DNA from: Spirochaetes bacterium ADurb.BinA120
GTDB lineage: Bacteria; Spirochaetota; UBA4802; UBA5368
Assembly: GCA_002069125.1 (NCBI GenBank)
Contig: MVZN01000012.1
Span: 1 to 63,519 of the forward strand
Direction: 5' to 3'
DNA length: 63,519 bases
Shown here: positions 1 to 63,519 of the stretch, one piece after another
Numbering within the stretch: the stretch's first letter is position 1
How the letters are laid out: each line of letters begins with the position of its first letter
Position numbers and translations under genes: made by a program
Notes under the pieces: model-generated
What the model was told of the DNA's origin: nothing
Databases searched by the model: none
The model's input: only the letters and a program-made list of their open reading frames with translations

Positions 1-554
1 ATCTCGTCGACATTGAACGAGTCGAATTGTCGGTCCAGATGGACCGGCTTCAAATCGCGGTCCAGCACGCACACGACCGAATCGAAATCGAAAAACTGCA
101 TCTCGAGCGCCACCACCCCGTAGACCTCGTAGATGACGATGCCGTCGCAGCCGTTGTCGGCCAGTATCCTTTTAAGCGCCGCCTCGTTCGCGCGGACGTA
201 CCCGTTAACGACGCCCTCGGCCTTGTATTTTAAAAAGCGGCCGTCGCCGTCCACCTGGTAAAAGCGATCGTCCTGTCCCCTGTAGGCGCACACGCCCTCG
301 TCGCAGGAGGAGAGTACCGAAAGCCTTTTCGTCTGCTTAGCCGCCGCGAGCCAGTTGGCGAGGTTTTTAGCCACCTCCTCCCTCTCTATCCGGCCGCTTT
401 GCGAAAGGCGGAGCACCACGCACGCGCTTTTCATCTTTCCAAGAGCGCTTGCGCTCGACATCTCCTTCGACACCGAATAGGTCGAGCACGATGTCAATGC
501 CGCCGCAATCGCCATCAGTCCGGCGAAACGCCCGAGCATCCCCAAAGTCCTCAT
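1..554 (-). CDS. Putative lipoprotein, 3' end outside the window (partial)
   Basis: The minus-strand frame runs open from an ATG at 554 to the window edge, giving 184 visible residues. It begins with a basic and then hydrophobic segment ending in a lipobox LTSC with Cys23, so it is likely a lipid-anchored envelope protein. The mature part contains several Cys, and the phrases DRFYQVDGDG and ADNGCDGIVIYEVYG. I recognise no family. A strong ribosome site (GGAGG then AGGGGGG) precedes the ATG. It follows iorB by 36 bases on the same strand, so it may be the distal gene of the paaK-ACT-iorAB operon, although a role there is not evident. The function is unknown; the frame and the lipoprotein signal are the secure parts. 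Confidence 0.75.
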   Translation of the reverse strand, partial: MRTLGMLGRFAGLMAIAAALTSCSTYSVSKEMSSASALGKMKSACVVLRLSQSGRIEREEVAKNLANWLAAAKQTKRLSVLSSCDEGVCAYRGQDDRFYQVDGDGRFLKYKAEGVVNGYVRANEAALKRILADNGCDGIVIYEVYGVVALEMQFFDFDSVVCVLDRDLKPVHLDRQFDSFNVDE

Positions 555-590
555 ACGCCCCCCCTAATCCTCCGCCGCGAGCGGCCGCAA

Positions 591-1163
591 TCAGGCGACC
601 AGCCCCTTCCCCAGGGCGAACGCCTTGAGGTTCATGTCGACAAATTTCTCCTTTACGAGCGCGCGGATGGCGCTTGCCCACTCCTCATCCGAAAACTCCA
701 GGTAATTGGAGAGCGCGCCGAGCATCACTATATTCAGCGCCTTCGCGCTTCCCGCCTCCCTAAGCGCCGCCTTTGTGTCCAGCACAAGATGCTTCCCGAC
801 GTTCGCCTTCAGCCAGTCCTCTATGTCGGAGGGATATTTCTCCAGCCCAGCCTCCACGGGCGCGGGATCGATCTTCTCGCGATTTACTATAATCATGCCG
901 TCGCTTTTAAGGTATTCCAGCTTCCGCATGGTCTCCAACAGCTCCAGACACACGACGAAGTCGGCCGTTCCCTTCTCGATAAGCGGCGAATAGACCTTTT
1001 TGCCGTATCTCACGTGGCAGTCTACGCTTCCGCCGCGCTGGGCCATTCCGTGCACCTCCGACTCCTTGACATCGTACCCGGCGGCCATGGCCGCCTCCAT
1101 CAGTATCTTGCTGGCGAGTATTACCCCCTGACCGCCGACCCCGGCGAAAATCACGTTTTTCAT
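591..1163 (-). CDS. iorB: Indolepyruvate:ferredoxin oxidoreductase, beta subunit
   Basis: This 190-residue protein is the gamma-domain (POR_N/gamma type) subunit of the cytoplasmic 2-oxoacid oxidoreductase that converts arylpyruvates and CoA to arylacetyl-CoA, CO2 and reduced ferredoxin. The GVGGQG motif at residues 8-13 and the SEVHGMAQRGGSV stretch at about 35-47 are typical of the subunit, and the length fits the family. It starts 7 bases after the iorA stop, so the two subunits are surely cotranscribed. Arylpyruvates come from transamination of Phe, Tyr and Trp, which fits the neighbouring arylacetate-CoA ligase. Nothing in this subunit replaces the iron-sulfur domain missing from its partner. 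Confidence 0.93.
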   Translation of the reverse strand: MKNVIFAGVGGQGVILASKILMEAAMAAGYDVKESEVHGMAQRGGSVDCHVRYGKKVYSPLIEKGTADFVVCLELLETMRKLEYLKSDGMIIVNREKIDPAPVEAGLEKYPSDIEDWLKANVGKHLVLDTKAALREAGSAKALNIVMLGALSNYLEFSDEEWASAIRALVKEKFVDMNLKAFALGKGLVA

Positions 1164-1170
1164 AGCGGCC

Positions 1171-2724
1171 TCACTTGGTCAAAATACATTTTCTGGAGGA
1201 GATGATCACCGATGGCTCGCGCGCCTCCAGCTCCTCGCGCAGGACATTTTCGAACTCAAGCATGTTCTTCGGATCGACCTTCCGCACGCGCCTCACGCCG
1301 ACCGCCCTGCACAGCATCTCCAGATCGAGCTCGTGCGTTTCCTCGCCCATAAGCGTAACCCCGGTTGCGGGGTTGTCCTGGTGGCCCGTCATGGCCGTCA
1401 CCCGGTTGTCGAGGATGAGCACCGTGCCGGTCCCCCTGTTGTAGACCTGGTCTATGAGCGGGGTGATTCCGGAATGAATAAAGGTCGAGTCGCCGATCAC
1501 CGCGACCGATTTCCCGGCCATCTCCGGCCTGGCCTTTTCGAAGCCCGTGTGCATGCCTATGCTCGCCCCCATGCACCCCTGGCTATGCATGGCGGAATAT
1601 GGAGGAAGCACCGCGAGCGTGTAGCAGCCGATATCGCCGTTTACGACCACATCGAGCTTTTTAAGCACCTCGAACACATAACCGTGGGGACAGCCCTTGC
1701 AGAGCGCCGGCGGCCTGCCGGGTATCTTCGAGGAATAGGCCGGGATGTCGCTCGCAGGGCGCTTTTTATTGAGCGCCATGTCCACAATCTCCGGCGTCAG
1801 CTCGCCCAATATCGGGATGAGCTCCTTGCCGGTTACGCTGTAGCCCAGCGCCCGGACATGGTCCTCTATGAACGGATCGAGCTCCTCGACCACGTAGAGC
1901 TCTTCCACGCCCTCGGCGAATTCGCGTATCACCCTGTCGGGCAGCGGCCATATAAAGCCAATTTTCAAAACGGAATCGTCCGGGCAGACCTCCTTTACGT
2001 ACTGGTAGGCCACGCCGTTGGCTATGATGCCGCGTTTTTTGCTCTTCCATTCGATCGCGTTAAGCGGAGAGTTTTCGGAAAACTCCTTCAACTTCGGCAT
2101 CTGCTCCTCTATGAAGCGATGGCGCGGGCGGGCGTGGGCCGGGATCATCACGTACTTCTGGGGATTCCGCTCGAAGGGCCTGGGCTCCACCTCCGTCCGC
2201 TCGCCAAGCTCGACCACGCCCTGCGAATGCGCTATGCGGGTGGTAATGCGCACTATAACGGGGCGGTCGAAGCGCTCGGATATGTCGAAGGCAAGTTTCG
2301 TATATTCCCTGGCTTCGGCCGGGCTGGTCGGCTCTATCATGGGCACCTTGGCCGCGCGGGCGTAATGCCGGTTGTCCTGCTCGTTCTGGGAGCTCCATGC
2401 CCCTGGGTCGTCGGCGTTGATGATTACGAAGCCGCCGTTGGCCCCCGTATAAGAGAAGGTAAAAAGCGGATCGGCCGCGACGTTCAGACCCACGTGCTTC
2501 ATGGCCGCCATGGAGCGGGCCCCCGCAACGGAGGCCCCGGCCACCACCTCGAGCGCCACCTTCTCGTTGGGCGACCACTGGGCGTATATCTCACGGTAAT
2601 CCGCGGCGATCGCCTCGAGGATCTCGGTGCTCGGCGTTCCCGGGTAAGCGGCCGCAACCCGGCAGCCGGCCTCCCAGGCGCCGCGGGCTATGGCCTCGTT
2701 CCCCAGCATAACCTTCTTTGGCAT
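1171..2724 (-). CDS. iorA: Indolepyruvate:ferredoxin oxidoreductase, alpha subunit without ferredoxin domain
   Basis: This 517-residue subunit carries the pyrimidine-binding domain (YPGTPSTEI at 27-35), the transketolase-like linker and the TPP/Mg-binding domain (LCKGCPHG at 341-348, GDIGCYTL at 363-370, GDSTFIHSG at 411-419). It decarboxylates arylpyruvate on TPP. Canonical IorA is about 600-650 residues and ends in a domain with two [4Fe-4S] clusters. Here the protein stops just after RKCILTK, at the border of that domain, and iorB begins 7 bases later, so there is no room for a frameshifted remnant. Electron transfer must then use another protein or another route. It lies directly downstream of the ACT gene (3-base gap). 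Family assignment is firm; the electron route is inference. Confidence 0.93.
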   Translation of the reverse strand: MPKKVMLGNEAIARGAWEAGCRVAAAYPGTPSTEILEAIAADYREIYAQWSPNEKVALEVVAGASVAGARSMAAMKHVGLNVAADPLFTFSYTGANGGFVIINADDPGAWSSQNEQDNRHYARAAKVPMIEPTSPAEAREYTKLAFDISERFDRPVIVRITTRIAHSQGVVELGERTEVEPRPFERNPQKYVMIPAHARPRHRFIEEQMPKLKEFSENSPLNAIEWKSKKRGIIANGVAYQYVKEVCPDDSVLKIGFIWPLPDRVIREFAEGVEELYVVEELDPFIEDHVRALGYSVTGKELIPILGELTPEIVDMALNKKRPASDIPAYSSKIPGRPPALCKGCPHGYVFEVLKKLDVVVNGDIGCYTLAVLPPYSAMHSQGCMGASIGMHTGFEKARPEMAGKSVAVIGDSTFIHSGITPLIDQVYNRGTGTVLILDNRVTAMTGHQDNPATGVTLMGEETHELDLEMLCRAVGVRRVRKVDPKNMLEFENVLREELEAREPSVIISSRKCILTK

Positions 2725-2727
2725 TGG

Positions 2728-3159
2728 TCATTCTCCGATAATGTCTATTTTATTTACTATCCGGTATCCCTCGCCGGCCAACGCCTTCTTGGCCGCCTCG
2801 ATGTCATCAAATCTGAAGATCATCACGGCCTTGTCATTTCTTTTTTCGGTGAACGCGTACATATATTCAATATTCAACCTGTGCCGTGAAAAGGCGTCGA
2901 GGGCCTTTTCCAGCGCGCCGGGCTCGTCGGATATCTCGATCGCCAGCACCTCCGTGGTGGAACAGGTAAAGTGGTTCTCGCGAAGCGCCACTACCGCCCC
3001 GTCCGGGTTGTTTACGATCATCCGGACAATCCCGAAATCCGCGAGCTCCGCGATGGTGAGGGTTCGTATGTTGACGTTCTTTTCGGCAAGCACCTTCAGC
3101 GCGCTCTGAAGCCTGCCCGGCTTATTTTCGAGAAAAAGTGAAAGTTGAGTGATATTCAT
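2728..3159 (-). CDS. Tandem ACT-domain protein
   Basis: This 143-residue protein consists of two ACT-like beta-alpha-beta modules, residues 1-70 (LENKPGRLQSALKVLAEKNV) and 72-143 (ISDEPGALEKALDAFSRHRL). ACT domains bind small ligands, often amino acids, and regulate neighbouring enzymes. Stand-alone tandem ACT proteins of this type are commonly encoded next to arylacetate-CoA ligase and iorAB, as here. The gene lies 42 bases after paaK and 3 bases before iorA. An aromatic amino acid or arylacetate sensor is a reasonable inference, but no ligand can be read from the sequence. A paralogue at 53583-54011 sits in the same position relative to a second paaK. Confidence 0.88.
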   Translation of the reverse strand: MNITQLSLFLENKPGRLQSALKVLAEKNVNIRTLTIAELADFGIVRMIVNNPDGAVVALRENHFTCSTTEVLAIEISDEPGALEKALDAFSRHRLNIEYMYAFTEKRNDKAVMIFRFDDIEAAKKALAGEGYRIVNKIDIIGE

Positions 3160-3201
3160 GACCGCCTCCGTTATATGTGATGACCCCCGGGAGCCGCGGG
3201 C

Positions 3202-4506
3202 CTATTTCAGTTTCCGCCTGTCCACCACCCGAACGGCCTTCCCCTCGCTGCGCGCCAGCGTCTTCGGCTCCACCAGCGTTATCTTGGCCGAAATGCCGAG
3301 TACGCTCTGCATTCTCTGCTTGATGCGCGAGGAGAGCCGGTCCATCTCCTTCAACTCGTCCGAGAATATTCTTTCGTTCACCTCGACCATCACCTCTATG
3401 TCGTCCATCGCCCCCTTGCGGTCCACGATGATCTGATAGTGCGGCTCCGTCTCCTCCGCCTCCATCAGCACGGCCTCTATCTGCGTCGGAAATACGTTTA
3501 CGCCGCGGATGATGAGCATGTCGTCGGAGCGCCCTGTCACCTTTTCCATCTTGACCAGAGTGCGCCCGCAGGAGCACGGAGTTCTATACAGGCGGCTGAT
3601 GTCGCGCGATCGGTAGCGTATTATCGGGCAGGCCTCCTTTGTAAGCGAGGTATAGACGATCTCGCCCTTTTCGCCCTCCGGCAGCACCTCGCCGCTTTCG
3701 GGGTCGATGATCTCAACATAGAAGTGGTCCTCGAAGACATGCAGTCCCGATTTGGCGCTGCACTCGCACGAAACGCCCGGCCCTATCACCTCCGAAAGGC
3801 CGTATATGTCATAGGCGTCTATCCCCATGCGCCTCTCGATCTCGGAGCGCATCTGCTCGGTCCACGGCTCTGCGCCGAAGATTCCGGCCTTCAGTTTCGT
3901 CTTCCTGAAATCGTAATCGGGCCTGTTCTTTTCGACGTAGTCGGCCATGTTTATGGCATAGCTCGGGGTGCAGGCGAGTATGGTGGTGCCGAAGTCCTTA
4001 ATGAGCATAAGCTGCCGCTCCGTGTTTCCGCCGGATATGGGGATCACCGTCGCCCCTATCTTCTCGGCCCCGTAATGCGCGCCGAGGCCCCCGGTAAAGA
4101 GCCCGTAACCGTACGCCACCTGAAGCACGTCCTTCGAGGAACCGCCGGCGCACGCGATGGTGCGGGCCATCACCTCGGACCAGATTTCGATATCGTTTTT
4201 TGTATAGCCGGCCACGGTCGCGTTTCCGGTGGTCCCGGAGGAGGAGTGTATGCGGACGACCTTCTCCATCGGCACAGCGAAGAGCTCGAAGGGGTATGCG
4301 TCGCGCATGTCCTGCTTCATGAGAAACGGCGCCCGGCGCAGGTCGTCGAGCGTCTTTATCTGCTCGGGCCTGAAGCCGGCCGCGTCGAATGACTTTCTGT
4401 AAAAAGGGACATTGTCGTAGGCATGCTTAAGCGACCATTTAAGCCGCTCGAGCTGGAGCTCCCTCAATTTGGATAATTGCATCGCTTCGAATTCTCTGTT
4501 GAACAT
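3202..4506 (-). CDS. paaK: Phenylacetate-CoA ligase family protein (copy 1)
   Basis: This 434-residue AMP-forming ligase activates arylacetates (phenylacetate, indoleacetate or similar) to CoA thioesters. It shows the P-loop [15 protein letters not shown] at 88-102, [11 protein letters not shown] near 230-240, a [15 protein letters not shown] segment, the Cys-rich PCSCGRTL loop and the C-terminal [15 protein letters not shown] motif. Length matches the family (about 430). It is the first gene of the minus-strand run paaK, ACT, iorA, iorB. In such clusters the direction of flux is uncertain: the ligase may scavenge arylacetate, while the oxidoreductase may run oxidatively in amino acid fermentation or reductively in aromatic amino acid synthesis. 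A second copy occurs at 54024-55319. Confidence 0.92.
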
Positions 4507-4603
4507 GGCCTGACCTCGCGCCGCCGGTAGTTATTCCACTTCCTTCGCACGCCCCGCGCGAGGACGCGCCGGGACGCTTTTCTATCGGAAAAGGAGGGAG
4601 GGT

Positions 4604-4632
4604 AACGTAGAGATTATTTAATAATTTGTCAA
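4604..4632 (-). promoter_or_regulatory. Candidate sigma-70 promoter for the paaK-ACT-iorAB operon
   Basis: On the minus strand a perfect -35 box TTGACA (complement of 4627-4632) is followed after 17 bases by TACGTT (complement of 4604-4609), a poor -10 match. It lies about 100 bases before the paaK start, in a very AT-rich stretch (about 4610-4725) that contrasts with the GC-rich surroundings and is shared with the divergent acyl-CoA synthetase gene. The rest of the 273-base gap holds no gene that I can see. Confidence 0.4.
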
Positions 4633-4779
4633 TCGAAAGTGCCCATTAATTTAAAAATATTCAATGACAACTAAAATATTTTTTAATTGAAATTAAAATC
4701 ATGTGATTTAAATTTGTATATACACTTGGTTCGCCGCCCGGGGGCGGGGACCGGCCCCATCACATTCAGGGAGTTCTCC

Positions 4780-6159
4780 ATGGACAGGTTCTTCAATCCC
4801 TCATCGGTAGCGGTCATAGGCTCGTCGAACTCACCCTTCAACCTTGGCGCGACAATCTCGAACATTCTGGGCTACCTCGGCTTCCCGGGAGAGCTATACG
4901 CCGTAAACTCGAAGGGGGAAGACGTGCACGGCTCAAGGGGCTTCAAGTCGGTATTGGACATCCCAGGGGAGGTGGATCTCGCCATCATCCTCACGCCGGC
5001 GCGGGCCACGCCCGGCGTGATTCGGGAATGCGGCGAGAAGGGAATACGCCATCTCGTTATCGAAACAGCCGAGTTCTCCGAGGCCGGCGAGGGGGGGCGG
5101 CGCCTGCAGGCTGAAATCAGCGAATACGCACGCGAATATGGAATGCGCTTTCTCGGCCCAAACTGCTTAGGGACGCTTAACGCCCACAACAGGTTCTGCT
5201 GTTTCTTCGGAATCATTCCCGGCATGTACGACGAGGTCTTCGACCGGCCCGGCGCGATCTCGTACGTCATACAGAGCGGCGGGGTCGGGGCGCTCGTCAT
5301 CGACTCCTTCCGCAAGGACATCACCAACGTCAACAAGATGGTATCCATCGGGAACAAGGAGGATGTGGACGAGGCCGACCTCATCGAGTATTTCGACGGC
5401 GACAACACCGAGGTTATCTGCCTGTATCTGGAAAACGTTAAAAACGGCAGGAAGCTCCTCGAAACGGCCCGGCGCGTAAGAAAGCCCATCCTTGTCTACA
5501 AGGTGGGACGCACCGGCGAGGGCGCAAAGGCGGCCATGTCGCACACCGCCGGAATGGCCAACAACGACATCATCTTCGAGAGCGCATGCCGCCAGACGGG
5601 GATCGTGCGCCTTAAGTCCATATCCGAGCTCTATACGCTTCCAAAAATCTTCACCGAGATGCCGCTCATGAAGGGCAGGCGCGTCGCGGTCTTCACCAAC
5701 TCCGGCGCGTTTGGCGGAATCACGGCCGACCTCATCGTAGAGGGCGGCCTGGAGATGGCGGTCTTCTCCGAGGCCACGCAGGAACGCCTGCGGTCCACGG
5801 CCAAGCTCTTCAACGTGTCCAATCCGGTCGACCTGGGTCCCACGCTTGGAAAACAGGCATTCATAGACATCTGGGACGCGATACTCTCGTCCGATACGGT
5901 CGACGGGCTCCTCGCGGTACCCAACGTATGGCAGCAGGTGGTGGTGGAGGCTATTTGCGAGCTCGGCGAAATCTGCCGGAAATACGACAAACCGGCGGCC
6001 ATCTACATCCCCAACGCCATCGAGCGCATTCTGGCCATCCGCACCGGATACAATCTGCCGGTATTCGAATCCCCCGAGGAGGCCGTAAGGGCGCTAACGG
6101 TTTCCTACGAGCACTGCCGCGCGCTCGGTAAAAAGGCTCTGGAGCCGCTGCCGGTTTAA
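4780..6159 (+). CDS. ADP-forming acyl-CoA synthetase, alpha-subunit type
   Basis: The 459-residue protein has the N-terminal CoA-binding Rossmann domain (NPSSVAVIGSS at 6-16), GPNCLG at 126-131 and the ligase domains of the succinyl-CoA-synthetase superfamily. SHTAG at 254-258 places the phosphohistidine at His255. These enzymes convert acyl-CoA, ADP and Pi to acid, CoA and ATP. The length equals a separate alpha subunit; the ATP-grasp beta subunit is not in this window. I chose the ATG at 4780 because AGGGAG lies just upstream and the family starts with this motif, not the longer upstream frame. It is divergent from the paaK-ior operon, so an arylacetyl-CoA product of Ior could be used to make ATP, as known for archaeal paralogues. 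Substrate is inference. Confidence 0.85.
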   Translation: MDRFFNPSSVAVIGSSNSPFNLGATISNILGYLGFPGELYAVNSKGEDVHGSRGFKSVLDIPGEVDLAIILTPARATPGVIRECGEKGIRHLVIETAEFSEAGEGGRRLQAEISEYAREYGMRFLGPNCLGTLNAHNRFCCFFGIIPGMYDEVFDRPGAISYVIQSGGVGALVIDSFRKDITNVNKMVSIGNKEDVDEADLIEYFDGDNTEVICLYLENVKNGRKLLETARRVRKPILVYKVGRTGEGAKAAMSHTAGMANNDIIFESACRQTGIVRLKSISELYTLPKIFTEMPLMKGRRVAVFTNSGAFGGITADLIVEGGLEMAVFSEATQERLRSTAKLFNVSNPVDLGPTLGKQAFIDIWDAILSSDTVDGLLAVPNVWQQVVVEAICELGEICRKYDKPAAIYIPNAIERILAIRTGYNLPVFESPEEAVRALTVSYEHCRALGKKALEPLPV

Positions 6160-6977
6160 AGAGCGGTCGGTGGCGCCTCCATCGCCGCCTTTCTGAGCAC
6201 ATCCGGCCTGTTGGAGAATATCCCTCCTACCCCCATCGCCATCAGGCGGCGCATCGTTTTTTCGTCATCTACGGTGTAGATATTTACAGGGATGCCGTGC
6301 GCCGCGCAATCATCCATCCACGAGGCGCTTATCTCATCTCTGGAGCAGTTGAAGGCATCCGCGCGCAGATGCTCCACGATTGCCCCGGGGGCGAGGGAGC
6401 CCGGATAAAGGCGCTTGTCGTAGAGAACCGCGGTCGCGGCGGACGGATCGATGATTTTAAGGTGCAGAAGCGCCCTCGGGTCGAAGCTGGAATACACCAC
6501 GTGGGCCTCCATCCCGCGCCGGTAAACCAGGTCCATACAGAGCTCCTCCACCCCGCCGAGCACCTGGTCCCGCACAGCTCCCGTCTTTATCTCTATATTG
6601 AGCGCTATTCGCCCGGCGCAGAGTTCCAGCGCCTCCTCGAGTGTCGGGATCCGCTCGCCCCTCGACTGCCTGAACCGATACCCGAAATCGAAGCGCTTGA
6701 GCTCGGCGAGTGTGTAATGCGCGACGCGGCCGCGGCCCCCCGTTGCGCGGTGGATGCGCTCGTTGTGCACCACCACCGGGACCCCGTCGCGCGAGAGGAG
6801 CACGTCGATCTCCGCCATGTCGACCTCCATGCCGATGGCCCCTTCAAGCGCCACCAGGGTGTTTTCCGGTAAATAGGCCGAAGCTCCGCGATGGGCTATA
6901 ACCGCGAATCCCGCGCGCGCCGGAGGATTGTAGAGAAGGCTATGATAGGGGCGTCCCATGGGCGGTCTCCCTGACAT
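6156..6977 (-). CDS. Glycerophosphodiester phosphodiesterase (GDPD family)
   Basis: This 273-residue TIM-barrel enzyme probably hydrolyses glycerophosphodiesters to glycerol 3-phosphate and an alcohol. The signature HRGASAYLPENT lies at 29-40, the metal-binding EIDVLLSRDG and VVHNERIHR segments follow at about 56-77, and EIKTG lies in the middle. The usual C-terminal VNIYTVDDEKTMRRLMAMGV segment is present. No signal peptide is evident, so it should be cytoplasmic and act in phospholipid head-group recycling. It converges with the acyl-CoA synthetase gene, overlapping its stop codon by 4 bases. An in-frame Met at residue 7 is an alternative start. Substrate range cannot be read from the sequence. 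Confidence 0.9.
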   Translation of the reverse strand: MSGRPPMGRPYHSLLYNPPARAGFAVIAHRGASAYLPENTLVALEGAIGMEVDMAEIDVLLSRDGVPVVVHNERIHRATGGRGRVAHYTLAELKRFDFGYRFRQSRGERIPTLEEALELCAGRIALNIEIKTGAVRDQVLGGVEELCMDLVYRRGMEAHVVYSSFDPRALLHLKIIDPSAATAVLYDKRLYPGSLAPGAIVEHLRADAFNCSRDEISASWMDDCAAHGIPVNIYTVDDEKTMRRLMAMGVGGIFSNRPDVLRKAAMEAPPTAL

Positions 6978-7100
6978 TACGTGATGGCTTTACTGTCGGC
7001 GGGCCGAAAAGGCTTGCAATCGAAAAAAAGGGCGATAAGCTGCGTTTTGTCCGAAACCGGGCGCGCTTAGCACGCCAACATCACGAGGAGGTACAGACAG

Positions 7101-7598
7101 GTGACCGCCGAAGACATCATCCGCCATCTCGGCCTGAAGCCCCACCCCGAGGGGGGCCACTACGCGGAGACCTATCGTTCGAAGGAGTATATGGCGGCGG
7201 AACACCTGCCGCCTCGCTACGGCTCCGACCGCGCGTTCGGCACGGCCATCTACTATCTGCTCACCCCCGGGGCCTTTTCGGCCATGCACCGGCTGGCGGG
7301 CGACGAGATATTTCATTTTTATCTGGGCGATCCGGTCGAGATGCTCAACCTCTATCTCGACGGCTCCGCACGGTCCCTGCTTCTGGGAAACGACCTCGAG
7401 GCGGGGATGAGCCCTCAGGCTGTGGTCCCGGCCGGCGTGTGGCAGGGCGCGCGCCTGGTCCCAGGGGGGAGGTATGCGCTTCTCGGAACCACTGTCGCTC
7501 CCGGATTCGATTTCGCCGATTTCGAGCTTGGAGACCGCCCACGGCTCGCCGCAAGCCACCCAGCGCACGCGCCTCTCATCGCCGCGCTCACCCGATGA
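7101..7598 (+). CDS. Cupin_5 (DUF985) family protein
   Basis: This 165-residue protein matches the DUF985/cupin_5 family: an N-terminal LGLKPHPEGGHYAETYRS segment, the STAMHR-like phrase FSAMHRLAGDEIFHFYLGD, and a second half with VPAGVWQGARL and APGFDFADFELG. These are single-domain double-stranded beta-helix proteins whose conserved His residues suggest metal or ligand binding. No reaction is established for most members. It has an AGGAGG ribosome site upstream and stands alone between two minus-strand genes, converging on the chemotaxis receptor with a 10-base gap. Confidence 0.87.
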   Translation: MTAEDIIRHLGLKPHPEGGHYAETYRSKEYMAAEHLPPRYGSDRAFGTAIYYLLTPGAFSAMHRLAGDEIFHFYLGDPVEMLNLYLDGSARSLLLGNDLEAGMSPQAVVPAGVWQGARLVPGGRYALLGTTVAPGFDFADFELGDRPRLAASHPAHAPLIAALTR

Positions 7599-7608
7599 GC
7601 GCGTCTCC

Positions 7609-9174
7609 TCAGCCCTCGGACTCCAGAACCTGCTTTTTTAGCATGTCCGCGACAAGCTCCACGTTCTGAGCGCTTCTGGCAAGGCGCTCGGCGCCCGAGG
7701 CGTAGGACTGTGTGAGCTCGTTCACGTTCGCTACCGAACGAACGATCTCGGTGACGGCCACCTTCTGCTCTTCGGTGCTGTTTTTTATCTCGTCCGAACG
7801 CCGTTTAACATTGGCCGCCTCGGTGTTGACGCTCCTGTTTATGTTCTGCTGCTCCTTCATCTGCTCCGTCAGCGATTCCATCATGGAGCTTATCGTGTTC
7901 ACTCCCTCTATTATGCTCCGTATCACGTCCACCGTTTGATCGACGCTCTGCATCCCCTTTCCGATCTCGCTGTTGTTGCCCTTTATCAAGCGGTCGATCT
8001 CCTTGAGGCTTTCCGCCGTCCTGTCCGCAAGCTTAGATATCTCGTCGGCCACCACGGCGAATCCCCTTCCGGCCTCGCCGGCGCGCGCGGCCTCTATGGT
8101 CGCGTTGAGCGAGAGAAGATTGATCTGGTCGGATATGCCGTTTATTATCTCGACGATGCCGGTCATCTCCCTGGAGCTCTCCCCTATCTTCTGCATGCTG
8201 CCGCTCATTCCGCCAAGCGAGCGGTCCCCCTCCCGGGCGTTGGCGGCGATGGTGCCGGTAAGCGTTACGGCCTCCGAGATGTCCGTCCCCATGGAATCTA
8301 TGGTCCCGGAGAGCTCGTCCATCTTCGAGACCAGCGCCGAAAGGCTCTGGAACTGCTCGCCCGCGCGTATCGCGATCTGGTCTACGCCCGCCGACACCTC
8401 CTCTATCGTGGCCATTATCTCCTCTGCCGAGGCCGCCTGGTTCTGCGAGTACTCGGAAAACGATGTCGACGTCGAAGAGAGCTCCTCGACCGAATCGGCG
8501 AGGCGCTGTGAGGTTTCCCTTACGGAGCCCAGAAGGCCCCCGATCTTCGCGTAGCTGTCGTCACTTCGCTTGCGCTCCTCGTCGGATTTCGTTATGGCCT
8601 GCTCGGTGATGCGAAGCACCAGGTAGGAGAGGATGAATGTGAAGATTATCACGAAGCCGCTGTCCACCATGCCCACCTTCGCCGCCTTCAGGCTGATGGG
8701 GTCGAGCCTGTCCTTTACCAAAAAAAAGAAGCTTATGTCGCTGATGAAAAAAAGCGCCGTGAATCCGAAGATCCACTTTCGTTCGCAGAATAGCATGGAC
8801 TGCACGATGAGAGCTATCATGAAGTAGATGAAGGTGGTATAGCCCGCGTAGGCGTCGCGGTTCACCTTGGCGAAAAGCCCCGCCGTTACGGCGACGGAGG
8901 CCACAGCCGTAATGAGATTGGCCGCTCCGTGGTAGCGGCCGGTTTTAAGAAGCAGGAGGGACACGGCGGCGGCCGCGGCCACGGTGAATATGACCGCGTT
9001 CGCCTGAAACTGGATTTCCGGCAGTATCAACAAAAACACGCCCGAAAGCGCGAACATCAGAATGCCGATCGTAAGGGTATAATACATCAGCGTCTGCGCC
9101 TTGCGCTGTATAAGAAACGGCGCGTTCGCGTATTTTAAAAGGAAGAACCGCTTTAGGAGGCTTTCGTCGGCCAT
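7609..9174 (-). CDS. Methyl-accepting chemotaxis protein with polytopic membrane domain
   Basis: The 521-residue receptor starts with about six hydrophobic helices (residues 30-200) and not with the common two-helix periplasmic sensor. It continues with a long coiled-coil signalling domain. The hairpin tip [20 protein letters not shown] and [14 protein letters not shown] lies at about 350-385. It should sense a signal in or near the membrane and control CheA/CheW. No linker HAMP is obvious; the membrane domain runs almost directly into the signalling helix. No che genes are nearby. The gap of 244 bases upstream (9175-9418) separates it from the divergent HAD gene and shows no clear promoter. 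Confidence 0.92.
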
Positions 9175-9418
9175 CGGCTGACCCCTTGTTTAAATGGAAT
9201 GCGCGTATTTGGACTTCACTCCGTGCGACGAACCGTTTGCTATAACGATTATGCCTAACCGAAAACAGCGCGCCTGTCAATCTGAATTGAGGTTCCCGTA
9301 CGGTTAATTTTATTAGCCGGCGCCTACTCCTCCGAGTACGATTGGTGGCCGTGTCAAACCGGCGGCGCGGCGCAAATAGTGCTTTACACACCGCCTTCAC
9401 ACGGGGAGCCTCGCGCCA

Positions 9419-10078
9419 ATGAACGATTCTATGAAATACGACGCCCTAGTATTCGATCTCGACGGCACCCTTCTCGACACCCTTAGGGACATTGCGGATT
9501 CGGTCAACGCCGCACTGGAGGCCGAGGGGCTTGCCGGCCACCCCGCCGCTAACTACCGGCTGATGGTGGGTAACGGAATGGATGTCCTGGTGGAGCGCGC
9601 CGTTGGGGGACGCCTTGGCGACAATGAGTCGCTCGTGCGCTGCATGGAACGGGCCCGTATCGAATATGCGCGCCGCTACAACAACGCCACCCGTCCCTAC
9701 GACGGCATACCACAGCTTCTCGGCGCTCTCTCCGCGCGCGGCCTTAGGCTTGCCGTGCTCTCGAACAAGCCCGACGAGTACACGGTGAGGGTCATTCGGG
9801 AGTATCTGGACGGGTATTTCGAGATTGTCCGCGGGCTCCGCCCCGATTTCCCCAGAAAGCCCGACCCGGCCCAGGCTCTCGACATTCTCGCCTCCATGGG
9901 CGTGGCCCCCTCGCGCTGCCTGATGGTGGGCGACAGCGGCGGCGACATGAAAACGGCGCTTGGGGCCGGCATGGTCCCGGTGGGCGTATTGTGGGGCTTC
10001 CGCGACAGGGAGGAACTCAAGGCCTCCGGGGCCCATGCTCTTCTGGAGAGGCCCGACGACCTCCTTTCGCTACTTTAG
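9419..10078 (+). CDS. gph: HAD-superfamily phosphatase, phosphoglycolate phosphatase type
   Basis: This 219-residue protein has HAD motif I VFDLDGTLLDT at 11-21, motif II around VLSNKP, the motif III lysine in RKPDPAQAL, and motif IV MVGDSGGDM. A helical cap follows motif I (type C1), the pattern of Gph/PGP enzymes that dephosphorylate 2-phosphoglycolate and related small phosphates. Substrate choice within this group is not reliable from sequence. Translation could start at 9419 or at the second ATG at 9431; GGGGAG lies upstream of the first. The next gene, lon, is 254 bases away and I see no feature in that gap beyond the lon ribosome site. Confidence 0.85.
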   Translation: MNDSMKYDALVFDLDGTLLDTLRDIADSVNAALEAEGLAGHPAANYRLMVGNGMDVLVERAVGGRLGDNESLVRCMERARIEYARRYNNATRPYDGIPQLLGALSARGLRLAVLSNKPDEYTVRVIREYLDGYFEIVRGLRPDFPRKPDPAQALDILASMGVAPSRCLMVGDSGGDMKTALGAGMVPVGVLWGFRDREELKASGAHALLERPDDLLSLL

Positions 10079-10332
10079 GCCGCCAGTTTTAAAGTTCGAT
10101 TTTTACTGGACCAGCGTAATGGGGGGAACTGCCTGGCCGGATGAAAACCGCCCCCGGCGGACTTCCGTACGAAAAGCCTGCGCCACGCCATAAATCCGCT
10201 TAAACGGGCCCGTCCCGCCGGAGGACCCGCCGCGCCTCCCGGCCGGACCTTCTCGCGGCCTTCGGAAAAATGCTTTGACTGCATCGGCCCTTCGGGGAGA
10301 TGCTGGACGCATACAGGGGCCAGGAAAGCGCA

Positions 10333-12828
10333 ATGATACATGACGACAACTTTACGGACGAATCCGCAATCGATATCGACTCCAATCTGTTCGAAAGCGA
10401 CCTCATAGCGATCGACCACATATTGCCGTCGCAACTCTATCTGATCCCCATCAGATACCGGCCGATCTTTCCGGGGATCGTCACGCCCCTCATCATATCC
10501 CAGGGACGCTTCTCCGAGGCGATTGACCGCGTGCTCGCCAGCACCCGTACCGTGGGGCTCGTGCTTCTCAGGGACGACGATGTCGAAGACATACAGATGG
10601 CCGACCTGTGCACTCTCGGCACGGCCGCCAAGATATTAAAAAAGATCAACCTGCCCGACGGCGGCATCAACGTCCTAATCAACAGCATCAAACGCTTCAG
10701 CGTCAAGGACGTAATATCGGAGAAGCCCCACATCGTGGCGGACGTAGAGTACCTCGACGACGACATGCCCAGGCGGAACATGGAGATCAAGGCCCTCACC
10801 CGGGCCGTGCTCTCACAGCTCAAAATGCTCTCGGACAACAACCCTCTCTTCACCGAGGAGATGAAGCTTACTATGGTGAACGTTGACGAGCCCGGAAAGA
10901 TCGCCGACTTCGTCACGTCCATCCTGAACCTCGAAAAGAACGAGTACCAGGAGGTGCTCGAAACGATCAACGTCAAGAAGCGGCTCGAGCGCGTGCTGCG
11001 CCTGCTCCAGAAGGAGATGGAGGTGCTCTCGCTTCAGCGCAAGATCCAGAACCAGATAAACGAGAAGGTCGACCGGCAGCAGCGCGAATTCTTTCTTCGC
11101 GAGCAGTTGAAGGCGATCCGCTCGGAGCTGGGCATAGAGGACGACGAGCGCTCGCGCGAGCTCCGCGAATGGAAAAGGAAGGCGGCTGAGGCAGGCCTAA
11201 AGGGGGAGGCGAAGGAGAAGATCGAAGAGGAGATCGAAAAGCTGTCCATGATGGAGGCCAACTCCGCGGAGTACGCCGTAACGCGCAATTACATCGATAT
11301 CGTGCTCTCCCTGCCCTGGAACTCCACCACCGTGGATTCCCTCGACATCAACCGCGCCGAAAAGATACTCAACCACGACCACTACGCTCTGGATGACGTA
11401 AAGAAGCGCATTCTCGAATTTCTCGCAGTGCGAAAACTAAAACCCGACGCGCGGGGCTCAATCATCTGCCTGGTCGGCCCGCCGGGCGTCGGCAAGACAT
11501 CGCTTGGCCGCTCCATCGCCCGTGCGCTCAACAAGAAGTTTTTCCGCATGTCGCTCGGAGGAATGCGCGACGAGGCCGAAATAAAGGGGCACCGCAGGAC
11601 CTACATAGGGGCCATGCCGGGCAAGATCATCCAGGGAATCAAGATCTGCAAATCGCGAAACCCCGTCTTCATGCTCGACGAGATCGACAAGCTGGGGCAG
11701 AGCTTCCAGGGCGACCCGTCGTCCGCCCTTCTCGAGGTGCTGGACCCGGAGCAGAACGTCGAATTCCGCGACCACTATCTCGACGTCCCCTTCGACCTGT
11801 CCGATGTCTTCTTCATTACCACAGCCAACACTCTCGATAGCATCCCACAGGTGCTTGTGGACCGCATGGAGGTAATCCGGCTCTCCGGCTACATCACCGA
11901 GGAGAAATACCAGATAGCCCGCCGCTATCTCCTCCCCAGGCAGCTCGAACGCCACGGGCTTCCCAGGGGATCCATAAAAATCGACAAGAGCGGCTTTCTG
12001 TATATCATCAATTCCTGGGCCCGCGAGGCGGGCGTGCGAAACCTCGAGAGGCAGATAGAACGCATATGCCGAAAGACCGCGGCCGTCGCGGCCAGGACCG
12101 GAAAGCTTCCAAGAAACGGCCTCGACGCCGGGCTGATCCGCCAGCAGCTCGGGGCCGAAATCTATATCGACGACGAGATAAGCGGCACCGACCGCCCGGG
12201 GGTGGCCCTGGGCCTGGCGTGGACCTCGTACGGGGGGGCGACGCTCATGATCGAATCCATCGGCGTGGGCGCGGAAAAGGGCGGTGCAATCAAGCTCACC
12301 GGGCAGATGGGGGAGGTGATGGGGGAGTCCGCCAACATCGCCTACAGCTATATCCAGCACCTCTTTACCGGCGATGAAAAGGCCGAAAGCTACTTCCGCG
12401 GCCATATCGTCCACCTGCACATTCCGGCAGGCGCCACACCCAAAGACGGACCGTCGGCTGGGATCACCATGGCCTGTTCCATGTACTCGCTCGTCACGGG
12501 AAAACCCGTCCGCAAAAACCTCGCCATGACGGGCGAGCTCACCCTTACCGGAAAGGTCTTCCCCGTCGGAGGAATCAAGGAGAAGGTCATCGCGGCCCAC
12601 CGGGCGCGCGTAAAGGAAATCATCATTCCCGCCCAGAACAAAAAGGACCTCGAGGAGATACCATCCTACATAAAGAAAGGCTTGAAATTTCACCCGGTAG
12701 CCAGTATTACTGATGTCATTGGGATTGCCTTCACGAAACAAAAAAAAGGAGAGTCCGGCGATGGCGGTAAAAAACCTGATGGAAGACATCGTAACAAGCG
12801 TCGTCCGCGAGGTCTTGAAAAAGGATAA
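10333..12828 (+). CDS. lon: ATP-dependent Lon protease
   Basis: The 831-residue protein has the LonB-type N-terminal substrate domain, a coiled-coil linker rich in Glu/Arg, an AAA+ module with Walker A GPPGVGKT near 381-388 and Walker B FMLDEIDKL. It ends in the serine-lysine protease domain. KDGPSAG places the nucleophile at Ser708, and GGIKEKVIAAHRA places the catalytic lysine at Lys751. It degrades misfolded and regulatory proteins in the cytosol. I start it at the ATG at 10333, which has AGGAAAG upstream; an earlier ATG at 10300 is in frame. The last 23 codons overlap the start of the next gene in another frame, and this basic tail is not family-conserved as far as I know. Confidence 0.96.
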   Translation: MIHDDNFTDESAIDIDSNLFESDLIAIDHILPSQLYLIPIRYRPIFPGIVTPLIISQGRFSEAIDRVLASTRTVGLVLLRDDDVEDIQMADLCTLGTAAKILKKINLPDGGINVLINSIKRFSVKDVISEKPHIVADVEYLDDDMPRRNMEIKALTRAVLSQLKMLSDNNPLFTEEMKLTMVNVDEPGKIADFVTSILNLEKNEYQEVLETINVKKRLERVLRLLQKEMEVLSLQRKIQNQINEKVDRQQREFFLREQLKAIRSELGIEDDERSRELREWKRKAAEAGLKGEAKEKIEEEIEKLSMMEANSAEYAVTRNYIDIVLSLPWNSTTVDSLDINRAEKILNHDHYALDDVKKRILEFLAVRKLKPDARGSIICLVGPPGVGKTSLGRSIARALNKKFFRMSLGGMRDEAEIKGHRRTYIGAMPGKIIQGIKICKSRNPVFMLDEIDKLGQSFQGDPSSALLEVLDPEQNVEFRDHYLDVPFDLSDVFFITTANTLDSIPQVLVDRMEVIRLSGYITEEKYQIARRYLLPRQLERHGLPRGSIKIDKSGFLYIINSWAREAGVRNLERQIERICRKTAAVAARTGKLPRNGLDAGLIRQQLGAEIYIDDEISGTDRPGVALGLAWTSYGGATLMIESIGVGAEKGGAIKLTGQMGEVMGESANIAYSYIQHLFTGDEKAESYFRGHIVHLHIPAGATPKDGPSAGITMACSMYSLVTGKPVRKNLAMTGELTLTGKVFPVGGIKEKVIAAHRARVKEIIIPAQNKKDLEEIPSYIKKGLKFHPVASITDVIGIAFTKQKKGESGDGGKKPDGRHRNKRRPRGLEKG

Positions 12829-13432
12829 GGACATCCCGAAGGGGGACATTTACGAACAGGACATCATCGCCTACGTCTTAAACCGCGTGCCGGCCTGTTA
12901 TATAACCAGCGAACGAGGCATCATACACGGAAAACTCGAATCGCGTTTTAAGTTCCAGCAGCGCACCGATATCCTCTTCCTTATTCAGGAGGCCATCCAG
13001 ACTATACGCGGCCGCCGCTCATCCAGCCCGTCAAGCGTCGACGAGCTCGGAGAAAGGACACGCATGCTGCCGCATATAATGGGCGAGGTCCTCGAGGAGA
13101 CCACCTTCTCCGTCATCCCCGGAGTCGAGGTCACGCTGCTTTACAGGGACAGGCCCGCCGCCATGATAGACGATAGCTGGACAAATCCCTATTTTACGAA
13201 CAAGGCGACCAGGGGCTATTTTCACTTCTGGCCCGAGTTCGTGGATAAACAAATGGACCAAAAAAAGGACAACCCCTTCAGCCTCGGCTTCTCACACCCC
13301 AAGTTCTCACCCAGAAAGGTGGACCTTAAGTTACGCGTCCTGGAGAGCACCAATCTCTACGAGTCCCGCATCATTCCGATTACGCTCATGCGGATCAGGG
13401 ACGGCGTGGACATCTCCTTTCTGTACGAGTAG
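12761..13432 (+). CDS. ComFB-domain protein
   Basis: The 223-residue protein begins with a ComFB (late competence development protein) module, residues 1-90. It shows NLMEDIVTSVVREVL, then YEQDIIAYVLNRVPACYITS, the typical conserved Pro/Tyr region. ComFB proteins are small cytosolic helical proteins, some of which bind cyclic di-nucleotides. The C-terminal 120 residues are not recognised and are rich in aromatic residues (SWTNPYFTNKATRGYFHFWP). I chose 12761 because AAGGAG stands just upstream; this makes it overlap lon by 68 bases. It continues 6 bases before the next gene and may be cotranscribed with it. Confidence 0.72.
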   Translation: MAVKNLMEDIVTSVVREVLKKDKDIPKGDIYEQDIIAYVLNRVPACYITSERGIIHGKLESRFKFQQRTDILFLIQEAIQTIRGRRSSSPSSVDELGERTRMLPHIMGEVLEETTFSVIPGVEVTLLYRDRPAAMIDDSWTNPYFTNKATRGYFHFWPEFVDKQMDQKKDNPFSLGFSHPKFSPRKVDLKLRVLESTNLYESRIIPITLMRIRDGVDISFLYE

Positions 13433-13438
13433 GCGGCC

Positions 13439-14752
13439 ATGCCAATGAAAAGGCTAATTATCGTTATTACCCTATCGGCCCTTGTTTTCGCGCCGCCCTC
13501 GAAGGGAAGCGCCCAGGTTCGAGGCACCGCAATGGGCAATCTCGTAAGCGTGATTTCCGACGGCCCGTTCGACGCCGCGAGGAACCCCGCGCTGCTCGCC
13601 CTTCAGCCGGCCGATACGGCCCTGGCCGCGTACGTTCGCTACCGCGCCTTCGACGATACCGATATCGAGAATAAATCTTCGCTCCACATGGACACCGACG
13701 AGCCGAAGACATTCAATGCCGGAGCCGTGGCGGCGTATTCCATGAAGTTCTCGGGCCCGGTGTTGGGATTGGCCGTCGGCGAGATGGGCCGCGACCTCCT
13801 GTCCAAGCGGAAGTCCGGGGTAACGTATCATTCCGGTATAATGGCAAAGGAAGAGGAAGACACCTTCGAGACCAACCCCTCGCTCGCGGTAGCCCTCGGC
13901 CTACCGCTCGCGAGTGGGTCCTCTTTTGGAGTGCAACTTATCACTACTTACGGATATAAACGCACCGAAAAGACCAGTGATTACTGCGATCCTGGCTATA
14001 TCCCGCCAGCTCCGTATTGTATTGCCCGGCTCGGCAAGAACACAGGAATCGAGAAATCCATCTCCGCTCGGGCCGGATTCGGCTATTCCCTTCAAACTCC
14101 CGCGACCCAGATCGGCTTGTTGTTGACTTCAGGCACCGTGACCCTTGCAAAGAACGAACTCGAGTACAATCACGTCGAGTTCGATATTGCGGCGCCGGCG
14201 CTGCACGGTAGGGACAGCACCCCCTACAAGGCATATTACACGGAAAGTCCCAGGCTCGTTTTTGGGGGCTATCATCGCCTCTCCCCGCGTCTTGGTTTCG
14301 CGTTCGAGGCGGCATATACCATCCTCAACATAACCTCTCGCAAGGAGCGGGATATAGCGGTAAACGTATTGCCGGCAAGCAACGACTCCGTCACACCACT
14401 GGAGCGCAATTATACTGTAACGACCGACGATTCACTTCAGTTCAAAGGCGGACTCGAGTTCGCCGCAAGAGACGGACTATCGTTCACCTTCGGCGCCGGC
14501 TACGACTTTCAGAAATCGACGCGCGAGAGCAAGATCGAGAACCAAATGAAAATCCGCTCGGACATGGAGGTCATTTACGCCATGCTTGGCGCCCACCTTG
14601 CCCTTGGCCAGGGCACAGGCATATCGATTCTCCTCTCCGGAGGGCGCGCCGCGATGGATATGAGCATGGATCTTAATAAATCGTTTTCGATCGTTTTAGA
14701 CGACACCGTATACATGCTCGACGCCGCCATCGCCGTCACCACGCGCTACTGA
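13439..14752 (+). CDS. Outer-membrane barrel protein, UPF0164/FadL-like
   Basis: The 437-residue protein starts with a clear signal peptide (MKRLIIVITLSALVFA from residue 3, cut near GSAQ). The mature N-terminus GTAMGNLVSVISDGPFDAARNPALLA matches, in two parts, the SDGP..A..NPA pattern of FadL/PorV-like and UPF0164 barrels. The rest alternates aromatic and polar residues in beta strands, ending in DAAIAVTTRY with a C-terminal aromatic residue, as expected for Bam substrates. Spirochaete relatives are proposed long-chain fatty acid importers, which remains unproven. Its 3' end overlaps the convergent acyltransferase gene by 7 bases. Confidence 0.75.
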   Translation: MPMKRLIIVITLSALVFAPPSKGSAQVRGTAMGNLVSVISDGPFDAARNPALLALQPADTALAAYVRYRAFDDTDIENKSSLHMDTDEPKTFNAGAVAAYSMKFSGPVLGLAVGEMGRDLLSKRKSGVTYHSGIMAKEEEDTFETNPSLAVALGLPLASGSSFGVQLITTYGYKRTEKTSDYCDPGYIPPAPYCIARLGKNTGIEKSISARAGFGYSLQTPATQIGLLLTSGTVTLAKNELEYNHVEFDIAAPALHGRDSTPYKAYYTESPRLVFGGYHRLSPRLGFAFEAAYTILNITSRKERDIAVNVLPASNDSVTPLERNYTVTTDDSLQFKGGLEFAARDGLSFTFGAGYDFQKSTRESKIENQMKIRSDMEVIYAMLGAHLALGQGTGISILLSGGRAAMDMSMDLNKSFSIVLDDTVYMLDAAIAVTTRY

Positions 14753-16932
14753 CGAGGCGCCATAGCCTCACCAAGATAGCGCTCTACCCGCCGGAACACG
14801 CGCAGGGAGCCCTCGCCGTTTACGATTCCGTGACGTTCGGCGTACAGCCGGCAGAGCTCCTTGTCCGTTCCGCCTATACGGTCGAAGATCTCCAGACCGC
14901 TCACCGGATTCACGACCGGATCCTTCGATCCCTGAACAATGAGGGCCGGAACGCGAAGGTCTTTGAGTTTCTTTTCCACAACGTCCATAAATTTTTCGAG
15001 CTCGGCCACACCGCTTACGGGATTGCGAAAATAGTTGATGTGACGGTTCTCGGGGTCGTTTTTCACATATTCCATTTTCCCGCGACCGACCCGAAGCCTG
15101 TCAAGGAAGCTGTTCCAGAGCACGACCGTGGAGGCAAGTCGCGAGCCGATATTGTTTACCTTTAGCGGCGCGTTGATCGAGACTATGCACCTGAACGCGC
15201 CGCCCTTATTGATCGCCTGATATAGCGCCACCCCCGCCCCGGTCGAAAAGCCCGCCACCGCCATTTTCTTTACGGTGTTCTTTAGAACGATTAATCCCCT
15301 GTTCGCCGATTCGTACCACTCCTCCCATTTACGTCCGGCCAGGTCCTCGGGGGCGGTGCCATGTCCCCGCAGGCGCACACCATATACCGTGTATCCCGCG
15401 CGATACAGGTATTCGCCGAGAGCGCGCACCTCCTCGGGCGCGGCCATGTAGCCGTGGATGAGGAGTATGCCCTTCCCGCTGAAAAAGCGGCGCAGGAAGA
15501 ACGGCCTGCCTATATTCATCGGCTTGCTTTCCCCCTCCAGAAAAAACCTCTCGTAATCGCTTTCGAATATGCGCCTGTCCATTTCGAGGAACATGTTCCG
15601 AATCCTTCTCCGCACCAGGCACGAGGGCAACCTCATGACCGATCCGATCGCACCTGCGACCGATCTGAGCGGTTCCATCTCGTTCCCCAGCACCTCCACA
15701 ATGTTGTCCCGGCGAATATCGTGAAACTCGTAGACCTTCGAGAAGCGTTCGCGATTCCTGTGGATGAAGCCCCCCTCCTCGACGATAAGCCCGTCCGATT
15801 TGGCGGCGTCCATAAAGCTCTCGAACCTGCCGTGCGGGTCGTCGGTCAAAAGATAGCGCTGTTTCAGCCCCAGCGAGGTGTGGGAGGACTGCATAGGAAT
15901 CTCACGAATGCGGTCCAGCGCCAGAAATGCCCTGTTCTTGAAGTCCTGTACGCTGATCCTCTTTTTCCGGTATCTCTGGAGGATGCAGGCGAATACATGG
16001 TCGTGGTTTACCGTGGTCAGGGCGTAGATGGATTCCATATACCGCTTCATCAATGCCGCCGCCTCGTTTCCGAAGCGAAGCCCGCGCTTCATCTCCTCGC
16101 GCGAAATGTAGAGGGCCCGGTCGCGCACCCTTTTATCGTACACCCTGCCGGACAGGTATTCGCGCGGGTCTATCGGCGGCCCGAAATTGATGTCTATATC
16201 GACCCCCTCGCTAAGCATGGTCCCCTCGACCTCAAGCTCCTCCTCGATGCGCTCCGGCAGCTTTTCCACAAATACGCGCGCCAGCCGGTTTACGATATTG
16301 TTCCTTGCGCGGATCGGGAAATAGGTGATGTTTACCGGCACAATGACGCATTCCCTCCCCGCGCACTTCACCGCTTTCTCGCGCGAATCCATGCCGAAAT
16401 ACTCCATGTACCGATTCACCCCTTCCTCGTAACCGGTCTCGAGGAAGTGCGCAAGCTTCGCCCGATAGAACTCCGTTCGGAGCGCCAGAAGCCCCGCCCC
16501 GGTGTGGGGAGGCCGCCGGATACCCGCGTTATAGATCATGAACTTCCCCCGTTCGATGAGCTTTTTGTCCTTCACCATCTGCCCCTCGGGAAATATCATG
16601 CACGAATGGTCGCCGCGCAGAAGCCCTCCCGTCATGATGCGATCCCGTTCGGGATCCCGCGTCGAGATAGCCCCCAGTGATTCCAGGTACCTGCCGAAAG
16701 CGCCGCTGAAGAAGCTGAAATGCGCGAGCGCGTAAAGGTCCATCCCGGCCGCCTTCTCGATGACATAAGGCAGGAAAAATGTCTCCATGCGCGTGAAATG
16801 ATTCACCACGTAAACGGCCGGCCCGGCCGGCAGATTTTCCTCCCCGTGCGTACGGATATCGGCCTTCGTCGCTTTAATGAGCGCCCGCAGAGCGAGCTTG
16901 GTCACTCCCTTCAAGAAACCGGAAGTCTTCAT
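14746..16932 (-). CDS. Fusion of PlsC-type acyltransferase and alpha/beta hydrolase
   Basis: The 728-residue protein has two enzyme domains. Residues about 25-230 resemble lysophosphatidate-type acyltransferases: the catalytic box appears as NHFTRMET (44-51, so Glu50 replaces the usual Asp) and the substrate box as FPEG at 114-117. Residues about 230-470 are a helical linker without a family I know. Residues about 485-728 form an alpha/beta hydrolase of the monoacylglycerol-lipase type, with HGYMAAPEE, GHGTAPEDL, nucleophile GFSTG (Ser563), QGSKDPVV and YAERHGIV for Asp and His. The combination suggests acyl transfer plus ester hydrolysis on one lipid. It has no signal peptide. Both domains look intact except for the Asp-to-Glu change. 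Confidence 0.85.
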   Translation of the reverse strand: MKTSGFLKGVTKLALRALIKATKADIRTHGEENLPAGPAVYVVNHFTRMETFFLPYVIEKAAGMDLYALAHFSFFSGAFGRYLESLGAISTRDPERDRIMTGGLLRGDHSCMIFPEGQMVKDKKLIERGKFMIYNAGIRRPPHTGAGLLALRTEFYRAKLAHFLETGYEEGVNRYMEYFGMDSREKAVKCAGRECVIVPVNITYFPIRARNNIVNRLARVFVEKLPERIEEELEVEGTMLSEGVDIDINFGPPIDPREYLSGRVYDKRVRDRALYISREEMKRGLRFGNEAAALMKRYMESIYALTTVNHDHVFACILQRYRKKRISVQDFKNRAFLALDRIREIPMQSSHTSLGLKQRYLLTDDPHGRFESFMDAAKSDGLIVEEGGFIHRNRERFSKVYEFHDIRRDNIVEVLGNEMEPLRSVAGAIGSVMRLPSCLVRRRIRNMFLEMDRRIFESDYERFFLEGESKPMNIGRPFFLRRFFSGKGILLIHGYMAAPEEVRALGEYLYRAGYTVYGVRLRGHGTAPEDLAGRKWEEWYESANRGLIVLKNTVKKMAVAGFSTGAGVALYQAINKGGAFRCIVSINAPLKVNNIGSRLASTVVLWNSFLDRLRVGRGKMEYVKNDPENRHINYFRNPVSGVAELEKFMDVVEKKLKDLRVPALIVQGSKDPVVNPVSGLEIFDRIGGTDKELCRLYAERHGIVNGEGSLRVFRRVERYLGEAMAPRQ

Positions 16933-16977
16933 TGTAGTACCGTCCTGAATTTTTAATCGGGGGCGCCGGAGGCCGCG

Positions 16978-17394
16978 TCAGTAGCGTCCGGCGCGATAAT
17001 CTGCGATAATTTCGCCGTGGTCGAAAGCCAAGTCCAGCGGCAGCCCTCCCGGCGCGAACAACCTGGCCTCGGCCGCGTCATCGGCGCCCCTCGGTTCTCC
17101 CGACGCTCGAGCGATGAATACGGTGCTGATGCTATGTCCGCGCGGATCGCGCCCCGGGTCGGAATAGGTGTGAAACTGGCGCACGAGCTCCACCTCGAGT
17201 GAGGTCTCTTCCCTCGCCTCCCTCACCGCCGCCGCTTCCAGTGACTCTCCGTAATCGACAAAGCCTCCCGGAAGCGCCCATCCATACGGCGGATTCCTGC
17301 GGCGGATGAGGACCAGCCCCGGCCTGCCATCCGCTCCTTCCACCTCTATGATTATATCGACTGTCACGGCCGGATTGCGGTATGTCTTCTCCAT
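16978..17394 (-). CDS. Nudix hydrolase
   Basis: This 138-residue protein has a complete Nudix box, [21 protein letters not shown] and following TSLEV at 43-68, within one compact domain, and [16 protein letters not shown] in front of it. Nudix enzymes cleave nucleoside diphosphates linked to another group; ADP-ribose or oxidised nucleotides are common substrates, but none can be assigned here. It begins 2 bases after the stop of the upstream anti-sigma-kinase-like gene, so both are likely on one transcript. Confidence 0.9.
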
Positions 17395-17396
17395 GG

Positions 17397-18599
17397 CTAT
17401 TCCTCCCCGCCGTCGAAATAGCGCGTCAGGGTCACCTCGCTCCCTTCCTCGTTAAAAGAGATCTGAAAGATGTTCTTTACAAGCATGAGCCCAGCCCCGT
17501 GCCTGTGTTCCAGGAGCTGTTCGCCGATTTCCGCCGGTTCATCGCCGAGATATTTCGACCATTCGAACCCGCACCCCTCATCGCGCACCGTGTATACGAC
17601 CTTGTCGGGATCGAGCGTATAGCCGACATGTACCTTCCGGTTTTTAAGATAATCCTGGTTGGACTCCGTAATTACGACATCCCAGTAGTTACCCTTTCTC
17701 TTTTTGAGCTCCGTCTTGCGGTCAAAATCTATCTCGAGGTTCCCGTGCTCCACAGCGTTTATCAGAACCTCCTGAAGCGCCATCTGGATGAGATGTATCT
17801 GGCCCTGCTTCAGGTATTTCTTTAGGTTCCGGCTCAAGCGGTAGGACAGATTGTAGAGCAGGGCGAGATTATTGTCCATAACGTAGTTGCCAGACTCCCG
17901 TTCCAAAAACATGTCGGCCAGATTGTCCCCAGCCATGAGGCGGCCGGTCACCAGTATGTTATGGAGATCTCCGCCCCTCGATACGGGGATCATCCTGAAA
18001 TTTATGTTCCGTATTTCCCCGGTCTCCCGATCTTTTAATGGAAATGTGAAAGTCGCCTCGTTTCCCCAGAACACGTCCCTGAAACGGTCCAGCATTACAT
18101 ATCCCAGGCGGGCGTCCTTCCCGGCGAGGCCCTGGTCCAGCACCTGTCGAAGCGGCATGCCTACCAGACCCTCCCTCTTCTCCCCAACCAGCACCTCGAA
18201 ATTGCGATTGAAGGCCAATATCTGCCCGTACATATTGAGCACGACGAATATCTCGTCGGTATAATCCATCATCAGGTTCTTCCACCTGATTTCATAATTC
18301 AGGTCCTCGATAGAGGCCCTCATCCGGCCTGCCATCCTGCCATACATCCACACAGCGACCGGCATAGCGATGAGGAGAACCACCCAGAGCAGGATTATCT
18401 CCTTGAAAGATGGAGTATGGCCGTACAATAAAAGCGATGAGACCAGCCAGACCAGGGGAAGGACGACCATATTGGTCGCCAGAAAAAGCACAAACGCGCC
18501 CCTTACGGGGACATCTCCGCCCTTTCCAAACAGGTATACGGAAAGACGCGCCAGAAACGGCCGGCCGGCCGATGCGCCATGTTCCATGTAAGTTTTCAC
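17397..18599 (-). CDS. Membrane PAS protein with RsbW/SpoIIAB-like ATPase domain
   Basis: The 400-residue protein has two membrane helices (about 33-60 and 65-85) and a PAS domain at about 105-215 ([20 protein letters not shown]). Its C-terminal HATPase_c_2 domain at about 250-395 has the N-box [12 protein letters not shown] and a later [10 protein letters not shown] plus [11 protein letters not shown]. There is no dimerisation/phosphoacceptor His box, so it looks like an anti-sigma-factor serine kinase and not a classical histidine kinase. The start is a GTG at 18599 with AAGGGTGA upstream; the ATG 12 bases downstream has a weaker site. A STAS antagonist gene of the partner type is present at 38634, but linkage of the two is speculation. 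Confidence 0.8.
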
Positions 18600-18698
18600 T
18601 TCACCCTTCCGCCCCCAGTTAGCCCAGAAAAATGGAATAAATCAAGCACATTTGCCGGGGCGAGCGCATATAACGGCCAACCACCGCATTAATTCTTC

Positions 18699-18727
18699 TT
18701 GAAAAATTGGGCAATAAGACATAGAAC
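18699..18727 (+). promoter_or_regulatory. Candidate sigma-70 promoter for the truncated acyl-CoA synthetase
   Basis: TTGAAA at 18699-18704 and TAGAAC at 18722-18727 are separated by 17 bases. Transcription would begin near 18734, which favours the ATG at 18773 over a GTG at 18728 as the start of the next gene. The -10 box is a partial match. Confidence 0.4.
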
Positions 18728-18772
18728 GTGGACATCCTGGAAAAACCGCGGGCGCGGCCACCGAGGCGACAT

Positions 18773-20155
18773 ATGGACAGGGAACATCTCGCTCTGATGA
18801 TCTTCAACCGAATCGACAAGTTCGGGGGCAGGACCGCAATGCGGCATCGAACCGCCTCCGGCTGGAGGGACATTACCTGGTACGCCCTCGGCGAGCAGAT
18901 AATGAGCCTCGCCAAGGCGCTCATAGACGCCGGAATCAACGAGGGTGACCGGATCGGCATCTACGCGCCGAACTGTCCGGAATGGCACCTTGCCGATTTC
19001 GCCATCGCGGCGGTGGGCGCGGTATCCGTCCCGGTATTCAGCGCCTTCGATACGACCAAGCTCGAGGACATCGTCAATCGCGCCGGCATCAAGCTCCTCT
19101 TCGTGGGAGACGAGGAACGATACGACAGGGCCATGAGCTTTTACCTCTCTTCGAATTATCTTCAGCGCGTCATCGTCTTCGACGGACTTTCGGGCCGCAG
19201 CACCGTCCCCCAGAACCAGTCGCTTGCCGATTTCCTCGAAATGGGAAGAAAGTCCAAGCGCGAGAAGGACGTCCGCGCCCGCCTATCCCACGCCTCGCCC
19301 GACGACTACGCCAGCATAATCTACACCCCGGGAATAACCGGCGAGCCAAAGGGCGTCATACTTACGCATGCGACCTTTTTGCACCAGATCAGATCGCTCG
19401 CGTCGCTTTTCCCGCTTACGGAAAACGATACATCACTATGCTATCTTCCTCTCAGCCGCGCCTTCGAACGAACATGGTCGTATTTTATCCTGAGCCGCGG
19501 CGCGGTAAACTGCTATTGCGACGACCACCGGAAGGCCTGGGAATACATGCTCGAGGTGGAACCCACCTGCATGACCGCACCGCCTTCGTTCTACCAGAAG
19601 CTCTATACCTCGATACTCGAAAGCATGGCCCTCGATCCGGCGTACAGGCAGGCCCTTTACCGCTGGGCTATTGAAACCGCAAGGGTCCTCGCCATCTACA
19701 AGCTCGAGATGCGGCCCTACACGCGGGGGCTTCGCCTTAGGCACCGGTTCACCGCGCTGATCCTCAAGGCCAAAATCATGAAGTTTGTCGGCAGACGGGT
19801 GCGCTTTCTCGTCTCCGGCGGCGTTGCCCTTCCCCGGGAGATAGAGGAGCTTTTCTACGCCGCGGGCGTCCAGATTTACCAGGGCTACGGCCTGACCGAA
19901 TCGGCGTCCATAGTAACGATAAATTCGCCGGGCAACTTCATGTTCGGGACCGCCGGGGTCCCCCTTGACCAGTGCGAGATTAAGATCTCGGAACAGGGGG
20001 AGATCCTGGCGCGCGGGCCGAATATGATGGCGGGCTACTACAAGGTGCGGGGGGACGCCATCGACGCCTTCGACGAGGAGCGCTGGCTGCGAACCGGCGA
20101 CCTGGGGGTGATCGAGAACGGCTTCCTGCGCTTTCTGGGCCGAAAAACTGCTTGA
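18773..20155 (+). CDS. Long-chain acyl-CoA synthetase-like, C-terminal domain missing
   Basis: The 460-residue protein matches the large N-terminal domain of AMP-forming fatty acyl-CoA synthetases: WYALGEQIMSLAKAL, NCPEWHLADFAIAAVGAVSV, P-loop YTPGITGEPKGVILTH near 184-199, and QGYGLTESASIVT near 370. It runs to the hinge motif TGDLGVIENGFLRFLGRK and then stops after two residues. Family members continue for 100 or more residues with the mobile domain that completes the adenylation and thioesterification steps. Shifting frame after GRK does not yield that domain, so this looks like a true truncation, not one base error. The P-loop also has Ile for the usual Thr. It may be inactive, or act with a separate partner. 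Confidence 0.75.
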   Translation: MDREHLALMIFNRIDKFGGRTAMRHRTASGWRDITWYALGEQIMSLAKALIDAGINEGDRIGIYAPNCPEWHLADFAIAAVGAVSVPVFSAFDTTKLEDIVNRAGIKLLFVGDEERYDRAMSFYLSSNYLQRVIVFDGLSGRSTVPQNQSLADFLEMGRKSKREKDVRARLSHASPDDYASIIYTPGITGEPKGVILTHATFLHQIRSLASLFPLTENDTSLCYLPLSRAFERTWSYFILSRGAVNCYCDDHRKAWEYMLEVEPTCMTAPPSFYQKLYTSILESMALDPAYRQALYRWAIETARVLAIYKLEMRPYTRGLRLRHRFTALILKAKIMKFVGRRVRFLVSGGVALPREIEELFYAAGVQIYQGYGLTESASIVTINSPGNFMFGTAGVPLDQCEIKISEQGEILARGPNMMAGYYKVRGDAIDAFDEERWLRTGDLGVIENGFLRFLGRKTA

Positions 20156-20190
20156 AATATCGGATTCGACCTCCAAACATGCCTTTTTTC

Positions 20191-20218
20191 GTGACAGAGG
20201 TGGAAACGGAGGTATAAT
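20191..20218 (+). promoter_or_regulatory. Candidate sigma-70 promoter for the cimA operon
   Basis: GTGACA at 20191-20196 and a perfect TATAAT at 20213-20218 are spaced by 16 bases. It lies about 100 bases before cimA, in the 165-base gap where the truncated synthetase gene ends. No other feature is seen in that gap. Confidence 0.55.
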
Positions 20219-20320
20219 CGGCATGACCGTAAGCCACCCGTTACGGCGGCCCAGGATCGAATCGTTCCTTCCGCACGGACGCGACCACACGGACGGCCAC
20301 ATCACCACAAAGATTGAACA

Positions 20321-21931
20321 ATGAAATCCAAAACCGGCAATACCCCCATAGTCATTTACGACACCACTCTAAGAGACGGGGCACAGACCTTCGGCATATC
20401 CTTTTCCCTGCACGACAAAATCCGCATAGCGCATGAGCTGGACCGCCTGAAAATCGATTATATAGAGGGAGGATGGCCCGGCTCGAATCCGAAGGACGAT
20501 GTCTTCTTTACCGAGATACGCAAATCGGACATAGGCCACGCCAGAATCGCGGCGTTTGGTTCTACGAGGCGCCCCCGCACGAAGGCCGGAGACGACCCCT
20601 TTCTCAAATCGCTGGCGGGATCGGGGGCGGACACCATCACAATCGTGGCAAAGACATGGGACTTTCACGTAAAGGAAGCCCTCGGCATAACGCTTGCGGA
20701 AAATTTCGAGCTTATAACCGATACCGTCGCCTACCTTAAGGACCGCGGATTCGAGGTCTTCCTCGACGCGGAGCATTTCTTTGACGGCTTCAGGGCAAAT
20801 CCCGATTTCGCATTGTCGGCGATTAAAAAGGCCGAGGAGGCCGGCGCCGACATGCTCGTGCTATGCGATACCAACGGGGGCACGCTCCCACATGAGATAG
20901 AGTCGGTAACCCGCGAAGTCGTTCGGTCGGTCGGAAGGCCCGTCGGAGTTCATTTTCACAACGATGCCGGGCTCGCCGTCGCAAATTCAATAGCCGCTGT
21001 AACGGCCGGGGCCCGATCGGTACAGGGCACCATGAACGGCTACGGGGAACGCTGCGGCAACTGCGACCTTACGAGCTTTATCCCGAACCTTGTGCTGAAG
21101 ATGAAGATGCCGTGCGCAGCGGCGTCCGCGCTCGAGCACCTGACGGAGGTCAGCCGCTACGTAAGCGAGATCGCCAACCTCGCCCACAACGAGCGGGCGC
21201 CATATGTAGGCGACAACGCCTTCGCCCACAAAGGCGGCATACACGTCTCCGCGCTTAAAAAGGACACGTCCACCTACGAGCACCTCGACCCGGCGCTTGT
21301 AGGAAACCGCAGAAAGGTCCTGGTTTCGGAGCTCGCGGGAAAGAGCAACATCGAGTTAAAGGCGAGAGAGCTGGGCATAGAACTAAAGGATGAGGCGGCC
21401 CTGCCTGCGAAGGTGTTAAGGCAGATAAAGGTCCTGGAGGACCAGGGCTTCCAGTTCGAGGCGGCCGAGGGATCGTTCGAGCTTATCATACGCAGGGCCA
21501 CCGGCGAGTACATCCCATTCTTCAGCCTCAAAGGGTTCCGGGTCATCACCGAAAAAAGCGAAAACAGGCCAACGAGCTGCGAGGCGACCATCAAGGTGGA
21601 GGTTGGCGGAGCCGTGGAACACACCGCCGCAAACGGCGACGGCCCGGTCGAGGCGCTCGACAACGCCCTCAGGAAGGCGCTCGAGAAGTTCTACCCGGAG
21701 ATTGCGGAGATACAGCTTACGGACTACAAGGTGCGCGTCCTCGACGAAAAGGCGGGGACCGGGGCGCCGGTAAGGGTCCTCATTGACCAAAAGCGCCGCT
21801 CCTCACATTGGGGAACTGTCGGCGTTTCGGAGAACATCATAGAGGCTTCCTGGCAGGCCCTGGTCGACGGCATCGAATACATGCTCTACAGAAGGAGCTT
21901 CGGCGAAAGGCAAAAGGCCCCCGATGGATGA
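20321..21931 (+). CDS. cimA: (R)-citramalate synthase
   Basis: The 536-residue protein belongs to the LeuA-like DRE-TIM group: YDTTLRDGAQTFGISFSL near the N-terminus, EGGWPGSNPKD typical of citramalate synthase, HFHNDAGLAVANS, and NGYGERCGNCDL. A C-terminal regulatory LeuA dimer domain follows from about residue 390. It condenses pyruvate and acetyl-CoA to citramalate, the entry to threonine-independent isoleucine synthesis known in Leptospira and others. It is first in a dense plus-strand run; murI overlaps its last 8 bases. Confidence 0.92.
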   Translation: MKSKTGNTPIVIYDTTLRDGAQTFGISFSLHDKIRIAHELDRLKIDYIEGGWPGSNPKDDVFFTEIRKSDIGHARIAAFGSTRRPRTKAGDDPFLKSLAGSGADTITIVAKTWDFHVKEALGITLAENFELITDTVAYLKDRGFEVFLDAEHFFDGFRANPDFALSAIKKAEEAGADMLVLCDTNGGTLPHEIESVTREVVRSVGRPVGVHFHNDAGLAVANSIAAVTAGARSVQGTMNGYGERCGNCDLTSFIPNLVLKMKMPCAAASALEHLTEVSRYVSEIANLAHNERAPYVGDNAFAHKGGIHVSALKKDTSTYEHLDPALVGNRRKVLVSELAGKSNIELKARELGIELKDEAALPAKVLRQIKVLEDQGFQFEAAEGSFELIIRRATGEYIPFFSLKGFRVITEKSENRPTSCEATIKVEVGGAVEHTAANGDGPVEALDNALRKALEKFYPEIAEIQLTDYKVRVLDEKAGTGAPVRVLIDQKRRSSHWGTVGVSENIIEASWQALVDGIEYMLYRRSFGERQKAPDG

Positions 21932-22721
21932 GCGCCCCATAGGCATATTCGATTCCGGGGTTGGGGGCCTTACCGTATGCAAGGCCATTCGCGACCTGTT
22001 GTCGTCCGAAAATATACTCTATTTTGGGGATACGCTTCGCTTCCCCTACGGCACACGCTCCATCGACACCGTAATCCGCTATTCACGCGAGATAGCCGAT
22101 TATCTCGCCGGACGCGGCGTGAAGATGATCGTGGTGGCCTGCAACACCTCCTCGGCCGCGGCCCTGGACATACTCAGAAGCGAATACCCTTTCCCGGTGG
22201 TGGGCGTCATCGAGGCCGGCGCCCGCGCCGCATGCGCCCGCGCCTCCGGAGGGACAGTCGGCGTCATAGCTACCCGCGCCACCGTGAACAGCGGTTCATA
22301 TGTCCGCGAGATACACAAAATCTCCCCGCGCATGAGGGTCATCCAGCGGCACGCCACGATATTCGTTTCCCTCACCGAGGAGGGCTGGATCGACGACGAG
22401 ATCACGCGCCTCACCGCCAGGCGCTACATCCAGGACATGTACGACGACGGGGTCCGAAACCTCATTCTTGGATGCACGCACTTCCCCCTGCTTAAAAAGG
22501 CGATCACCGACGTGTATCCGGACATGGACCTCATCGACACCGGGGTCGAAATCGCCCGCGAGGTGCGTTCCATTCTTGGCGAAAAAAGCCTTGAAAATAG
22601 GGAGGGCGCCGGCGATATTGAGCTGTACGCCTCGGACATTACCGATACCATCCAGCGGCTCAAGTCCGTTTTTTTCGGCGACAACGGTTCCGAGATAAAA
22701 AAACTGATTATTCCCGGCTGA
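21924..22721 (+). CDS. murI: Glutamate racemase
   Basis: This 265-residue cofactor-free racemase supplies D-glutamate for peptidoglycan. FDSGVGG lies at 9-15, the first catalytic Cys is in VACNTSS (Cys73) and the second in LGCTHFPLL (Cys184); the length is standard. It overlaps cimA by 8 bases and is followed after 5 bases by the SurA-like gene, so it seems to be coexpressed with envelope biogenesis genes. Confidence 0.95.
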   Translation: MDERPIGIFDSGVGGLTVCKAIRDLLSSENILYFGDTLRFPYGTRSIDTVIRYSREIADYLAGRGVKMIVVACNTSSAAALDILRSEYPFPVVGVIEAGARAACARASGGTVGVIATRATVNSGSYVREIHKISPRMRVIQRHATIFVSLTEEGWIDDEITRLTARRYIQDMYDDGVRNLILGCTHFPLLKKAITDVYPDMDLIDTGVEIAREVRSILGEKSLENREGAGDIELYASDITDTIQRLKSVFFGDNGSEIKKLIIPG

Positions 22722-22726
22722 GGGCA

Positions 22727-23686
22727 ATGAAACTGATCGCGCGTGCGTCACTCTACGTTTTAATCGTACTGACCGCTGCAACCGCTTCGCATTCCTGGGA
22801 ACCCTTCGACAGGGTAATCGCGGTTGTAAACGACAGACCCATCGTGGAAAGCGAGGTGGCCGGAAGGCTCGACCGTCTGCGCCAGCGGAAAAACGTGCCC
22901 GCGAACAGGCTGGCCTACGAGAGGAGCCGGTTGCTCGATAGGTTCATCGAAGATTCCATCGTGCTGCAGGAGGCCGAACAGCAGTCGATCGTGGTAAGCG
23001 ACGAAAAGGTGACAAACCACATCAAGAAGCTCATGGCGCGCATGAACATCACCTCCATGGATGATTTCAAAAAACGTGTGGAAAAAGTGGAAAACCTCCC
23101 CTTCGACGAATACCGGGAAGACGTAAGAAAATCGCTAATCACCGAACAGGTCATGTCGCTCGCCATAGGCGTTACACCGCCCTCCAGAAAGGAGGCCATG
23201 GAATGGTATAACGCCAACAAGGCGAAGCTCGGCTTCGAAATCAACGTCAAGCACATCCTCATAAGGCCGAAAAACCCCTCCCTCGCCGAGGAAAAGCGCG
23301 TAATCGCCGAGATCAACGCCCTGCGCCAGCGCATTGTTCGCGGCGAGCCGTTCGAACAGCTCGCCGCGCAGCATTCGGAGGATCCAGGATCCGCCAAAAA
23401 GGGCGGCGCCATCGGATGGATGTCGCTTGCCGAGCTCGACCCCTATTTCGCCAACCAGGTCTTCCGCATGGCGGACGGACAGCTCTCCGGCGCGATCAAG
23501 TCGGGGTTCGACTACCACCTGGTGAAATTCCTCGGGAAACGCCCGGTCACCTTCGATTCCGTAGAGGACCGAATCGTCGGAATGCTCTTTCAACAAAAGC
23601 TCTCCGAGCAGTTCTCCAAATGGGTCATTCAGCGCCGCAGGGAGTCCGAAGTCATAATCTACATGGAAGATTACGTAAAGGCGTAG
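22727..23686 (+). CDS. SurA-like periplasmic peptidyl-prolyl isomerase/chaperone
   Basis: The 319-residue protein has a signal peptide (cleavage near SHSWEP, about residue 24). It continues with a SurA-type N-terminal chaperone region (FDRVIAVVNDRPIVESEV) and one parvulin domain at about 170-270 containing VKHILIRPK, AAQHSEDPGSAKKGGAIGWM and the AELDP segment. It should help fold outer-membrane proteins such as the barrels in this window. One parvulin domain instead of two is common outside Proteobacteria. The stop is immediately followed by the GTG start of the next gene. Confidence 0.88.
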   Translation: MKLIARASLYVLIVLTAATASHSWEPFDRVIAVVNDRPIVESEVAGRLDRLRQRKNVPANRLAYERSRLLDRFIEDSIVLQEAEQQSIVVSDEKVTNHIKKLMARMNITSMDDFKKRVEKVENLPFDEYREDVRKSLITEQVMSLAIGVTPPSRKEAMEWYNANKAKLGFEINVKHILIRPKNPSLAEEKRVIAEINALRQRIVRGEPFEQLAAQHSEDPGSAKKGGAIGWMSLAELDPYFANQVFRMADGQLSGAIKSGFDYHLVKFLGKRPVTFDSVEDRIVGMLFQQKLSEQFSKWVIQRRRESEVIIYMEDYVKA

Positions 23687-25180
23687 GTGGACGCGTTGAA
23701 AATCGACGCCCTCTTGTATATCGACGACGGCCTGACCGATACCGACCTGACGGTAGGAGGCGAATTTACGCCCGACACGCTGCGATCGGCTCTCACTGCG
23801 TTATCCGCCTTCGACAACATTCGCCTTGCCGTTCCGCCCGGCTACGGCGGAAAGCTTCTTGGAGCGCCCGATCTCATCGTCCGAAACGACCGGGACGACA
23901 TTAGCTTCTGGAAGAGGCTTTTATCCGAAAGCGCCGCCGGGCACGTCGTTCTGGTGTACGCCGATTCGCCCTTTCTCGACCCCGAAATAATCAAAGACAT
24001 GCTCGATGTACACCTGCGCTACCAGGCCGAATTCACCTATTCCGAAAACCTTCCCCGCGGCTGCTCCTGCGAGATCATCTCCCGCGAGCTCGTCAAATCG
24101 GTGCCCGAATCGGACGGCAACATGCTGCCGCTTTCCGAGGTGGTGCGCTCCAATATCAACCAGTTCGACGTGGAGCTCTATTACCGCGACCCCGATATCA
24201 GAGACAAACGCCTCTCCTTCCGTTCGGGGGACCGGAGGGAGCGCATGATCATGGAAAACATCATCTCTGTCGCCGGAGGAAGGCCGGCCTACGCGAGAAT
24301 CGCCGACATCATCGCCGCCAACCCGGAGGTGCTTCACGTTGCGCCATCCTATGCGGAAGTCGAGCTTACCGGGCGCTGCGATCTCGATTGCGTTTTCTGT
24401 TATCGGAAGAGGCTTGCCTCCGAGCACGGCGACATGCCGATTCCCGTTTACGAACGGCTGATCGATGGACTCTCGTCCTTCGGGCTGCCCTACTCTATAT
24501 GCCTCGGCGGCTCCGGGGAACCTCTCATGCACCCATCGTTCTATGAGCTCGCCTCGCGCTCCCTACGGGAGGGCCTCCTTAAAAATCTCGTGATCGAAAC
24601 CAATGGACTTCTGGCCGGCGAGAACCTCGCCTCCTTCGTTCGCTCGAGCGGAGATTCGAGGCTTCGCATCATCGTCAACATCAACGGCATCGACGGCGCG
24701 ACTTATTCGAAGCTTCACGGCATGGACCATTTCGAACGCGTCCGGGGAAATATACTGGCCCTGCGCGAGGCCGTTTCGGGCCCCGAGGGCCTCTATGTCC
24801 AGATACTCAAGATAAACGAGACCGAGCCGTTTTTGGATCAGTATTACGACGCCTGGGAGAAAAGCGGCGTTCCCATCATATTGCAAAAGCAGAACACCTA
24901 TCTCGGACTCATAGAGGACCGCCGCTACAGCGACCTCTCGCCGCTCGAACGCATACCCTGCTGGCATCTGCAGCGCGACTGCTACATACTCTCCGACGGC
25001 CGCGTCGCCTTCTGCAAACAGGACGTTGACGGAGTCTCGGCTGCGGGGTCGCTCGTCACCTCGACGCTTGGGGAGATCTGGTCGGCCTCGCTTCAGGCAT
25101 TCACCAGTAACTACCGGGGCGAGCTTTCGCTTCGCCCCGACTGCCGCTCCTGCGACGAGTGGTACACCTTCAATCTTTAG
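23687..25180 (+). CDS. Spiro-SPASM radical SAM protein with nucleotidyltransferase-like N-terminal half
   Basis: The 497-residue protein has a radical SAM core starting near 225 with the cluster motif CDLDCVFC (Cys231, Cys235, Cys238), followed by GGSGEPLMHP and IVNINGIDGATY. A C-terminal SPASM region has Cys in PCWHLQRDC, AFCKQDVDG and CRSCDEW. This architecture is the spiro-SPASM family known from spirochaetes, function unknown. The first 220 residues resemble an SpsF/CMP-sugar nucleotidyltransferase fold: VYADSPFLDPEIIKDMLDVH and LPRGCSCEIISREL parallel the next gene's TGDNPFTDPEY and LPLGTAVEIIKREAL. The start is a GTG directly after the surA-like stop. It probably acts in glycan or sugar-nucleotide modification; that is inference. 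Confidence 0.85.
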   Translation: MDALKIDALLYIDDGLTDTDLTVGGEFTPDTLRSALTALSAFDNIRLAVPPGYGGKLLGAPDLIVRNDRDDISFWKRLLSESAAGHVVLVYADSPFLDPEIIKDMLDVHLRYQAEFTYSENLPRGCSCEIISRELVKSVPESDGNMLPLSEVVRSNINQFDVELYYRDPDIRDKRLSFRSGDRRERMIMENIISVAGGRPAYARIADIIAANPEVLHVAPSYAEVELTGRCDLDCVFCYRKRLASEHGDMPIPVYERLIDGLSSFGLPYSICLGGSGEPLMHPSFYELASRSLREGLLKNLVIETNGLLAGENLASFVRSSGDSRLRIIVNINGIDGATYSKLHGMDHFERVRGNILALREAVSGPEGLYVQILKINETEPFLDQYYDAWEKSGVPIILQKQNTYLGLIEDRRYSDLSPLERIPCWHLQRDCYILSDGRVAFCKQDVDGVSAAGSLVTSTLGEIWSASLQAFTSNYRGELSLRPDCRSCDEWYTFNL

Positions 25181-25203
25181 AATAACTTTCAGGTCAAAAC
25201 ACC

Positions 25204-25986
25204 ATGGTTGTAAACGGAGTCGTTAACGGCAAAAAGCTCAAGCCGCGCGTGGTCGCCGTCATCCAGGCGCGCATGCGCTCAAAGCGCCTGCCCGGGAAGG
25301 CCATGCTGGATCTTGCCGGCAGGCCGCTCCTTGCGCATGTCATAGACCGCGCCCAGCACATCGAGGGAGTCGACGCTGTCGTCGTTGCCACGAGCATAGG
25401 CGAGGAGAACGCGCCCCTTATAGAGCTTGCCCGCTCCATGGGCGCGGATGTGTTCGTCGGCTCGGTGGATAATGTGCTCGAACGTTACTATCTGTCTGCT
25501 GTCGAATTCGGCGGGGATTTCATCGTCCGCGTAACGGGCGACAACCCCTTTACCGACCCGGAATACGCCTCCATGGCCGTCGAGATAGCCATGGAATCCT
25601 CCGCGGACCTCTGTTCGCTTAGCAGGCTTCCGCTGGGAACGGCCGTCGAAATCATCAAGCGTGAGGCGCTGGAGGAGGCCTACCGTCTGCACGACAAGCC
25701 ATACCACCGCGAGCACGTCACCCCTTACATAAAGGAGCATCCCGAACTTTTCCGAATAGAGAGGCCCGCCGCGAACATCAGAAACCCCTATCCGAATCTG
25801 CGCCTGACGGTCGATACAGCCGATGACTTCAGGCTCGCCTCAGCCATCTACGACGCGCTTTATCAGGGAGGGATCATTCCCCTTGCGGAGATTATACAGT
25901 ACCTAAAAAAACACCCCGGGCTTCTCGAGCTTAACGCAGGGGTGACACAGCGTCCCATGAGCCACGCGGAGAATCCGAATGCCTGA
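25204..25986 (+). CDS. SpsF-like cytidylyltransferase family protein
   Basis: The 260-residue protein belongs to the SpsF/CMP-KDO-synthetase-like group. It has the nucleotide-binding signature VAVIQARMRSKRLPGKAML at about 16-34, VVVATSIGEEN, VRVTGDNPFTDPE and HREHVTPYI. SpsF-type proteins are thought to activate sugars for surface glycans. It follows spiro-SPASM by 23 bases and overlaps the PseG-like gene by 8 bases. The NTP and the sugar cannot be told from the sequence. Confidence 0.85.
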   Translation: MVVNGVVNGKKLKPRVVAVIQARMRSKRLPGKAMLDLAGRPLLAHVIDRAQHIEGVDAVVVATSIGEENAPLIELARSMGADVFVGSVDNVLERYYLSAVEFGGDFIVRVTGDNPFTDPEYASMAVEIAMESSADLCSLSRLPLGTAVEIIKREALEEAYRLHDKPYHREHVTPYIKEHPELFRIERPAANIRNPYPNLRLTVDTADDFRLASAIYDALYQGGIIPLAEIIQYLKKHPGLLELNAGVTQRPMSHAENPNA

Positions 25987-26890
25987 GGCGCCCATCGCCA
26001 TAATCAGCGGATGGGACGGCGAACTCGGCCGGGGACATATCCAGCGCATGGTATCCCTCCTCGATCACCTCGTACACAGCGCCGGCATGCCGGCCGTCCT
26101 TATAGCCGAACGCGCTCCCGACTTCCTTCCCGAAAACCTTCGTCGATACGTCAAACCCGCGCCCGGGGAACGCGTCGCCCTCTTCGTGCGCGATATGCGC
26201 GATTCCACTGTCGAGGAGATAGGCCGGCTTCGAAAAAGGGCCCCCGTCCTCTGTATCGACGACCTGGGACCGGGGCGCGGGCTCGCCGACCACGCCCTGG
26301 ACCTTCTCCCCAATCCCGGCCGCCCGGAAAGCCCCCCCGACGGCGGGCTATTTCTCCACGGCTACCAGTTCCGCGCCTCCCTGGCCGCGCTTGGAAACGC
26401 GGCGATTCCCAAAAGGCTCGATTGCACAATTTATGCCGGCGCTAAGCCCAGCGAGGAGGATGTAAAGCGGCTCCTCTCCATCGTCCCGAAAGGCTCGAGC
26501 TTTGCCGTATTTCGGGGACACGGCTCATTTTTACGCGAGGGGCCCGCGAAGAAGGCCATAGCGCAGGATGACTACGCCCGCCTGCTTCTCTCCTCGAGGC
26601 TCTTCTTCTCACACTTCGGCATCGCACTGTACGAGGCCGGCGCGGCATCATGCATACCCGTAGCCCTCAACCCCACGGAATACCACTCGCGCCTGTGCGG
26701 GATTGCCCCGAAAGAGCTTGGAATCGTGAACCTGGGGACGCACGACTCCTTCGACAGCACGGCAGCCGCCGCCATCATCGCCCGATTGATGAAGGAAAAT
26801 CCCGCCGGCGAGGCGTCCGCTCCGGACATCCTCGCGTCCGTTCGAGAAAATCTTGACAGGTTCTCCTCCCTGCTCAGAACTATGATCTGA
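25979..26890 (+). CDS. PseG-like protein of the GT-B fold
   Basis: The 303-residue protein starts with GWDGELGRGHIQRM, where GRGH at 17-20 matches the GxGHxxR signature of PseG. PseG is the UDP-sugar hydrolase of pseudaminic acid synthesis. CIDDLGPGRGLADHALDLLP and the later FFSHFGIALYEAGAASCIPV fit the two halves of the GT-B fold. Its neighbour is SpsF-like, as PseF and PseG are paired, but no PseB, PseC or PseI is in the window. It may therefore belong to a different nonulosonate or glycan pathway. GGAG precedes the ATG. The assignment is to the fold and family only. Confidence 0.68.
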   Translation: MPEAPIAIISGWDGELGRGHIQRMVSLLDHLVHSAGMPAVLIAERAPDFLPENLRRYVKPAPGERVALFVRDMRDSTVEEIGRLRKRAPVLCIDDLGPGRGLADHALDLLPNPGRPESPPDGGLFLHGYQFRASLAALGNAAIPKRLDCTIYAGAKPSEEDVKRLLSIVPKGSSFAVFRGHGSFLREGPAKKAIAQDDYARLLLSSRLFFSHFGIALYEAGAASCIPVALNPTEYHSRLCGIAPKELGIVNLGTHDSFDSTAAAAIIARLMKENPAGEASAPDILASVRENLDRFSSLLRTMI

Positions 26891-26946
26891 GTCGGGAGGC
26901 GACGCCGCGCCGCCCCCGGCCGAAACATCCGAGCAGGAGCCGAAAG

Positions 26947-28878
26947 ATGGGCGACAACGTCGTATACAAGATCCTCAAAGAGCATCTCCTGGAAGGCGAG
27001 CCGGCGCCGGGCGCTGAGATCGGAATACGCATCGACCAGACGCTCACGCAGGACGCAACCGGAACCATGGCCTATCTCCAGTTCGAGGCCATGGGCATCC
27101 CGCGCGTCAAGACCGAAATCTCCGTATCCTACGTCGATCACAACACCTTACAGACCGGCTTCGAGAATTCCGACGATCACCGATATCTGCAAACCATGAA
27201 CTCCAACTACGGAATACATTACTCGCGCGCCGGAAACGGCATCTGCCATCAGGTGCATCTCGAACGATTCGGAAGGCCCGGGGCCACACTGCTTGGCTCC
27301 GATTCACACACCCCGACCGGCGGCGGAATCGGCATGATCGCCATAGGCGCCGGGGGGCTGGACGTAGCCGTGGCCATGGGCGGCGGCCCCTTCTACCTCA
27401 CCAGCCCCCGTGTGGTGAACGTGCGCCTGAACGGCAGGCTTAGGCCGTGGGTAAGCGCCAAGGACATCATCCTCCATGTGCTCTCCATCCTGAGCACCAG
27501 GGGGAACGTAGACGCCGTAATCGAGTATACCGGCCCAGGCGTCGGAACACTTTCGGTGCCCGAGCGCGCAACAATCACCAACATGGGCGCGGAGCTGGGG
27601 GTAACCACCTCCGTCTTCCCCAGCGACGGCCTTACGCGCGCCTTTCTCAAGGCCCAGGGGCGCGAGGCCGTCTGGCGGGAACTCCTCCCCGATCCCGATG
27701 CCGTTTATGACCGGATTATCGAGATCGACCTTGGAGGGGTTGTACCGATGGTCGCCTGCCCACACTCTCCCGATAATGTGGAGAGGGTATCGTCGCTCAA
27801 AGGAATGAAGGTCGATCAGGTGGCCATAGGAAGCTGCACCAACTCCTCCTACCGCGACCTCTCCGTGGTCGGCGCCGTATTGAAGGGGCGCAAGGTGCAT
27901 CCCGACCTGAGCCTGGCGATCGCGCCGGGTTCGAGGCAGGTGTTCGAGATGATAGCGCGCGACGGCGTGCTGGCCGATATGATCGCGGCCGGCGCCCGCA
28001 TCATGGAATCCGCCTGCGGCTTCTGCATCGGCGCGGGCCAGGCCCCAAAAACAGGAGGGGTGTCGCTTCGCACGAACAACCGCAATTTCGAGGGCCGCTC
28101 CGGAACCGCCTCGGCACAGGTCTACCTTGTAAGCCCAGAGACGGCCGCCCTTTCGGCGCTCGTCGGCGAACTCGTGGACCCGCTCGATATGCGCCCCGAA
28201 GACTTCCCTGCCCTCGTCCAGCCCGACTCCTTCATAATCGACGACAGCATGATCATCCCGCCTTCGGACGTCGAAAAGCCCATCTTCCGGGGTCCCAACA
28301 TCGGCGAGCCTCCGTATACGGAACCCCTTTCGGATTCCCTTCGTGGAATCGTCCAGCTCAAGGTGGGCGACAAGATCACCACTGACCACATCATGCCCGC
28401 GGGCGCGCGGCTCATCTACCGTTCCAACATCCCGAAATACTCGGAATATGTATTCGAGGGTGTCGATCCATCCTTCTCATCCCGCGCCATGGAGGCGAAG
28501 GCGCAAGGCCTGTACACTGCCGTACTCGGAGGGCACAGCTACGGCCAGGGCTCCAGCCGCGAGCACGCGGCCATCTGCCCCATGTACCTCGGCGTACGAA
28601 TCGTCATGGCCAGGTCCTTCGAGCGAATCCACGCCGCAAACCTGGTTAACTTCGGAATTCTGCCCCTCGTTCTTTCGAACGGGGCGGACTATGATGAAAT
28701 CAGGCAGGGCCAGGAGTTCGAGGCGGCCGATCTGCGTTCGCGCGTAGCGGGCGGAGAGGGTATACGCGTTCGCATCGGCGGCAGGGATTACGATTTCGAA
28801 CTGCCGGTCACGCCGCGCCAGCGGAAGATACTCCTGGAAGGCGGTCTTTTAAATTACACGCGCTCGCGTATGCGGTGA
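26947..28878 (+). CDS. Aconitate hydratase
   Basis: The 643-residue protein is an aconitase of the shorter bacterial type. The [4Fe-4S] ligands are Cys297 (GSCTNSSYRD), Cys357 and Cys360 (ACGFCIGAG). LLGSDSHTPTGGGIGM lies in domain 1 and the C-terminal swivel domain carries GGHSYGQGSSREHAA and ARSFERIHAANLVNFGILPL. It interconverts citrate and isocitrate; the family also contains homoaconitase and isopropylmalate isomerase, but the motifs and single-chain layout favour aconitase. It has GCCGAAAGATG context at its start, 56 bases after the PseG-like gene. Its 3' end overlaps the convergent HNH gene by 30 bases. Confidence 0.93.
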   Translation: MGDNVVYKILKEHLLEGEPAPGAEIGIRIDQTLTQDATGTMAYLQFEAMGIPRVKTEISVSYVDHNTLQTGFENSDDHRYLQTMNSNYGIHYSRAGNGICHQVHLERFGRPGATLLGSDSHTPTGGGIGMIAIGAGGLDVAVAMGGGPFYLTSPRVVNVRLNGRLRPWVSAKDIILHVLSILSTRGNVDAVIEYTGPGVGTLSVPERATITNMGAELGVTTSVFPSDGLTRAFLKAQGREAVWRELLPDPDAVYDRIIEIDLGGVVPMVACPHSPDNVERVSSLKGMKVDQVAIGSCTNSSYRDLSVVGAVLKGRKVHPDLSLAIAPGSRQVFEMIARDGVLADMIAAGARIMESACGFCIGAGQAPKTGGVSLRTNNRNFEGRSGTASAQVYLVSPETAALSALVGELVDPLDMRPEDFPALVQPDSFIIDDSMIIPPSDVEKPIFRGPNIGEPPYTEPLSDSLRGIVQLKVGDKITTDHIMPAGARLIYRSNIPKYSEYVFEGVDPSFSSRAMEAKAQGLYTAVLGGHSYGQGSSREHAAICPMYLGVRIVMARSFERIHAANLVNFGILPLVLSNGADYDEIRQGQEFEAADLRSRVAGGEGIRVRIGGRDYDFELPVTPRQRKILLEGGLLNYTRSRMR

Positions 28879-29466
28879 GGGATGGATCGGGCTGTCCGGT
28901 ATAACGTCGATAATCTTGACGTTTATCGAGCAGAACGGCAGCCACCCTTTCTTTTCGGCCTTGTCGTGTGAGATCACCAGGTGCGGCATGTATTCGGGCT
29001 CGAACGGCTCCCTGAGCAGCGCCCAACCGATCTCGCTTATAAGCCGGTTTCCCTTCCTGCTGTTGCACCAGCGGCAGGCGCAAACCAGGTTCTTCCAGCT
29101 CGAAAAATCCCCGGCAAGATCCCTTCCGGTCACGGCCTCCCATCTGCTGCGGGGTATCACATGATCGACGGTGAGCTCCCGCATGGAGAAGCGGTGCCCG
29201 CAGTACTGGCAGACCATATCGTCACGATAGATTACGTTGAGTTTGGAGAAGGCGACCTTCTTTCGCGGGAAGCTGCTGTAGCCGGTTACGGAGATCACCG
29301 AGGGAATGCGGATGGACAGCGAGGGCGAGCGGACATAGCGGTCTTCCTCGAGCACGGACACCGCCTTTTCGGATGTCAGAAGACAGATGGCCTCCTTCAC
29401 CGAGGTGATCCGTATGGGGATGAATCCCGCGTTAAGCACCAGCACTTCAGAAGTCAACATGGCCAT
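28849..29466 (-). CDS. HNH endonuclease-domain protein
   Basis: The 205-residue protein has an N-terminal strand-rich part (residues 1-75, VLVLNAGFIPIRITSVKEA) typical of stand-alone bacterial HNH proteins. The nuclease domain has zinc pairs CQYC (86, 89) and CRWC (131, 134), DHVIPRSR with His102, and WKNL. These proteins are widespread; their role is mostly unknown and they are not linked to a mobile element here. The gene starts at an ATG at 29466 with a second ATG two codons later. A terminator hairpin and a 19-codon leader ORF lie just upstream, so expression could be attenuated. The 3' end overlaps aconitase by 30 bases. Confidence 0.85.
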   Translation of the reverse strand: MAMLTSEVLVLNAGFIPIRITSVKEAICLLTSEKAVSVLEEDRYVRSPSLSIRIPSVISVTGYSSFPRKKVAFSKLNVIYRDDMVCQYCGHRFSMRELTVDHVIPRSRWEAVTGRDLAGDFSSWKNLVCACRWCNSRKGNRLISEIGWALLREPFEPEYMPHLVISHDKAEKKGWLPFCSINVKIIDVIPDSPIHPSPHTRARVI

Positions 29467-29480
29467 CCATCTCGGCGCGA

Positions 29481-29516
29481 TGAAAATAAAAACCCATAGC
29501 TTTCGCTATGGGTTTT
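29481..29516 (-). terminator. Rho-independent terminator just upstream of the HNH gene
   Basis: On the minus strand a perfect 12-bp stem AAAACCCATAGC / GCTATGGGTTTT closes on a GAAA tetraloop and is followed by TTTTTATTTTC. It ends only about 15 bases before the HNH start codon. It overlaps the stop codon of the small ORF upstream. Confidence 0.8.
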
Positions 29517-29574
29517 AGTCCTTCGCCTTCTGCGGTTTTATAGTCCGTTTTTTCCTTTTATCCATTGATTCCAT
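29515..29574 (-). CDS. Possible 19-codon leader peptide
   Basis: A short minus-strand ORF encodes MESMDKRKKRTIKPQKAKD, a very basic peptide. Its TAA stop lies in the base of the terminator hairpin at 29489-29516. A second ATG three codons in is preceded by GGAATCA. A perfect TTGACA (complement of 29639-29644) lies about 65 bases upstream, without a good -10 box (ATTAGT at 17 bases). The arrangement of short ORF, terminator and downstream HNH gene resembles an attenuator, or the ORF may be chance inside a small RNA. The rest of the 302-base gap between HNH and the LysM lipoprotein holds no other gene. Confidence 0.35.
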   Translation of the reverse strand: MESMDKRKKRTIKPQKAKD

Positions 29575-29698
29575 GATGTGCGCCCGGCACAATGAGCGAT
29601 GCGTAACCGCTACCCACTAATTGAAACTTTAGCCGATTTGTCAAGTTAATTTTTACCTCACACGACCGTCTTTCGAGGCCAGGAAAGGGAATTTTTAG

Positions 29699-29727
29699 TT
29701 GAAAGATTTCTTTTTCTTTCATAGGGT
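29699..29727 (+). promoter_or_regulatory. Candidate promoter for the LysM lipoprotein gene
   Basis: TTGAAA at 29699-29704 and TAGGGT at 29722-29727 are spaced by 17 bases, about 40 bases before the ATG at 29769. The -10 box is weak. Confidence 0.3.
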
Positions 29728-29768
29728 TCTACCCAGTAAATACTCCTCGAAAGACACAGGAAAATAAA

Positions 29769-31112
29769 ATGAAAAAGAGCCAGTTTCGGCGCATCGCAAT
29801 TCTCGCGTTGATTCTCCCGCAGCTCATCTTTGTCATATCGTGCCGGCTCGAGGTTCCCATCCGCGAGATGACCCAGGCCAAAACAACCATTGGCCGCGCC
29901 ATAGAGGTCAAGGCCGAAAAATACGCGCCCGAGGAACTCAAACAGGCCGAAACCTCGCTTTTAAAAAGCCATGAATATATCTCCTCGGAAGACACCGGAA
30001 AGGCCGCTGAGGAGGCCAGGGAGTCCATCAAGAATTCCGAAGCCGCCATAGCAAAGTCCCTCCCCCTTCTCGCCGCGGACTCCATTGCAAACGCGAAGAA
30101 GGAATACGCCGAGGCGGAGGCGCTCTACTCGGAGAAGCTCGCGCCGGAGGAGTTCGCCGCCGCCGGCGAGTCCCTCAAACTCGCCGAGGCCCGAATGGGC
30201 GAAGAGGCATACTGGGATTCACACCTGGCCTCGCTCGAATCCGCCAGGCAGAGCTCCGCCGCCAAGACCAGGGCCCTTGGGGGCCTGCCGGGCTTAAAAA
30301 GCGAAATAGACCGCATTCGGACCGAATCGGATGAGCTTAAAAAGAACCGAGGTACCGAATTCGCACCGGACGAGCTTGCCGAGCTATATAAAAAGCTTAC
30401 CAATGCCGACGAGGCGCTTGCAGGAAATGCCATCAAGGAGGCCGCCCTTGCCCTTGCCGGATGCGATGAGCTCCTCGCATCCGCGACGGCAAAGACCTAC
30501 GAGGCGCTCGCAAAGGAAAACCTCGCGGCGGCCGAAACGGCGCTCGAAAAGGTTAGGCAGGCCGAGCACGCGGAAGAATTCTCCACGGAGATACAGAGCG
30601 CCGAAGCCCTGATAGCCGAGGGCCGGACACACCTGGAGAAACGGGCCTTTCAGCAATCCTACGAAAAATCCGGAGAGGCGATCGCGATTCTGAACGCCAT
30701 GACCATTGCGATCGAGAAGAGGGCCGAAGAGGAACGGCTCGCCGGCGATGTCAAGGAGGATGTTGCCGAAAAAACCCCTGCTACCGGAGACATTGAAGAG
30801 GACTACATACAGCCTTCGGTCAGCGAATATGTCGTAAAATTCAACCCCAAAAAGCGAGACTGCCTGTGGCGTATATCACTCCACGTATATCGGGACGCCC
30901 GTCTCTGGCCGCTCATCTATGTAGCCAATCGTGACAGGATCAAGGATCCCGACCTCATCTTTCCGGGGCAGAAATTCATGATCCCGCCCGTTCCTCGAAA
31001 AAAGAAGCACCCGGAGGGACCGGCCTCGGAAAAGGATGTAAAAAAAGACGAGGAACCGACAGCCCCGAAGGAGCCCCTCGAAAACGGAAAGAACGACGCT
31101 TCAGTTGAATAA
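29769..31112 (+). CDS. Lipoprotein with helical repeats and LysM domain
   Basis: The 447-residue protein has a basic N-terminus, a hydrophobic stretch and a lipobox FVISC (Cys25). Residues 35-330 are Ala/Glu/Lys-rich helical hairpins repeating an AxxxLxxAE pattern, probably an elongated coiled-coil or TPR-like stalk. Residues about 346-398 form a LysM domain (SEYVVKF, DCLWRISLHVYRDARLWPLI, YVANRDRIKDPDLIFPGQ), which binds peptidoglycan. The tail is rich in Lys, Glu and Pro. It likely tethers the envelope to the cell wall. The next gene overlaps its end by 8 bases, so the pair is translated together. Confidence 0.87.
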   Translation: MKKSQFRRIAILALILPQLIFVISCRLEVPIREMTQAKTTIGRAIEVKAEKYAPEELKQAETSLLKSHEYISSEDTGKAAEEARESIKNSEAAIAKSLPLLAADSIANAKKEYAEAEALYSEKLAPEEFAAAGESLKLAEARMGEEAYWDSHLASLESARQSSAAKTRALGGLPGLKSEIDRIRTESDELKKNRGTEFAPDELAELYKKLTNADEALAGNAIKEAALALAGCDELLASATAKTYEALAKENLAAAETALEKVRQAEHAEEFSTEIQSAEALIAEGRTHLEKRAFQQSYEKSGEAIAILNAMTIAIEKRAEEERLAGDVKEDVAEKTPATGDIEEDYIQPSVSEYVVKFNPKKRDCLWRISLHVYRDARLWPLIYVANRDRIKDPDLIFPGQKFMIPPVPRKKKHPEGPASEKDVKKDEEPTAPKEPLENGKNDASVE

Positions 31113-32316
31113 AAGGCGTTTGACCAGGGCATACATATTAATAGGCGCCGCGCTATTACCGGCGGCGCTATTCGCGAGGGATATAAACCTCGACGATATC
31201 TATCTCCGGAAGGATTCCCCGACGGCGCGGCGCCTTCCCGTCCAGAAGCTCGACGCCTATCAGAGCGTGCGGGCACATCTGGTCGACCGGGGGGTGATCT
31301 TCGCCGGATGGCTTGTTGGCCCGGAGCTCTTTTACATCCAGGAGGCGCCAGGGCTCTCCACCAACATCATATCGACGTATAACGCCGACAAACAGCGCCG
31401 CACCGAGATAACCCGCATCCCCGGCGTCATTACGGCCGTACGCCCCAGCTCCGACGGCGGCTTTATCGCCATAAAGAGGCTCATTCAGAGGGATGAGATC
31501 GTTCCCGGCGGAGAGACCGTAATCTATTCATTTCGCACAGGGAAGACGCTCGCGTTCGCAACCCCGACAGGATTCCTCGATTTCGACATACCCGAGGGCG
31601 CCGCCTCGATCGTCTACGAGGCAAGCGAAGGAATGGTCGAATACCACCCCGATACCGGGCGGAGGCGCCTGGTCATGGAAAAGCGTAAATATGCCTCATA
31701 CGTGGTCCGTGGAGGCGCCACTGTGGCGCTCCTTTCCCCCGGTCGCGGGCACACCCTGCTAATCAGCGGCGGCGGCGGCAATTATTCAGCCCGAATCTTC
31801 GGCGGGCCGGCCTCCTTTGCCGTTTCCGGTATTGGTTCCGCCGCCGAAACCTACTGGCTCGATGCTCATACCCTGGCCTTTCGCGGCGGCGCTCCAGGCT
31901 CTTATTCGGTGCAGCTTTACGATATCCGAAAGAGGTCATCCGCCACCCTGCTTCCGTCCTCGCTTAACACCGCGATTACCTATTCCCGGCACTCCTCCAC
32001 TCTCTCGTTCTTAAGCGATCAGCTTATCTGCCTGTACGACCTTCACTCCGCCAGAACGCTCATGACCGGCCTCGAGGGCGAAGAGGTAAGCCTCTCCCCA
32101 AATGGAGGCCGTTTCATCTCCATTCTCAACGGACGCCTCTTTATCGTCAACATCCTCGGAATCGGCAGAAACGAGCTCCTTCTGCGCAGATCGTGGTCCA
32201 AAATCCTCGCCACCTACCGCGAGCTCGAGCGTGAAAGGAGCCACTGGGAAAACGAATATTCGCTTGATTATATAAGGCGGAAGATTAGGCTGTACTCCTC
32301 TCTAATCGACGGCTGA
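31105..32316 (+). CDS. Exported propeller-like protein of unknown function
   Basis: The 403-residue protein starts with a signal peptide (ending AALFA-RDINLDD, about residue 24). The mature part has repeated beta segments of about 40-45 residues (VIFAGWLVGPELFYIQEA, GVITAVRPSSDGGFIAIKRL, EGEEVSLSPNGGRFISI), suggesting a beta-propeller related to WD40 or TolB-like folds. The last 45 residues are helical and basic. I know no named family. It overlaps the LysM lipoprotein gene by 8 bases, so a shared periplasmic or cell-wall role is likely. Confidence 0.7.
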   Translation: MNKRRLTRAYILIGAALLPAALFARDINLDDIYLRKDSPTARRLPVQKLDAYQSVRAHLVDRGVIFAGWLVGPELFYIQEAPGLSTNIISTYNADKQRRTEITRIPGVITAVRPSSDGGFIAIKRLIQRDEIVPGGETVIYSFRTGKTLAFATPTGFLDFDIPEGAASIVYEASEGMVEYHPDTGRRRLVMEKRKYASYVVRGGATVALLSPGRGHTLLISGGGGNYSARIFGGPASFAVSGIGSAAETYWLDAHTLAFRGGAPGSYSVQLYDIRKRSSATLLPSSLNTAITYSRHSSTLSFLSDQLICLYDLHSARTLMTGLEGEEVSLSPNGGRFISILNGRLFIVNILGIGRNELLLRRSWSKILATYRELERERSHWENEYSLDYIRRKIRLYSSLIDG

Positions 32317-32336
32317 TCCCTTCTTCCGGAGGAGCC

Positions 32337-33284
32337 ATGGACAGAAATCTGGCGCTTGAAGTCGTTCGGGTCACCGAAGCGGCCGCTCTGTACGCGAGCC
32401 GGCTGATGGGAAGGGGTGACGCGGAACAGGCCAACCGGGCCGCGACCGAGGCGATGGCCCAGGTGTTTTCCTCCGTATCCATACGCGGCCGTATCGTAAG
32501 CGGGGGGGAGTATGAGGACAGCCCCTTCGCCAGGGGGATGATGGTGGGCACCAATACCGGCACCGAGGTCGATATCGCCATCGACCCCCTCGACGGCAAG
32601 ACGACATGCGCCAATGGGGGTAACAACGCAATAGCGGCCATCTCCATGGGAGAGAAGGGCGCCCTTTTAAGCATACCGCAGATTTACATGGAGAAGATCG
32701 CCGTAGGCCCCGAGGCGAAGGGCGTGGTCGATATCACCCAGCCGCCCGATATCAACATCAAGCGGGTGGCCCGAGCCAAGGGTAAATACATCGAGGACGT
32801 CACCGTGTGCGTTCTCGACCGTGACCGCCACCGGGACCTCATAGCGAGCATCAGGCAAACTGGGGCGCGCATCAAGCTCATCAACGACGGCGACATCTCC
32901 GGCGCGGTGGCGACGGCCATGGGCGGAAAGGCCATCGATATCCTCATGGGAATCGGCGGCGCCATGCAGGGGGTCGTCGCCGCGGCGGCGCTCAAGTGCC
33001 TGGGGGGGGACATGCAGGCGCGGTTCATCTATCGCAACGACGAGGACAGGCGGCTCGTCCTCGACTCGGGGGAGAAAGACCTCGACAGGATATACGATAT
33101 CGGGGACATGGCGAAGGGGAACATAGTTTTCGCCGCGACGGGCATCACCAACGGAGAGCTGCTGCCCGGCGTTCTGTTCGTGTCGGGCGGGGCCCAGACC
33201 CATTCGGTAGTGATGCGATCAAAAACACGCACCGTTCGCTTCATTACGGCCATGCATCAGTTCGACTACAAACCCATGTACTGA
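32337..33284 (+). CDS. GlpX-family (class II fructose-bisphosphatase-like) protein with altered active site
   Basis: The 315-residue protein aligns along its length with GlpX: ALEVVRVTEAAAL, LMGRGDAEQAN, IDPLDGKTTCANGGNNA, YMEKIAVGPEAKG, GIGGAMQGVVAAA and TGITNGELLPGV. Compared with the E. coli GlpX sequence as I remember it, residues that bind metal or substrate are changed: Lys29 to Ala, Asp33 to Asn, Glu57 to Gly, Glu88 to Asp, Thr90 to Lys and Glu213 to Gln. Asp85 and the YMEK tyrosine are kept. It may be a pseudoenzyme or have a new substrate. It lies 48 bases before transaldolase, which suggests a sugar-phosphate role. The family call is firm, fructose-bisphosphatase activity is not. 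Confidence 0.82.
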   Translation: MDRNLALEVVRVTEAAALYASRLMGRGDAEQANRAATEAMAQVFSSVSIRGRIVSGGEYEDSPFARGMMVGTNTGTEVDIAIDPLDGKTTCANGGNNAIAAISMGEKGALLSIPQIYMEKIAVGPEAKGVVDITQPPDINIKRVARAKGKYIEDVTVCVLDRDRHRDLIASIRQTGARIKLINDGDISGAVATAMGGKAIDILMGIGGAMQGVVAAAALKCLGGDMQARFIYRNDEDRRLVLDSGEKDLDRIYDIGDMAKGNIVFAATGITNGELLPGVLFVSGGAQTHSVVMRSKTRTVRFITAMHQFDYKPMY

Positions 33285-33332
33285 AGGCCCTCCACGGAGC
33301 GCCCACAAGATCAAACAAAAGGAGCATCGGCA

Positions 33333-33977
33333 ATGAAATTTTTCATCGATACCGCGGACATCAACGAAATCCGAAAGGCCCGCGAATTCGGGATACTCGA
33401 CGGCGTCACAACCAACCCCTCCCTGGTAAGCAAGGTAAAGCGCCCTTATATCGAGGTGCTTACCGAGATCGTTCGGGAGGTGGATGGGCCGGTCTCGGCG
33501 GAGGTAATCGCAACCGATTCCGAAGGCATCGTCAGAGAGGCAAGGGAGCTCGCACAGATCGGCCCGAATGTAGTCATAAAGGTCCCGCTTTTGGCCGAAG
33601 GCTTAAAGGCGGTAAAAATCCTCGACGCGGAAGGGATCAGGACCAACGTTACGCTCTGCTTCAACGCGCTTCAGGCGCTCATGGCGGCGAAGGCCGGAGC
33701 CACTTACATCTCCCCGTTCGTGGGACGGCTCGACGACATCTCCTCCGACGGCATGGACATCATCGAGGAGATCGTGACCATTTACGACAATTACGGGTTT
33801 AACACAGAAATAATAGTGGCCTCCGTGCGCAACCCGCTCCATATCAAATACGCCGCCATGATGGGAGCGCACATTGCGACCATCCCCTACTCGGTCTTCG
33901 AGAACATCGTAAAGCACCCGCTGACCGATATCGGAGTGGCGAAATTCCTCGAGGATTACAAAAAAGTTCCAAAGTGA
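33333..33977 (+). CDS. tal: Transaldolase, small (TalC/FSA-like) type
   Basis: The 214-residue protein is a short transaldolase: [27 protein letters not shown], the Schiff-base lysine Lys83 in [30 protein letters not shown] and PFVGRLDD. It transfers dihydroxyacetone units in the pentose phosphate pathway, or may act as fructose-6-phosphate aldolase; the subfamilies are hard to separate. AAAGGAGC precedes the start. A GC-rich hairpin follows the stop. Confidence 0.92.
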
Positions 33978-33994
33978 TGTTTTCCGGCCCGCTT

Positions 33995-34028
33995 CCCGGC
34001 CGCCCTTTTCCTTCAACGGGCGGCCGGG
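33995..34028 (+). terminator. Hairpin after transaldolase
   Basis: An 11-bp perfect stem CCCGGCCGCCC / GGGCGGCCGGG encloses a 12-base loop, 17 bases after the tal stop. It has no T-run, so it is a weak or factor-assisted terminator, or only mRNA 3' protection. The remaining gap to the aminotransferase (to 34245) is AT-rich and may hold that gene's promoter, but no box is convincing. Confidence 0.5.
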
Positions 34029-34245
34029 ACCGTCCATAGGCGATTGGACGCCGCGTGTCTCCGCCCTTTGCCTATACACATGTCAGTTGTCTTTTCTCCC
34101 GGCAGACGGCAACGACCAGCCGCGAAATTCACCGTCTTTGGATGAAATTTTCAAATTTTGTTATTGCCATTATAGCAAGGATACTTTTTACTGCATCATT
34201 TCTTTTATATAAGCGGCTTCGGCCATCGCACCCGGAGAATACACC

Positions 34246-35436
34246 TTGAAACTCACACTGGTCAACGGAAAGGGAAACCCGGAAACTCTATTGGCGGAAT
34301 CGGCCAGGGCAATACCCCCCTCCGGCATTCGCCAGTTTTTCGACATAGTCTATTCGACCCCCGATTGCATCTCACTGGGCGTCGGCGAGCCGGATTTCGT
34401 CACCCCCTGGAGGATATCCGACACTGGCATATTCGCCATCAAAGACGGCTATACCCATTATACCCCCAACCGGGGGCTTTTGGAGCTTCGCGCGCTGATT
34501 TCCGCCGATATAGAAAAACGGCTCGGCGTCTCCTACAACCCGGATGAAGAAGTCGTCGTCACCATGGGGGTGTCGCAGGGGCTGGATATCGCGCTTCGAA
34601 GCGTGGTCAATCACGGCGATGAGGTCATTATCGTCGAACCCTGTTATGTCTCCTATCGCGCCAACATCAATCTTATCGGCGGGCTGGCCGTCGCGGTTCC
34701 CACCTATGCCAGCGAAGGTTTTCGCATCGATATCGACCGTTTAATAAAGGCGCTCTCCCCGAAAACCAAGGCCATATTGCTCAATTATCCATCCAACCCC
34801 ACCGGCTCGAGCATAGACCAGGCCACGCTCGAGGCCATAGCGAAAATAGCCATCGAAAGGAATCTCATCGTCTTTTCGGACGAGATCTACTCCTCCATCA
34901 CCTATGAATCCGGGCACCGCTCCATAGTCTCGATACCCGGCATGAAGGAACGCACCGTCTACCTTAACGGGTTTTCCAAATCCCACGCCATGACAGGGTG
35001 GCGGCTCGGCTACGTCGCCGGACCGAAGTACCTCGTCGACGTGCTGCTCAAGATACACCAGTATACGGCCCTCTGCGCCCCCTCCATCTCCCAATACGCC
35101 GCCATCGAGGCAATGCGAAACGCCGAGCGAGAGGTTGACCATATGCGCTCCGAATACACCAGGCGGCGCAACTACATCGTAAAAGGCTTCAACGACGCCG
35201 GCCTTCCCTGCCTCTCCCCACATGGGGCATTCTACGTTTTCCCGGACATCTCCCCGACCGGACTCGGTTCCGAGGAGTTCGCCCTGAAGCTCCTCAAAAC
35301 GGGAAAGGTTGCCGTCGTGCCCGGTGGCGTCTTCGGCGAATGCGGAACGAGCCACATTCGATGTTCGTTCGCAAACTCGATGGAAAACATCAGGACCGCG
35401 ATTAAAAGGATTGATAAATTCGTCAAAACCCTGTAG
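34246..35436 (+). CDS. Class I/II pyridoxal-phosphate aminotransferase
   Basis: The 396-residue aminotransferase shows SLGVGEPDFVTPWRI, YTPNRGLLELR, NYPSNPTGSS, VFSDEIYSSI, and the PLP lysine Lys245 in NGFSKSHAMTGWRLGY. GAFYVFPDIS and the terminal IRCSFA arginine region complete the fold type I layout. The sequence is of the aspartate/aromatic aminotransferase group AT-I, which could make the arylpyruvates used by the Ior locus at the other side of the window. The start is a TTG with GGAG eight bases upstream; no ATG is suitable. The next gene begins 9 bases after its stop. Confidence 0.88.
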   Translation: MKLTLVNGKGNPETLLAESARAIPPSGIRQFFDIVYSTPDCISLGVGEPDFVTPWRISDTGIFAIKDGYTHYTPNRGLLELRALISADIEKRLGVSYNPDEEVVVTMGVSQGLDIALRSVVNHGDEVIIVEPCYVSYRANINLIGGLAVAVPTYASEGFRIDIDRLIKALSPKTKAILLNYPSNPTGSSIDQATLEAIAKIAIERNLIVFSDEIYSSITYESGHRSIVSIPGMKERTVYLNGFSKSHAMTGWRLGYVAGPKYLVDVLLKIHQYTALCAPSISQYAAIEAMRNAEREVDHMRSEYTRRRNYIVKGFNDAGLPCLSPHGAFYVFPDISPTGLGSEEFALKLLKTGKVAVVPGGVFGECGTSHIRCSFANSMENIRTAIKRIDKFVKTL

Positions 35437-35445
35437 ACAATTCAA

Positions 35446-35958
35446 ATGCTTTATCTCATCGACGGATTCAATCTCATCTATAAATTTCCCGATCTCGAGG
35501 GCCTCATGTATCAGGGAAGGCTCTCGGACGCTCGTCGCGGCCTTCTCGACATGCTCCGAAAGCACATCAGGATCACCGGCGACAAGGTCCGAATAGTGTT
35601 CGACGGCAAGAAGGAAAAACTACTGGAAATCGAAAAAGAGCGCGTTGGAACCATCGACATCTATTACTCGTTGGAATACAGCGCGGATTTCCTGATAAAA
35701 CAGTTTATCAAAAAAGACCTCAACCCCCGGCAGATCACGGTCGTCACATCGGACAAGGACATCATCAGGTATGTCGAACGCTATCGCGCCAGGGTAAAAA
35801 CCAGCGAGGAATTCGCCAAACATATCACCCAGACGATGGATAAATGGATGGAGGAGCGGACCCCCGAAAAGGAGGTCGATCCCAGGCTCGACACCGAAGA
35901 GATAGCGTTTTGGGAGCGGTTATTCGGGAGTCGCAGGAAGGCCTCGCCGGAAAAATAG
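35446..35958 (+). CDS. NYN-domain (YacP-like) protein
   Basis: This 170-residue protein has a PIN-like NYN domain: MLYLIDGFNLIYKFPDL, VRIVFDGKKEK, IDIYYSLEYSADFLIKQFI, and VVTSDKDIIRYVERYRARV with the conserved Asp residues of metal-dependent RNases. YacP/Rae1 in Bacillus cleaves mRNA on ribosomes. The C-terminal tail is charged. It follows the aminotransferase by 9 bases and could share its transcript. Confidence 0.85.
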   Translation: MLYLIDGFNLIYKFPDLEGLMYQGRLSDARRGLLDMLRKHIRITGDKVRIVFDGKKEKLLEIEKERVGTIDIYYSLEYSADFLIKQFIKKDLNPRQITVVTSDKDIIRYVERYRARVKTSEEFAKHITQTMDKWMEERTPEKEVDPRLDTEEIAFWERLFGSRRKASPEK

Positions 35959-35973
35959 CACAGGGCCCGCCCG

Positions 35974-36747
35974 TCAGGGATTCCGCAAGGCCGCCAGAAC
36001 AGCCGCGCCTATCGCCCCGTTCTCCTGCGCGTTTGTGGAAACCTCTATCGGGCATCCAAGCTTTTTCTCCAAAGCGTCCACCACGCCGCGGTTTTTGGCG
36101 ACTCCGCCGGTCATCATGATCGGCGGCACCACCCCCACCCTCTTGGCCATGGCCACCACCCTCGCCGCTATCGATTCGTGGATTCCCGCTATGATATTCT
36201 CCCTGTTTTCGCCCTTGGAGATGAGGGAGATGACCTCCGATTCGGCGAAAACCGTACAGAGGCTGCTGATCTTCGAAGGGTTTTGCGAACGGAGGGACAG
36301 ATCGCCAAATTCATCCAGGTCTACCTCCAGGGCGCGCGCCATGACCTCCAGAAAGCGCCCGGTTCCAGCCGCGCATTTGTCGTTCATGGCGAAATCCTTC
36401 ACCCTGCCGTTCTCATCGACGGCAATGGTCTTGCTGTCCTGGCCGCCGATGTCGATTATGGAGCGAATATGAGGGTTGAGGTAATGGGCGCCGGCGGCGT
36501 GGCAGGTTATCTCCGTGACCGCCGAATCGGCGAACCGTACGCTGTTGCGGCCGTAACCGGTCGCGACTATCCTCTCCACATCTTCCCGCCTCAGGGCCAG
36601 CTCCTGGAGAAGCTCATCGAGAGCCCTGTTCCCCGCCGCTTCGGCGTTATAGCCGGTGAATATGACCCGCGTGCCCAGTATGCCGCCATCCTTCACGACA
36701 GCCGCTTTGGTGGTGATCGATCCAATATCCATTCCAACCGTCAGCAT
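35974..36747 (-). CDS. 2-hydroxyacyl-CoA dehydratase activator (BadF/HgdC family ATPase)
   Basis: The 257-residue protein has the ASKHA nucleotide fold of HgdC-type activators: DIGSITTKAAVV at 7-18, DIGGQDSK at 99-106, and two Cys (Cys125 in KCAAGTGRF, Cys164 in SLCTVF) at the spacing that holds a [4Fe-4S] cluster between two subunits. Such proteins use ATP to inject an electron into 2-hydroxyacyl-CoA dehydratases or benzoyl-CoA reductases. No dehydratase subunit is in the window. The activator is oxygen-sensitive, supporting an anaerobic lifestyle. It converges on the NYN gene and lies 17 bases after the esterase-like gene. Confidence 0.92.
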   Translation of the reverse strand: MLTVGMDIGSITTKAAVVKDGGILGTRVIFTGYNAEAAGNRALDELLQELALRREDVERIVATGYGRNSVRFADSAVTEITCHAAGAHYLNPHIRSIIDIGGQDSKTIAVDENGRVKDFAMNDKCAAGTGRFLEVMARALEVDLDEFGDLSLRSQNPSKISSLCTVFAESEVISLISKGENRENIIAGIHESIAARVVAMAKRVGVVPPIMMTGGVAKNRGVVDALEKKLGCPIEVSTNAQENGAIGAAVLAALRNP

Positions 36748-36764
36748 CTACCCGGCTCCTTCGA

Positions 36765-37652
36765 TCAGTTAGTGAGATGTGCATTGAAAAACGCCATCAT
36801 GTCGGCGGCCATGCCGCGCCACAGCTTCCACTCATGCGACTGGTTGCGGGTCTCCCGGTACTCCACGACATATCCGCTTTCATTCTTTTTATGAAGATTG
36901 TTAAGCCGAATGCCGAGCAGGCGCGACTGCTCGATCGGCACTGTGGTATCCTTGTCTCCATGCGCGAGAAAAACCGGGGTCTTTTCGAGGTTCACGGCGA
37001 GTTCCAGGATATTGTCGTCCCGCAGCCAGCGCTCCTTGAATTCGGCAAAACGGCCGTAAACGGCCATAAGCGCCTGGTTCTGGGTGAGCGCCATCATATC
37101 GTAATAGCCCGACAGTCCAGCGGCGGCCCCGAACATGTCCGCGTTGGAAGAGGCGACCAGGAGCGCTCCCCTGGCCCCCGTGCCTATGCCGGCGATTCCC
37201 GTCGAGGCCCTGTTCCGTGCCACACCGTATTCCCGCCTCAGAAAAGGCACGAGAACCGTAGACACCCATCCGCCACCCGGAACGGCCCCCCATCGCGTCC
37301 GGGTTTCCGGGTAGTAGGCAGTCTCATATTGCGTAGCGCCCATGGAGGGGCACACCAGCACGATCGCGTATTTATCCGCGTACCTTCGGACTTCCGTGTT
37401 TGCGCCCCAGTCGCGGGAAGACCCACCATAGTCGTGCAGAAGGATGACGGTGCGTCCCCGACGCGACGAATATTCCGCCGGGAAATAGGTCCGCGCCTCC
37501 ACCGAGCTTTCGACTCCGTCGACGGAGAATGTGACCGCGATGTCGGTCCATTGTCCCGTCGGCGCGACGCGCAGGCTCCGCTCAGTCCCAGTCGAGCAAG
37601 CAAACCCGGCGAGCACGAAAAGCGCCGCCGTCATTCCCGGTAAGCTTTTCAT
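36765..37652 (-). CDS. Esterase/PHB-depolymerase-like exported protein without nucleophile serine
   Basis: The 295-residue protein has an N-terminal export signal with Cys19 in LAGFACS, a possible but nonstandard lipobox. It follows the esterase D/LpqC fold: VILLHDYGGSSRDWG, CPSMGATQYETAYYPE, LAHGDKDTTVP for the acid and QSHEWKLW for the His. The nucleophile elbow, normally GxSxG, reads GIGTG at 155-159, so Gly157 replaces the Ser; AGC to GGC would be one base. It is likely inactive as an esterase or is a binding protein. It has its own promoter at 37696-37724. Confidence 0.78.
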   Translation of the reverse strand: MKSLPGMTAALFVLAGFACSTGTERSLRVAPTGQWTDIAVTFSVDGVESSVEARTYFPAEYSSRRGRTVILLHDYGGSSRDWGANTEVRRYADKYAIVLVCPSMGATQYETAYYPETRTRWGAVPGGGWVSTVLVPFLRREYGVARNRASTGIAGIGTGARGALLVASSNADMFGAAAGLSGYYDMMALTQNQALMAVYGRFAEFKERWLRDDNILELAVNLEKTPVFLAHGDKDTTVPIEQSRLLGIRLNNLHKKNESGYVVEYRETRNQSHEWKLWRGMAADMMAFFNAHLTN

Positions 37653-37695
37653 TTTCTTTCACCCGGAGTCAGGGTATTAAACGCGACAAGGACGA

Positions 37696-37724
37696 AGTAT
37701 AGTAACGGGGAGCCTATCCGTCAA
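37696..37724 (-). promoter_or_regulatory. Sigma-70 promoter for the esterase-like gene
   Basis: On the minus strand TTGACG (complement of 37719-37724) and TATACT (complement of 37696-37701) are spaced by 17 bases, about 40 bases before the start codon at 37652. Both boxes are five of six matches. Confidence 0.65.
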
Positions 37725-37749
37725 CAGCATTATTGGCCGGCCCGATACC

Positions 37750-38427
37750 CTATAGGTATCCGGCCTCTTTCATGCTGAGGTATGACGATTGACCAATGAT
37801 GACGTGATCGAGAAGCTCTATGCCGATTATCACCCCGGCCTCCTTTATTCTTTTGGTCGCAGCGATGTCCTCCCGCGACGGCACCAGAACCCCCGAGGGA
37901 TGATTATGCGCGACTATGATCGACGCCCCGGCCTCCCGTATGGCCTCCCTGTAGATCTCCCGAGGGTGTACGAGCGCCTCGGTGACCGTACCGACCGAAA
38001 CCGTGGTTTTTTTTAAAATGCTGTTCTTGTTGTTCAGAATAAAAACCCGAAACTCCTCCCTCTGGAGGGCCGCCATCTCGGGCTGAAGCAGCCTCCATAC
38101 CCTTTCGGGTGAATCCAGGACCTGGCAGGAATTCCTTGCCGAGAGGAGTCTTATCCCCAGCTCGAAGGCGGCACGTATCCGAATAGCCTTCTTTATCCCC
38201 AGGCCATGGCATCGGGCCATCTCCCTCAATCCCGAACCATGGATACCCCGAAGCCCGCCGAACCTCTTCACCATGCCCGACGCCAGGTCCAGTACATCGA
38301 TCGAGCGCGTTCCGGTTCCCAGAATCACCGCAAGAAGCTCCGTGTCCGAAAGCTCCTCTACGCTTCCGCCCGAGATGCATTTTTGCAGGGGAAGATGATC
38401 TCGTATATCTTTCAGTTTTCCGTTCAT
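37750..38427 (-). CDS. radC: RadC-family JAB/JAMM protein
   Basis: The 225-residue protein has the N-terminal helix-hairpin-helix region (ELSDTELLAVILGTGT, GLREMARCHGLGIKKAIRIRA in part) and the C-terminal JAB1/MPN metal site VAHNHPSG followed by LVPSREDI. Despite its name, a role in DNA repair is not established for RadC. It stands alone between the esterase-like gene and the divergent STAS gene. The 206-base gap upstream (38428-38633) contains a short ACGG/CCGT hairpin with a T-run near 38471-38489 but no gene. Confidence 0.92.
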   Translation of the reverse strand: MNGKLKDIRDHLPLQKCISGGSVEELSDTELLAVILGTGTRSIDVLDLASGMVKRFGGLRGIHGSGLREMARCHGLGIKKAIRIRAAFELGIRLLSARNSCQVLDSPERVWRLLQPEMAALQREEFRVFILNNKNSILKKTTVSVGTVTEALVHPREIYREAIREAGASIIVAHNHPSGVLVPSREDIAATKRIKEAGVIIGIELLDHVIIGQSSYLSMKEAGYL

Positions 38428-38633
38428 ATAACAAATACGTTCCAGCGGAGTGACATGTTAAAACTTTTTTACGGGAAAGCCGTTTTTTTGTCTTATCGCC
38501 GGCGAAAGCTTCGGGAATGATTGTAAAATGTTGTTTACTAAAAGCCCCATAAGCGCTATTCTGGCTTGTTTGAGCGAGCAAAACCGCCCTTTCTTTCCAG
38601 GACGTGTATTATTTCTTATCTGTGGAGAATAAA

Positions 38634-38963
38634 ATGTTAGAACTCAAAGACCTTGGAGACGGCCTTTTCGTTGCGAAGGTTACAATGAATGAAGTGCTTA
38701 CGCTCGATGTCCCCGAACTCAAGGAGAAGCTGCAGCACGAGATTCTGAACAAGGGAATAAAAAAGCTGGTACTCGACCTATCGGATGTAAAGCTGATAAC
38801 CAGCTCGGGTATCGGCATTTTCCTCAATATCAACCAGAACTTGAAAAACGCATTGCGTCTTGCCGCCCCTCAGTCCGAAGTCGAAAAGGTCCTCGAGCTT
38901 ACCAAGGTATCATCCGTCATCAAGATATTCAGCACGGTCGATGCGGCGATAAAAAGTTTATAA
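38634..38963 (+). CDS. STAS-domain anti-sigma-factor antagonist
   Basis: This 109-residue protein is one STAS domain: LTLDVPELKEKLQHEIL, KKLVLDLSDVKLITSSGIGIFL, where Ser in SSGIG is the usual phosphorylation site, and a C-terminal KVSSVIKIFSTVDAAI. Antagonists of this type release sigma factors from RsbW-like kinases, and a possible kinase is encoded at 17397-18599. The ATG at 38634 has GGAG upstream. The small RNA promoter begins 19 bases after its stop. Confidence 0.9.
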   Translation: MLELKDLGDGLFVAKVTMNEVLTLDVPELKEKLQHEILNKGIKKLVLDLSDVKLITSSGIGIFLNINQNLKNALRLAAPQSEVEKVLELTKVSSVIKIFSTVDAAIKSL

Positions 38964-38981
38964 AAAATATTGAAATATTTT

Positions 38982-39010
38982 TTGACTTCGACGCGGGTCG
39001 TGTGTATTAT
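38982..39010 (+). promoter_or_regulatory. Sigma-70 promoter of the candidate small RNA
   Basis: TTGACT at 38982-38987 and TATTAT at 39005-39010 are separated by exactly 17 bases; each box matches consensus at five of six positions. The predicted start is near 39017, just at the first hairpin of the transcript. This is among the best promoters in the window. Confidence 0.75.
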
Positions 39011-39016
39011 ATGGTC

Positions 39017-39163
39017 AAGAAGAGGACGTGGGATTTAACATCGCAGTGTTTTCTTCGACGACACCATAGGTGTCCATAATTCGGTACACACGTGTACCAT
39101 TGATCTAATCGATCAAAACAGGGAAACGGGGAACAATCCGGAGGGGATGTTCCCCTTTCTTTT
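39017..39163 (+). ncRNA. Candidate structured small RNA, about 147 nt
   Basis: Between the STAS gene and the DUF167 gene a transcript would run from the promoter above to a terminator. It has successive hairpins: an outer stem AAGAA (39017) with TTCTT (39051); GACACC-ATA-GGTGTC (39060-39074); GGTACAC-AC-GTGTACC (39083-39098); TGATC-TAATC-GATCA (39101-39115); and the terminator GGGGAACA / TGTTCCCC (39128-39155) followed by TTTCTTTT. No ORF is evident. It does not look like SRP RNA, 6S, tmRNA or RNase P RNA. It could be a stand-alone regulator or a leader of the DUF167 gene. The class is unassigned. Confidence 0.6.
39128..39163 (+). terminator. Rho-independent terminator of the candidate small RNA
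   Basis: An 8-bp stem GGGGAACA / TGTTCCCC with a 12-base loop is followed by TTTCTTTT. It ends about 90 bases before the DUF167 start. Confidence 0.8.
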
Positions 39164-39254
39164 ATGCCCTTCGGCCATGCCTCCACCCCTTCGGCTTTAG
39201 ATGGCGATGGCGGCCTCAATTAATAAAATCATTTGCCCTGAACCAGGGCCTGGC

Positions 39255-39533
39255 ATGATAATTTCGCGCATGGAAACGAGAACACTGATATCGATAAGCG
39301 TCACTCCCCGGTCATCGCGGAGCCGGATTAGCCGCGACGAACAGGGCGGCATAAGGGCCTATCTCAATTCCCCCCCCGCCGAGGGAAGGGCGAATGAAGA
39401 GCTCATAGTTCTATTATCACGTTTGCTCGGCATAGCCAAATCCCGCATAAGGATTGAAAGAGGTGGCCGGGGGCGGAAAAAAACATTATCGATCGAGGGT
39501 ATGACCGAAGCGGAAATACTCGACCGCATCTGA
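39255..39533 (+). CDS. DUF167 (YggU/UPF0235) family protein
   Basis: The 92-residue protein has the DUF167 pattern: ISISVTPRSSRSRI, YLNSPPAEGRANEELI, LSRLLGIAKSRIRIERGGRGRKKTLSI. The family is small, conserved and of unknown function. Start choice is uncertain: 39255 (AGGG upstream) or 39270; a longer frame opens at 39201 but its beginning lacks the family pattern. The gap to the next gene end (39534-39658) shows nothing clear. Confidence 0.85.
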   Translation: MIISRMETRTLISISVTPRSSRSRISRDEQGGIRAYLNSPPAEGRANEELIVLLSRLLGIAKSRIRIERGGRGRKKTLSIEGMTEAEILDRI

Positions 39534-39658
39534 TCCGGGCCCGGTAATCGCGGGAATAGGGCTTCCGATATTGGGTCCTTCTTTATTGTAACTCGCCTGT
39601 TATATGAACATTAAGTAAGGATAAGCTACGGCCCCCGGCCATCTTTTGGCCCGCGATA

Positions 39659-41497
39659 TTAGAACAGGTCGTCCAGTTCCTTTAAAACGCCGCCTTCTCC
39701 TTCCGGGGGGCTCTTCTTTTCGCCGTCACTCCCCGCCTGTTCGTCATCATGCGCCTCCTCCATGGCCGCCCGGGAGGTCATCTTCCGCATTTCCTCTTCA
39801 TCGAGCTCTTCCTGCCCATAGAGGTCGCCCCCTGTTCCGAGCCGGTAGGCGAAGGCCGAGGCGTAATAATAGGCGGAAAGGACAGCCTCATACACCTTTT
39901 TACCGTTCATCTTCTTGCTGCCCTCTATTGCCGATTCGAATTCGAGTACGTCCTGCGGATTGTCGATTATGCGCTGCTCTCCGTTCATGTCGACGATGAG
40001 CGCCGACAGCTCCACGAGCACCTTTTCCATGAAGGCGCATACCGTCATTCGAACGCTCTTCCCTACCGAAGACTTTTTCTTGTCCAGAGCCGTCAGCCTG
40101 TTCGAATAATCGATATACTGGGCGCTCGACGTGGGCTTCTCGTTTCGCGCCTTCTCATAGGCCTCTATGGCGTCGGCATAGTCCTTGAAAACATTCATAC
40201 AGCGCCGCAGGTCGTTATAGAGGTCCGAAAGCCTGACTCGGTAATCCACCTTCCCCTGGGCGGTGAACTGTACGTTGTACCTTATCTTGTTTGTCGTGAG
40301 GATGAAGGAATACTCTTCGTCGAATTCCCTGAACAGAATGTGGGCCAGCAGTATTTTATCGTTGTCCCGGACATATCTAAAAATGCCGGTCTTATCGTAC
40401 ACCGAGCGCAATTTTTTTAAATCCAGCGAGTGCATGATGGAAAGCCCCTTGCGTACCGCCTCCGGGATCTGGTCCTCATTTTCGGCATCCACCCCGCATT
40501 CTTCCGCGGCCTCATCTTCCTCCTGCTGGCGCAAGGTTGGGCTTTTCGTCCGAGTTCTCCTCCCCGGCACCTCACTCTCCGATATCCCGAGAATTCTCGC
40601 TATCATCGGGTCCTTCATCGGGTACAGCTCGCCAAGATAATTACAGAACAGCCAGTACAGCGCCATATACAGCCTGTTGAATACTACGGCGACGTCGTGC
40701 CTTATCTTCTTGCGTTTCATGGAGTAAAGGGATGGCTTGCCCTTCTCCAGGCTCATCTGCATCGCTATCGCCCTGTCGAACGCATGCAGTATGAACTCCT
40801 GGTACGGAAACAGCACATACAGCTTTCTGAACAAGCGTGTGAGCGGCTCCCTCAGTTCGGAGGCCTTCTGGTCGATGTGCTGAAAGTTGACATGGTGCTC
40901 TACGATCTGGTTTATCAAGCCGCGGTCGAACACCTCCGACGACATTTCGATAAGCTCGTAATAGAGGGGATTCAGCCGGTCAAGCTCCTCTACTATCTCC
41001 GCGCCTATCCTGTGGCTCTGCTTGAAGATGTCCATATAGACAAGCTGCATTTCGAGCAGGGCGGACTTCAGCTCGGAGTTAAAACGATCGAGGAACTTCC
41101 TGGTGATAAACTCTCCGTAAAAATCGGTGACCCCCATCGTAAAAAGCCTTATTCGTATCTGCCATCGGTTTAAAAAGCGCGCTATGGAGGCGAGAAAGCC
41201 CTTTGCCGGCACCGGGATGGGCGCAGATGCCGCCTTTACCGCCGGCCGGGAGGTCTGTAAAGGCCGGGGGGCGGCCTTTCGCTCCCCCTCCTTAAGCCTC
41301 TCGGCATGGCTATCGATCCTGCTTCTGAACTGCCGCTGCTTCTCCCTGTCGAAATCGGCCAGGGGGCGCTGCCTTTTTTCTTTTACGACCTGCCCGCCGG
41401 CATCCACAAACTTGTTGAATAGCTGTTTCTTCTCGCTTTCGTCAAGGTGCTCGGCGCCGATATTCTTCCGAGTTTTGTCGATTCGTTCAGTACCCAT
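39659..41497 (-). CDS. Large cytoplasmic protein of unknown function
   Basis: The 612-residue protein has a charged, disordered N-terminus (1-100), a mostly helical core (about 105-310 and 350-550) with phrases such as FNRWQIRIRLFTMGVTDF (start altered), LYMALYWLFCNYLGELYPM and VRDNDKILLAHILFREF, and an acidic Glu-rich tail. No signal peptide or clear membrane segment is present. Spirochaetes encode proteins of this size and composition of unknown function (possibly the DUF5312 group), but I could not confirm membership. It has a good promoter and a GGGAG ribosome site just before the ATG. No motif points to catalysis. Confidence 0.8.
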   Translation of the reverse strand: MGTERIDKTRKNIGAEHLDESEKKQLFNKFVDAGGQVVKEKRQRPLADFDREKQRQFRSRIDSHAERLKEGERKAAPRPLQTSRPAVKAASAPIPVPAKGFLASIARFLNRWQIRIRLFTMGVTDFYGEFITRKFLDRFNSELKSALLEMQLVYMDIFKQSHRIGAEIVEELDRLNPLYYELIEMSSEVFDRGLINQIVEHHVNFQHIDQKASELREPLTRLFRKLYVLFPYQEFILHAFDRAIAMQMSLEKGKPSLYSMKRKKIRHDVAVVFNRLYMALYWLFCNYLGELYPMKDPMIARILGISESEVPGRRTRTKSPTLRQQEEDEAAEECGVDAENEDQIPEAVRKGLSIMHSLDLKKLRSVYDKTGIFRYVRDNDKILLAHILFREFDEEYSFILTTNKIRYNVQFTAQGKVDYRVRLSDLYNDLRRCMNVFKDYADAIEAYEKARNEKPTSSAQYIDYSNRLTALDKKKSSVGKSVRMTVCAFMEKVLVELSALIVDMNGEQRIIDNPQDVLEFESAIEGSKKMNGKKVYEAVLSAYYYASAFAYRLGTGGDLYGQEELDEEEMRKMTSRAAMEEAHDDEQAGSDGEKKSPPEGEGGVLKELDDLF

Positions 41498-41571
41498 CTC
41501 CCGCTGCCCGTAGCGCCCGGGTCATTCCTCCCGCATACTGTCACAAATCAGCACACCGTACGCTCGCATAT

Positions 41572-41601
41572 ATTATTCAATCAAGAATCACCGGCTGTCA
41601 A
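41572..41601 (-). promoter_or_regulatory. Sigma-70 promoter for the 612-residue protein gene
   Basis: On the minus strand a perfect TTGACA (complement of 41596-41601) is followed after 18 bases by AATAAT (complement of 41572-41577). The leader to the ATG at 41497 would be about 65 bases. Confidence 0.6.
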
Positions 41602-41647
41602 TAACTAATAGGCCATAAGAGCCCCCGCCTGGATAAACACACTTTAA

Positions 41648-41680
41648 GGCCTGGCAGCCATCGCATAGGGCTGCCAGGCC
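41648..41680 (+). terminator. Strong isolated hairpin, terminator-like
   Basis: A perfect 12-bp stem GGCCTGGCAGCC / GGCTGCCAGGCC with a 9-base loop is followed by CAATTTTAT on the plus strand. It lies in the 332-base gap between two divergent genes, so no obvious upstream gene on either strand ends here. It may end an unseen short transcript or act as a structural block. The gap otherwise contains the two flanking promoters. Confidence 0.5.
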
Positions 41681-41721
41681 CAATTTTATCCATGCTTTTA
41701 CGAACGAACGCCATATTTCGG

Positions 41722-41750
41722 TTGAATTGCCGCCAGGCACGGAATATAAT
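41722..41750 (+). promoter_or_regulatory. Sigma-70 promoter for yjbQ
   Basis: TTGAAT at 41722-41727 and a perfect TATAAT at 41745-41750 are spaced by 17 bases, about 80 bases before the start at 41830. Confidence 0.7.
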
Positions 41751-41829
41751 CCTAAACCCGATTAAGCGTACCTGGCTTTTGCATTCCAAACGGCCAAAAA
41801 CCGCGAGCGAAGGAGGGAGGCCCGAAGAC

Positions 41830-42222
41830 ATGGTCCACAAGTTTACAGTAAGCTCGTCTTTAAGGGAGGAGCTCATCGACATTACCGGCGAGGTCAGCCG
41901 CTTCATTGCTTCGAGCGGAATGACCGAGGGAGTATGCTTTGCCTACACTCCACATACAACGGCAGGGCTCACCATCAATGAAAACGCCGATCCCGCCGTC
42001 CGAGGGGATATTCTAAAAGGGCTTTCGGCGCTCAACCTGGAACGGGTTCATTTCGCCCACCGCGAAGGCAACTCCCCCGCACATATAAAATCATCCCTCA
42101 TGGGCTGTTCCCTGTTCGTACTCGTCGAGAAGGGAGCGGCCGTTCTGGGCACATGGCAGGGTATATATTTCTGCGAGTTTGACGGCCCTCGCAAGCGCAC
42201 GGTAATACTTAAATCGGGCTGA
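41830..42222 (+). CDS. yjbQ: YjbQ (UPF0047) family protein
   Basis: The 130-residue protein has the UPF0047 signature: a small beta-rich fold with CFAYTPHTTAGLTINENADP, then FAHREGNSPAHIKSSLMG and LGTWQGIYFCEFDGPRKR. Conserved His residues in TPHTT and AHIKSSL form the putative metal site. A weak thiamin-phosphate-synthase activity was reported for E. coli YjbQ, but the true role is unclear. I chose the ATG at 41830, which the AAGGAGGGAGG site serves, over the longer upstream frame. Confidence 0.92.
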   Translation: MVHKFTVSSSLREELIDITGEVSRFIASSGMTEGVCFAYTPHTTAGLTINENADPAVRGDILKGLSALNLERVHFAHREGNSPAHIKSSLMGCSLFVLVEKGAAVLGTWQGIYFCEFDGPRKRTVILKSG

Positions 42223-42341
42223 GACGCACGGCCCGGTTAAAAAATGCTTGCCACTGTTCCACAACGGGTCCGAGATTGACATGGAGGGCCGTTCCGTGCA
42301 CTTTGAGGCCCGCCCCACTAACTATTAGGCAGGTACTGGAG

Positions 42342-43196
42342 ATGGATTATTTCAAGGGGACCGGGGACTATGTGCTCTCGCCCGAGCTTAAGGATAACGT
42401 AAACGTATCGATAGCGCTGGGAAGACCGCTTCTCGTTAAAGGCGAGCCCGGCACGGGAAAGACTCTTCTCGCTCACTCCATAGCGGAGGGAATCGGCAAA
42501 AGGCTCAACATCTGGAACATAAAGTCCACGACCAAGGCGCGAGAGGGCCTGTATGTCTACGATACCGTCCAGCGTCTAAACGATGCCCGTTTCGGCGACA
42601 GGGACATCTCCGACATCAAGCAGTACATCAAGCTCGGCAAGCTCGGCGAGTCCTTCTCCTCCGAGGAACAGGTGGTGCTGCTCATCGACGAAATCGACAA
42701 GGCGGACATCGAATTCCCAAATGACCTCTTGAACGAGCTCGACGAGATGAGCTTCTATATCCCCGAAACCGGCGAGACGATAAAAGCGAAGCACAGGCCC
42801 ATAGTCATCATCACATCCAACAGCGAGAAGGAGCTTCCCGATCCCTTCCTGCGAAGGTGCGTTTTTCACTACATCGAGTTTCCTTCCGAGTCGCTTATGG
42901 AGGAGATCGTGTACGTTCATTTTCCCGTCATTGAGAAGAAGCTTCTCAGGGAATGCCTCAAGAAGTTCTACTGGATACGCCAGTTCGACATGCTCCGCAA
43001 GAAGCCTTCGACCAGCGAACTTATCGATTGGATACAGGCCCTCATGGCGGGCGGCATCTCACCCTCCAAGGTCGAGAAGGAATTGCCCTTCCTCGGCACC
43101 CTGCTCAAAAAAAAGGAGGACACCGACCTGGTGGCCCAGTCCTCATCAGGACATCACGGCTTCAACACCAGTATACGGACGCGAAATGTTTATTAA
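42342..43196 (+). CDS. MoxR-family AAA+ ATPase
   Basis: The 284-residue protein begins DYFKGTGDYVLSPEL and has Walker A GEPGTGKT at 34-41, Walker B VVLLIDEIDKAD near 112-123, sensor 1 IVIITSNSEKELPD, and the arginine-containing DPFLRRCVFHYIEF. It belongs to the MoxR-like group that works with VWA-domain proteins, acting as a chaperone for metal centre or complex assembly. The VWA partner gene overlaps its last 11 bases. A TTG-initiated extension upstream (from 42276) exists but lacks family residues. Confidence 0.9.
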   Translation: MDYFKGTGDYVLSPELKDNVNVSIALGRPLLVKGEPGTGKTLLAHSIAEGIGKRLNIWNIKSTTKAREGLYVYDTVQRLNDARFGDRDISDIKQYIKLGKLGESFSSEEQVVLLIDEIDKADIEFPNDLLNELDEMSFYIPETGETIKAKHRPIVIITSNSEKELPDPFLRRCVFHYIEFPSESLMEEIVYVHFPVIEKKLLRECLKKFYWIRQFDMLRKKPSTSELIDWIQALMAGGISPSKVEKELPFLGTLLKKKEDTDLVAQSSSGHHGFNTSIRTRNVY

Positions 43197-44373
43197 CTTT
43201 TTTTTCAACCTCAAGGCGCACGGCGTGCCGGTGTCTCTTCACGAATGGATCACCCTGCACCATGCGCTCTCAAAAAACCTTAACGACTGCAGCCTTACAC
43301 GCTTTTATCACGTGGCGCGCTCCATACTGGTCAAAAACGAGATCTTCTTCGACCGCTACGACCTCGCCTTCCTCGATACATTCAAGGACATCGAGACCAC
43401 CGACGAAATGCTCGAGAAGATACTCGAAGGCCTGAAAAAGGTAAAGGAGCTCAAACTCAGCGAGGAGGAGAAGCGCCAGATCGAGGAACTCGATCTCGAC
43501 GAGGTGCTGCGCAATTTCGAGGAACAGCTCCGCCAGGGGCATTTCAAGGAACACGTGGGGGGCAACCGCGCCATAGGCACGGGCGGCCGCTCGACACAGG
43601 GAGCCTGGGGATACAATCCCGCCGGGGTGCGCATCGGGCAGGGTGAATCACGCCACAAGCGCGCCGTCCAGATAGCGGAAAAACGGAGCTTCAGGAACTA
43701 TTCCAGCTCAATCACCCTGGACACCCGCCAGATGAAGGTGGCCCTTGCCCATCTCAGGGCCCTCCTCCCTCTCGGCCCGGAGGAAAAACTAAATCTGGAG
43801 GCGACGATAGACGCTACCAGCAAGAACGCCGGCGAGATCGAGCTAATCTGGGAGAACAAGGAGAAAAAGGCCGCGAAGGTCATTCTCATGATGGACGTAG
43901 GCGGCTCCATGACACCCTACGCGCGCATGGTCGAGCGCCTGTTTTCCGCCGCTTCGTCGCAGATAAGCAGGTTCAAACACTTTTATTTTCACAACTGTCC
44001 ATACCAGGATCTCTGGACCGATATCGAGCGGAGGGACTCCGTAAGTACCGCCGAGTTTTTAAGGAGCGAGGACTCCGATTACAAGCTTATAATGGTCGGC
44101 GACGCCGAGATGGCCCCCTCCGAGCTAACCTGGGTAAACGGGGCGGTGGATTACTGGTACCACAACGACATCCCGGGACTGGTATGGCTCCAGCGCATAC
44201 GTGAGAAGTTCCGCGATTCAATCTGGCTCACGCCTATCCAGAGAAGGGCCTGGGGATACGTGCAAACCACCCGCATGATAGCCGACATTTTCCCCATGTT
44301 CGAGCTCACGCTCGACGGCCTGGACGACGGGGTTAAATTTCTTATGCAGGGGAAGGGCCGACTCAATGCCTGA
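43186..44373 (+). CDS. VWA-domain protein (CoxE/COG3825-like) paired with MoxR ATPase
   Basis: The 395-residue protein has an N-terminal helical region (FINFFFNLKAHGVPVSLHEW), a charged linker, and a C-terminal VWA-like domain in which the MIDAS start reads MMDVGGSM (Asp near 237). The first Ser of the DxSxS motif is Gly, a variant common in this family. APSELTWVNGAVDYWYH and LTPIQRRAWGYVQTTRMI follow. It presumably acts with the overlapping MoxR ATPase. Its own end overlaps the ABC gene by 8 bases. The frame upstream of 43186 is open, but this ATG fits the family. Confidence 0.87.
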   Translation: MFINFFFNLKAHGVPVSLHEWITLHHALSKNLNDCSLTRFYHVARSILVKNEIFFDRYDLAFLDTFKDIETTDEMLEKILEGLKKVKELKLSEEEKRQIEELDLDEVLRNFEEQLRQGHFKEHVGGNRAIGTGGRSTQGAWGYNPAGVRIGQGESRHKRAVQIAEKRSFRNYSSSITLDTRQMKVALAHLRALLPLGPEEKLNLEATIDATSKNAGEIELIWENKEKKAAKVILMMDVGGSMTPYARMVERLFSAASSQISRFKHFYFHNCPYQDLWTDIERRDSVSTAEFLRSEDSDYKLIMVGDAEMAPSELTWVNGAVDYWYHNDIPGLVWLQRIREKFRDSIWLTPIQRRAWGYVQTTRMIADIFPMFELTLDGLDDGVKFLMQGKGRLNA

Positions 44374-45349
44374 GAAAAGAACCGCCATCGATTCCACGCC
44401 GATGGTGGAGGTAAGCGGACTCAAAAAATATTTTGCCGTCCGACGAAAAGGCCTCTTTCAAAAGCCGGGCCAGGTCCGTGCCGTCGACGGCGTCGGCTTT
44501 TCCATACTAAAGGGGCACTGCCTCGGCCTTGTGGGCGAAAGCGGCAGCGGCAAGACCACCGTGGCGAGGTCCATCCTCCGCCTAATCGAACCCGACGCAG
44601 GCCGAATCTCCGTCGGGGGAACCCTCGTGTCCAAACTCGACCGTGGAGAGCTTCGGCGTTTCCGCCGTAATATGCAGATAGTCTTCCAGGATCCATTCGG
44701 CTCCCTCAATCCCCGGATGACGATCGGCAAGATCCTTGGGGAGCCGCTTAAAATCCACACTTCACTTTCAAAAAATGACGTCCGCGAAAGGGTGGCCATG
44801 CTTCTTGATATGGTGGGCCTGTCCGGCGAGCACTCGGACCGCTACCCTCACGAATTCAGCGGAGGCCAGCGCCAGCGCATCGGCATTGCACGGGCCATAG
44901 CGCTCGATCCCGGCTTCATCATTCTCGACGAGCCGGTCTCCGCCCTCGATGTCTCCATTCAGGCGCAGATTCTAAACCTTCTTTCAGACCTCCGAGGGCG
45001 CCTCGATCTCACATATCTCTTCGTGGCGCATGACCTTTCGGTTGTCGAGCACATCAGCGACACAATCGCCGTAATGTATCTGGGAAGGATAGTCGAGGAG
45101 AGCCCCCGGGCCGGCCTGTACCGCAAGCCTCTTCACCCGTACACGCAAAGCCTTATAAAATCAATTCCGGAAAAAAAACCCGTAAAGCACGGTTTCAACG
45201 TGCTTCGCGGAGAGATACCCTCCCCCGAAAATCCCCCCCCCGGCTGTTATTTCCACCCGCGCTGCCCTCGCGTCATGGAGATATGCAGGGAAGAATACCC
45301 GGCGATGAGGCCCTGTGCCGGCGCGCGCGTGGCCTGCCATCTATATTGA
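44366..45349 (+). CDS. Oligopeptide-type ABC transporter ATP-binding protein (OppF/DppF-like)
   Basis: The 327-residue ATPase shows Walker A GLVGESGSGKTTVARS, Q-loop FQDPFGSLNPRM, signature SGGQRQRIGIARA, Walker B FIILDEPVSALD and the H-loop AHDLSVVEHI. The C-terminal OppF-type extension ends with Cys-rich CYFHPRCPRVMEIC, typical for di/oligopeptide and nickel importers. No permease or binding protein gene is near, so its partner is elsewhere. It lies inside the moxR-vwa-TPR run, overlapping or touching each neighbour. Confidence 0.93.
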   Translation: MPEKRTAIDSTPMVEVSGLKKYFAVRRKGLFQKPGQVRAVDGVGFSILKGHCLGLVGESGSGKTTVARSILRLIEPDAGRISVGGTLVSKLDRGELRRFRRNMQIVFQDPFGSLNPRMTIGKILGEPLKIHTSLSKNDVRERVAMLLDMVGLSGEHSDRYPHEFSGGQRQRIGIARAIALDPGFIILDEPVSALDVSIQAQILNLLSDLRGRLDLTYLFVAHDLSVVEHISDTIAVMYLGRIVEESPRAGLYRKPLHPYTQSLIKSIPEKKPVKHGFNVLRGEIPSPENPPPGCYFHPRCPRVMEICREEYPAMRPCAGARVACHLY

Positions 45350-46288
45350 ATGAGATTTAAAGTGCATCGGAAGAAAGAACCGAACAAGACCGCACGATCA
45401 AAAACGCCCCCTCTCCTGTTTTTCGTTATATCACTTTATGCGATATCCACCGGCGGCGCGTGGGCCGAAACTTCGGCCGCCTCGCCGGTCGGAGACCGGT
45501 TTGACCAACTGACGCAGGAGCCCTCACGTAAAACCGAAGAGGCGCTTCCGAAAGAAGAGATCTTTTCCCGTAACGACATACTGTACTGCACAGGCACGGG
45601 ACAGGCGGCCGAGGCCAACAACCGGGCCGCCGAACTCATGGAAAGCGGCGACTACTCGGAGGCCGCCCGTATTCTCGAATCGGGGCTTCTTGGGGCCTCG
45701 CTCTTCCTTCCTTTTCGTTACAACTTAGGGCTGTGCCGCGTCCATCTTCAGGATAATTCCTCCGCGCTAATCCACCTCAACAAGGCGCTTCAATTGCTAC
45801 CGGAATACTCCAAAACCTATCTCCAGATCGGCTTCGTCCACGAACGGAGCGGCCGCGACGATCTGGCCATTCAATATTACAAATCCGCCCTGCACAGAAA
45901 CCCACGCGAATTGGAGGCGTACATACGCACAGGCGACATCTATTACAGGCGAAGGCAGCTCGACATGGCCGCGAAGTTCTACGAGCGGTCCCTGGAGCAA
46001 AGCCCTCGCTACCCTAACGGCCTTCTGGGGCGCGCCAAGATCCATTTCGAACGCGGGGAATACTTCAAGGCGGTCGTTCAGATAAAATCAATCGACACCT
46101 CGGGGGAGTACGACAAATCGCTTCATTATTATCACGCCGAGTCGGCCTACCGCCTGCGGGATTATCAGACCGCTTTCGAGCAGTACGCAGAGCTGCTGAA
46201 ATACCGTGGCGACAGGTTTTTCCTGACCACCTCGACCTTTGTAATCCGCCACAAGATGGAGATGTCCCGCCGGTTCATCGAGCGATGA
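45350..46288 (+). CDS. Exported TPR protein
   Basis: The 312-residue protein has a basic start and a hydrophobic segment LLFFVISLYAIS ending near WAETS (about residue 38), so it is probably exported. Residues 85-285 contain about five TPR units, for example YNLGLCRVHLQDNSSALIHL, TYLQIGFVHERSGRDDLAIQ and AYIRTGDIYYRRRQLDMAAK. TPR arrays mediate protein assembly. Its ATG directly follows the stop of the ABC gene, so translation is coupled. It converges with the DUF481 gene. Confidence 0.85.
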   Translation: MRFKVHRKKEPNKTARSKTPPLLFFVISLYAISTGGAWAETSAASPVGDRFDQLTQEPSRKTEEALPKEEIFSRNDILYCTGTGQAAEANNRAAELMESGDYSEAARILESGLLGASLFLPFRYNLGLCRVHLQDNSSALIHLNKALQLLPEYSKTYLQIGFVHERSGRDDLAIQYYKSALHRNPRELEAYIRTGDIYYRRRQLDMAAKFYERSLEQSPRYPNGLLGRAKIHFERGEYFKAVVQIKSIDTSGEYDKSLHYYHAESAYRLRDYQTAFEQYAELLKYRGDRFFLTTSTFVIRHKMEMSRRFIER

Positions 46289-46303
46289 GCAGCGGAGCGG
46301 GAC

Positions 46304-47113
46304 TTACAGCGTTATTGCAACCTGCCCGTAGGCCGTATCATCCAGTCTTTTGGTGTCACGCAGCGCGGTGCTGTTATAATTGCGAAGGAAACCCGCCTTC
46401 AGCGCAACAAACCTCGAAACGGAAACCGTTAGAGTCATGTCAAGTGCCGAGCGATAATCCTCCCGGTCCATCATCCTCGGGATGTAGAAGGCGGCCAGGG
46501 AAAACACCACCGGTCTGGCCGGAGTCATATACACGCGAAATCGGAGGGACCAGCGGAGCTCTTCGGTGCTCTCTTTCGTCTCATAATCCTCGTACTGGTA
46601 CACCGGAGCGCCGCTCGCGTCCATCTTCCATAAGGCATTTCTGAAAATGGCGAGCTTGATCCCCGCTCCGCTGTTGTTACGAAACGAGAGCCTGGCGGGG
46701 ACGTTGTAATCCGACTGGGAAAATAAAAAAAACTCGAGGCGCGGCAGGAAATAATGGTCATATTTTACAACTCCTGTCCCCTTTCGCTCGTTTACCTCGC
46801 CGGCGTTCTCTCCATAAAAAAACCTGCCTCCAAGGCGGAACTCGGAGATGTTGTCGTCGAAAACCAGGTCGGCCTGAGCGTTGGCCTTCAGCGTATCGGT
46901 ATTGCCCGTTTTACGCTCATACCATCCCGAGAGCGTGAGAAACCAGCGTTTTTCCTCAGGGGCCTTGCGCACAGGCTCCTCATAGGAAAAGACGCTCGCT
47001 TGAATGGGAGGGGTCTCCTTCTCTCCATCGCCAATCTCCTGGGCCATGGCGCCTCCACAGATAGCCATCAGTAAAAACCCGGCGCGGATTATTCTCGGCA
47101 AATCCTTTACCAC
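46304..47113 (-). CDS. DUF481 outer-membrane protein
   Basis: The 269-residue protein has a signal peptide (cleavage near GAMAQE, residue 25) and a beta-rich mature part with the DUF481 pattern: WFLTLSGWYERKTGNTDT, ADLVFDDNISEFRLGGRFFYG and VVKYDHYFLPRLEFFLFSQSDY. Members are predicted barrels in the outer membrane of unknown role. It starts 2 bases after the stop of the HEAT-repeat gene and is surely in the same transcript. Confidence 0.87.
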   Translation of the reverse strand: MVKDLPRIIRAGFLLMAICGGAMAQEIGDGEKETPPIQASVFSYEEPVRKAPEEKRWFLTLSGWYERKTGNTDTLKANAQADLVFDDNISEFRLGGRFFYGENAGEVNERKGTGVVKYDHYFLPRLEFFLFSQSDYNVPARLSFRNNSGAGIKLAIFRNALWKMDASGAPVYQYEDYETKESTEELRWSLRFRVYMTPARPVVFSLAAFYIPRMMDREDYRSALDMTLTVSVSRFVALKAGFLRNYNSTALRDTKRLDDTAYGQVAITL

Positions 47114-47115
47114 TC

Positions 47116-50100
47116 CTACCGCACTATTATCCGTGTCGTCTCCGCGAGATAGCGTTTGTTCACATTCGAAACCATTCTCTCGACGGTCGAGATGAGCTCC
47201 CTGTCAGTCGAGCGCTTCTGTACATATTTTACTATCTCGGCAAGATCGTCGCGAAGTACACGGCCCACATCGTCCATTGCCTGGGCGTATTCGACCGAGC
47301 CGCCGGTTTTCTGATCGTTTTTTCTTTTGCGCAGCTCCACCTCGATCTCCATCTGCGCGATCAGGCGATCCTGGTCGCGCCGGATCAGCTCCGCGATCAT
47401 CGTATCGGCGAGGTCCGAAAAATTGACTGGGCTTAAAAGCTCGAAAAAGCTTTCCGTGGAGGCCCCGCTGTCCGAAGGGACATCGATGAAGCGAACACAA
47501 TGGTATTTCTCGCCCTCAAGCTCCGCCGTGGGCGCGTCGGCAATGATCCGGTTGATGGCCGATAGCGACCGGGCCCGCTTTAGCGAATGCTCCGGGAGCT
47601 CCATTACCTCTCCGTTCATTATCTTCAATCCGCCGGTCATGATCTGCATGTCGAAGAACAGCCTGCCCTCGGGGGCCTTGAACTCGTTAAAAGCTCTGAT
47701 GTTTTCACTTATGCGAAGCCCCGCTTCAGCGGCCGACATCTCATCGTCGAACACCACTACCACCCTGCCCCCGACCATCTGTGAGACGAATCCCTTGAAC
47801 GAGGTTACCACCGGAGTCACCAGTCTCCCGACAAGCCGGTCTCCAGTCACAACGTCGACCGGATTCAGTCCTTCCGTAAATTTCTCATATCCGTGCATTT
47901 CCACATTCAGAAAGGTTTTACGCGGGAGCGAATCCCTCGAGAGCGACCCGACATGGCGCCGAGCGACCGCCTCCCCCGGCTCCTTGACCTCCGGCACGGC
48001 CCCATCGTATTTCCTGAAGATGTTTACGATAAAATGGTCGATCTCACTTAGCTCTTCCGCCGGAAGGAGCGCAACCACCCGGATTATGTCATGAGATATT
48101 CCGTATTCCTCCTTGAGCAGTGAGATAAGGAAATACGAGAATTCCGTTGAGCGCTGGGGCCCCACAGCGGCCAGTATTTCGCGCTGGATCTGCCTGTTCT
48201 TTATGACCATCATATCGCGCAGCGATTTTATGGCCTCCTTGTTTCCCATGCTCAGCAGAAGCGCACAGGAATGGATCCTGACCTTTATCGCCGAGTCCTT
48301 GAGGTACTCCAGAAGATACTTGATGACCTGTCGCCGGTTGACCGAAGCGTTATTGAATACGATATGGCCAATGGCCTGGACCACCGCTTCCTTGATATCG
48401 TTTGAGTTGGACGCCGCAAAGAGGTCGTTAAGGTATTCTATGTCCGCCTCGACTCCACCTCTTCCTATGCAAAGAACCGCCAGGCGCGCGATCCCGGGGC
48501 TGCCGTTTGTCTCGGCCACCTGTTTGAATACGGTATTGGCGGCCACGTTGCCGGCGACGTCCCTGTGCAGAAAAATATCCAGTGTCCGCTCCACGTCCTC
48601 CGATTCGACCGATACCCGTTCGCGGAGAAAATCGATGAGGATATTCAGCGAGCGCTGATCGGAGAAGAGCGACAGCAGGCGGATAGCCCTTCCCTGTTCC
48701 GCGGCATCGCCCGTGGAGAGCTGCACCTCCAGCTCCCCCAGCATATACGAATAATTCAGCATTGAAAGGCTTCGGGAGACGGCAGATGAGATGTCTTCGT
48801 CGGGGTATTTCTTTACATAGTTGAGTATCTTCACCAGCGTCGATGCCGCCTCTTCGATCTTCAGGCGCGCGATGATCTCGCACAGGCGGGCGATCCGGTT
48901 GCGCAGATACCGCTTTTCGAAATTGATCCCTTCTATTCGCAGGGCCGAATTATCCCGCGATTTCGGATCCATATCGTACAGGACCTCCATTAGAATCTCA
49001 AGCCTTCCATTGTCCTCCTTTCTGATGTAAGGAAGCGTCCCTGCGAGATCCCTGATGATCTCCTGTATCAGCGTGCGGTCCACGTTTCGCAGGAAATGAA
49101 CGATCCTTTTCTTCATCTCCGGCGTGAACCTGTCGAGTATAAACCGGCGCAGAACGCGGAAACTCTCCGGGAAATCCTTCTCCATGACCTCCGTAACCAT
49201 GAACTCCCTTCGATACGTTTCGAAATAGGTTTCGAGGGTAACGGTGATATAATTGAATAGCTTGTCCCTCAGCAGGTTGTTGATCCTGTTCTCTTTAAGG
49301 TTAAGGAAAAACCTTTCAAAGATGGCTACGATCATCTCGTTGTCACGCTCGTCCTCAACGGACAGGGCCAGCAAATTACGGAACAGCTTGTCGGGATCGC
49401 GCAGCTTCCCCGAAGACGAATAAAGAAGCCTCAGAACCATATCTATGAGCGCGCGATCGTCCGAGGTGAGCGCCTTCATCGTATATATCAGGAACTCCCG
49501 ATGGTTCGCGCATATCATCGCGTTGATGAATGCGGCCCGGACCCTTCTTGAATACGAATCGAACTGCGAGGTCATCTTTCCGAGCAACACCCGCACGTTC
49601 AGGATCAGCCTGTCCTCGAACTCCGGGGCGTATGTGTACGAGACGTCCTCCTCCCCCCTGCTTTCCTCGGCCTCTTTCATAATGGCGTCGCTCAGCATGG
49701 CCAGGGAGTTGTATACGCCGCATGAGATGGTCTCGTTCCTCTCCTTGAGCAGATCCTCGTACAGCGATACGTCCTTGAAAGCGGAAAGCGCCTCTATCGC
49801 GAAACAGCGCAGAGCGACACCTTTCTCCCGGTCGACTGCAATTTTCCGGACGAAACCGGCGGCGTCGCCTGATCCTGCTCCGTGTATGCGGATAATGGAG
49901 AAGGCCTTTTCCACCGCCTCGATCTGGGATGGGTCCCCCTCATTGTTTTCTATAAAGCTTATAACGGAACCGAGGTCGTCCGCTGAGCCGTATCTTTCGA
50001 TATTCTCCAGGGCGCACAGCTTTTCCGCAACCGAGGTCTCGCCGCCGTTTACAAAATCCATAAGAGCCTGGCCCACCTCCGGCCGGTCAAACTCTTTTAG

Positions 50101-50280
50101 GACGAGGAAAGCGCTCTCCCTCACGAAAGGTTCCTGCTCCAGCTCGCGCAGAAGTATCCTCATCCCGTTTTCAGACCCAACCAGTCCCAGCAGGCGGTGA
50201 AACGCCATCCTCTCATAAGGCGCAAGCTTGAACGAGCGGCTTATCTCGACCTTCAGCGATTGCAAATAATCCTTTTCCAT
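47116..50280 (-). CDS. HEAT-repeat protein with degenerate nucleotide-cyclase-like domain
   Basis: The 1054-residue cytoplasmic protein consists mainly of HEAT/ARM-like helical repeats (about 20-770), for example RIHSCALLLSMGNKEAIKSL. From about 785 to 940 the pattern resembles a class III adenylate/guanylate cyclase domain: FLNVEMHGYEKFTEGLNPVD resembles F-D-I-GFT-L-SE, and VGGRVVVVFDDEMSAAEAGL resembles the GD-V-A-F-DA region. The metal Asp residues are replaced (Glu in the first, none in the second), so catalysis is unlikely. A charged helical tail ends the protein. The ATG at 50280 has GGGAGGAG before it. The cyclase resemblance is my own reading and needs a profile search. Confidence 0.8.
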   Translation of the reverse strand: MEKDYLQSLKVEISRSFKLAPYERMAFHRLLGLVGSENGMRILLRELEQEPFVRESAFLVLKEFDRPEVGQALMDFVNGGETSVAEKLCALENIERYGSADDLGSVISFIENNEGDPSQIEAVEKAFSIIRIHGAGSGDAAGFVRKIAVDREKGVALRCFAIEALSAFKDVSLYEDLLKERNETISCGVYNSLAMLSDAIMKEAEESRGEEDVSYTYAPEFEDRLILNVRVLLGKMTSQFDSYSRRVRAAFINAMICANHREFLIYTMKALTSDDRALIDMVLRLLYSSSGKLRDPDKLFRNLLALSVEDERDNEMIVAIFERFFLNLKENRINNLLRDKLFNYITVTLETYFETYRREFMVTEVMEKDFPESFRVLRRFILDRFTPEMKKRIVHFLRNVDRTLIQEIIRDLAGTLPYIRKEDNGRLEILMEVLYDMDPKSRDNSALRIEGINFEKRYLRNRIARLCEIIARLKIEEAASTLVKILNYVKKYPDEDISSAVSRSLSMLNYSYMLGELEVQLSTGDAAEQGRAIRLLSLFSDQRSLNILIDFLRERVSVESEDVERTLDIFLHRDVAGNVAANTVFKQVAETNGSPGIARLAVLCIGRGGVEADIEYLNDLFAASNSNDIKEAVVQAIGHIVFNNASVNRRQVIKYLLEYLKDSAIKVRIHSCALLLSMGNKEAIKSLRDMMVIKNRQIQREILAAVGPQRSTEFSYFLISLLKEEYGISHDIIRVVALLPAEELSEIDHFIVNIFRKYDGAVPEVKEPGEAVARRHVGSLSRDSLPRKTFLNVEMHGYEKFTEGLNPVDVVTGDRLVGRLVTPVVTSFKGFVSQMVGGRVVVVFDDEMSAAEAGLRISENIRAFNEFKAPEGRLFFDMQIMTGGLKIMNGEVMELPEHSLKRARSLSAINRIIADAPTAELEGEKYHCVRFIDVPSDSGASTESFFELLSPVNFSDLADTMIAELIRRDQDRLIAQMEIEVELRKRKNDQKTGGSVEYAQAMDDVGRVLRDDLAEIVKYVQKRSTDRELISTVERMVSNVNKRYLAETTRIIVR

Positions 50281-50333
50281 CGACTCCTCCCAATCCGGGA
50301 AACGGCGCGCACACTCTCCTCGATTACGCCCAC

Positions 50334-50361
50334 AGAATACCGAGAACCGGAGTGTTTGCAA
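50334..50361 (-). promoter_or_regulatory. Candidate promoter for the HEAT-repeat gene
   Basis: On the minus strand TTGCAA (complement of 50356-50361) and TATTCT (complement of 50334-50339) are spaced by 16 bases, 54 bases before the start codon. Confidence 0.4.
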
Positions 50362-50432
50362 TAAAAAAAGAATTCCCCCGCCGTATCGGCCCCCCCGAAT
50401 GTAGCGCCGCGCCGCCCGAAACCAAAAATGAT

Positions 50433-50461
50433 TTGACGAGCCGCCGGAAAATCAGTATCAT
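50433..50461 (+). promoter_or_regulatory. Sigma-70 promoter for the LPP20-type lipoprotein gene
   Basis: TTGACG at 50433-50438 and TATCAT at 50456-50461 are spaced by 17 bases; each is a five-of-six match. The leader to the ATG at 50549 is about 80 bases and ends with CCAGGAG. The remaining part of the 268-base gap has no gene. Confidence 0.65.
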
Positions 50462-50548
50462 TTCGACATGCCTTTCCTCCGGACTATGCGGAGGCCGTAG
50501 GGGCAATAAACTGCTCTAAAAACAAATCTATCTCCAGGAGTACTATTC

Positions 50549-51793
50549 ATGAAAAGCAACAGGCTTGTACTGTTCGTCGCGCTCTTCTTTCTCGCGGCGG
50601 CGGTCTCATGCGGCGGCGGTTCCAAAAAGCAGGTAAAGGGCGAGTCCGGAAAAGCGGGAAAGGCCGGCTGCGAGCTCTGCGGCGAGGCCACAGGCTACGC
50701 CCAGATATTCGACAACGACCAGTCCCTTGCCCGCGACAGGGCCATCGACGACGCCATGAACAAGCTCGTCGGCAGCAAGCTCGGTACATTTGTAACCGGC
50801 ACCTCTGTGGTCGAAGACTTCGCCCTCGTCTCGTCCATAGTCGAGGCAAAAACCAGCGGAATGGTCCGCAACTGGAAGGTCCTAAAAGAGGGAGCGCAGG
50901 AGGGCGCTTTCGTGATAACCATCTACGGCGAGGTCTTTCCTCAGGCGGTCAACGACACCATAGAGGCCACCCTTAAAAATTACGGCCGGCCCAAATTCAT
51001 GGTTCTCATCCGCGAGACATTCGAGGGCAGGCAGAACATGCCGGGCTTCACCGTGACCGAGCTCACCATGATGGAGATTATGGGCAACGCCGGCTTCGAG
51101 TTCGTCGATGCGGCTACCACACAGCAGCTCATGCGCCGCGACGCGGCCAAGATGCAGCAGGCCATGGCCGGACAGGTAAAGGGCGCCGTTCAGGATTTCC
51201 TTATGGACACGGCCGGGGCCGAGGTCGTCATAGTGGGCGATGTAAAGACCAGCGACCAGAGCGGGGCCATCCAGGCCTATGCCAAAAACATGAAGTCCAA
51301 GCAGGCCATTGTGAACATCAAGGCTATCGACATGTACACGGGCGCCATTCTCGCCACCACAAGCGCGAACGCCCCCGGCGTGCACATAGACGCCGACACC
51401 GCCTCCAAGGCCGCCATCCAGAACTGCCTCAAGCGAATCCTCGGAAAGACCGACGAGGACACGGGCAAGTTCCAGTCCGGACCGTTCATGAACCAGATAA
51501 CGCGGAAATTCCTTCAGTCCGCGACCGGCCGCATGATCATGCTCACCATCACGGGGCTCGACTTCGCGGAGCTCACCAAGTTCCGTAACGAGGTGCAGAA
51601 CCGCGTGCGCGGCGTAAAGAAGGTCTATTCGCGCGGCCAGGCCGGACGCGCGGCCAAGGTCGAGGTGGAGTTCGCCGGAAAGACGGACGACCTGGCGCAG
51701 GAGCTCAACGCCAAGTCTCAGGCGCTCGGTTTCGCCATAGAGATCAAGGAGACATACCCGAACAAGATCACCATAACCGCGAGGAAGCTCTAA
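50549..51793 (+). CDS. LPP20-type lipoprotein
   Basis: The 414-residue protein has a signal sequence with lipobox AVSC (Cys21) followed by Gly/Lys-rich residues. A first domain ATGYAQIFDNDQSLARDRAIDDAMNKL matches, in pieces, the LPP20/FlgT-N fold. A middle part (150-310, RPKFMVLIRETFEG, AGAEVVIVGDVKTSDQSG) is like the nucleotide-fold domain of flagellar assembly protein FlgT and similar lipoproteins. The C-terminal part is beta-alpha (IMLTITGLDFAELTKF). It probably sits in the periplasm. It has a strong promoter and terminator of its own, so it is expressed as a single gene, and its codon choice looks biased towards GC-ending codons, which may indicate abundant expression. Confidence 0.8.
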   Translation: MKSNRLVLFVALFFLAAAVSCGGGSKKQVKGESGKAGKAGCELCGEATGYAQIFDNDQSLARDRAIDDAMNKLVGSKLGTFVTGTSVVEDFALVSSIVEAKTSGMVRNWKVLKEGAQEGAFVITIYGEVFPQAVNDTIEATLKNYGRPKFMVLIRETFEGRQNMPGFTVTELTMMEIMGNAGFEFVDAATTQQLMRRDAAKMQQAMAGQVKGAVQDFLMDTAGAEVVIVGDVKTSDQSGAIQAYAKNMKSKQAIVNIKAIDMYTGAILATTSANAPGVHIDADTASKAAIQNCLKRILGKTDEDTGKFQSGPFMNQITRKFLQSATGRMIMLTITGLDFAELTKFRNEVQNRVRGVKKVYSRGQAGRAAKVEVEFAGKTDDLAQELNAKSQALGFAIEIKETYPNKITITARKL

Positions 51794-51815
51794 GCCGAAA
51801 GCATCATTAAGGCAG

Positions 51816-51846
51816 AAAAAAGGCGGGAGAATTCTCCCGCCTTTTT
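51816..51846. terminator. Bidirectional terminator between convergent lipoprotein genes
   Basis: A 20-base perfect palindrome GGCGGGAGAATTCTCCCGCC (51822-51841) is flanked by an A-run on the left and TTTTTATTT on the right. It can stop the LPP20-type gene on the plus strand and the lipoprotein gene on the minus strand. Confidence 0.9.
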
Positions 51847-51879
51847 ATTTAACCTAATATTCCCATAACGCCGCGACGA

Positions 51880-52365
51880 TCATGGGCCTTCCCCCTTTGT
51901 TCTCACTACGAAATACCTTTCATCCTTTCCTAAAGGCCTGTAGGGGATAAGCAGGGAACCCTCCGACCACCCGCCGGAAGGCGTGAACCCAATAGAAAAA
52001 TCCATGGAAGCCCCCGGAGGTAGGTATTGCGGGGACGGGGGGACAGTCAAAGGACTGAAATCGCCACCCGACAGCTCAATAATATCCGGGGTTTCATTCG
52101 TACCGGTAAGGGTAACATCTCTTTGGGATACATTCGTGATTCTAAAATAAAGGGACGATGGACCCGCGCTATGCCCAAAATCGGCATCTCTGATCAATTC
52201 CCTCACCCAGTTCGGCGGGATTGGGACGTTATCAAAATCATTAACATTCGAATACAGAACCATTATGTCGTGCTCGTCCACCAGATAGTAAAGCTCATCG
52301 CCGCAGGCCAATGGCCAGATTAAGGCCATGCAAAGGACAAGAGCCGTTGAGATTAAGGTTTTCAT
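51880..52365 (-). CDS. Putative lipoprotein with Ig-like domain
   Basis: The 161-residue protein begins MKTLISTALVLCMALIWPLAC (in pieces: basic start, hydrophobic core, PLAC with Cys21) and is likely a lipoprotein. The mature part is beta-rich: SSLYFRITNVSQRDVTLTG, then PPGASMDFSIGFTPSGGWSE, like the choice-of-anchor or ASPM-type Ig-like domain where NVS and F-P-G are usual. I chose the ATG at 52365 with AAAGGG upstream; the frame opens 9 codons earlier. No function is known. Confidence 0.7.
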   Translation of the reverse strand: MKTLISTALVLCMALIWPLACGDELYYLVDEHDIMVLYSNVNDFDNVPIPPNWVRELIRDADFGHSAGPSSLYFRITNVSQRDVTLTGTNETPDIIELSGGDFSPLTVPPSPQYLPPGASMDFSIGFTPSGGWSEGSLLIPYRPLGKDERYFVVRTKGEGP

Positions 52366-52400
52366 CGCAATGCCCTTTCTGTTTCTTTTCATTCAGGCCT

Positions 52401-52769
52401 TCACTCCACCGGCGGCCTCTCCGGCCGAAGGCTTCGCCTGAGATCGTCACCCTTTATGACATAATTTACGATTGCATGATCGACGGCCGCATCGTACCGG
52501 TCCACCGTCCCCTGGCGCACCACGTCGACCGAATCGGCAAAAATATCCTTAGCTATCATCTGCGCGTTTATAAGCGCCGCCTCCTTGGCGGTTTCCATCG
52601 CCTGGACCCCCTCCAGCCCCTCGCGCGGATAGCCCTTGCAAACGATCATATAGCTTGTATCGTCAATAAACCCGCTTTTTATGAGAATCTTACCCCGGTC
52701 TTCGGCCTTTCGCGGGCCGCACCCGGCGAATAAAATCGCTATGGCCATAAACGCCAGAATTTTCCTCAT
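52401..52769 (-). CDS. Small LPP20-like lipoprotein
   Basis: The 122-residue protein has a signal peptide with lipobox LFAGC (Cys17). The mature part contains VCKGYPREGLEGVQAMETAK and EAALINAQMIAKDIF, resembling the short LPP20 fold in which a modified strand is followed by an Ala-rich helix. It ends in a charged tail. It is upstream of the Ig-like lipoprotein on the same strand with a 35-base gap, so the two may be cotranscribed. Function unknown. Confidence 0.75.
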   Translation of the reverse strand: MRKILAFMAIAILFAGCGPRKAEDRGKILIKSGFIDDTSYMIVCKGYPREGLEGVQAMETAKEAALINAQMIAKDIFADSVDVVRQGTVDRYDAAVDHAIVNYVIKGDDLRRSLRPERPPVE

Positions 52770-52817
52770 ACTCCTTCCTCCATCGGGTGTCTAACAATCC
52801 CCGAATATAGGGGCCGG

Positions 52818-53375
52818 TTACAGGCCCAACTCGTTCGAGATCTCGCGCATGGCGCCAAGCGAAATCTCGACGAAGCGCGAAAGCTCCACCCCGAACTTCT
52901 CGCATTCCATTACGATGTCCCTGTTCACCGAGCGCGCGAAGGCCTTTTCTTTCATCCTCTTCACCACAGAGGAAGCTTTTACGCTCGAAAGCTTTTTATC
53001 AGGATAGACGAGCGCGGTCGCGGTGATGAGCCCGGTGACCGTCTCTCCGGCGGCCAGCGCATGCTGGAAGGGGGTGGAGCGCTTCTCGCCCGGAAAGGCC
53101 TCTTCGTTGTGGAGCCTTATCGCGTCCACTATCTCAGGGTCGATGCCGTGCTCGTTCAGAATCCGCACAGCTTCGCGGCCGTGGACCGAGAGATCGGCAT
53201 CGGTAATCTCCACGTCCAGATCGTGCAGAAGGCCGGCGAGCGACCACCTATCTTCGTCCTGGCCCAGCTCCCGCGCGAGCGAGCGCATCACGGCCTCCGA
53301 GGCAAGACAGTGCTTCAGCATGTTTTCGTTTTTAACGTGTTCCCGTAAAAGCCCCAGGGCCTGTTCCCTGTCCAT
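52818..53375 (-). CDS. HD-domain protein
   Basis: The 185-residue protein is a single HD domain: MLKHCLASEAVMRSLA, GLLHDLDVE with His51-Asp52, VHGREAVRILNEHGI, AIRLHNEEAFPGEK. Proteins of this kind (HDIG-type, like predicted hydrolases near ACT and ligase genes) hydrolyse phosphate esters of nucleotides, but the substrate is unknown. I use the ATG at 53375 with AAAGGA in front; a much longer open frame upstream lacks any conserved sequence. The 207-base stretch to the ACT gene has no clear feature. Confidence 0.87.
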   Translation of the reverse strand: MDREQALGLLREHVKNENMLKHCLASEAVMRSLARELGQDEDRWSLAGLLHDLDVEITDADLSVHGREAVRILNEHGIDPEIVDAIRLHNEEAFPGEKRSTPFQHALAAGETVTGLITATALVYPDKKLSSVKASSVVKRMKEKAFARSVNRDIVMECEKFGVELSRFVEISLGAMREISNELGL

Positions 53376-53582
53376 GGTTTTAATCCTTTCCTCTTTCCGA
53401 GCGCTCAGGACTGAAAGATCACTCCGAACGAAAGCCGTTTTTGAAAATTTGGTAGGGCTTTCGCTTACCCTGATCGCCAGAAGATCGCCCGCCGGCTGCG
53501 GGGTATACAGAGTTGTCTTCACCGTTTGCGCTACAAATCCAATATACCGGTGAGAAGGCAAAAAGTGAAAGAATTTTTAGAC

Positions 53583-54011
53583 TCAGATCAGATAGAGCTC
53601 GCCGTCGGTAAGGATAGAGAAACCGGCGTCCGAAAGTACCCTTTCGGTTTTACGAACGTCCTCTACCTGAAACACGAAGACGGCGTCCTTTTTACGCTCG
53701 ACAATAAAGCCGTATGCGTCCTCCACGTTCACGCCGCTCCTTGTAAGGATGGAGGCCGCCTCGTAGAGGCCCCCTGGTTTGTCCTTTACCCTTATCGCCA
53801 CGATGTCGCGGAGCGTCGCCGCAATGCCCTCCTCCTTGAGTAAACCGGCGGCCTCCTGGGGCCGGTCCACCAGGAGTTTCACTATGCCATAGTCGCCCGA
53901 ATCCGAGATGGTAATGGCCCTTATGTCGATGTTCTTTTTCAACAGAACGCCGGTAATGCGTTCGATCTTCCCCGGCCTGTTCTCCGCAAAAACCGATACC
54001 TGGTGGGGCAT
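53583..54011 (-). CDS. Tandem ACT-domain protein (copy 2)
   Basis: The 142-residue protein has two ACT modules, VFAENRPGKIERITGVLLKK in the first and VKDKPGGLYEAASILTRSGV in the second, and aligns over its length with the protein at 2728-3159. It lies 12 bases after the second paaK, repeating the paaK-ACT order. It probably senses an amino acid or aryl acid and modulates the ligase or transcription. The ligand is unknown. Confidence 0.88.
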   Translation of the reverse strand: MPHQVSVFAENRPGKIERITGVLLKKNIDIRAITISDSGDYGIVKLLVDRPQEAAGLLKEEGIAATLRDIVAIRVKDKPGGLYEAASILTRSGVNVEDAYGFIVERKKDAVFVFQVEDVRKTERVLSDAGFSILTDGELYLI

Positions 54012-54023
54012 GTCATCCTCCTT

Positions 54024-55319
54024 TTAGAGAGACCTGTTGTCGAACACGCGCTTCGCCTTGCCCTGGCTCGGCGGAAGGGAACCCGGCTCGAGGAGTTCGA
54101 TCTTCGGGTTTATGGTGATGATGGCTCGCAGGGCCTCCCCCATCCTCTTCTTGAGCCGTTCGAGCTCCCTCATGTCGCCCTGAAACATCTTCGAGTAGAG
54201 TTCGACCTTTATGTGCATCCTGTCCAGGTTGTCCTCCCGCTCCAGCACGATCTGGTAGTTGTTGCCGACCTCCGGGATGTTCATTAGGACCGTCTCGATC
54301 TGTGAAGGAAAAACATTAACGCCGCTCACGATCATCATATCGTCGGTCCTGCCCTTGATGCGCTCGATCCTCCTGTGCGTGCGCCCGCACGGGCACGGCT
54401 CCGGTATGAAACGCGTAAGGTCGCGGGTGCGGTAGCGGAAGATGGGCATTGCCTCCCGGTTTATGTGCGTAAGCACAAGCTCGCCCTCCTCGCCGTCGGG
54501 TAGGGCCTCGCCGGTCTCGGGATCGATTATCTCGGCTATGTAATAATCCTCCCAGAGGTGCATACCGCTCTTTTCCGAACACTCGAAGGCCACGCCCGGG
54601 CCGTTCATCTCCGACATGCCGTAGCTGTTGTAGGCGTCGAGCCCGAACTGCGCCTCTATCTTGTCGCGCGTCCCCTCCGAATAGGGCTCGGCGCCCAGGT
54701 ATGCCTTCCTTACGCCCAGGTCCGGCGGGTTGACGCCGTGAGCGCGTATCTCGTCCACAAGGTGGAGCGCGTAACTCGGAGTGATGTGGATCACCGTGCT
54801 TCCGAAATCCTGAATAAACTGGATCTGCTTCAGCGTATTCCCGGTGGACATGGGTATCACCATGCAGCCCATCTTCTCCGCGCCGTAGTGCAGGCCAAGC
54901 CCTCCGGTAAAGAGGCCGTAGCCCATCATGTTCTGGAATACGTCGTCCGAGGTGGTTCCGGTCGCGACCATCCCGCGAGCGACCTGGTGCGCCCATTCGT
55001 CCACGTCCTTCATGGTATAGAAGATGACGGTGGGTTTTCCGGTGGTGCCGGATGATGCGTGCATGCGCACGATGGAGCGCCTTGGGACCGCCACCATGCC
55101 GTCGGGGTAGCTTACGCGCAGGTCGTTCTTTGTGGTAAACGGAACGTCTTTCAGGTGTTCCAGCGTGCTTATCTTAGAAGGGGCCACGCCGTTTTCCGAA
55201 AAGACCTTTTTATAAAACGGGGTCGATGCCGCCGCGGCGAGCGCTTTTTTAAGGCGGTCGAACTGGAGCCTCTCCAGCCCTCTGCGGTCGATGGTCTCGA
55301 GTTCGCTGTTCCAGTACAT
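54024..55319 (-). CDS. paaK: Phenylacetate-CoA ligase family protein (copy 2)
   Basis: The 431-residue ligase has P-loop ASSGTTGKPTVIFYT at 88-102, LDAYNSYGMSEMNGPGVAFE, FRYRTRDLTRFIPEPC, PCGRTHRRIERIKGRTDD and SGVNVFPSQIETVL. It is a clear paralogue of the ligase at 3202-4506 but with many differences, for example Met-Ser-Glu in place of Leu-Ser-Glu, so it is an old duplication. It may prefer another aryl or branched acid. It is followed by ACT copy 2. The 117 bases upstream contain no gene. Confidence 0.92.
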   Translation of the reverse strand: MYWNSELETIDRRGLERLQFDRLKKALAAAASTPFYKKVFSENGVAPSKISTLEHLKDVPFTTKNDLRVSYPDGMVAVPRRSIVRMHASSGTTGKPTVIFYTMKDVDEWAHQVARGMVATGTTSDDVFQNMMGYGLFTGGLGLHYGAEKMGCMVIPMSTGNTLKQIQFIQDFGSTVIHITPSYALHLVDEIRAHGVNPPDLGVRKAYLGAEPYSEGTRDKIEAQFGLDAYNSYGMSEMNGPGVAFECSEKSGMHLWEDYYIAEIIDPETGEALPDGEEGELVLTHINREAMPIFRYRTRDLTRFIPEPCPCGRTHRRIERIKGRTDDMMIVSGVNVFPSQIETVLMNIPEVGNNYQIVLEREDNLDRMHIKVELYSKMFQGDMRELERLKKRMGEALRAIITINPKIELLEPGSLPPSQGKAKRVFDNRSL

Positions 55320-55436
55320 TTTTCGTCCCCGTTATCCGTAGAGTTTCCGCCAATACCCCGGCCGCCGGCGAGCGGGCCGGTCAAGATGATGTTATTCAAC
55401 ACTTTGTCTGTCAATGATAAATTCGGCGCTGTCCGT

Positions 55437-56330
55437 TCAGTGCATCGTCTCGCGGTCGTCGGGATAGTAATGCCTGCGGGCCCACTCCAGTCTTCTGCGC
55501 TCTTCGCGGGTAAGTGAGCTCATCCCCTCCCGCGCTATCTTTTCAAGCAGGGTGTCTATTATATTTTTGGCCTCTATGCGCTCGTCTATCTCCTTTCGCT
55601 TTTTCTTGAGGCGCCTGTTTCTGGCCATTCGGGCCCACAGGGAACTCCCCGGGGCCGTCGGCCTGGCCCGTCCGCGGCCCGATCTCGACCGTATGACAAT
55701 GAAGATCAATCCCGAAACCAGCCCCCCCAGATGGCCGATATGGCTGATATTCCCGCCCATGCCCTTCGCGCTCGTAAGCGTTCCGAAGAACTCCACAACA
55801 CCGAAAAGGAGCACAAGGTATTTCATCTTGACGGGAATTAGAAAATACAGAAGAACCTCGCGGTTCGGCCAGGTCAGCCCGTAGGCCAGTAGTATTCCAT
55901 AAATGGCCCCCGAGGCCCCCAGCGTGGTCGGGGCGTAGGGCGCGAACGGGTTGGCCCCGTACCGGAGCACGACGAAATAATTCATCGCCGCGATGAACAT
56001 GCCGGCGCCGATGCCGCAAAAAAGATAATAACGTAGAAACAGCCTGCTTCCCCATAGGGTCTCCAGCTCGCCGGCGAACATCCAGAGGCCCAGCAGATTG
56101 AAAAGGATATGGAGCCAGCCGCCGTGAAGAAACATATAGGTCGCGATCTGCCAGAAGCGCAGATCGTACACCAGTCCATGATGGTTCAGGCCGAAAAGGT
56201 GCTCGAGCATGCCCGGCGCGAGCATGGAGGCGAACTGCTGGAACAGAAAGACCACCGCGTTGATGATCAGCAGGTTCTTCACCACGGGGGTCAAAGGCCC
56301 GCCGATACGCACGTTCATTGTCTGCCGCAT
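55437..56330 (-). CDS. Rhomboid-family intramembrane serine protease
   Basis: The 297-residue protein has six or so membrane helices in a rhomboid core: FMLHGGWLHILFN-type region (TYMFLHGGWLHILFNLLGLW), the serine motif TLGASGAIYGILLA (Ser near 140), and the catalytic His in GNISHIGHLGGL (near 198). The C-terminal 70 residues are charged and helical. It cleaves membrane proteins. The start is uncertain: 56330 or 56318, and the frame also opens to 56396 inside the previous gene. It follows the HD-GYP regulator by 25 bases. Confidence 0.9.
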   Translation of the reverse strand: MRQTMNVRIGGPLTPVVKNLLIINAVVFLFQQFASMLAPGMLEHLFGLNHHGLVYDLRFWQIATYMFLHGGWLHILFNLLGLWMFAGELETLWGSRLFLRYYLFCGIGAGMFIAAMNYFVVLRYGANPFAPYAPTTLGASGAIYGILLAYGLTWPNREVLLYFLIPVKMKYLVLLFGVVEFFGTLTSAKGMGGNISHIGHLGGLVSGLIFIVIRSRSGRGRARPTAPGSSLWARMARNRRLKKKRKEIDERIEAKNIIDTLLEKIAREGMSSLTREERRRLEWARRHYYPDDRETMH

Positions 56331-56355
56331 TTTCAGGAAACCCGCCGCGTCATAA

Positions 56356-57984
56356 TCAGCTGAATTCCCTTCTAATACGGTTGAACTCGTCCTCATTATC
56401 AAGAAATATTTTAAAAAGCGACGGATCGAAGCGGGACGATTCCTCTTTCATTATCCTGACGCTCTTGTCGTGCGAAAAGGCCTCCTTGTAAGGCCGTTTA
56501 GAGGTAAGAGCGTCGTAGATATCGGATATCGTTACAATCCGCGCGGCAAGGGGAATTTCAGTCCCCATACGCCTCGTGGGATACCCTCCGCCGTCGTAGC
56601 GCTCGTGATGGTACAGGGTGACATCCATCGCCATATTGAGAAAGGAGTTTTCGCCCAGGTCGCGCGAGGCCTCCTTGAGCGCGGTATAGCCGATGGTGGT
56701 ATGGGCCTTGATAACCTCGTACTCCACCGAAGTGAGCGGCCCCGGCTTCAACAGAATATCGTCGGGAATTCCCACCTTGCCTATGTCGTGGAGAATGGAG
56801 GAATCGTAGAGGTCGCGCAGGTACTGGTTGGAGATCTCCATCTCGTTGCCGGAATATTTAAGAATCTGGGCGATCAGCACGCTGAAATTCCGGATGCGCT
56901 CCAGGTGCTCTCCCGTTTCGGGATCGCGCACCTCCGCGAGTCTGCTTAGCGCGAAGATCGTGGTCTTCTGGGTTTTGAGTATCTCGTGCGTGCGCGCCTT
57001 CACCAGGTGTTCGAGGTTTCTTGTGTGGAGTTCGAGCTGGTCCAGAAGCTCCGCGCGCTGGATGCTGAAGGATATCTGACCGGAGATGGAGCGGATGAAG
57101 AAACTGTGTTCACTGTTGAAGGCGCCGGCCTCCATCGAATTGAACACCAGGAAGCCCCTCGTCACGTTGTTGATGATCAGGGGCACCATCATGGATGAGC
57201 GGAGCCCTTCTTCTATAAGGCTCCTGGTGCGCCTGGACAGCGGGTGTGACTTCAGGTATTCGTCGAGATCGCTTATAATAGCCACCTCCTTGCCGAGAGC
57301 CACCTCTTTAAGCAGCGAATCCCCGAGGCTGAAATTGCGCATTCCGCCGTACTCCTTCTCCCGGTCCGATTCGACAAGCTTCGCGACGACCTCGCCGGTT
57401 ATCTCGTCGATCATGAGGAGCGACAGCCTGTCGAACGGTATGATCTTCCTGAGCGAGCTGTTCAGCATCATGAATATCTCTTCCGTTTTCTTACCCCGGT
57501 TGAGCATCGTGATGATGTCGTTGATCTGACTGAGCTGCTCTACATAGCGGTTTTTTTCGTCGTTCAGTCGCTTGCGGTCCAGCGCCCGCTCTATCGCGTG
57601 GTACAGAATGGCGAAGTCCATGATCGGCTTGGTGAGGAAGTCGTATGCGCCGGTCTTCAGCGCGAGGATGATGTCGTCGTTGGTGCCGAATCCCGTAAGT
57701 ACGATCTTCGGAATATCCGGAAACTTCTCGGACATCGCAGTCAGAAGCTCCCTGCCGTCCAAGTTGGGCATTTTAAGATCGGTCAGCACCAGGTCATAGG
57801 GTTCCGATTCCAGCTTGGCGATCGCCACGTTCCCGTCCTCGGCCGTATCAATGGAGTAGCCCATCTTCAACAGGTATCGCGACAGCGCCTTCCGCACAAG
57901 CTGCTCGTCATCGACGATAAGGATGCTGCCCTGCCTTTTGACCGTCTGCGGCCCGTCGGCGACTGTAACTGTCTGGTCCTTCAT
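56356..57984 (-). CDS. Response regulator with GAF and HD-GYP domains
   Basis: The 542-residue protein has a receiver domain (23-140; phosphoacceptor Asp69 in LVLTDLKMP, Lys in LTKPIMD), a coiled linker, a GAF domain at about 160-315 and an HD-GYP domain at about 345-525. The latter has SSILHDIGKVGIPDDIL, a YHHERYDGGGYP segment and the AARIVTISDIYDALTSKRPY signature. HD-GYP domains of this form hydrolyse cyclic di-GMP. It should be the output of a two-component system; no histidine kinase is next to it. It follows the HD gene at 58029 by 44 bases. Confidence 0.92.
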   Translation of the reverse strand: MKDQTVTVADGPQTVKRQGSILIVDDEQLVRKALSRYLLKMGYSIDTAEDGNVAIAKLESEPYDLVLTDLKMPNLDGRELLTAMSEKFPDIPKIVLTGFGTNDDIILALKTGAYDFLTKPIMDFAILYHAIERALDRKRLNDEKNRYVEQLSQINDIITMLNRGKKTEEIFMMLNSSLRKIIPFDRLSLLMIDEITGEVVAKLVESDREKEYGGMRNFSLGDSLLKEVALGKEVAIISDLDEYLKSHPLSRRTRSLIEEGLRSSMMVPLIINNVTRGFLVFNSMEAGAFNSEHSFFIRSISGQISFSIQRAELLDQLELHTRNLEHLVKARTHEILKTQKTTIFALSRLAEVRDPETGEHLERIRNFSVLIAQILKYSGNEMEISNQYLRDLYDSSILHDIGKVGIPDDILLKPGPLTSVEYEVIKAHTTIGYTALKEASRDLGENSFLNMAMDVTLYHHERYDGGGYPTRRMGTEIPLAARIVTISDIYDALTSKRPYKEAFSHDKSVRIMKEESSRFDPSLFKIFLDNEDEFNRIRREFS

Positions 57985-58028
57985 GCGTTCTTTTCCGGCC
58001 GGATAAAACCGGCGTCATCATCTTATCA

Positions 58029-58775
58029 TCAACATGAAAAGTCTTCCATATTTTCCCTGAACCGGGCCAGGAGACATTCCCCGATAAAAAGCCCCCTGTC
58101 TATAAAATCCGGGCCGTAGCGTCTTCCCGTGGTCGTGCGGAAGCTTTCCTTGATCCGTATGATGCCGCGAACCCCCTCATCGTAGCGCCCTATAATGAGG
58201 GCCGGATCAATACTCATGGACTCGGCCATGTCCCAGACGGTATCGGTAAAGTTGTCCGGGCCCCAGCGGAATTTGTCCGCGTCGTAAAGCGCGCCGGAGA
58301 GAAGTTCGGCCCGGTCGGTTGGGGCGGGTTCGGTCTCCCGGAACGCCTCGTGATTTCGAATTGCGAATACGATGATCTCGCGGTCCTCGGGGTCGATCCG
58401 CCCCAGCAGAAATTCCGCCGCATATTCGGCCCCCTCCTCGGCATGGCGCCGTTCGGCGCGGCGGATGTCGTGAAGATATCCGGCGACCAGGGCGTCCTCC
58501 GCCAGGCGGTCGCAGTCGGGGCGACTCCCCGCCTCGCATCGCACGATTGCCGCCGCCTCTATGGCCACGCGCTGCGCGTGGTCGAAGCCGTGTCCCAGCG
58601 AACCCCCGTCCGCCCGCATGGCCTCCCTCGCCGCTGCCGCGTGCTCCGAGCGATCGTCGAGGCATTCCGCGTAGGCGAGCTCAGAAGCGCACTCCTCATA
58701 AAAAACCGGCTTACGGGCAATCGCGGCGATCTCTCTGGCGGCGTCCCGGAATAAGCGTATTCTTTCGCTATTCAT
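58029..58775 (-). CDS. HD-domain phosphohydrolase
   Basis: The 248-residue protein has SLGHGFDHAQRVAIEAAAI, AGYLHDIRRAERRHAEEGAEY and VFAIRNHEAFRET, the arrangement of YfbR/YedJ-like HD proteins with His, HD and a later His-Asp. Members may be nucleotide phosphohydrolases. It lies between hisG (63 bases upstream) and the HD-GYP gene on the same strand. The long overlapping frames on both strands here are shadows from the high GC. Confidence 0.85.
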   Translation of the reverse strand: MNSERIRLFRDAAREIAAIARKPVFYEECASELAYAECLDDRSEHAAAAREAMRADGGSLGHGFDHAQRVAIEAAAIVRCEAGSRPDCDRLAEDALVAGYLHDIRRAERRHAEEGAEYAAEFLLGRIDPEDREIIVFAIRNHEAFRETEPAPTDRAELLSGALYDADKFRWGPDNFTDTVWDMAESMSIDPALIIGRYDEGVRGIIRIKESFRTTTGRRYGPDFIDRGLFIGECLLARFRENMEDFSC

Positions 58776-58823
58776 GCGCGCCCCTTTTTAGTGTACGCCC
58801 ATTCCGGCGGATATCAATTATAA

Positions 58824-58844
58824 TTTTAGGCCCGTGGCCTAAAA
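58824..58844 (-). terminator. Hairpin at the hisG stop codon
   Basis: The inverted repeat TTTTAGGCC / GGCCTAAAA with a 3-base loop straddles the hisG stop and is followed on the minus strand by TTATAATT. It is a possible weak terminator; the HD gene 50 bases further may depend on read-through. Confidence 0.45.
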
Positions 58845-59738
58845 GATCAGGTCTTTCTTCCCGACCACCTTGTTCAGCGGGTACTCGATTATGCCGTCCG
58901 CGCCCGCCTCTATGAGCCGTGGGATGAGCTCCCTCACCACGTCCTCGCCTATCACTGACTCCACGGAAAGCCAGTCTGCCTTGTAAAGTTCCGCCACCGT
59001 CGGCGCGGTGATGCTCGGAATGATCTTCACCACGGCGTCGATGTTCACCTTTGGAACGTTCATCTTAATCCCCACCAGGTTCTCGGCATTGAGCGCTCCG
59101 CGGAGCAGCATGGCGATATGGTTGACCTTCTTCCTCTTCCAGGGGTCGGCCATGCTCTTTTTGTTGGCGATGAGTTTCGTGTTCGTCTCGAGAAGCGTAT
59201 GGATGATCTTGAGTCCGTGCGCCCGAATGGTGCTTCCGGTCTCGGTCACCTCGACAATGGCGTCGACCAGCCCTTCGACCACCTTCGCCTCCGTCGCGCC
59301 CCAGGAGAACTCCACTTTGACCGGGATGTTCCGCTCGGCGAAGTAGCCTCTGGTAAATTCCACCAGCTCGGTGGAGATCGTCTTGCCCGAGCAGTCCTCC
59401 AGGGAGCTTATGGACGAATTTTCAGGGACGGCAAGCACCCATCGTGCCTTTCGTGTGCTCGCCTTGGAATAGATGAGGTCCGAAATTATCTCGACATCAG
59501 CCCTGTGCTCGAGTATCCAGTCGAGTCCCGTAAGCCCCACGTCGAGCACGCCGCTCTCCACGTAGCGGGCCATCTCCTGCGCGCGTATAAGGGCGCAATA
59601 GATCTCCGGATCGTCTATTGAAGGGAAATAGTTGCGGGAGGAAACGGAAATCCTCCATCCGGCCTTCTCAAAGAGTTCTATTGTTGCGTTCTCCAGGCTT
59701 CCCTTGGGGATTCCTAGTTTCAGCTTTTTTTCGCTCAT
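58839..59738 (-). CDS. hisG: ATP phosphoribosyltransferase, long form
   Basis: The 299-residue protein is a HisG of the long type with a C-terminal regulatory domain (about 220-299), which usually binds histidine and does not need HisZ. It begins [20 protein letters not shown], has [29 protein letters not shown] and the PRPP-binding [20 protein letters not shown]. It catalyses the first step of histidine synthesis. The ATG at 59738 overlaps the end of hisI by 4 bases. Confidence 0.95.
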
Positions 59739-60118
59739 TTCCTTTCTCCGTACACGGTCTCCGGGTCGAACACCTTCACTCCATCCTCTTCCAGGGAACC
59801 GTTTTTCACTACGCGGTAAAAACAGCTCCTGAAGCCGGTATGACAGGCAGCCCCTCCGATCTGTTCTATCTTCAGGAGAACGCAGTCGTTGTCGCAGTCC
59901 ACTCGTATCTCCTTCACCATCTGCACGTTGCCCGAGGACTCTCCCTTCTTCCATAGCTTATTGCGCGAACGGCTCCAGTAGTGGACTATCCCCGTGGAGA
60001 GGGTGAGCCCCCACGATTCCCTGTTTATGAACGCAAGCATAAGGACCTCGCCGGTCCTGTGGTCCTGTGCGATGGCCGGTATGAGCCCTCCGGCCTTTTC
60101 GAAATCCAGTTCGATCAT
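59735..60118 (-). CDS. hisI: Phosphoribosyl-AMP cyclohydrolase
   Basis: The 127-residue protein has [37 protein letters not shown] and the zinc-binding [23 protein letters not shown] in two parts, typical of HisI without the HisE domain. It performs the third step of histidine synthesis. It is the first gene in the run hisI, hisG and is preceded by a promoter. The separate genes for HisE and the other steps are not in the window. Confidence 0.94.
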
Positions 60119-60171
60119 TCCATAAATCCTTGAATAATAAAATCACCGGCCGGATTCGGCCGGGGCAGGTC

Positions 60172-60200
60172 ATAAAAATCGCTTTTAGCGGCCCTGACAA
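60172..60200 (-). promoter_or_regulatory. Sigma-70 promoter for hisI-hisG
   Basis: On the minus strand TTGTCA (complement of 60195-60200) and TTTTAT (complement of 60172-60177) are spaced by 17 bases. Between it and hisI there is a GC-rich inverted repeat CCGGCCG/CGGCCGG (about 60146-60162). Confidence 0.5.
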
Positions 60201-60300
60201 GGATATTTTACCGTAGTAGCTTACGCTAAACAAGATATTTTGTGCCGGTCGTTAAGGACTTCCGATCGCTTATAGCGGGGTACTCGCACTGTGAGCTTAA

Positions 60301-60336
60301 CGCCCCCGGAGTGGTTTTTGCTGATGCCGATGGCCA
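60301..60336. repeat. Deleted copy of the 36-bp GC-rich repeat (C0)
   Basis: The sequence CGCCCCCGGAG then TGGTTTTTGCTGATGCC and GATGGCC matches 61895-61948 after removal of the part between its two CCCCCGG direct repeats. It lies just beyond hisI, at the left edge of the low-GC segment around the Rpn gene. Nearby (about 60338-60360) is a short ACTTTGA tandem repeat. Confidence 0.65.
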
Positions 60337-60392
60337 AACTTTGAACTTTGAACTTTCGACTGTTTAACTCACCCCCTAACCCCCTCTCTTTG

Positions 60393-60605
60393 AACGAAAG
60401 AGAGGGGGGATCGTGCCATGATCCAGAAGAAATTTCAGAAGTACATCCAGAGTAATTTTAACCGGATCATTCACTGCATGCCGTATATAGGATGTGTCCA
60501 GTAAGTCTATTGCCTGAACTCCCCCTTCTTTTCTCCGAAGAGAAGGGGGCCGGGGGGATGAGTTTGGAGAGCTCCAGGTGGTATGGAGTCTTCTGAACAA
60601 CTACC
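60393..60605. repeat. About 210-bp dispersed repeat, copy A
   Basis: This stretch is homologous to 62166-62376, for example GTGCCATGATCCAGAAGAAA against GTGCCATGATTCACAAGAAA, and the CTCCCCCTTCT / AGAAGGGGG hairpin (60520-60549). It ends just inside the first codons of the open frame leading into the Rpn gene. The copies differ by many substitutions, so the duplication is not recent. No coding function is seen. The 542-base region between hisI and the Rpn start is otherwise free of genes. Confidence 0.85.
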
Positions 60606-60660
60606 CACTTTAGATCACCTTTTCCTTGACAGTTTCTCCAATTATATCCCATATTCGCTC

Positions 60661-61653
60661 ATGGAAAATTTTCACACTCATGACAGGGGCTACAAGTACC
60701 TCTTCTCTAACCCGCTTCTGGTAAAAGAGCTCCTTGAATCTTTCGTGAACATGGACTGGGTCGGCAGAATCGATTTCTCAAAGGCCGAAAGTCTGAACAC
60801 CAGTTTTGTCTCAGATGAATTCAAACACAGAGAATCGGACATTATTTATAAACTGAAACTGAACGATAATGAGATCTATCTTTACCTGCTTATTGAGTTT
60901 CAGTCAACAGTAGACAGGTTTATGGCTTTGAGGATGCTGAGGTATACCTTAGAGCTCTATGATTACCTCATAAAAAACAAGGTTACGAAAGAACTACCGG
61001 TAGTGTTTCCGCTGATGCTTTACAACGGCGAAGCCAAATGGACGGCCCCTGAATCTCTTTCAAAGCTAATAAATCTGCCGGAAGAGCTAAAATCCTTAAA
61101 AAAGTACGTGCCTGAGTTCAGATATTTCAGTATAATTGAAAATAGGTACAGCGACAGACAGCTTAAAAAACTGGGTAACCTTACATCCGCTATATTTCTT
61201 CTTGAGAACCAGGATAAGGAAAGGCTTTTTAAGGTAATTGAAGCCGTAAAGTCGCACCTTGAAGGGAGTGAAATCAGCGCCGTCAGAACATTTCTGGCGT
61301 GGCTTAAAAAATACCTTCAGGTTAACGCGACCATTGAAGATGCAGAGAAAGGCATTAAGAAGATAAAATCATCGGTTGAGGCAAAATCTATGTTAGCAAA
61401 AACTATAGAAGAAGTAAGAAAAGACCTTGTTAACGAAGGCATTCAATTAGGAATACAAAAGGGCATACAGAAGGGCATACAGAAGGGTATGCAAAAGGGT
61501 ATGCAAAAGGGTATGCAAAAGGGTATACAGAAGGGGATGCTAACAGGTAAAAAGGTAACAGCCCTGGCCATGAAGAAAGAGGGTCTTTCTATTGAAACAA
61601 TATCGAAGGTAACCGGCCTCACTATTGATGAAATCCGGAAGCTGAAGAAATAA
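60661..61653 (+). CDS. Rpn-family PD-(D/E)XK nuclease/putative transposase
   Basis: The 330-residue protein begins MENFHTHDRGYKYLFSNPLL, with the catalytic positions Asp60 (HRESDIIYKLK), Glu79 and Gln81 (LLIEFQSTVDRFM). These mark the Rpn/YhgA-like family of recombination-promoting nucleases. Residues 264-291 are a run of near-identical GIQK/GMQK tetrapeptides from a 12-bp tandem repeat. The end KKVTALAMKKEGLSIETISK looks like a small DNA-binding or regulatory tail. Base composition is lower in GC and codon use differs from neighbours, so it is likely acquired. It stands inside a repeat mosaic. I start it at 60661; the longer frame begins in the upstream repeat. Confidence 0.87.
   Translation: MENFHTHDRGYKYLFSNPLLVKELLESFVNMDWVGRIDFSKAESLNTSFVSDEFKHRESDIIYKLKLNDNEIYLYLLIEFQSTVDRFMALRMLRYTLELYDYLIKNKVTKELPVVFPLMLYNGEAKWTAPESLSKLINLPEELKSLKKYVPEFRYFSIIENRYSDRQLKKLGNLTSAIFLLENQDKERLFKVIEAVKSHLEGSEISAVRTFLAWLKKYLQVNATIEDAEKGIKKIKSSVEAKSMLAKTIEEVRKDLVNEGIQLGIQKGIQKGIQKGMQKGMQKGMQKGIQKGMLTGKKVTALAMKKEGLSIETISKVTGLTIDEIRKLKK
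61450..61533 (+). repeat. 12-bp tandem repeat within the Rpn gene
   Basis: Seven consecutive 12-base units (GGAATACAAAAG, GGCATACAGAAG twice, GGTATGCAAAAG three times, GGTATACAGAAG) encode G-I/M-Q-K. Less exact units flank it on each side (61438 and 61534). The frame is kept because the unit is a multiple of three, so the number of units can vary without inactivating the gene. Confidence 0.92.
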
Positions 61654-61795
61654 TAAACTCACCCCCTAACCCTGTCTAAACAGGCTCAGCGACCGCACTT
61701 CGGCAAGCTTAGTGCGACGCCTCTCCCATTTAGGCTGATATACATGCACATCATCCATAACACGCAATTTCCTGTTGTGGATGCGATTTTAAAAT

Positions 61796-61859
61796 AGAAC
61801 CTCAAAAACAGTTTTTGAGATTATTCAAGGGAATCTCTAAAAATTAACATTGAGGTTCT
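61796..61859. repeat. Nested inverted repeats downstream of the Rpn gene
   Basis: AGAACCTCAA (61796-61805) pairs with TTGAGGTTCT (61850-61859). Inside, CTCAAAAA pairs with TTTTTGAG (61801-61819) and GAGATT with AATCTC (61817-61837). Together they could form a cruciform or folded RNA, or be the remains of a small mobile element. There is no ORF here. Confidence 0.55.
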
Positions 61860-61894
61860 CACAAATTGTAAGCACTGGCATATTAAAGTTTTTT

Positions 61895-61930
61895 CGCCCC
61901 CGGCGCTGTGCGCCACCCCCGGAGGGGGTT
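61895..61930. repeat. 36-bp GC-rich repeat (C1)
   Basis: This 36-base sequence, starting CGCCCCCGGCGCTGTGCGCC and ending CCCCCGGAGGGGGTT, is identical to 62390-62425. It holds an internal direct repeat CCCCCGG and an inverted repeat GGCGC/GCGCC. The following TTTTGCTGATGCCGATGGCC is also shared with 60317-60336. Confidence 0.9.
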
Positions 61931-62165
61931 TTGCTGATGCCGATGGCCGGTCGGCCTGTATAAAATCCCCACAGCCTCTAGCAGCTCCCCTTTGGTAAAG
62001 GGGAGCCTTATCGAGAAAACGTGTCGCTGTTGGAAAGGATAAAGGCATTAATCTACCGTGGAAATTATCTTTTATAGGAGCGGGGCTGTCCAAAAAGTTA
62101 CTTTTGGGGAGTCCCTCTCCTCAGTCGATAAAAAATATAACGGCTCTTGTTACTTTCTTTCGTGG

Positions 62166-62376
62166 GGCGAAAGAGAGGGGGGTGTCGTGCCATGATTCAC
62201 AAGAAATTACAGAGATACATCCTGACCAAGATTAGCTGGATCAGTTACTGCCTGCCGTATATCGGAAATCTCCAGTGAGCCTTATGTCTAAACTCCCCCT
62301 TCTCTTCCCCGAAGAGAAGGGGGTCGGGGGGATGAGTTGGAAAAGCTTCTGGCGGTTTGGAGTTCTTGTCAACTGC
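62166..62376. repeat. About 210-bp dispersed repeat, copy B
   Basis: This is the diverged second copy of 60393-60605, in the same orientation, including the hairpin CTCCCCCTTCTC / GAAGAGAAGGGGG and GGGGGGATGAGTT. In the region 61654-62442 (789 bases without a gene) I see only this copy, the 36-bp repeats, the nested inverted repeats and a hairpin AGCTCCCCTTT / AAAGGGGAGC (about 61981-62006). Confidence 0.85.
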
Positions 62377-62389
62377 ACCACATGACTAA

Positions 62390-62425
62390 CGCCCCCGGCG
62401 CTGTGCGCCACCCCCGGAGGGGGTT
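62390..62425. repeat. 36-bp GC-rich repeat (C2)
   Basis: It is identical over 36 bases to 61895-61930. It lies at the right edge of the repeat-rich segment, 17 bases from the stop codon of the TetR gene. Confidence 0.9.
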
Positions 62426-62442
62426 GAGTTAAAGCCGCCTCC

Positions 62443-63075
62443 CTAATCCGGCGGGCTAAGCGTTTTCCACAGCACATTAAAAAACACCGGAATCCGGTCC
62501 ACAAGCCTGGTCGTCATGCCGTTGAAATACCACAGATGGATCTGCCGGTAGCAGTGCATGTAATACTGATCCAGAATCTGCGAAGTCCTTATTGCCGGGT
62601 CCAGCTCACCCCGCTCGCGCGCCCGCTTCACCACGCCTGCCAGAATGGCCGAGGCGTCCTCGCGCCGGTAAGAGCGCTCCTTCATCCAGGCCCGCATTGG
62701 AACTGTAATGAAGGCGGTCACCGCAACCCCGGGGTTTCGGTCGTAGTAGTCCATCGTTACCCAGAAGATCTTTCGGAAGACCTCCCTGGCGCTCTCGATT
62801 CCCTTGATGTGCTCGCGCACAAGAAGGCCGATCTCGGCGATCTTTTCGTCGAGGATGGCGAACAGCAGGTCCTCCTTCGATGGGAAATACCTGTAGATGG
62901 TGCTGGGGCTTATTCCCGACTTTCGGTAGATCTCGCGGATGTTAACCTGATGAAAATCGTTGTCGGCAAACAGCTCCAGCACGGCAGGATACAGCCGCTG
63001 CTTGAGCTTTTCGGGAAAGGCCGAAGGGGCCTCGCGGGGAAGAGGCGTCCCCTTTTTATCGGAGGTTTTTCTCAT
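62443..63075 (-). CDS. TetR/AcrR-family transcriptional regulator
   Basis: The 210-residue protein has an N-terminal helix-turn-helix: YPAVLELFADNDFHQVNIRE, then IYRKSGISPSTIYRYFPSKE and DLLFAILDEKIAEI. A helical ligand-binding domain follows, with IFWVTMDYYDRNPGVAVTAF. The ligand and the operator cannot be read. It could control the adjacent MaoC-like gene and fatty acid or aromatic metabolism. I use the ATG at 63075; a GTG five codons upstream is possible. The repeat C2 touches its 3' side. Confidence 0.9.
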   Translation of the reverse strand: MRKTSDKKGTPLPREAPSAFPEKLKQRLYPAVLELFADNDFHQVNIREIYRKSGISPSTIYRYFPSKEDLLFAILDEKIAEIGLLVREHIKGIESAREVFRKIFWVTMDYYDRNPGVAVTAFITVPMRAWMKERSYRREDASAILAGVVKRARERGELDPAIRTSQILDQYYMHCYRQIHLWYFNGMTTRLVDRIPVFFNVLWKTLSPPD

Positions 63076-63146
63076 GGTGCGAACATCCACTCAAAGGCCT
63101 AAAGACTCAAGCCCCTTTTGGCCCGGGGAGCGATTTTTCGCGCTGT

Positions 63147-63519
63147 TCAGCCGCCCGCGCGCGCATACCCGTTCGAGAGTACGCGCCCGGACGCGCCCGC
63201 CACCTCGAAGAAGAGGTCGGTATCGCCGTCCTGCCTTCGCCTCTCCGTCAATCGCACCTGGATGTCGTCCGGCGGCACCACCATGCCCGTAAACCTGCAA
63301 GACAGCTCCTTCAGGCGCGTCGGATCCCCGTCGGCCTCGCGATCGACAAGCTCGCGCGCCGCGTAGGCGAGCGTTGCCGTACCCTGAAGGATGATGTCCG
63401 GAAGGCCCACCATGCGCGCGAAACCTATCGAGGTATGGATGGGAAAGTGGATGTCCGCACAGCCGTCGTACACAAAGGGCCTCATGCGGTCGACCCGTAT
63501 CCTGCTCTCCCACAGGGCC
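63147..63519 (-). CDS. MaoC-like hydratase/dehydratase, 5' end outside the window (partial)
   Basis: The minus-strand frame is open from the window edge to a stop at 63147; 123 residues are visible, and the first codons (ALWESRIRVDRMRPFVYDG) show that it started further upstream. IHFPIHTSIGFARMVGLPDI and LQGTATLAYAARELVD match, with some change, the hot-dog hydratase pattern H-x-D-x-x-A-A-G-P-I-x-HG, in which the Asp and His are altered here (Thr-Ser and Gln). RFTGMVVPPDDIQVRL is the typical second motif. It probably acts on a CoA-thioester double bond; altered active-site residues leave that open. Confidence 0.75.
   Translation of the reverse strand, partial: ALWESRIRVDRMRPFVYDGCADIHFPIHTSIGFARMVGLPDIILQGTATLAYAARELVDREADGDPTRLKELSCRFTGMVVPPDDIQVRLTERRRQDGDTDLFFEVAGASGRVLSNGYARAGG

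Follow-up and report, generated by a model that had tools for sequence, protein, structure and literature searches.

The spiroSPASM protein of spirochaetes joins a front half that is related to the CMP-sugar synthetase SpsF, and is a predicted pseudo-nucleotidyltransferase, to a radical SAM/Twitch back half from which the CX3CX2C motif of the radical SAM superfamily has been lost on many occasions, the Twitch cysteines being kept. The gene occurs in a conserved operon with spsF and spsG, and its distribution among genomes matches those of flagellin, NeuB and Maf-type transferases. Nonulosonate glycosylation of flagellin is the likely pathway; the fuller explanation, in which the cassette serves CMP-nonulosonic acid synthesis and flagellin glycosylation with spiroSPASM in an accessory role, is favored on balance and with less confidence. 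On the best reading, the lineages concerned include T. pallidum and T. denticola. The literature search found no paper mentioning TIGR04321 spiro-SPASM and none naming a nonulosonate pathway for spirochaetes.

The Gene Cassette of the Window

The DNA analyzed here (the window, 63,519 nucleotides) is a single contig from a draft spirochaete genome of 3.5 Mb. Five genes on the + strand almost abut between positions 21924 and 26890, namely a glutamate-racemase-like gene (21924-22721), a gene for a PpiC/SurA-like periplasmic chaperone with SurA_N and Rotamase domain matches (22727-23686), the spiroSPASM gene (23687-25180; 497 aa), a gene for a putative SpsF-like CMP-sugar (CMP-nonulosonate) synthetase (25204-25986; 260 aa; CTP_transf_3, 111 bits) and one for a PseG/SpsG-like UDP-sugar hydrolase (25979-26890; 303 aa). 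An aconitase-like gene is next at 26947; it and the glutamate-racemase-like gene, like other neighbors without a profile-search match, were named from reading their translations. A preliminary description had taken the spiroSPASM, SpsF-like and PseG-like genes for a compact, overlapping cassette, and the reading frames agree with this, the last two overlapping by 8 bases. The start codon of spiroSPASM is a GTG directly behind the PpiC/SurA-like gene, which lies immediately 5' of spiroSPASM in four other loci as well (L050, L051, L052, and L065) and is probably co-transcribed with it.

Residues Q21, R23, S26, R28, K32, R94, R109, T111, D113, E170, H171, T202, D204, and D208 are invariant in 67 SpsF relatives, and the SpsF-like protein of the window, in which the CTP-binding loop and the catalytic aspartates are all present, is apparently an active CMP-sugar synthetase. 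The PseG-like protein alone gave no family match in the profile search and its alignment no match in the PDB; among 15 close relatives, PseG (TIGR03590) was the only family matched, by 9 of them (best E = 1.6e-5, below the cut-off). An hhalign match (E = 1e-39) joins it to the long SpsG proteins found in other spirochaetes, and it carries the GxGHxxR motif (GLGHxxR, residues 17-23), which is 98% conserved.

A Conserved Operon That Often Reaches a Flagellar Gene

Across the phylum the association of the three cassette genes is far above chance, as expected of the unit that had been proposed, and SpsF lies in the flank of 67 of the 79 spiroSPASM loci with enough flank. A long form of the operon (40 loci over the phylum) runs in the order spiroSPASM, gene X (30 loci), SpsF, SpsG with a C-terminal methyltransferase, ATP-grasp ligase (28), amidase (26), GerM-like (24), and FlaA (23); the product of flaA, a flagellar sheath gene, matches PF04620 with 247 bits. 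The short form, found in the order of the window's genome and in lineage f11, comprises SurA-like, spiroSPASM, SpsF, and SpsG genes, with neither the methyltransferase nor gene X. At 14 loci SpsF and SpsG form a single fused protein. In the probable T. pallidum genome a single ORF of 862 aa (L037:11528-14113) holds SpsF, SpsG, and the methyltransferase. The ATP-grasp ligase of one long operon (L033:3800-5431) has a LAL_C2 domain and could form an amide on an amino sugar, and a RelA/SpoT-TPR protein follows flaA at the operon's end in 12 of the 40 loci (L036, L057, L059, L071, and others).

Gene X (L033:8139-9089, - strand; L037:10437-11540, + strand; 35 other loci) is absent from the window's genome; most long operons have it between spiroSPASM and spsF. 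The unannotated product is about 330 aa long, and its AlphaFold2 model resembles polypeptide GalNAc-transferases, which make up all of the top 50 PDB matches, so that a role as protein O-glycosyltransferase is possible. Gene X was rejected as another SpsF-like domain, for which hhalign returned nothing, and was excluded from the core cassette as it is also found in Borrelia-like and non-flagellated lineages that have no such pathway.

Two of the loci come from genomes that we take to be T. pallidum (L037) and T. denticola (L068); a protein from a genome named T. putidum (L117) is 92% identical to that of L068. Each of these two presumed genomes has one CTP_transf_3 gene, the SpsF of the cassette. 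The gene order of L037 fits TP0284_285, TP0286_287, and TP0288_289, which are listed as merged genes (PMC3265458), and by synteny the cassette can be traced to TP0284-TP0289 of T. pallidum.

The SpsF-SpsG pair has a counterpart in B. subtilis, where spsG and spsF are parts of the CMP-legionaminic acid pathway (PMC7439481). Both the sps set (SpsM, C, D, G, E, F) and the spirochaete set combine this pair with NeuB/SpsE in the genome; the spirochaetes add spiroSPASM and often, elsewhere in the phylum than in the window, a methyltransferase fused to SpsG, and their likely target is flagellin, whereas that of B. subtilis is the spore crust.

The Front Half of spiroSPASM

The window protein is a member of NCBIfam TIGR04321 (369.4 bits over model positions 68-509; curated cut-off 250), whose proteins are confined to spirochaetes as far as tested. 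The family has so far been a name only; the present analysis adds its pseudo-SpsF half, its operon, the radical motif's loss and a proposed link to flagellin. The protein was modeled by AlphaFold2 with a pLDDT of 95 and a pTM of 0.91.

Motifs shared in the same order by the radical SAM protein and its SpsF-like neighbor had been noticed at residues 90-150, and they are real: D93SPFLDPE and L122PRGCSCEIISREL are collinear with D113NPFTDPE and L142PLGTAVEIIKREAL of the SpsF-like protein, BLASTP between the two proteins alone gave E = 3e-7, and the SpsF-like protein itself matches positions 20-226 of the spiroSPASM model (E = 5.8e-7). The similarity reaches beyond this stretch, over approximately residues 1-212 (23687-24322). 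An hhalign comparison of 80 spiroSPASM N-termini with 67 SpsF proteins encoded at these loci aligned 220 collinear columns with a probability of 99.6% (E = 2.6e-23), and E stayed above 0.5 in every control (the radical SAM half against SpsF, five N-termini with shuffled columns, SpsG, and gene X). With the family profile, residues 30-221 match the cytidylyltransferase 6oew (E = 4e-8), and in Foldseek the AlphaFold2 model matches the same structure with a TM of 0.68 of the target; profile comparison and fold match both uphold the nucleotidyltransferase (GT-A-like) fold suggested at the outset. Residues 1-212 thus share fold and collinear alignment with the SpsF/KdsB/NeuA synthetases (CTP_transf_3) and differ from them in the missing CTP loop and in being fused to a radical SAM unit.

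The suspicion that this domain is inactive was well founded. The positions of the CTP-binding loop (QxRxxSxRLxxK) are kept in 0-4 of the 80 N-termini, the equivalent of K32 being a gap, so that the loop is lost in essentially all members; the equivalents of R109, T111, E170, and H171 of SpsF are lost too, and those of the catalytic aspartates persist unevenly (D113, here D93, in 61/80; D204 in 31/80; D208 in 13/80). The combination of CTP loop and catalytic aspartates that marks an active CMP-sugar synthetase is hence not found in this half, which, having lost the loop, is a putative pseudo-nucleotidyltransferase homologous to SpsF over its whole length. The sugar-side loop PxG...E is retained (P123 in 77, G125 in 78, and E129 in 59 of the 80); P95, P123, and G125 are kept in 76-78 members, and D93 and E129 are less strict. 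From this retention we infer that the domain may bind the sugar side without CTP chemistry.

The Radical SAM/Twitch Half and Its Possible Substrates

The fusion to radical SAM/SPASM was confirmed by matches to PF04055 (47.7 bits) and PF13186 (31.5 bits), the auxiliary site being of the Twitch type, with four cysteines where a full SPASM would have seven. All parts lie on the + strand: the barrel comprises residues 216-365 (24332-24781), with the GEP motif at 277-279; CX3CX2C, located in the alignment of 80 members, is intact in the window as C231, C235, and C238 (24377-24400); and the Twitch/SPASM cysteines are C425, C443, C486, and C489 with a spacing of 18/43/3 (24959-25153). The closest solved sequence is BtrN (4m7t; E = 5e-22 with the family profile, over the barrel), the radical SAM dehydrogenase of butirosin synthesis, whose fold the AlphaFold2 model matches at 0.69 of the target in Foldseek. 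Both have a single 4-Cys Twitch cluster, but BtrN has no nucleotidyltransferase half, and it depends on a radical cluster that is missing from 30 of 80 spiroSPASM proteins.

The likeness to BtrN does not fix the substrate of spiroSPASM, since the other close folds among the top Foldseek matches, SkfB, SuiB, ChlB, and anSME, belong to enzymes with peptide substrates. The protein might accordingly be a protein-modifying SPASM enzyme or adaptor whose target, flagellin or some other flagellar protein, is bound and then modified or passed to a glycosyltransferase, the pseudo-SpsF half only docking on SpsF. Two points speak for this reading, the synteny with flaA and the disappearance of the radical cluster from an otherwise conserved protein, which suits an adaptor; we consider it rather unlikely, as the best sequence match, BtrN, has a small sugar-like molecule as its substrate and the same single Twitch cluster, and as no peptide gene is seen in the cassette. 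A RiPP maturase was also considered and set aside, no precursor-peptide ORF being seen near the cassette among the listed ORFs of at least 80 aa.

Distribution With Flagellin, NeuB and Maf

Flagellin was found in 351 and spiroSPASM over the cut-off in 290 of 393 genomes, counts that are not phylogenetically independent, the absences amounting to about four independent lineages. Flagellin-less genomes, among the rows listed, gave weak radical SAM cross-matches only, none of them having spiroSPASM. Both are missing from f49, which we guess to be Sphaerochaeta-like (as f15 is presumably Brachyspira-like), from f45 g96 and from f50 g158/g162, and f45 and f50 each hold both the complete and the empty state. 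NeuB shares this distribution, exceptions being few: it is nearly universal among carriers of spiroSPASM, G025 and G303 being carriers in which no NeuB was found. Maf-type genes (PF01973) are present in 2-5 copies in all 43 spiroSPASM-positive genomes examined and in none of 6 negative ones (agreement 49/49). The window's own genome has four PF01973 genes and a NeuB with a SAF domain, encoded away from the other nonulosonate genes (L073:9478-10515). G371 and six f49 genomes have NeuB but neither flagellin nor spiroSPASM, which points to another use of nonulosonates. The flagellar connection, a guess in the preliminary description, gains support from these profiles together with the flaA synteny. 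In f39, presumably Borrelia-like, flagellin is present and spiroSPASM, NeuB, and Maf are absent from the genomes tested, so the pathway would not be needed for every spirochaete flagellum.

The same profiles bear on whether the cassette decorates another surface polymer (an outer-membrane glycan, capsule or S-layer-like glycan), the correlation with flagella reflecting general loss in reduced or non-motile lineages. SpsF, PseG, and NeuB-type genes commonly serve surface glycans, and NeuB is kept in some non-flagellated genomes. This explanation is nonetheless improbable: the gene set is retained in the 1.14 Mb genome of probable T. pallidum, a species that has no LPS, the Maf-type transferases follow the same pattern, and the co-loss of the cassette is selective, since gene X, a member of this operon, persists in the lineages that are non-flagellated or Borrelia-like.

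Recurrent Loss of the Radical Motif

CX3CX2C is intact in 50 and gone in 30 of the 80 members. In these 30, many different residues occupy the cysteine positions between conserved flanks, and CX3CX2C does not occur elsewhere in these proteins either. Of the 80 proteins, 79 have the full set of four Twitch cysteines, as do 29 of the 30 motif-less ones; in a further 80, partly named, genomes, the motif is absent in 5, including T. putidum and T. vincentii, and the Twitch cysteines are present in all 80. Motif-less proteins include the probable T. pallidum and T. denticola copies and two from the order of the window's own genome (L078 and L084). With the motif columns left out of tree building, 13 changes of state were counted on one tree (bootstrap 13-15; supported branches force at least 9) and 15 on another; such counts alone cannot separate gain from loss, and loss is the natural direction because CX3CX2C defines the radical SAM superfamily. 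SpsF is not nearby in 9 of 30 motif-less and 3 of 49 motif-bearing loci, with too few independent pairs for a test.

It is highly improbable that the missing motif reflects decay toward gene loss, or assembly or alignment error, with all functional members being radical enzymes: motif-less members are somewhat more divergent overall, but loss recurs over supported branches and is seen in complete genomes and named isolates, the conserved flanks make the columns unambiguous, and both groups share 36 positions with a conservation of at least 80%, among them E278/P279 in the SAM-binding motif, and keep the Twitch cysteines. This pattern of loss and retention indicates that the universal role of spiroSPASM cannot be radical chemistry. 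A precedent, by name, for SPASM proteins without a radical cluster is the pseudo-SAM/SPASM family TIGR04347, named for haloarchaea; it is a separate family, to which the window protein scores 31 of the 525 bits needed while keeping its cluster.

A Model for Flagellin Glycosylation

In the proposed pathway, SpsG/PseG would release a 2,4-diamino sugar from UDP, NeuB, encoded elsewhere in the genome, would condense it to a nonulosonate, SpsF would charge the product (legionaminic/pseudaminic-type) with CMP, and Maf-type transferases would transfer it onto flagellin. The pseudo-SpsF domain of spiroSPASM most likely recognizes the nonulosonate or pairs with SpsF, and would present the substrate to the BtrN-like barrel. 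A barrel with intact CX3CX2C, such as the window's, probably oxidizes or otherwise tailors the sugar; where the cluster cysteines are gone, the protein would persist in a role other than radical chemistry, serving as binding partner, scaffold or adaptor. A tie of spiroSPASM itself to flagellin, as distinct from one of SpsF/SpsG, is presumptive.

The flagellins of T. denticola bear a glycan of 450.2 Da, and their glycosylation is reported to be essential for filament assembly (PMC9481697); FlaB1 of L. biflexa has putative O-glycans where the sheath docks (PMC13144727). A di-N-acetyl nonulosonate residue in which one acetyl is exchanged for methoxy-trihydroxyhexanoyl has a calculated mass of 450.18, equal to that of the T. 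denticola glycan. A structural study of this glycan reportedly found a nonulosonate with a methoxy-trihydroxyhexanoyl group, which, if right, fits both a nonulosonate and the methyltransferase of the operon. To our knowledge T. denticola is the only organism with a characterized glycan of this kind, and the missing radical cluster of its probable spiroSPASM (L068) argues against radical chemistry being essential to it.

As to the precise role of spiroSPASM, we tentatively suggest a primarily non-radical one, in which a dead nucleotidyltransferase, an often dead barrel and an invariant Twitch iron-sulfur site may form a scaffold or sensor that is obligatory, across the spirochaetes, for glycosylating flagellin with nonulosonate; a tailoring or adaptor function would be the alternative. 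The preliminary description as a whole is supported, and the repeated loss of the radical SAM center was unanticipated there. A compact gene set is thereby nominated for the glycosylation of spirochaete flagellin, and spiroSPASM offers a rare case in which the signature radical center has been lost many times from a protein that remains under constraint, which makes a non-catalytic function directly testable.
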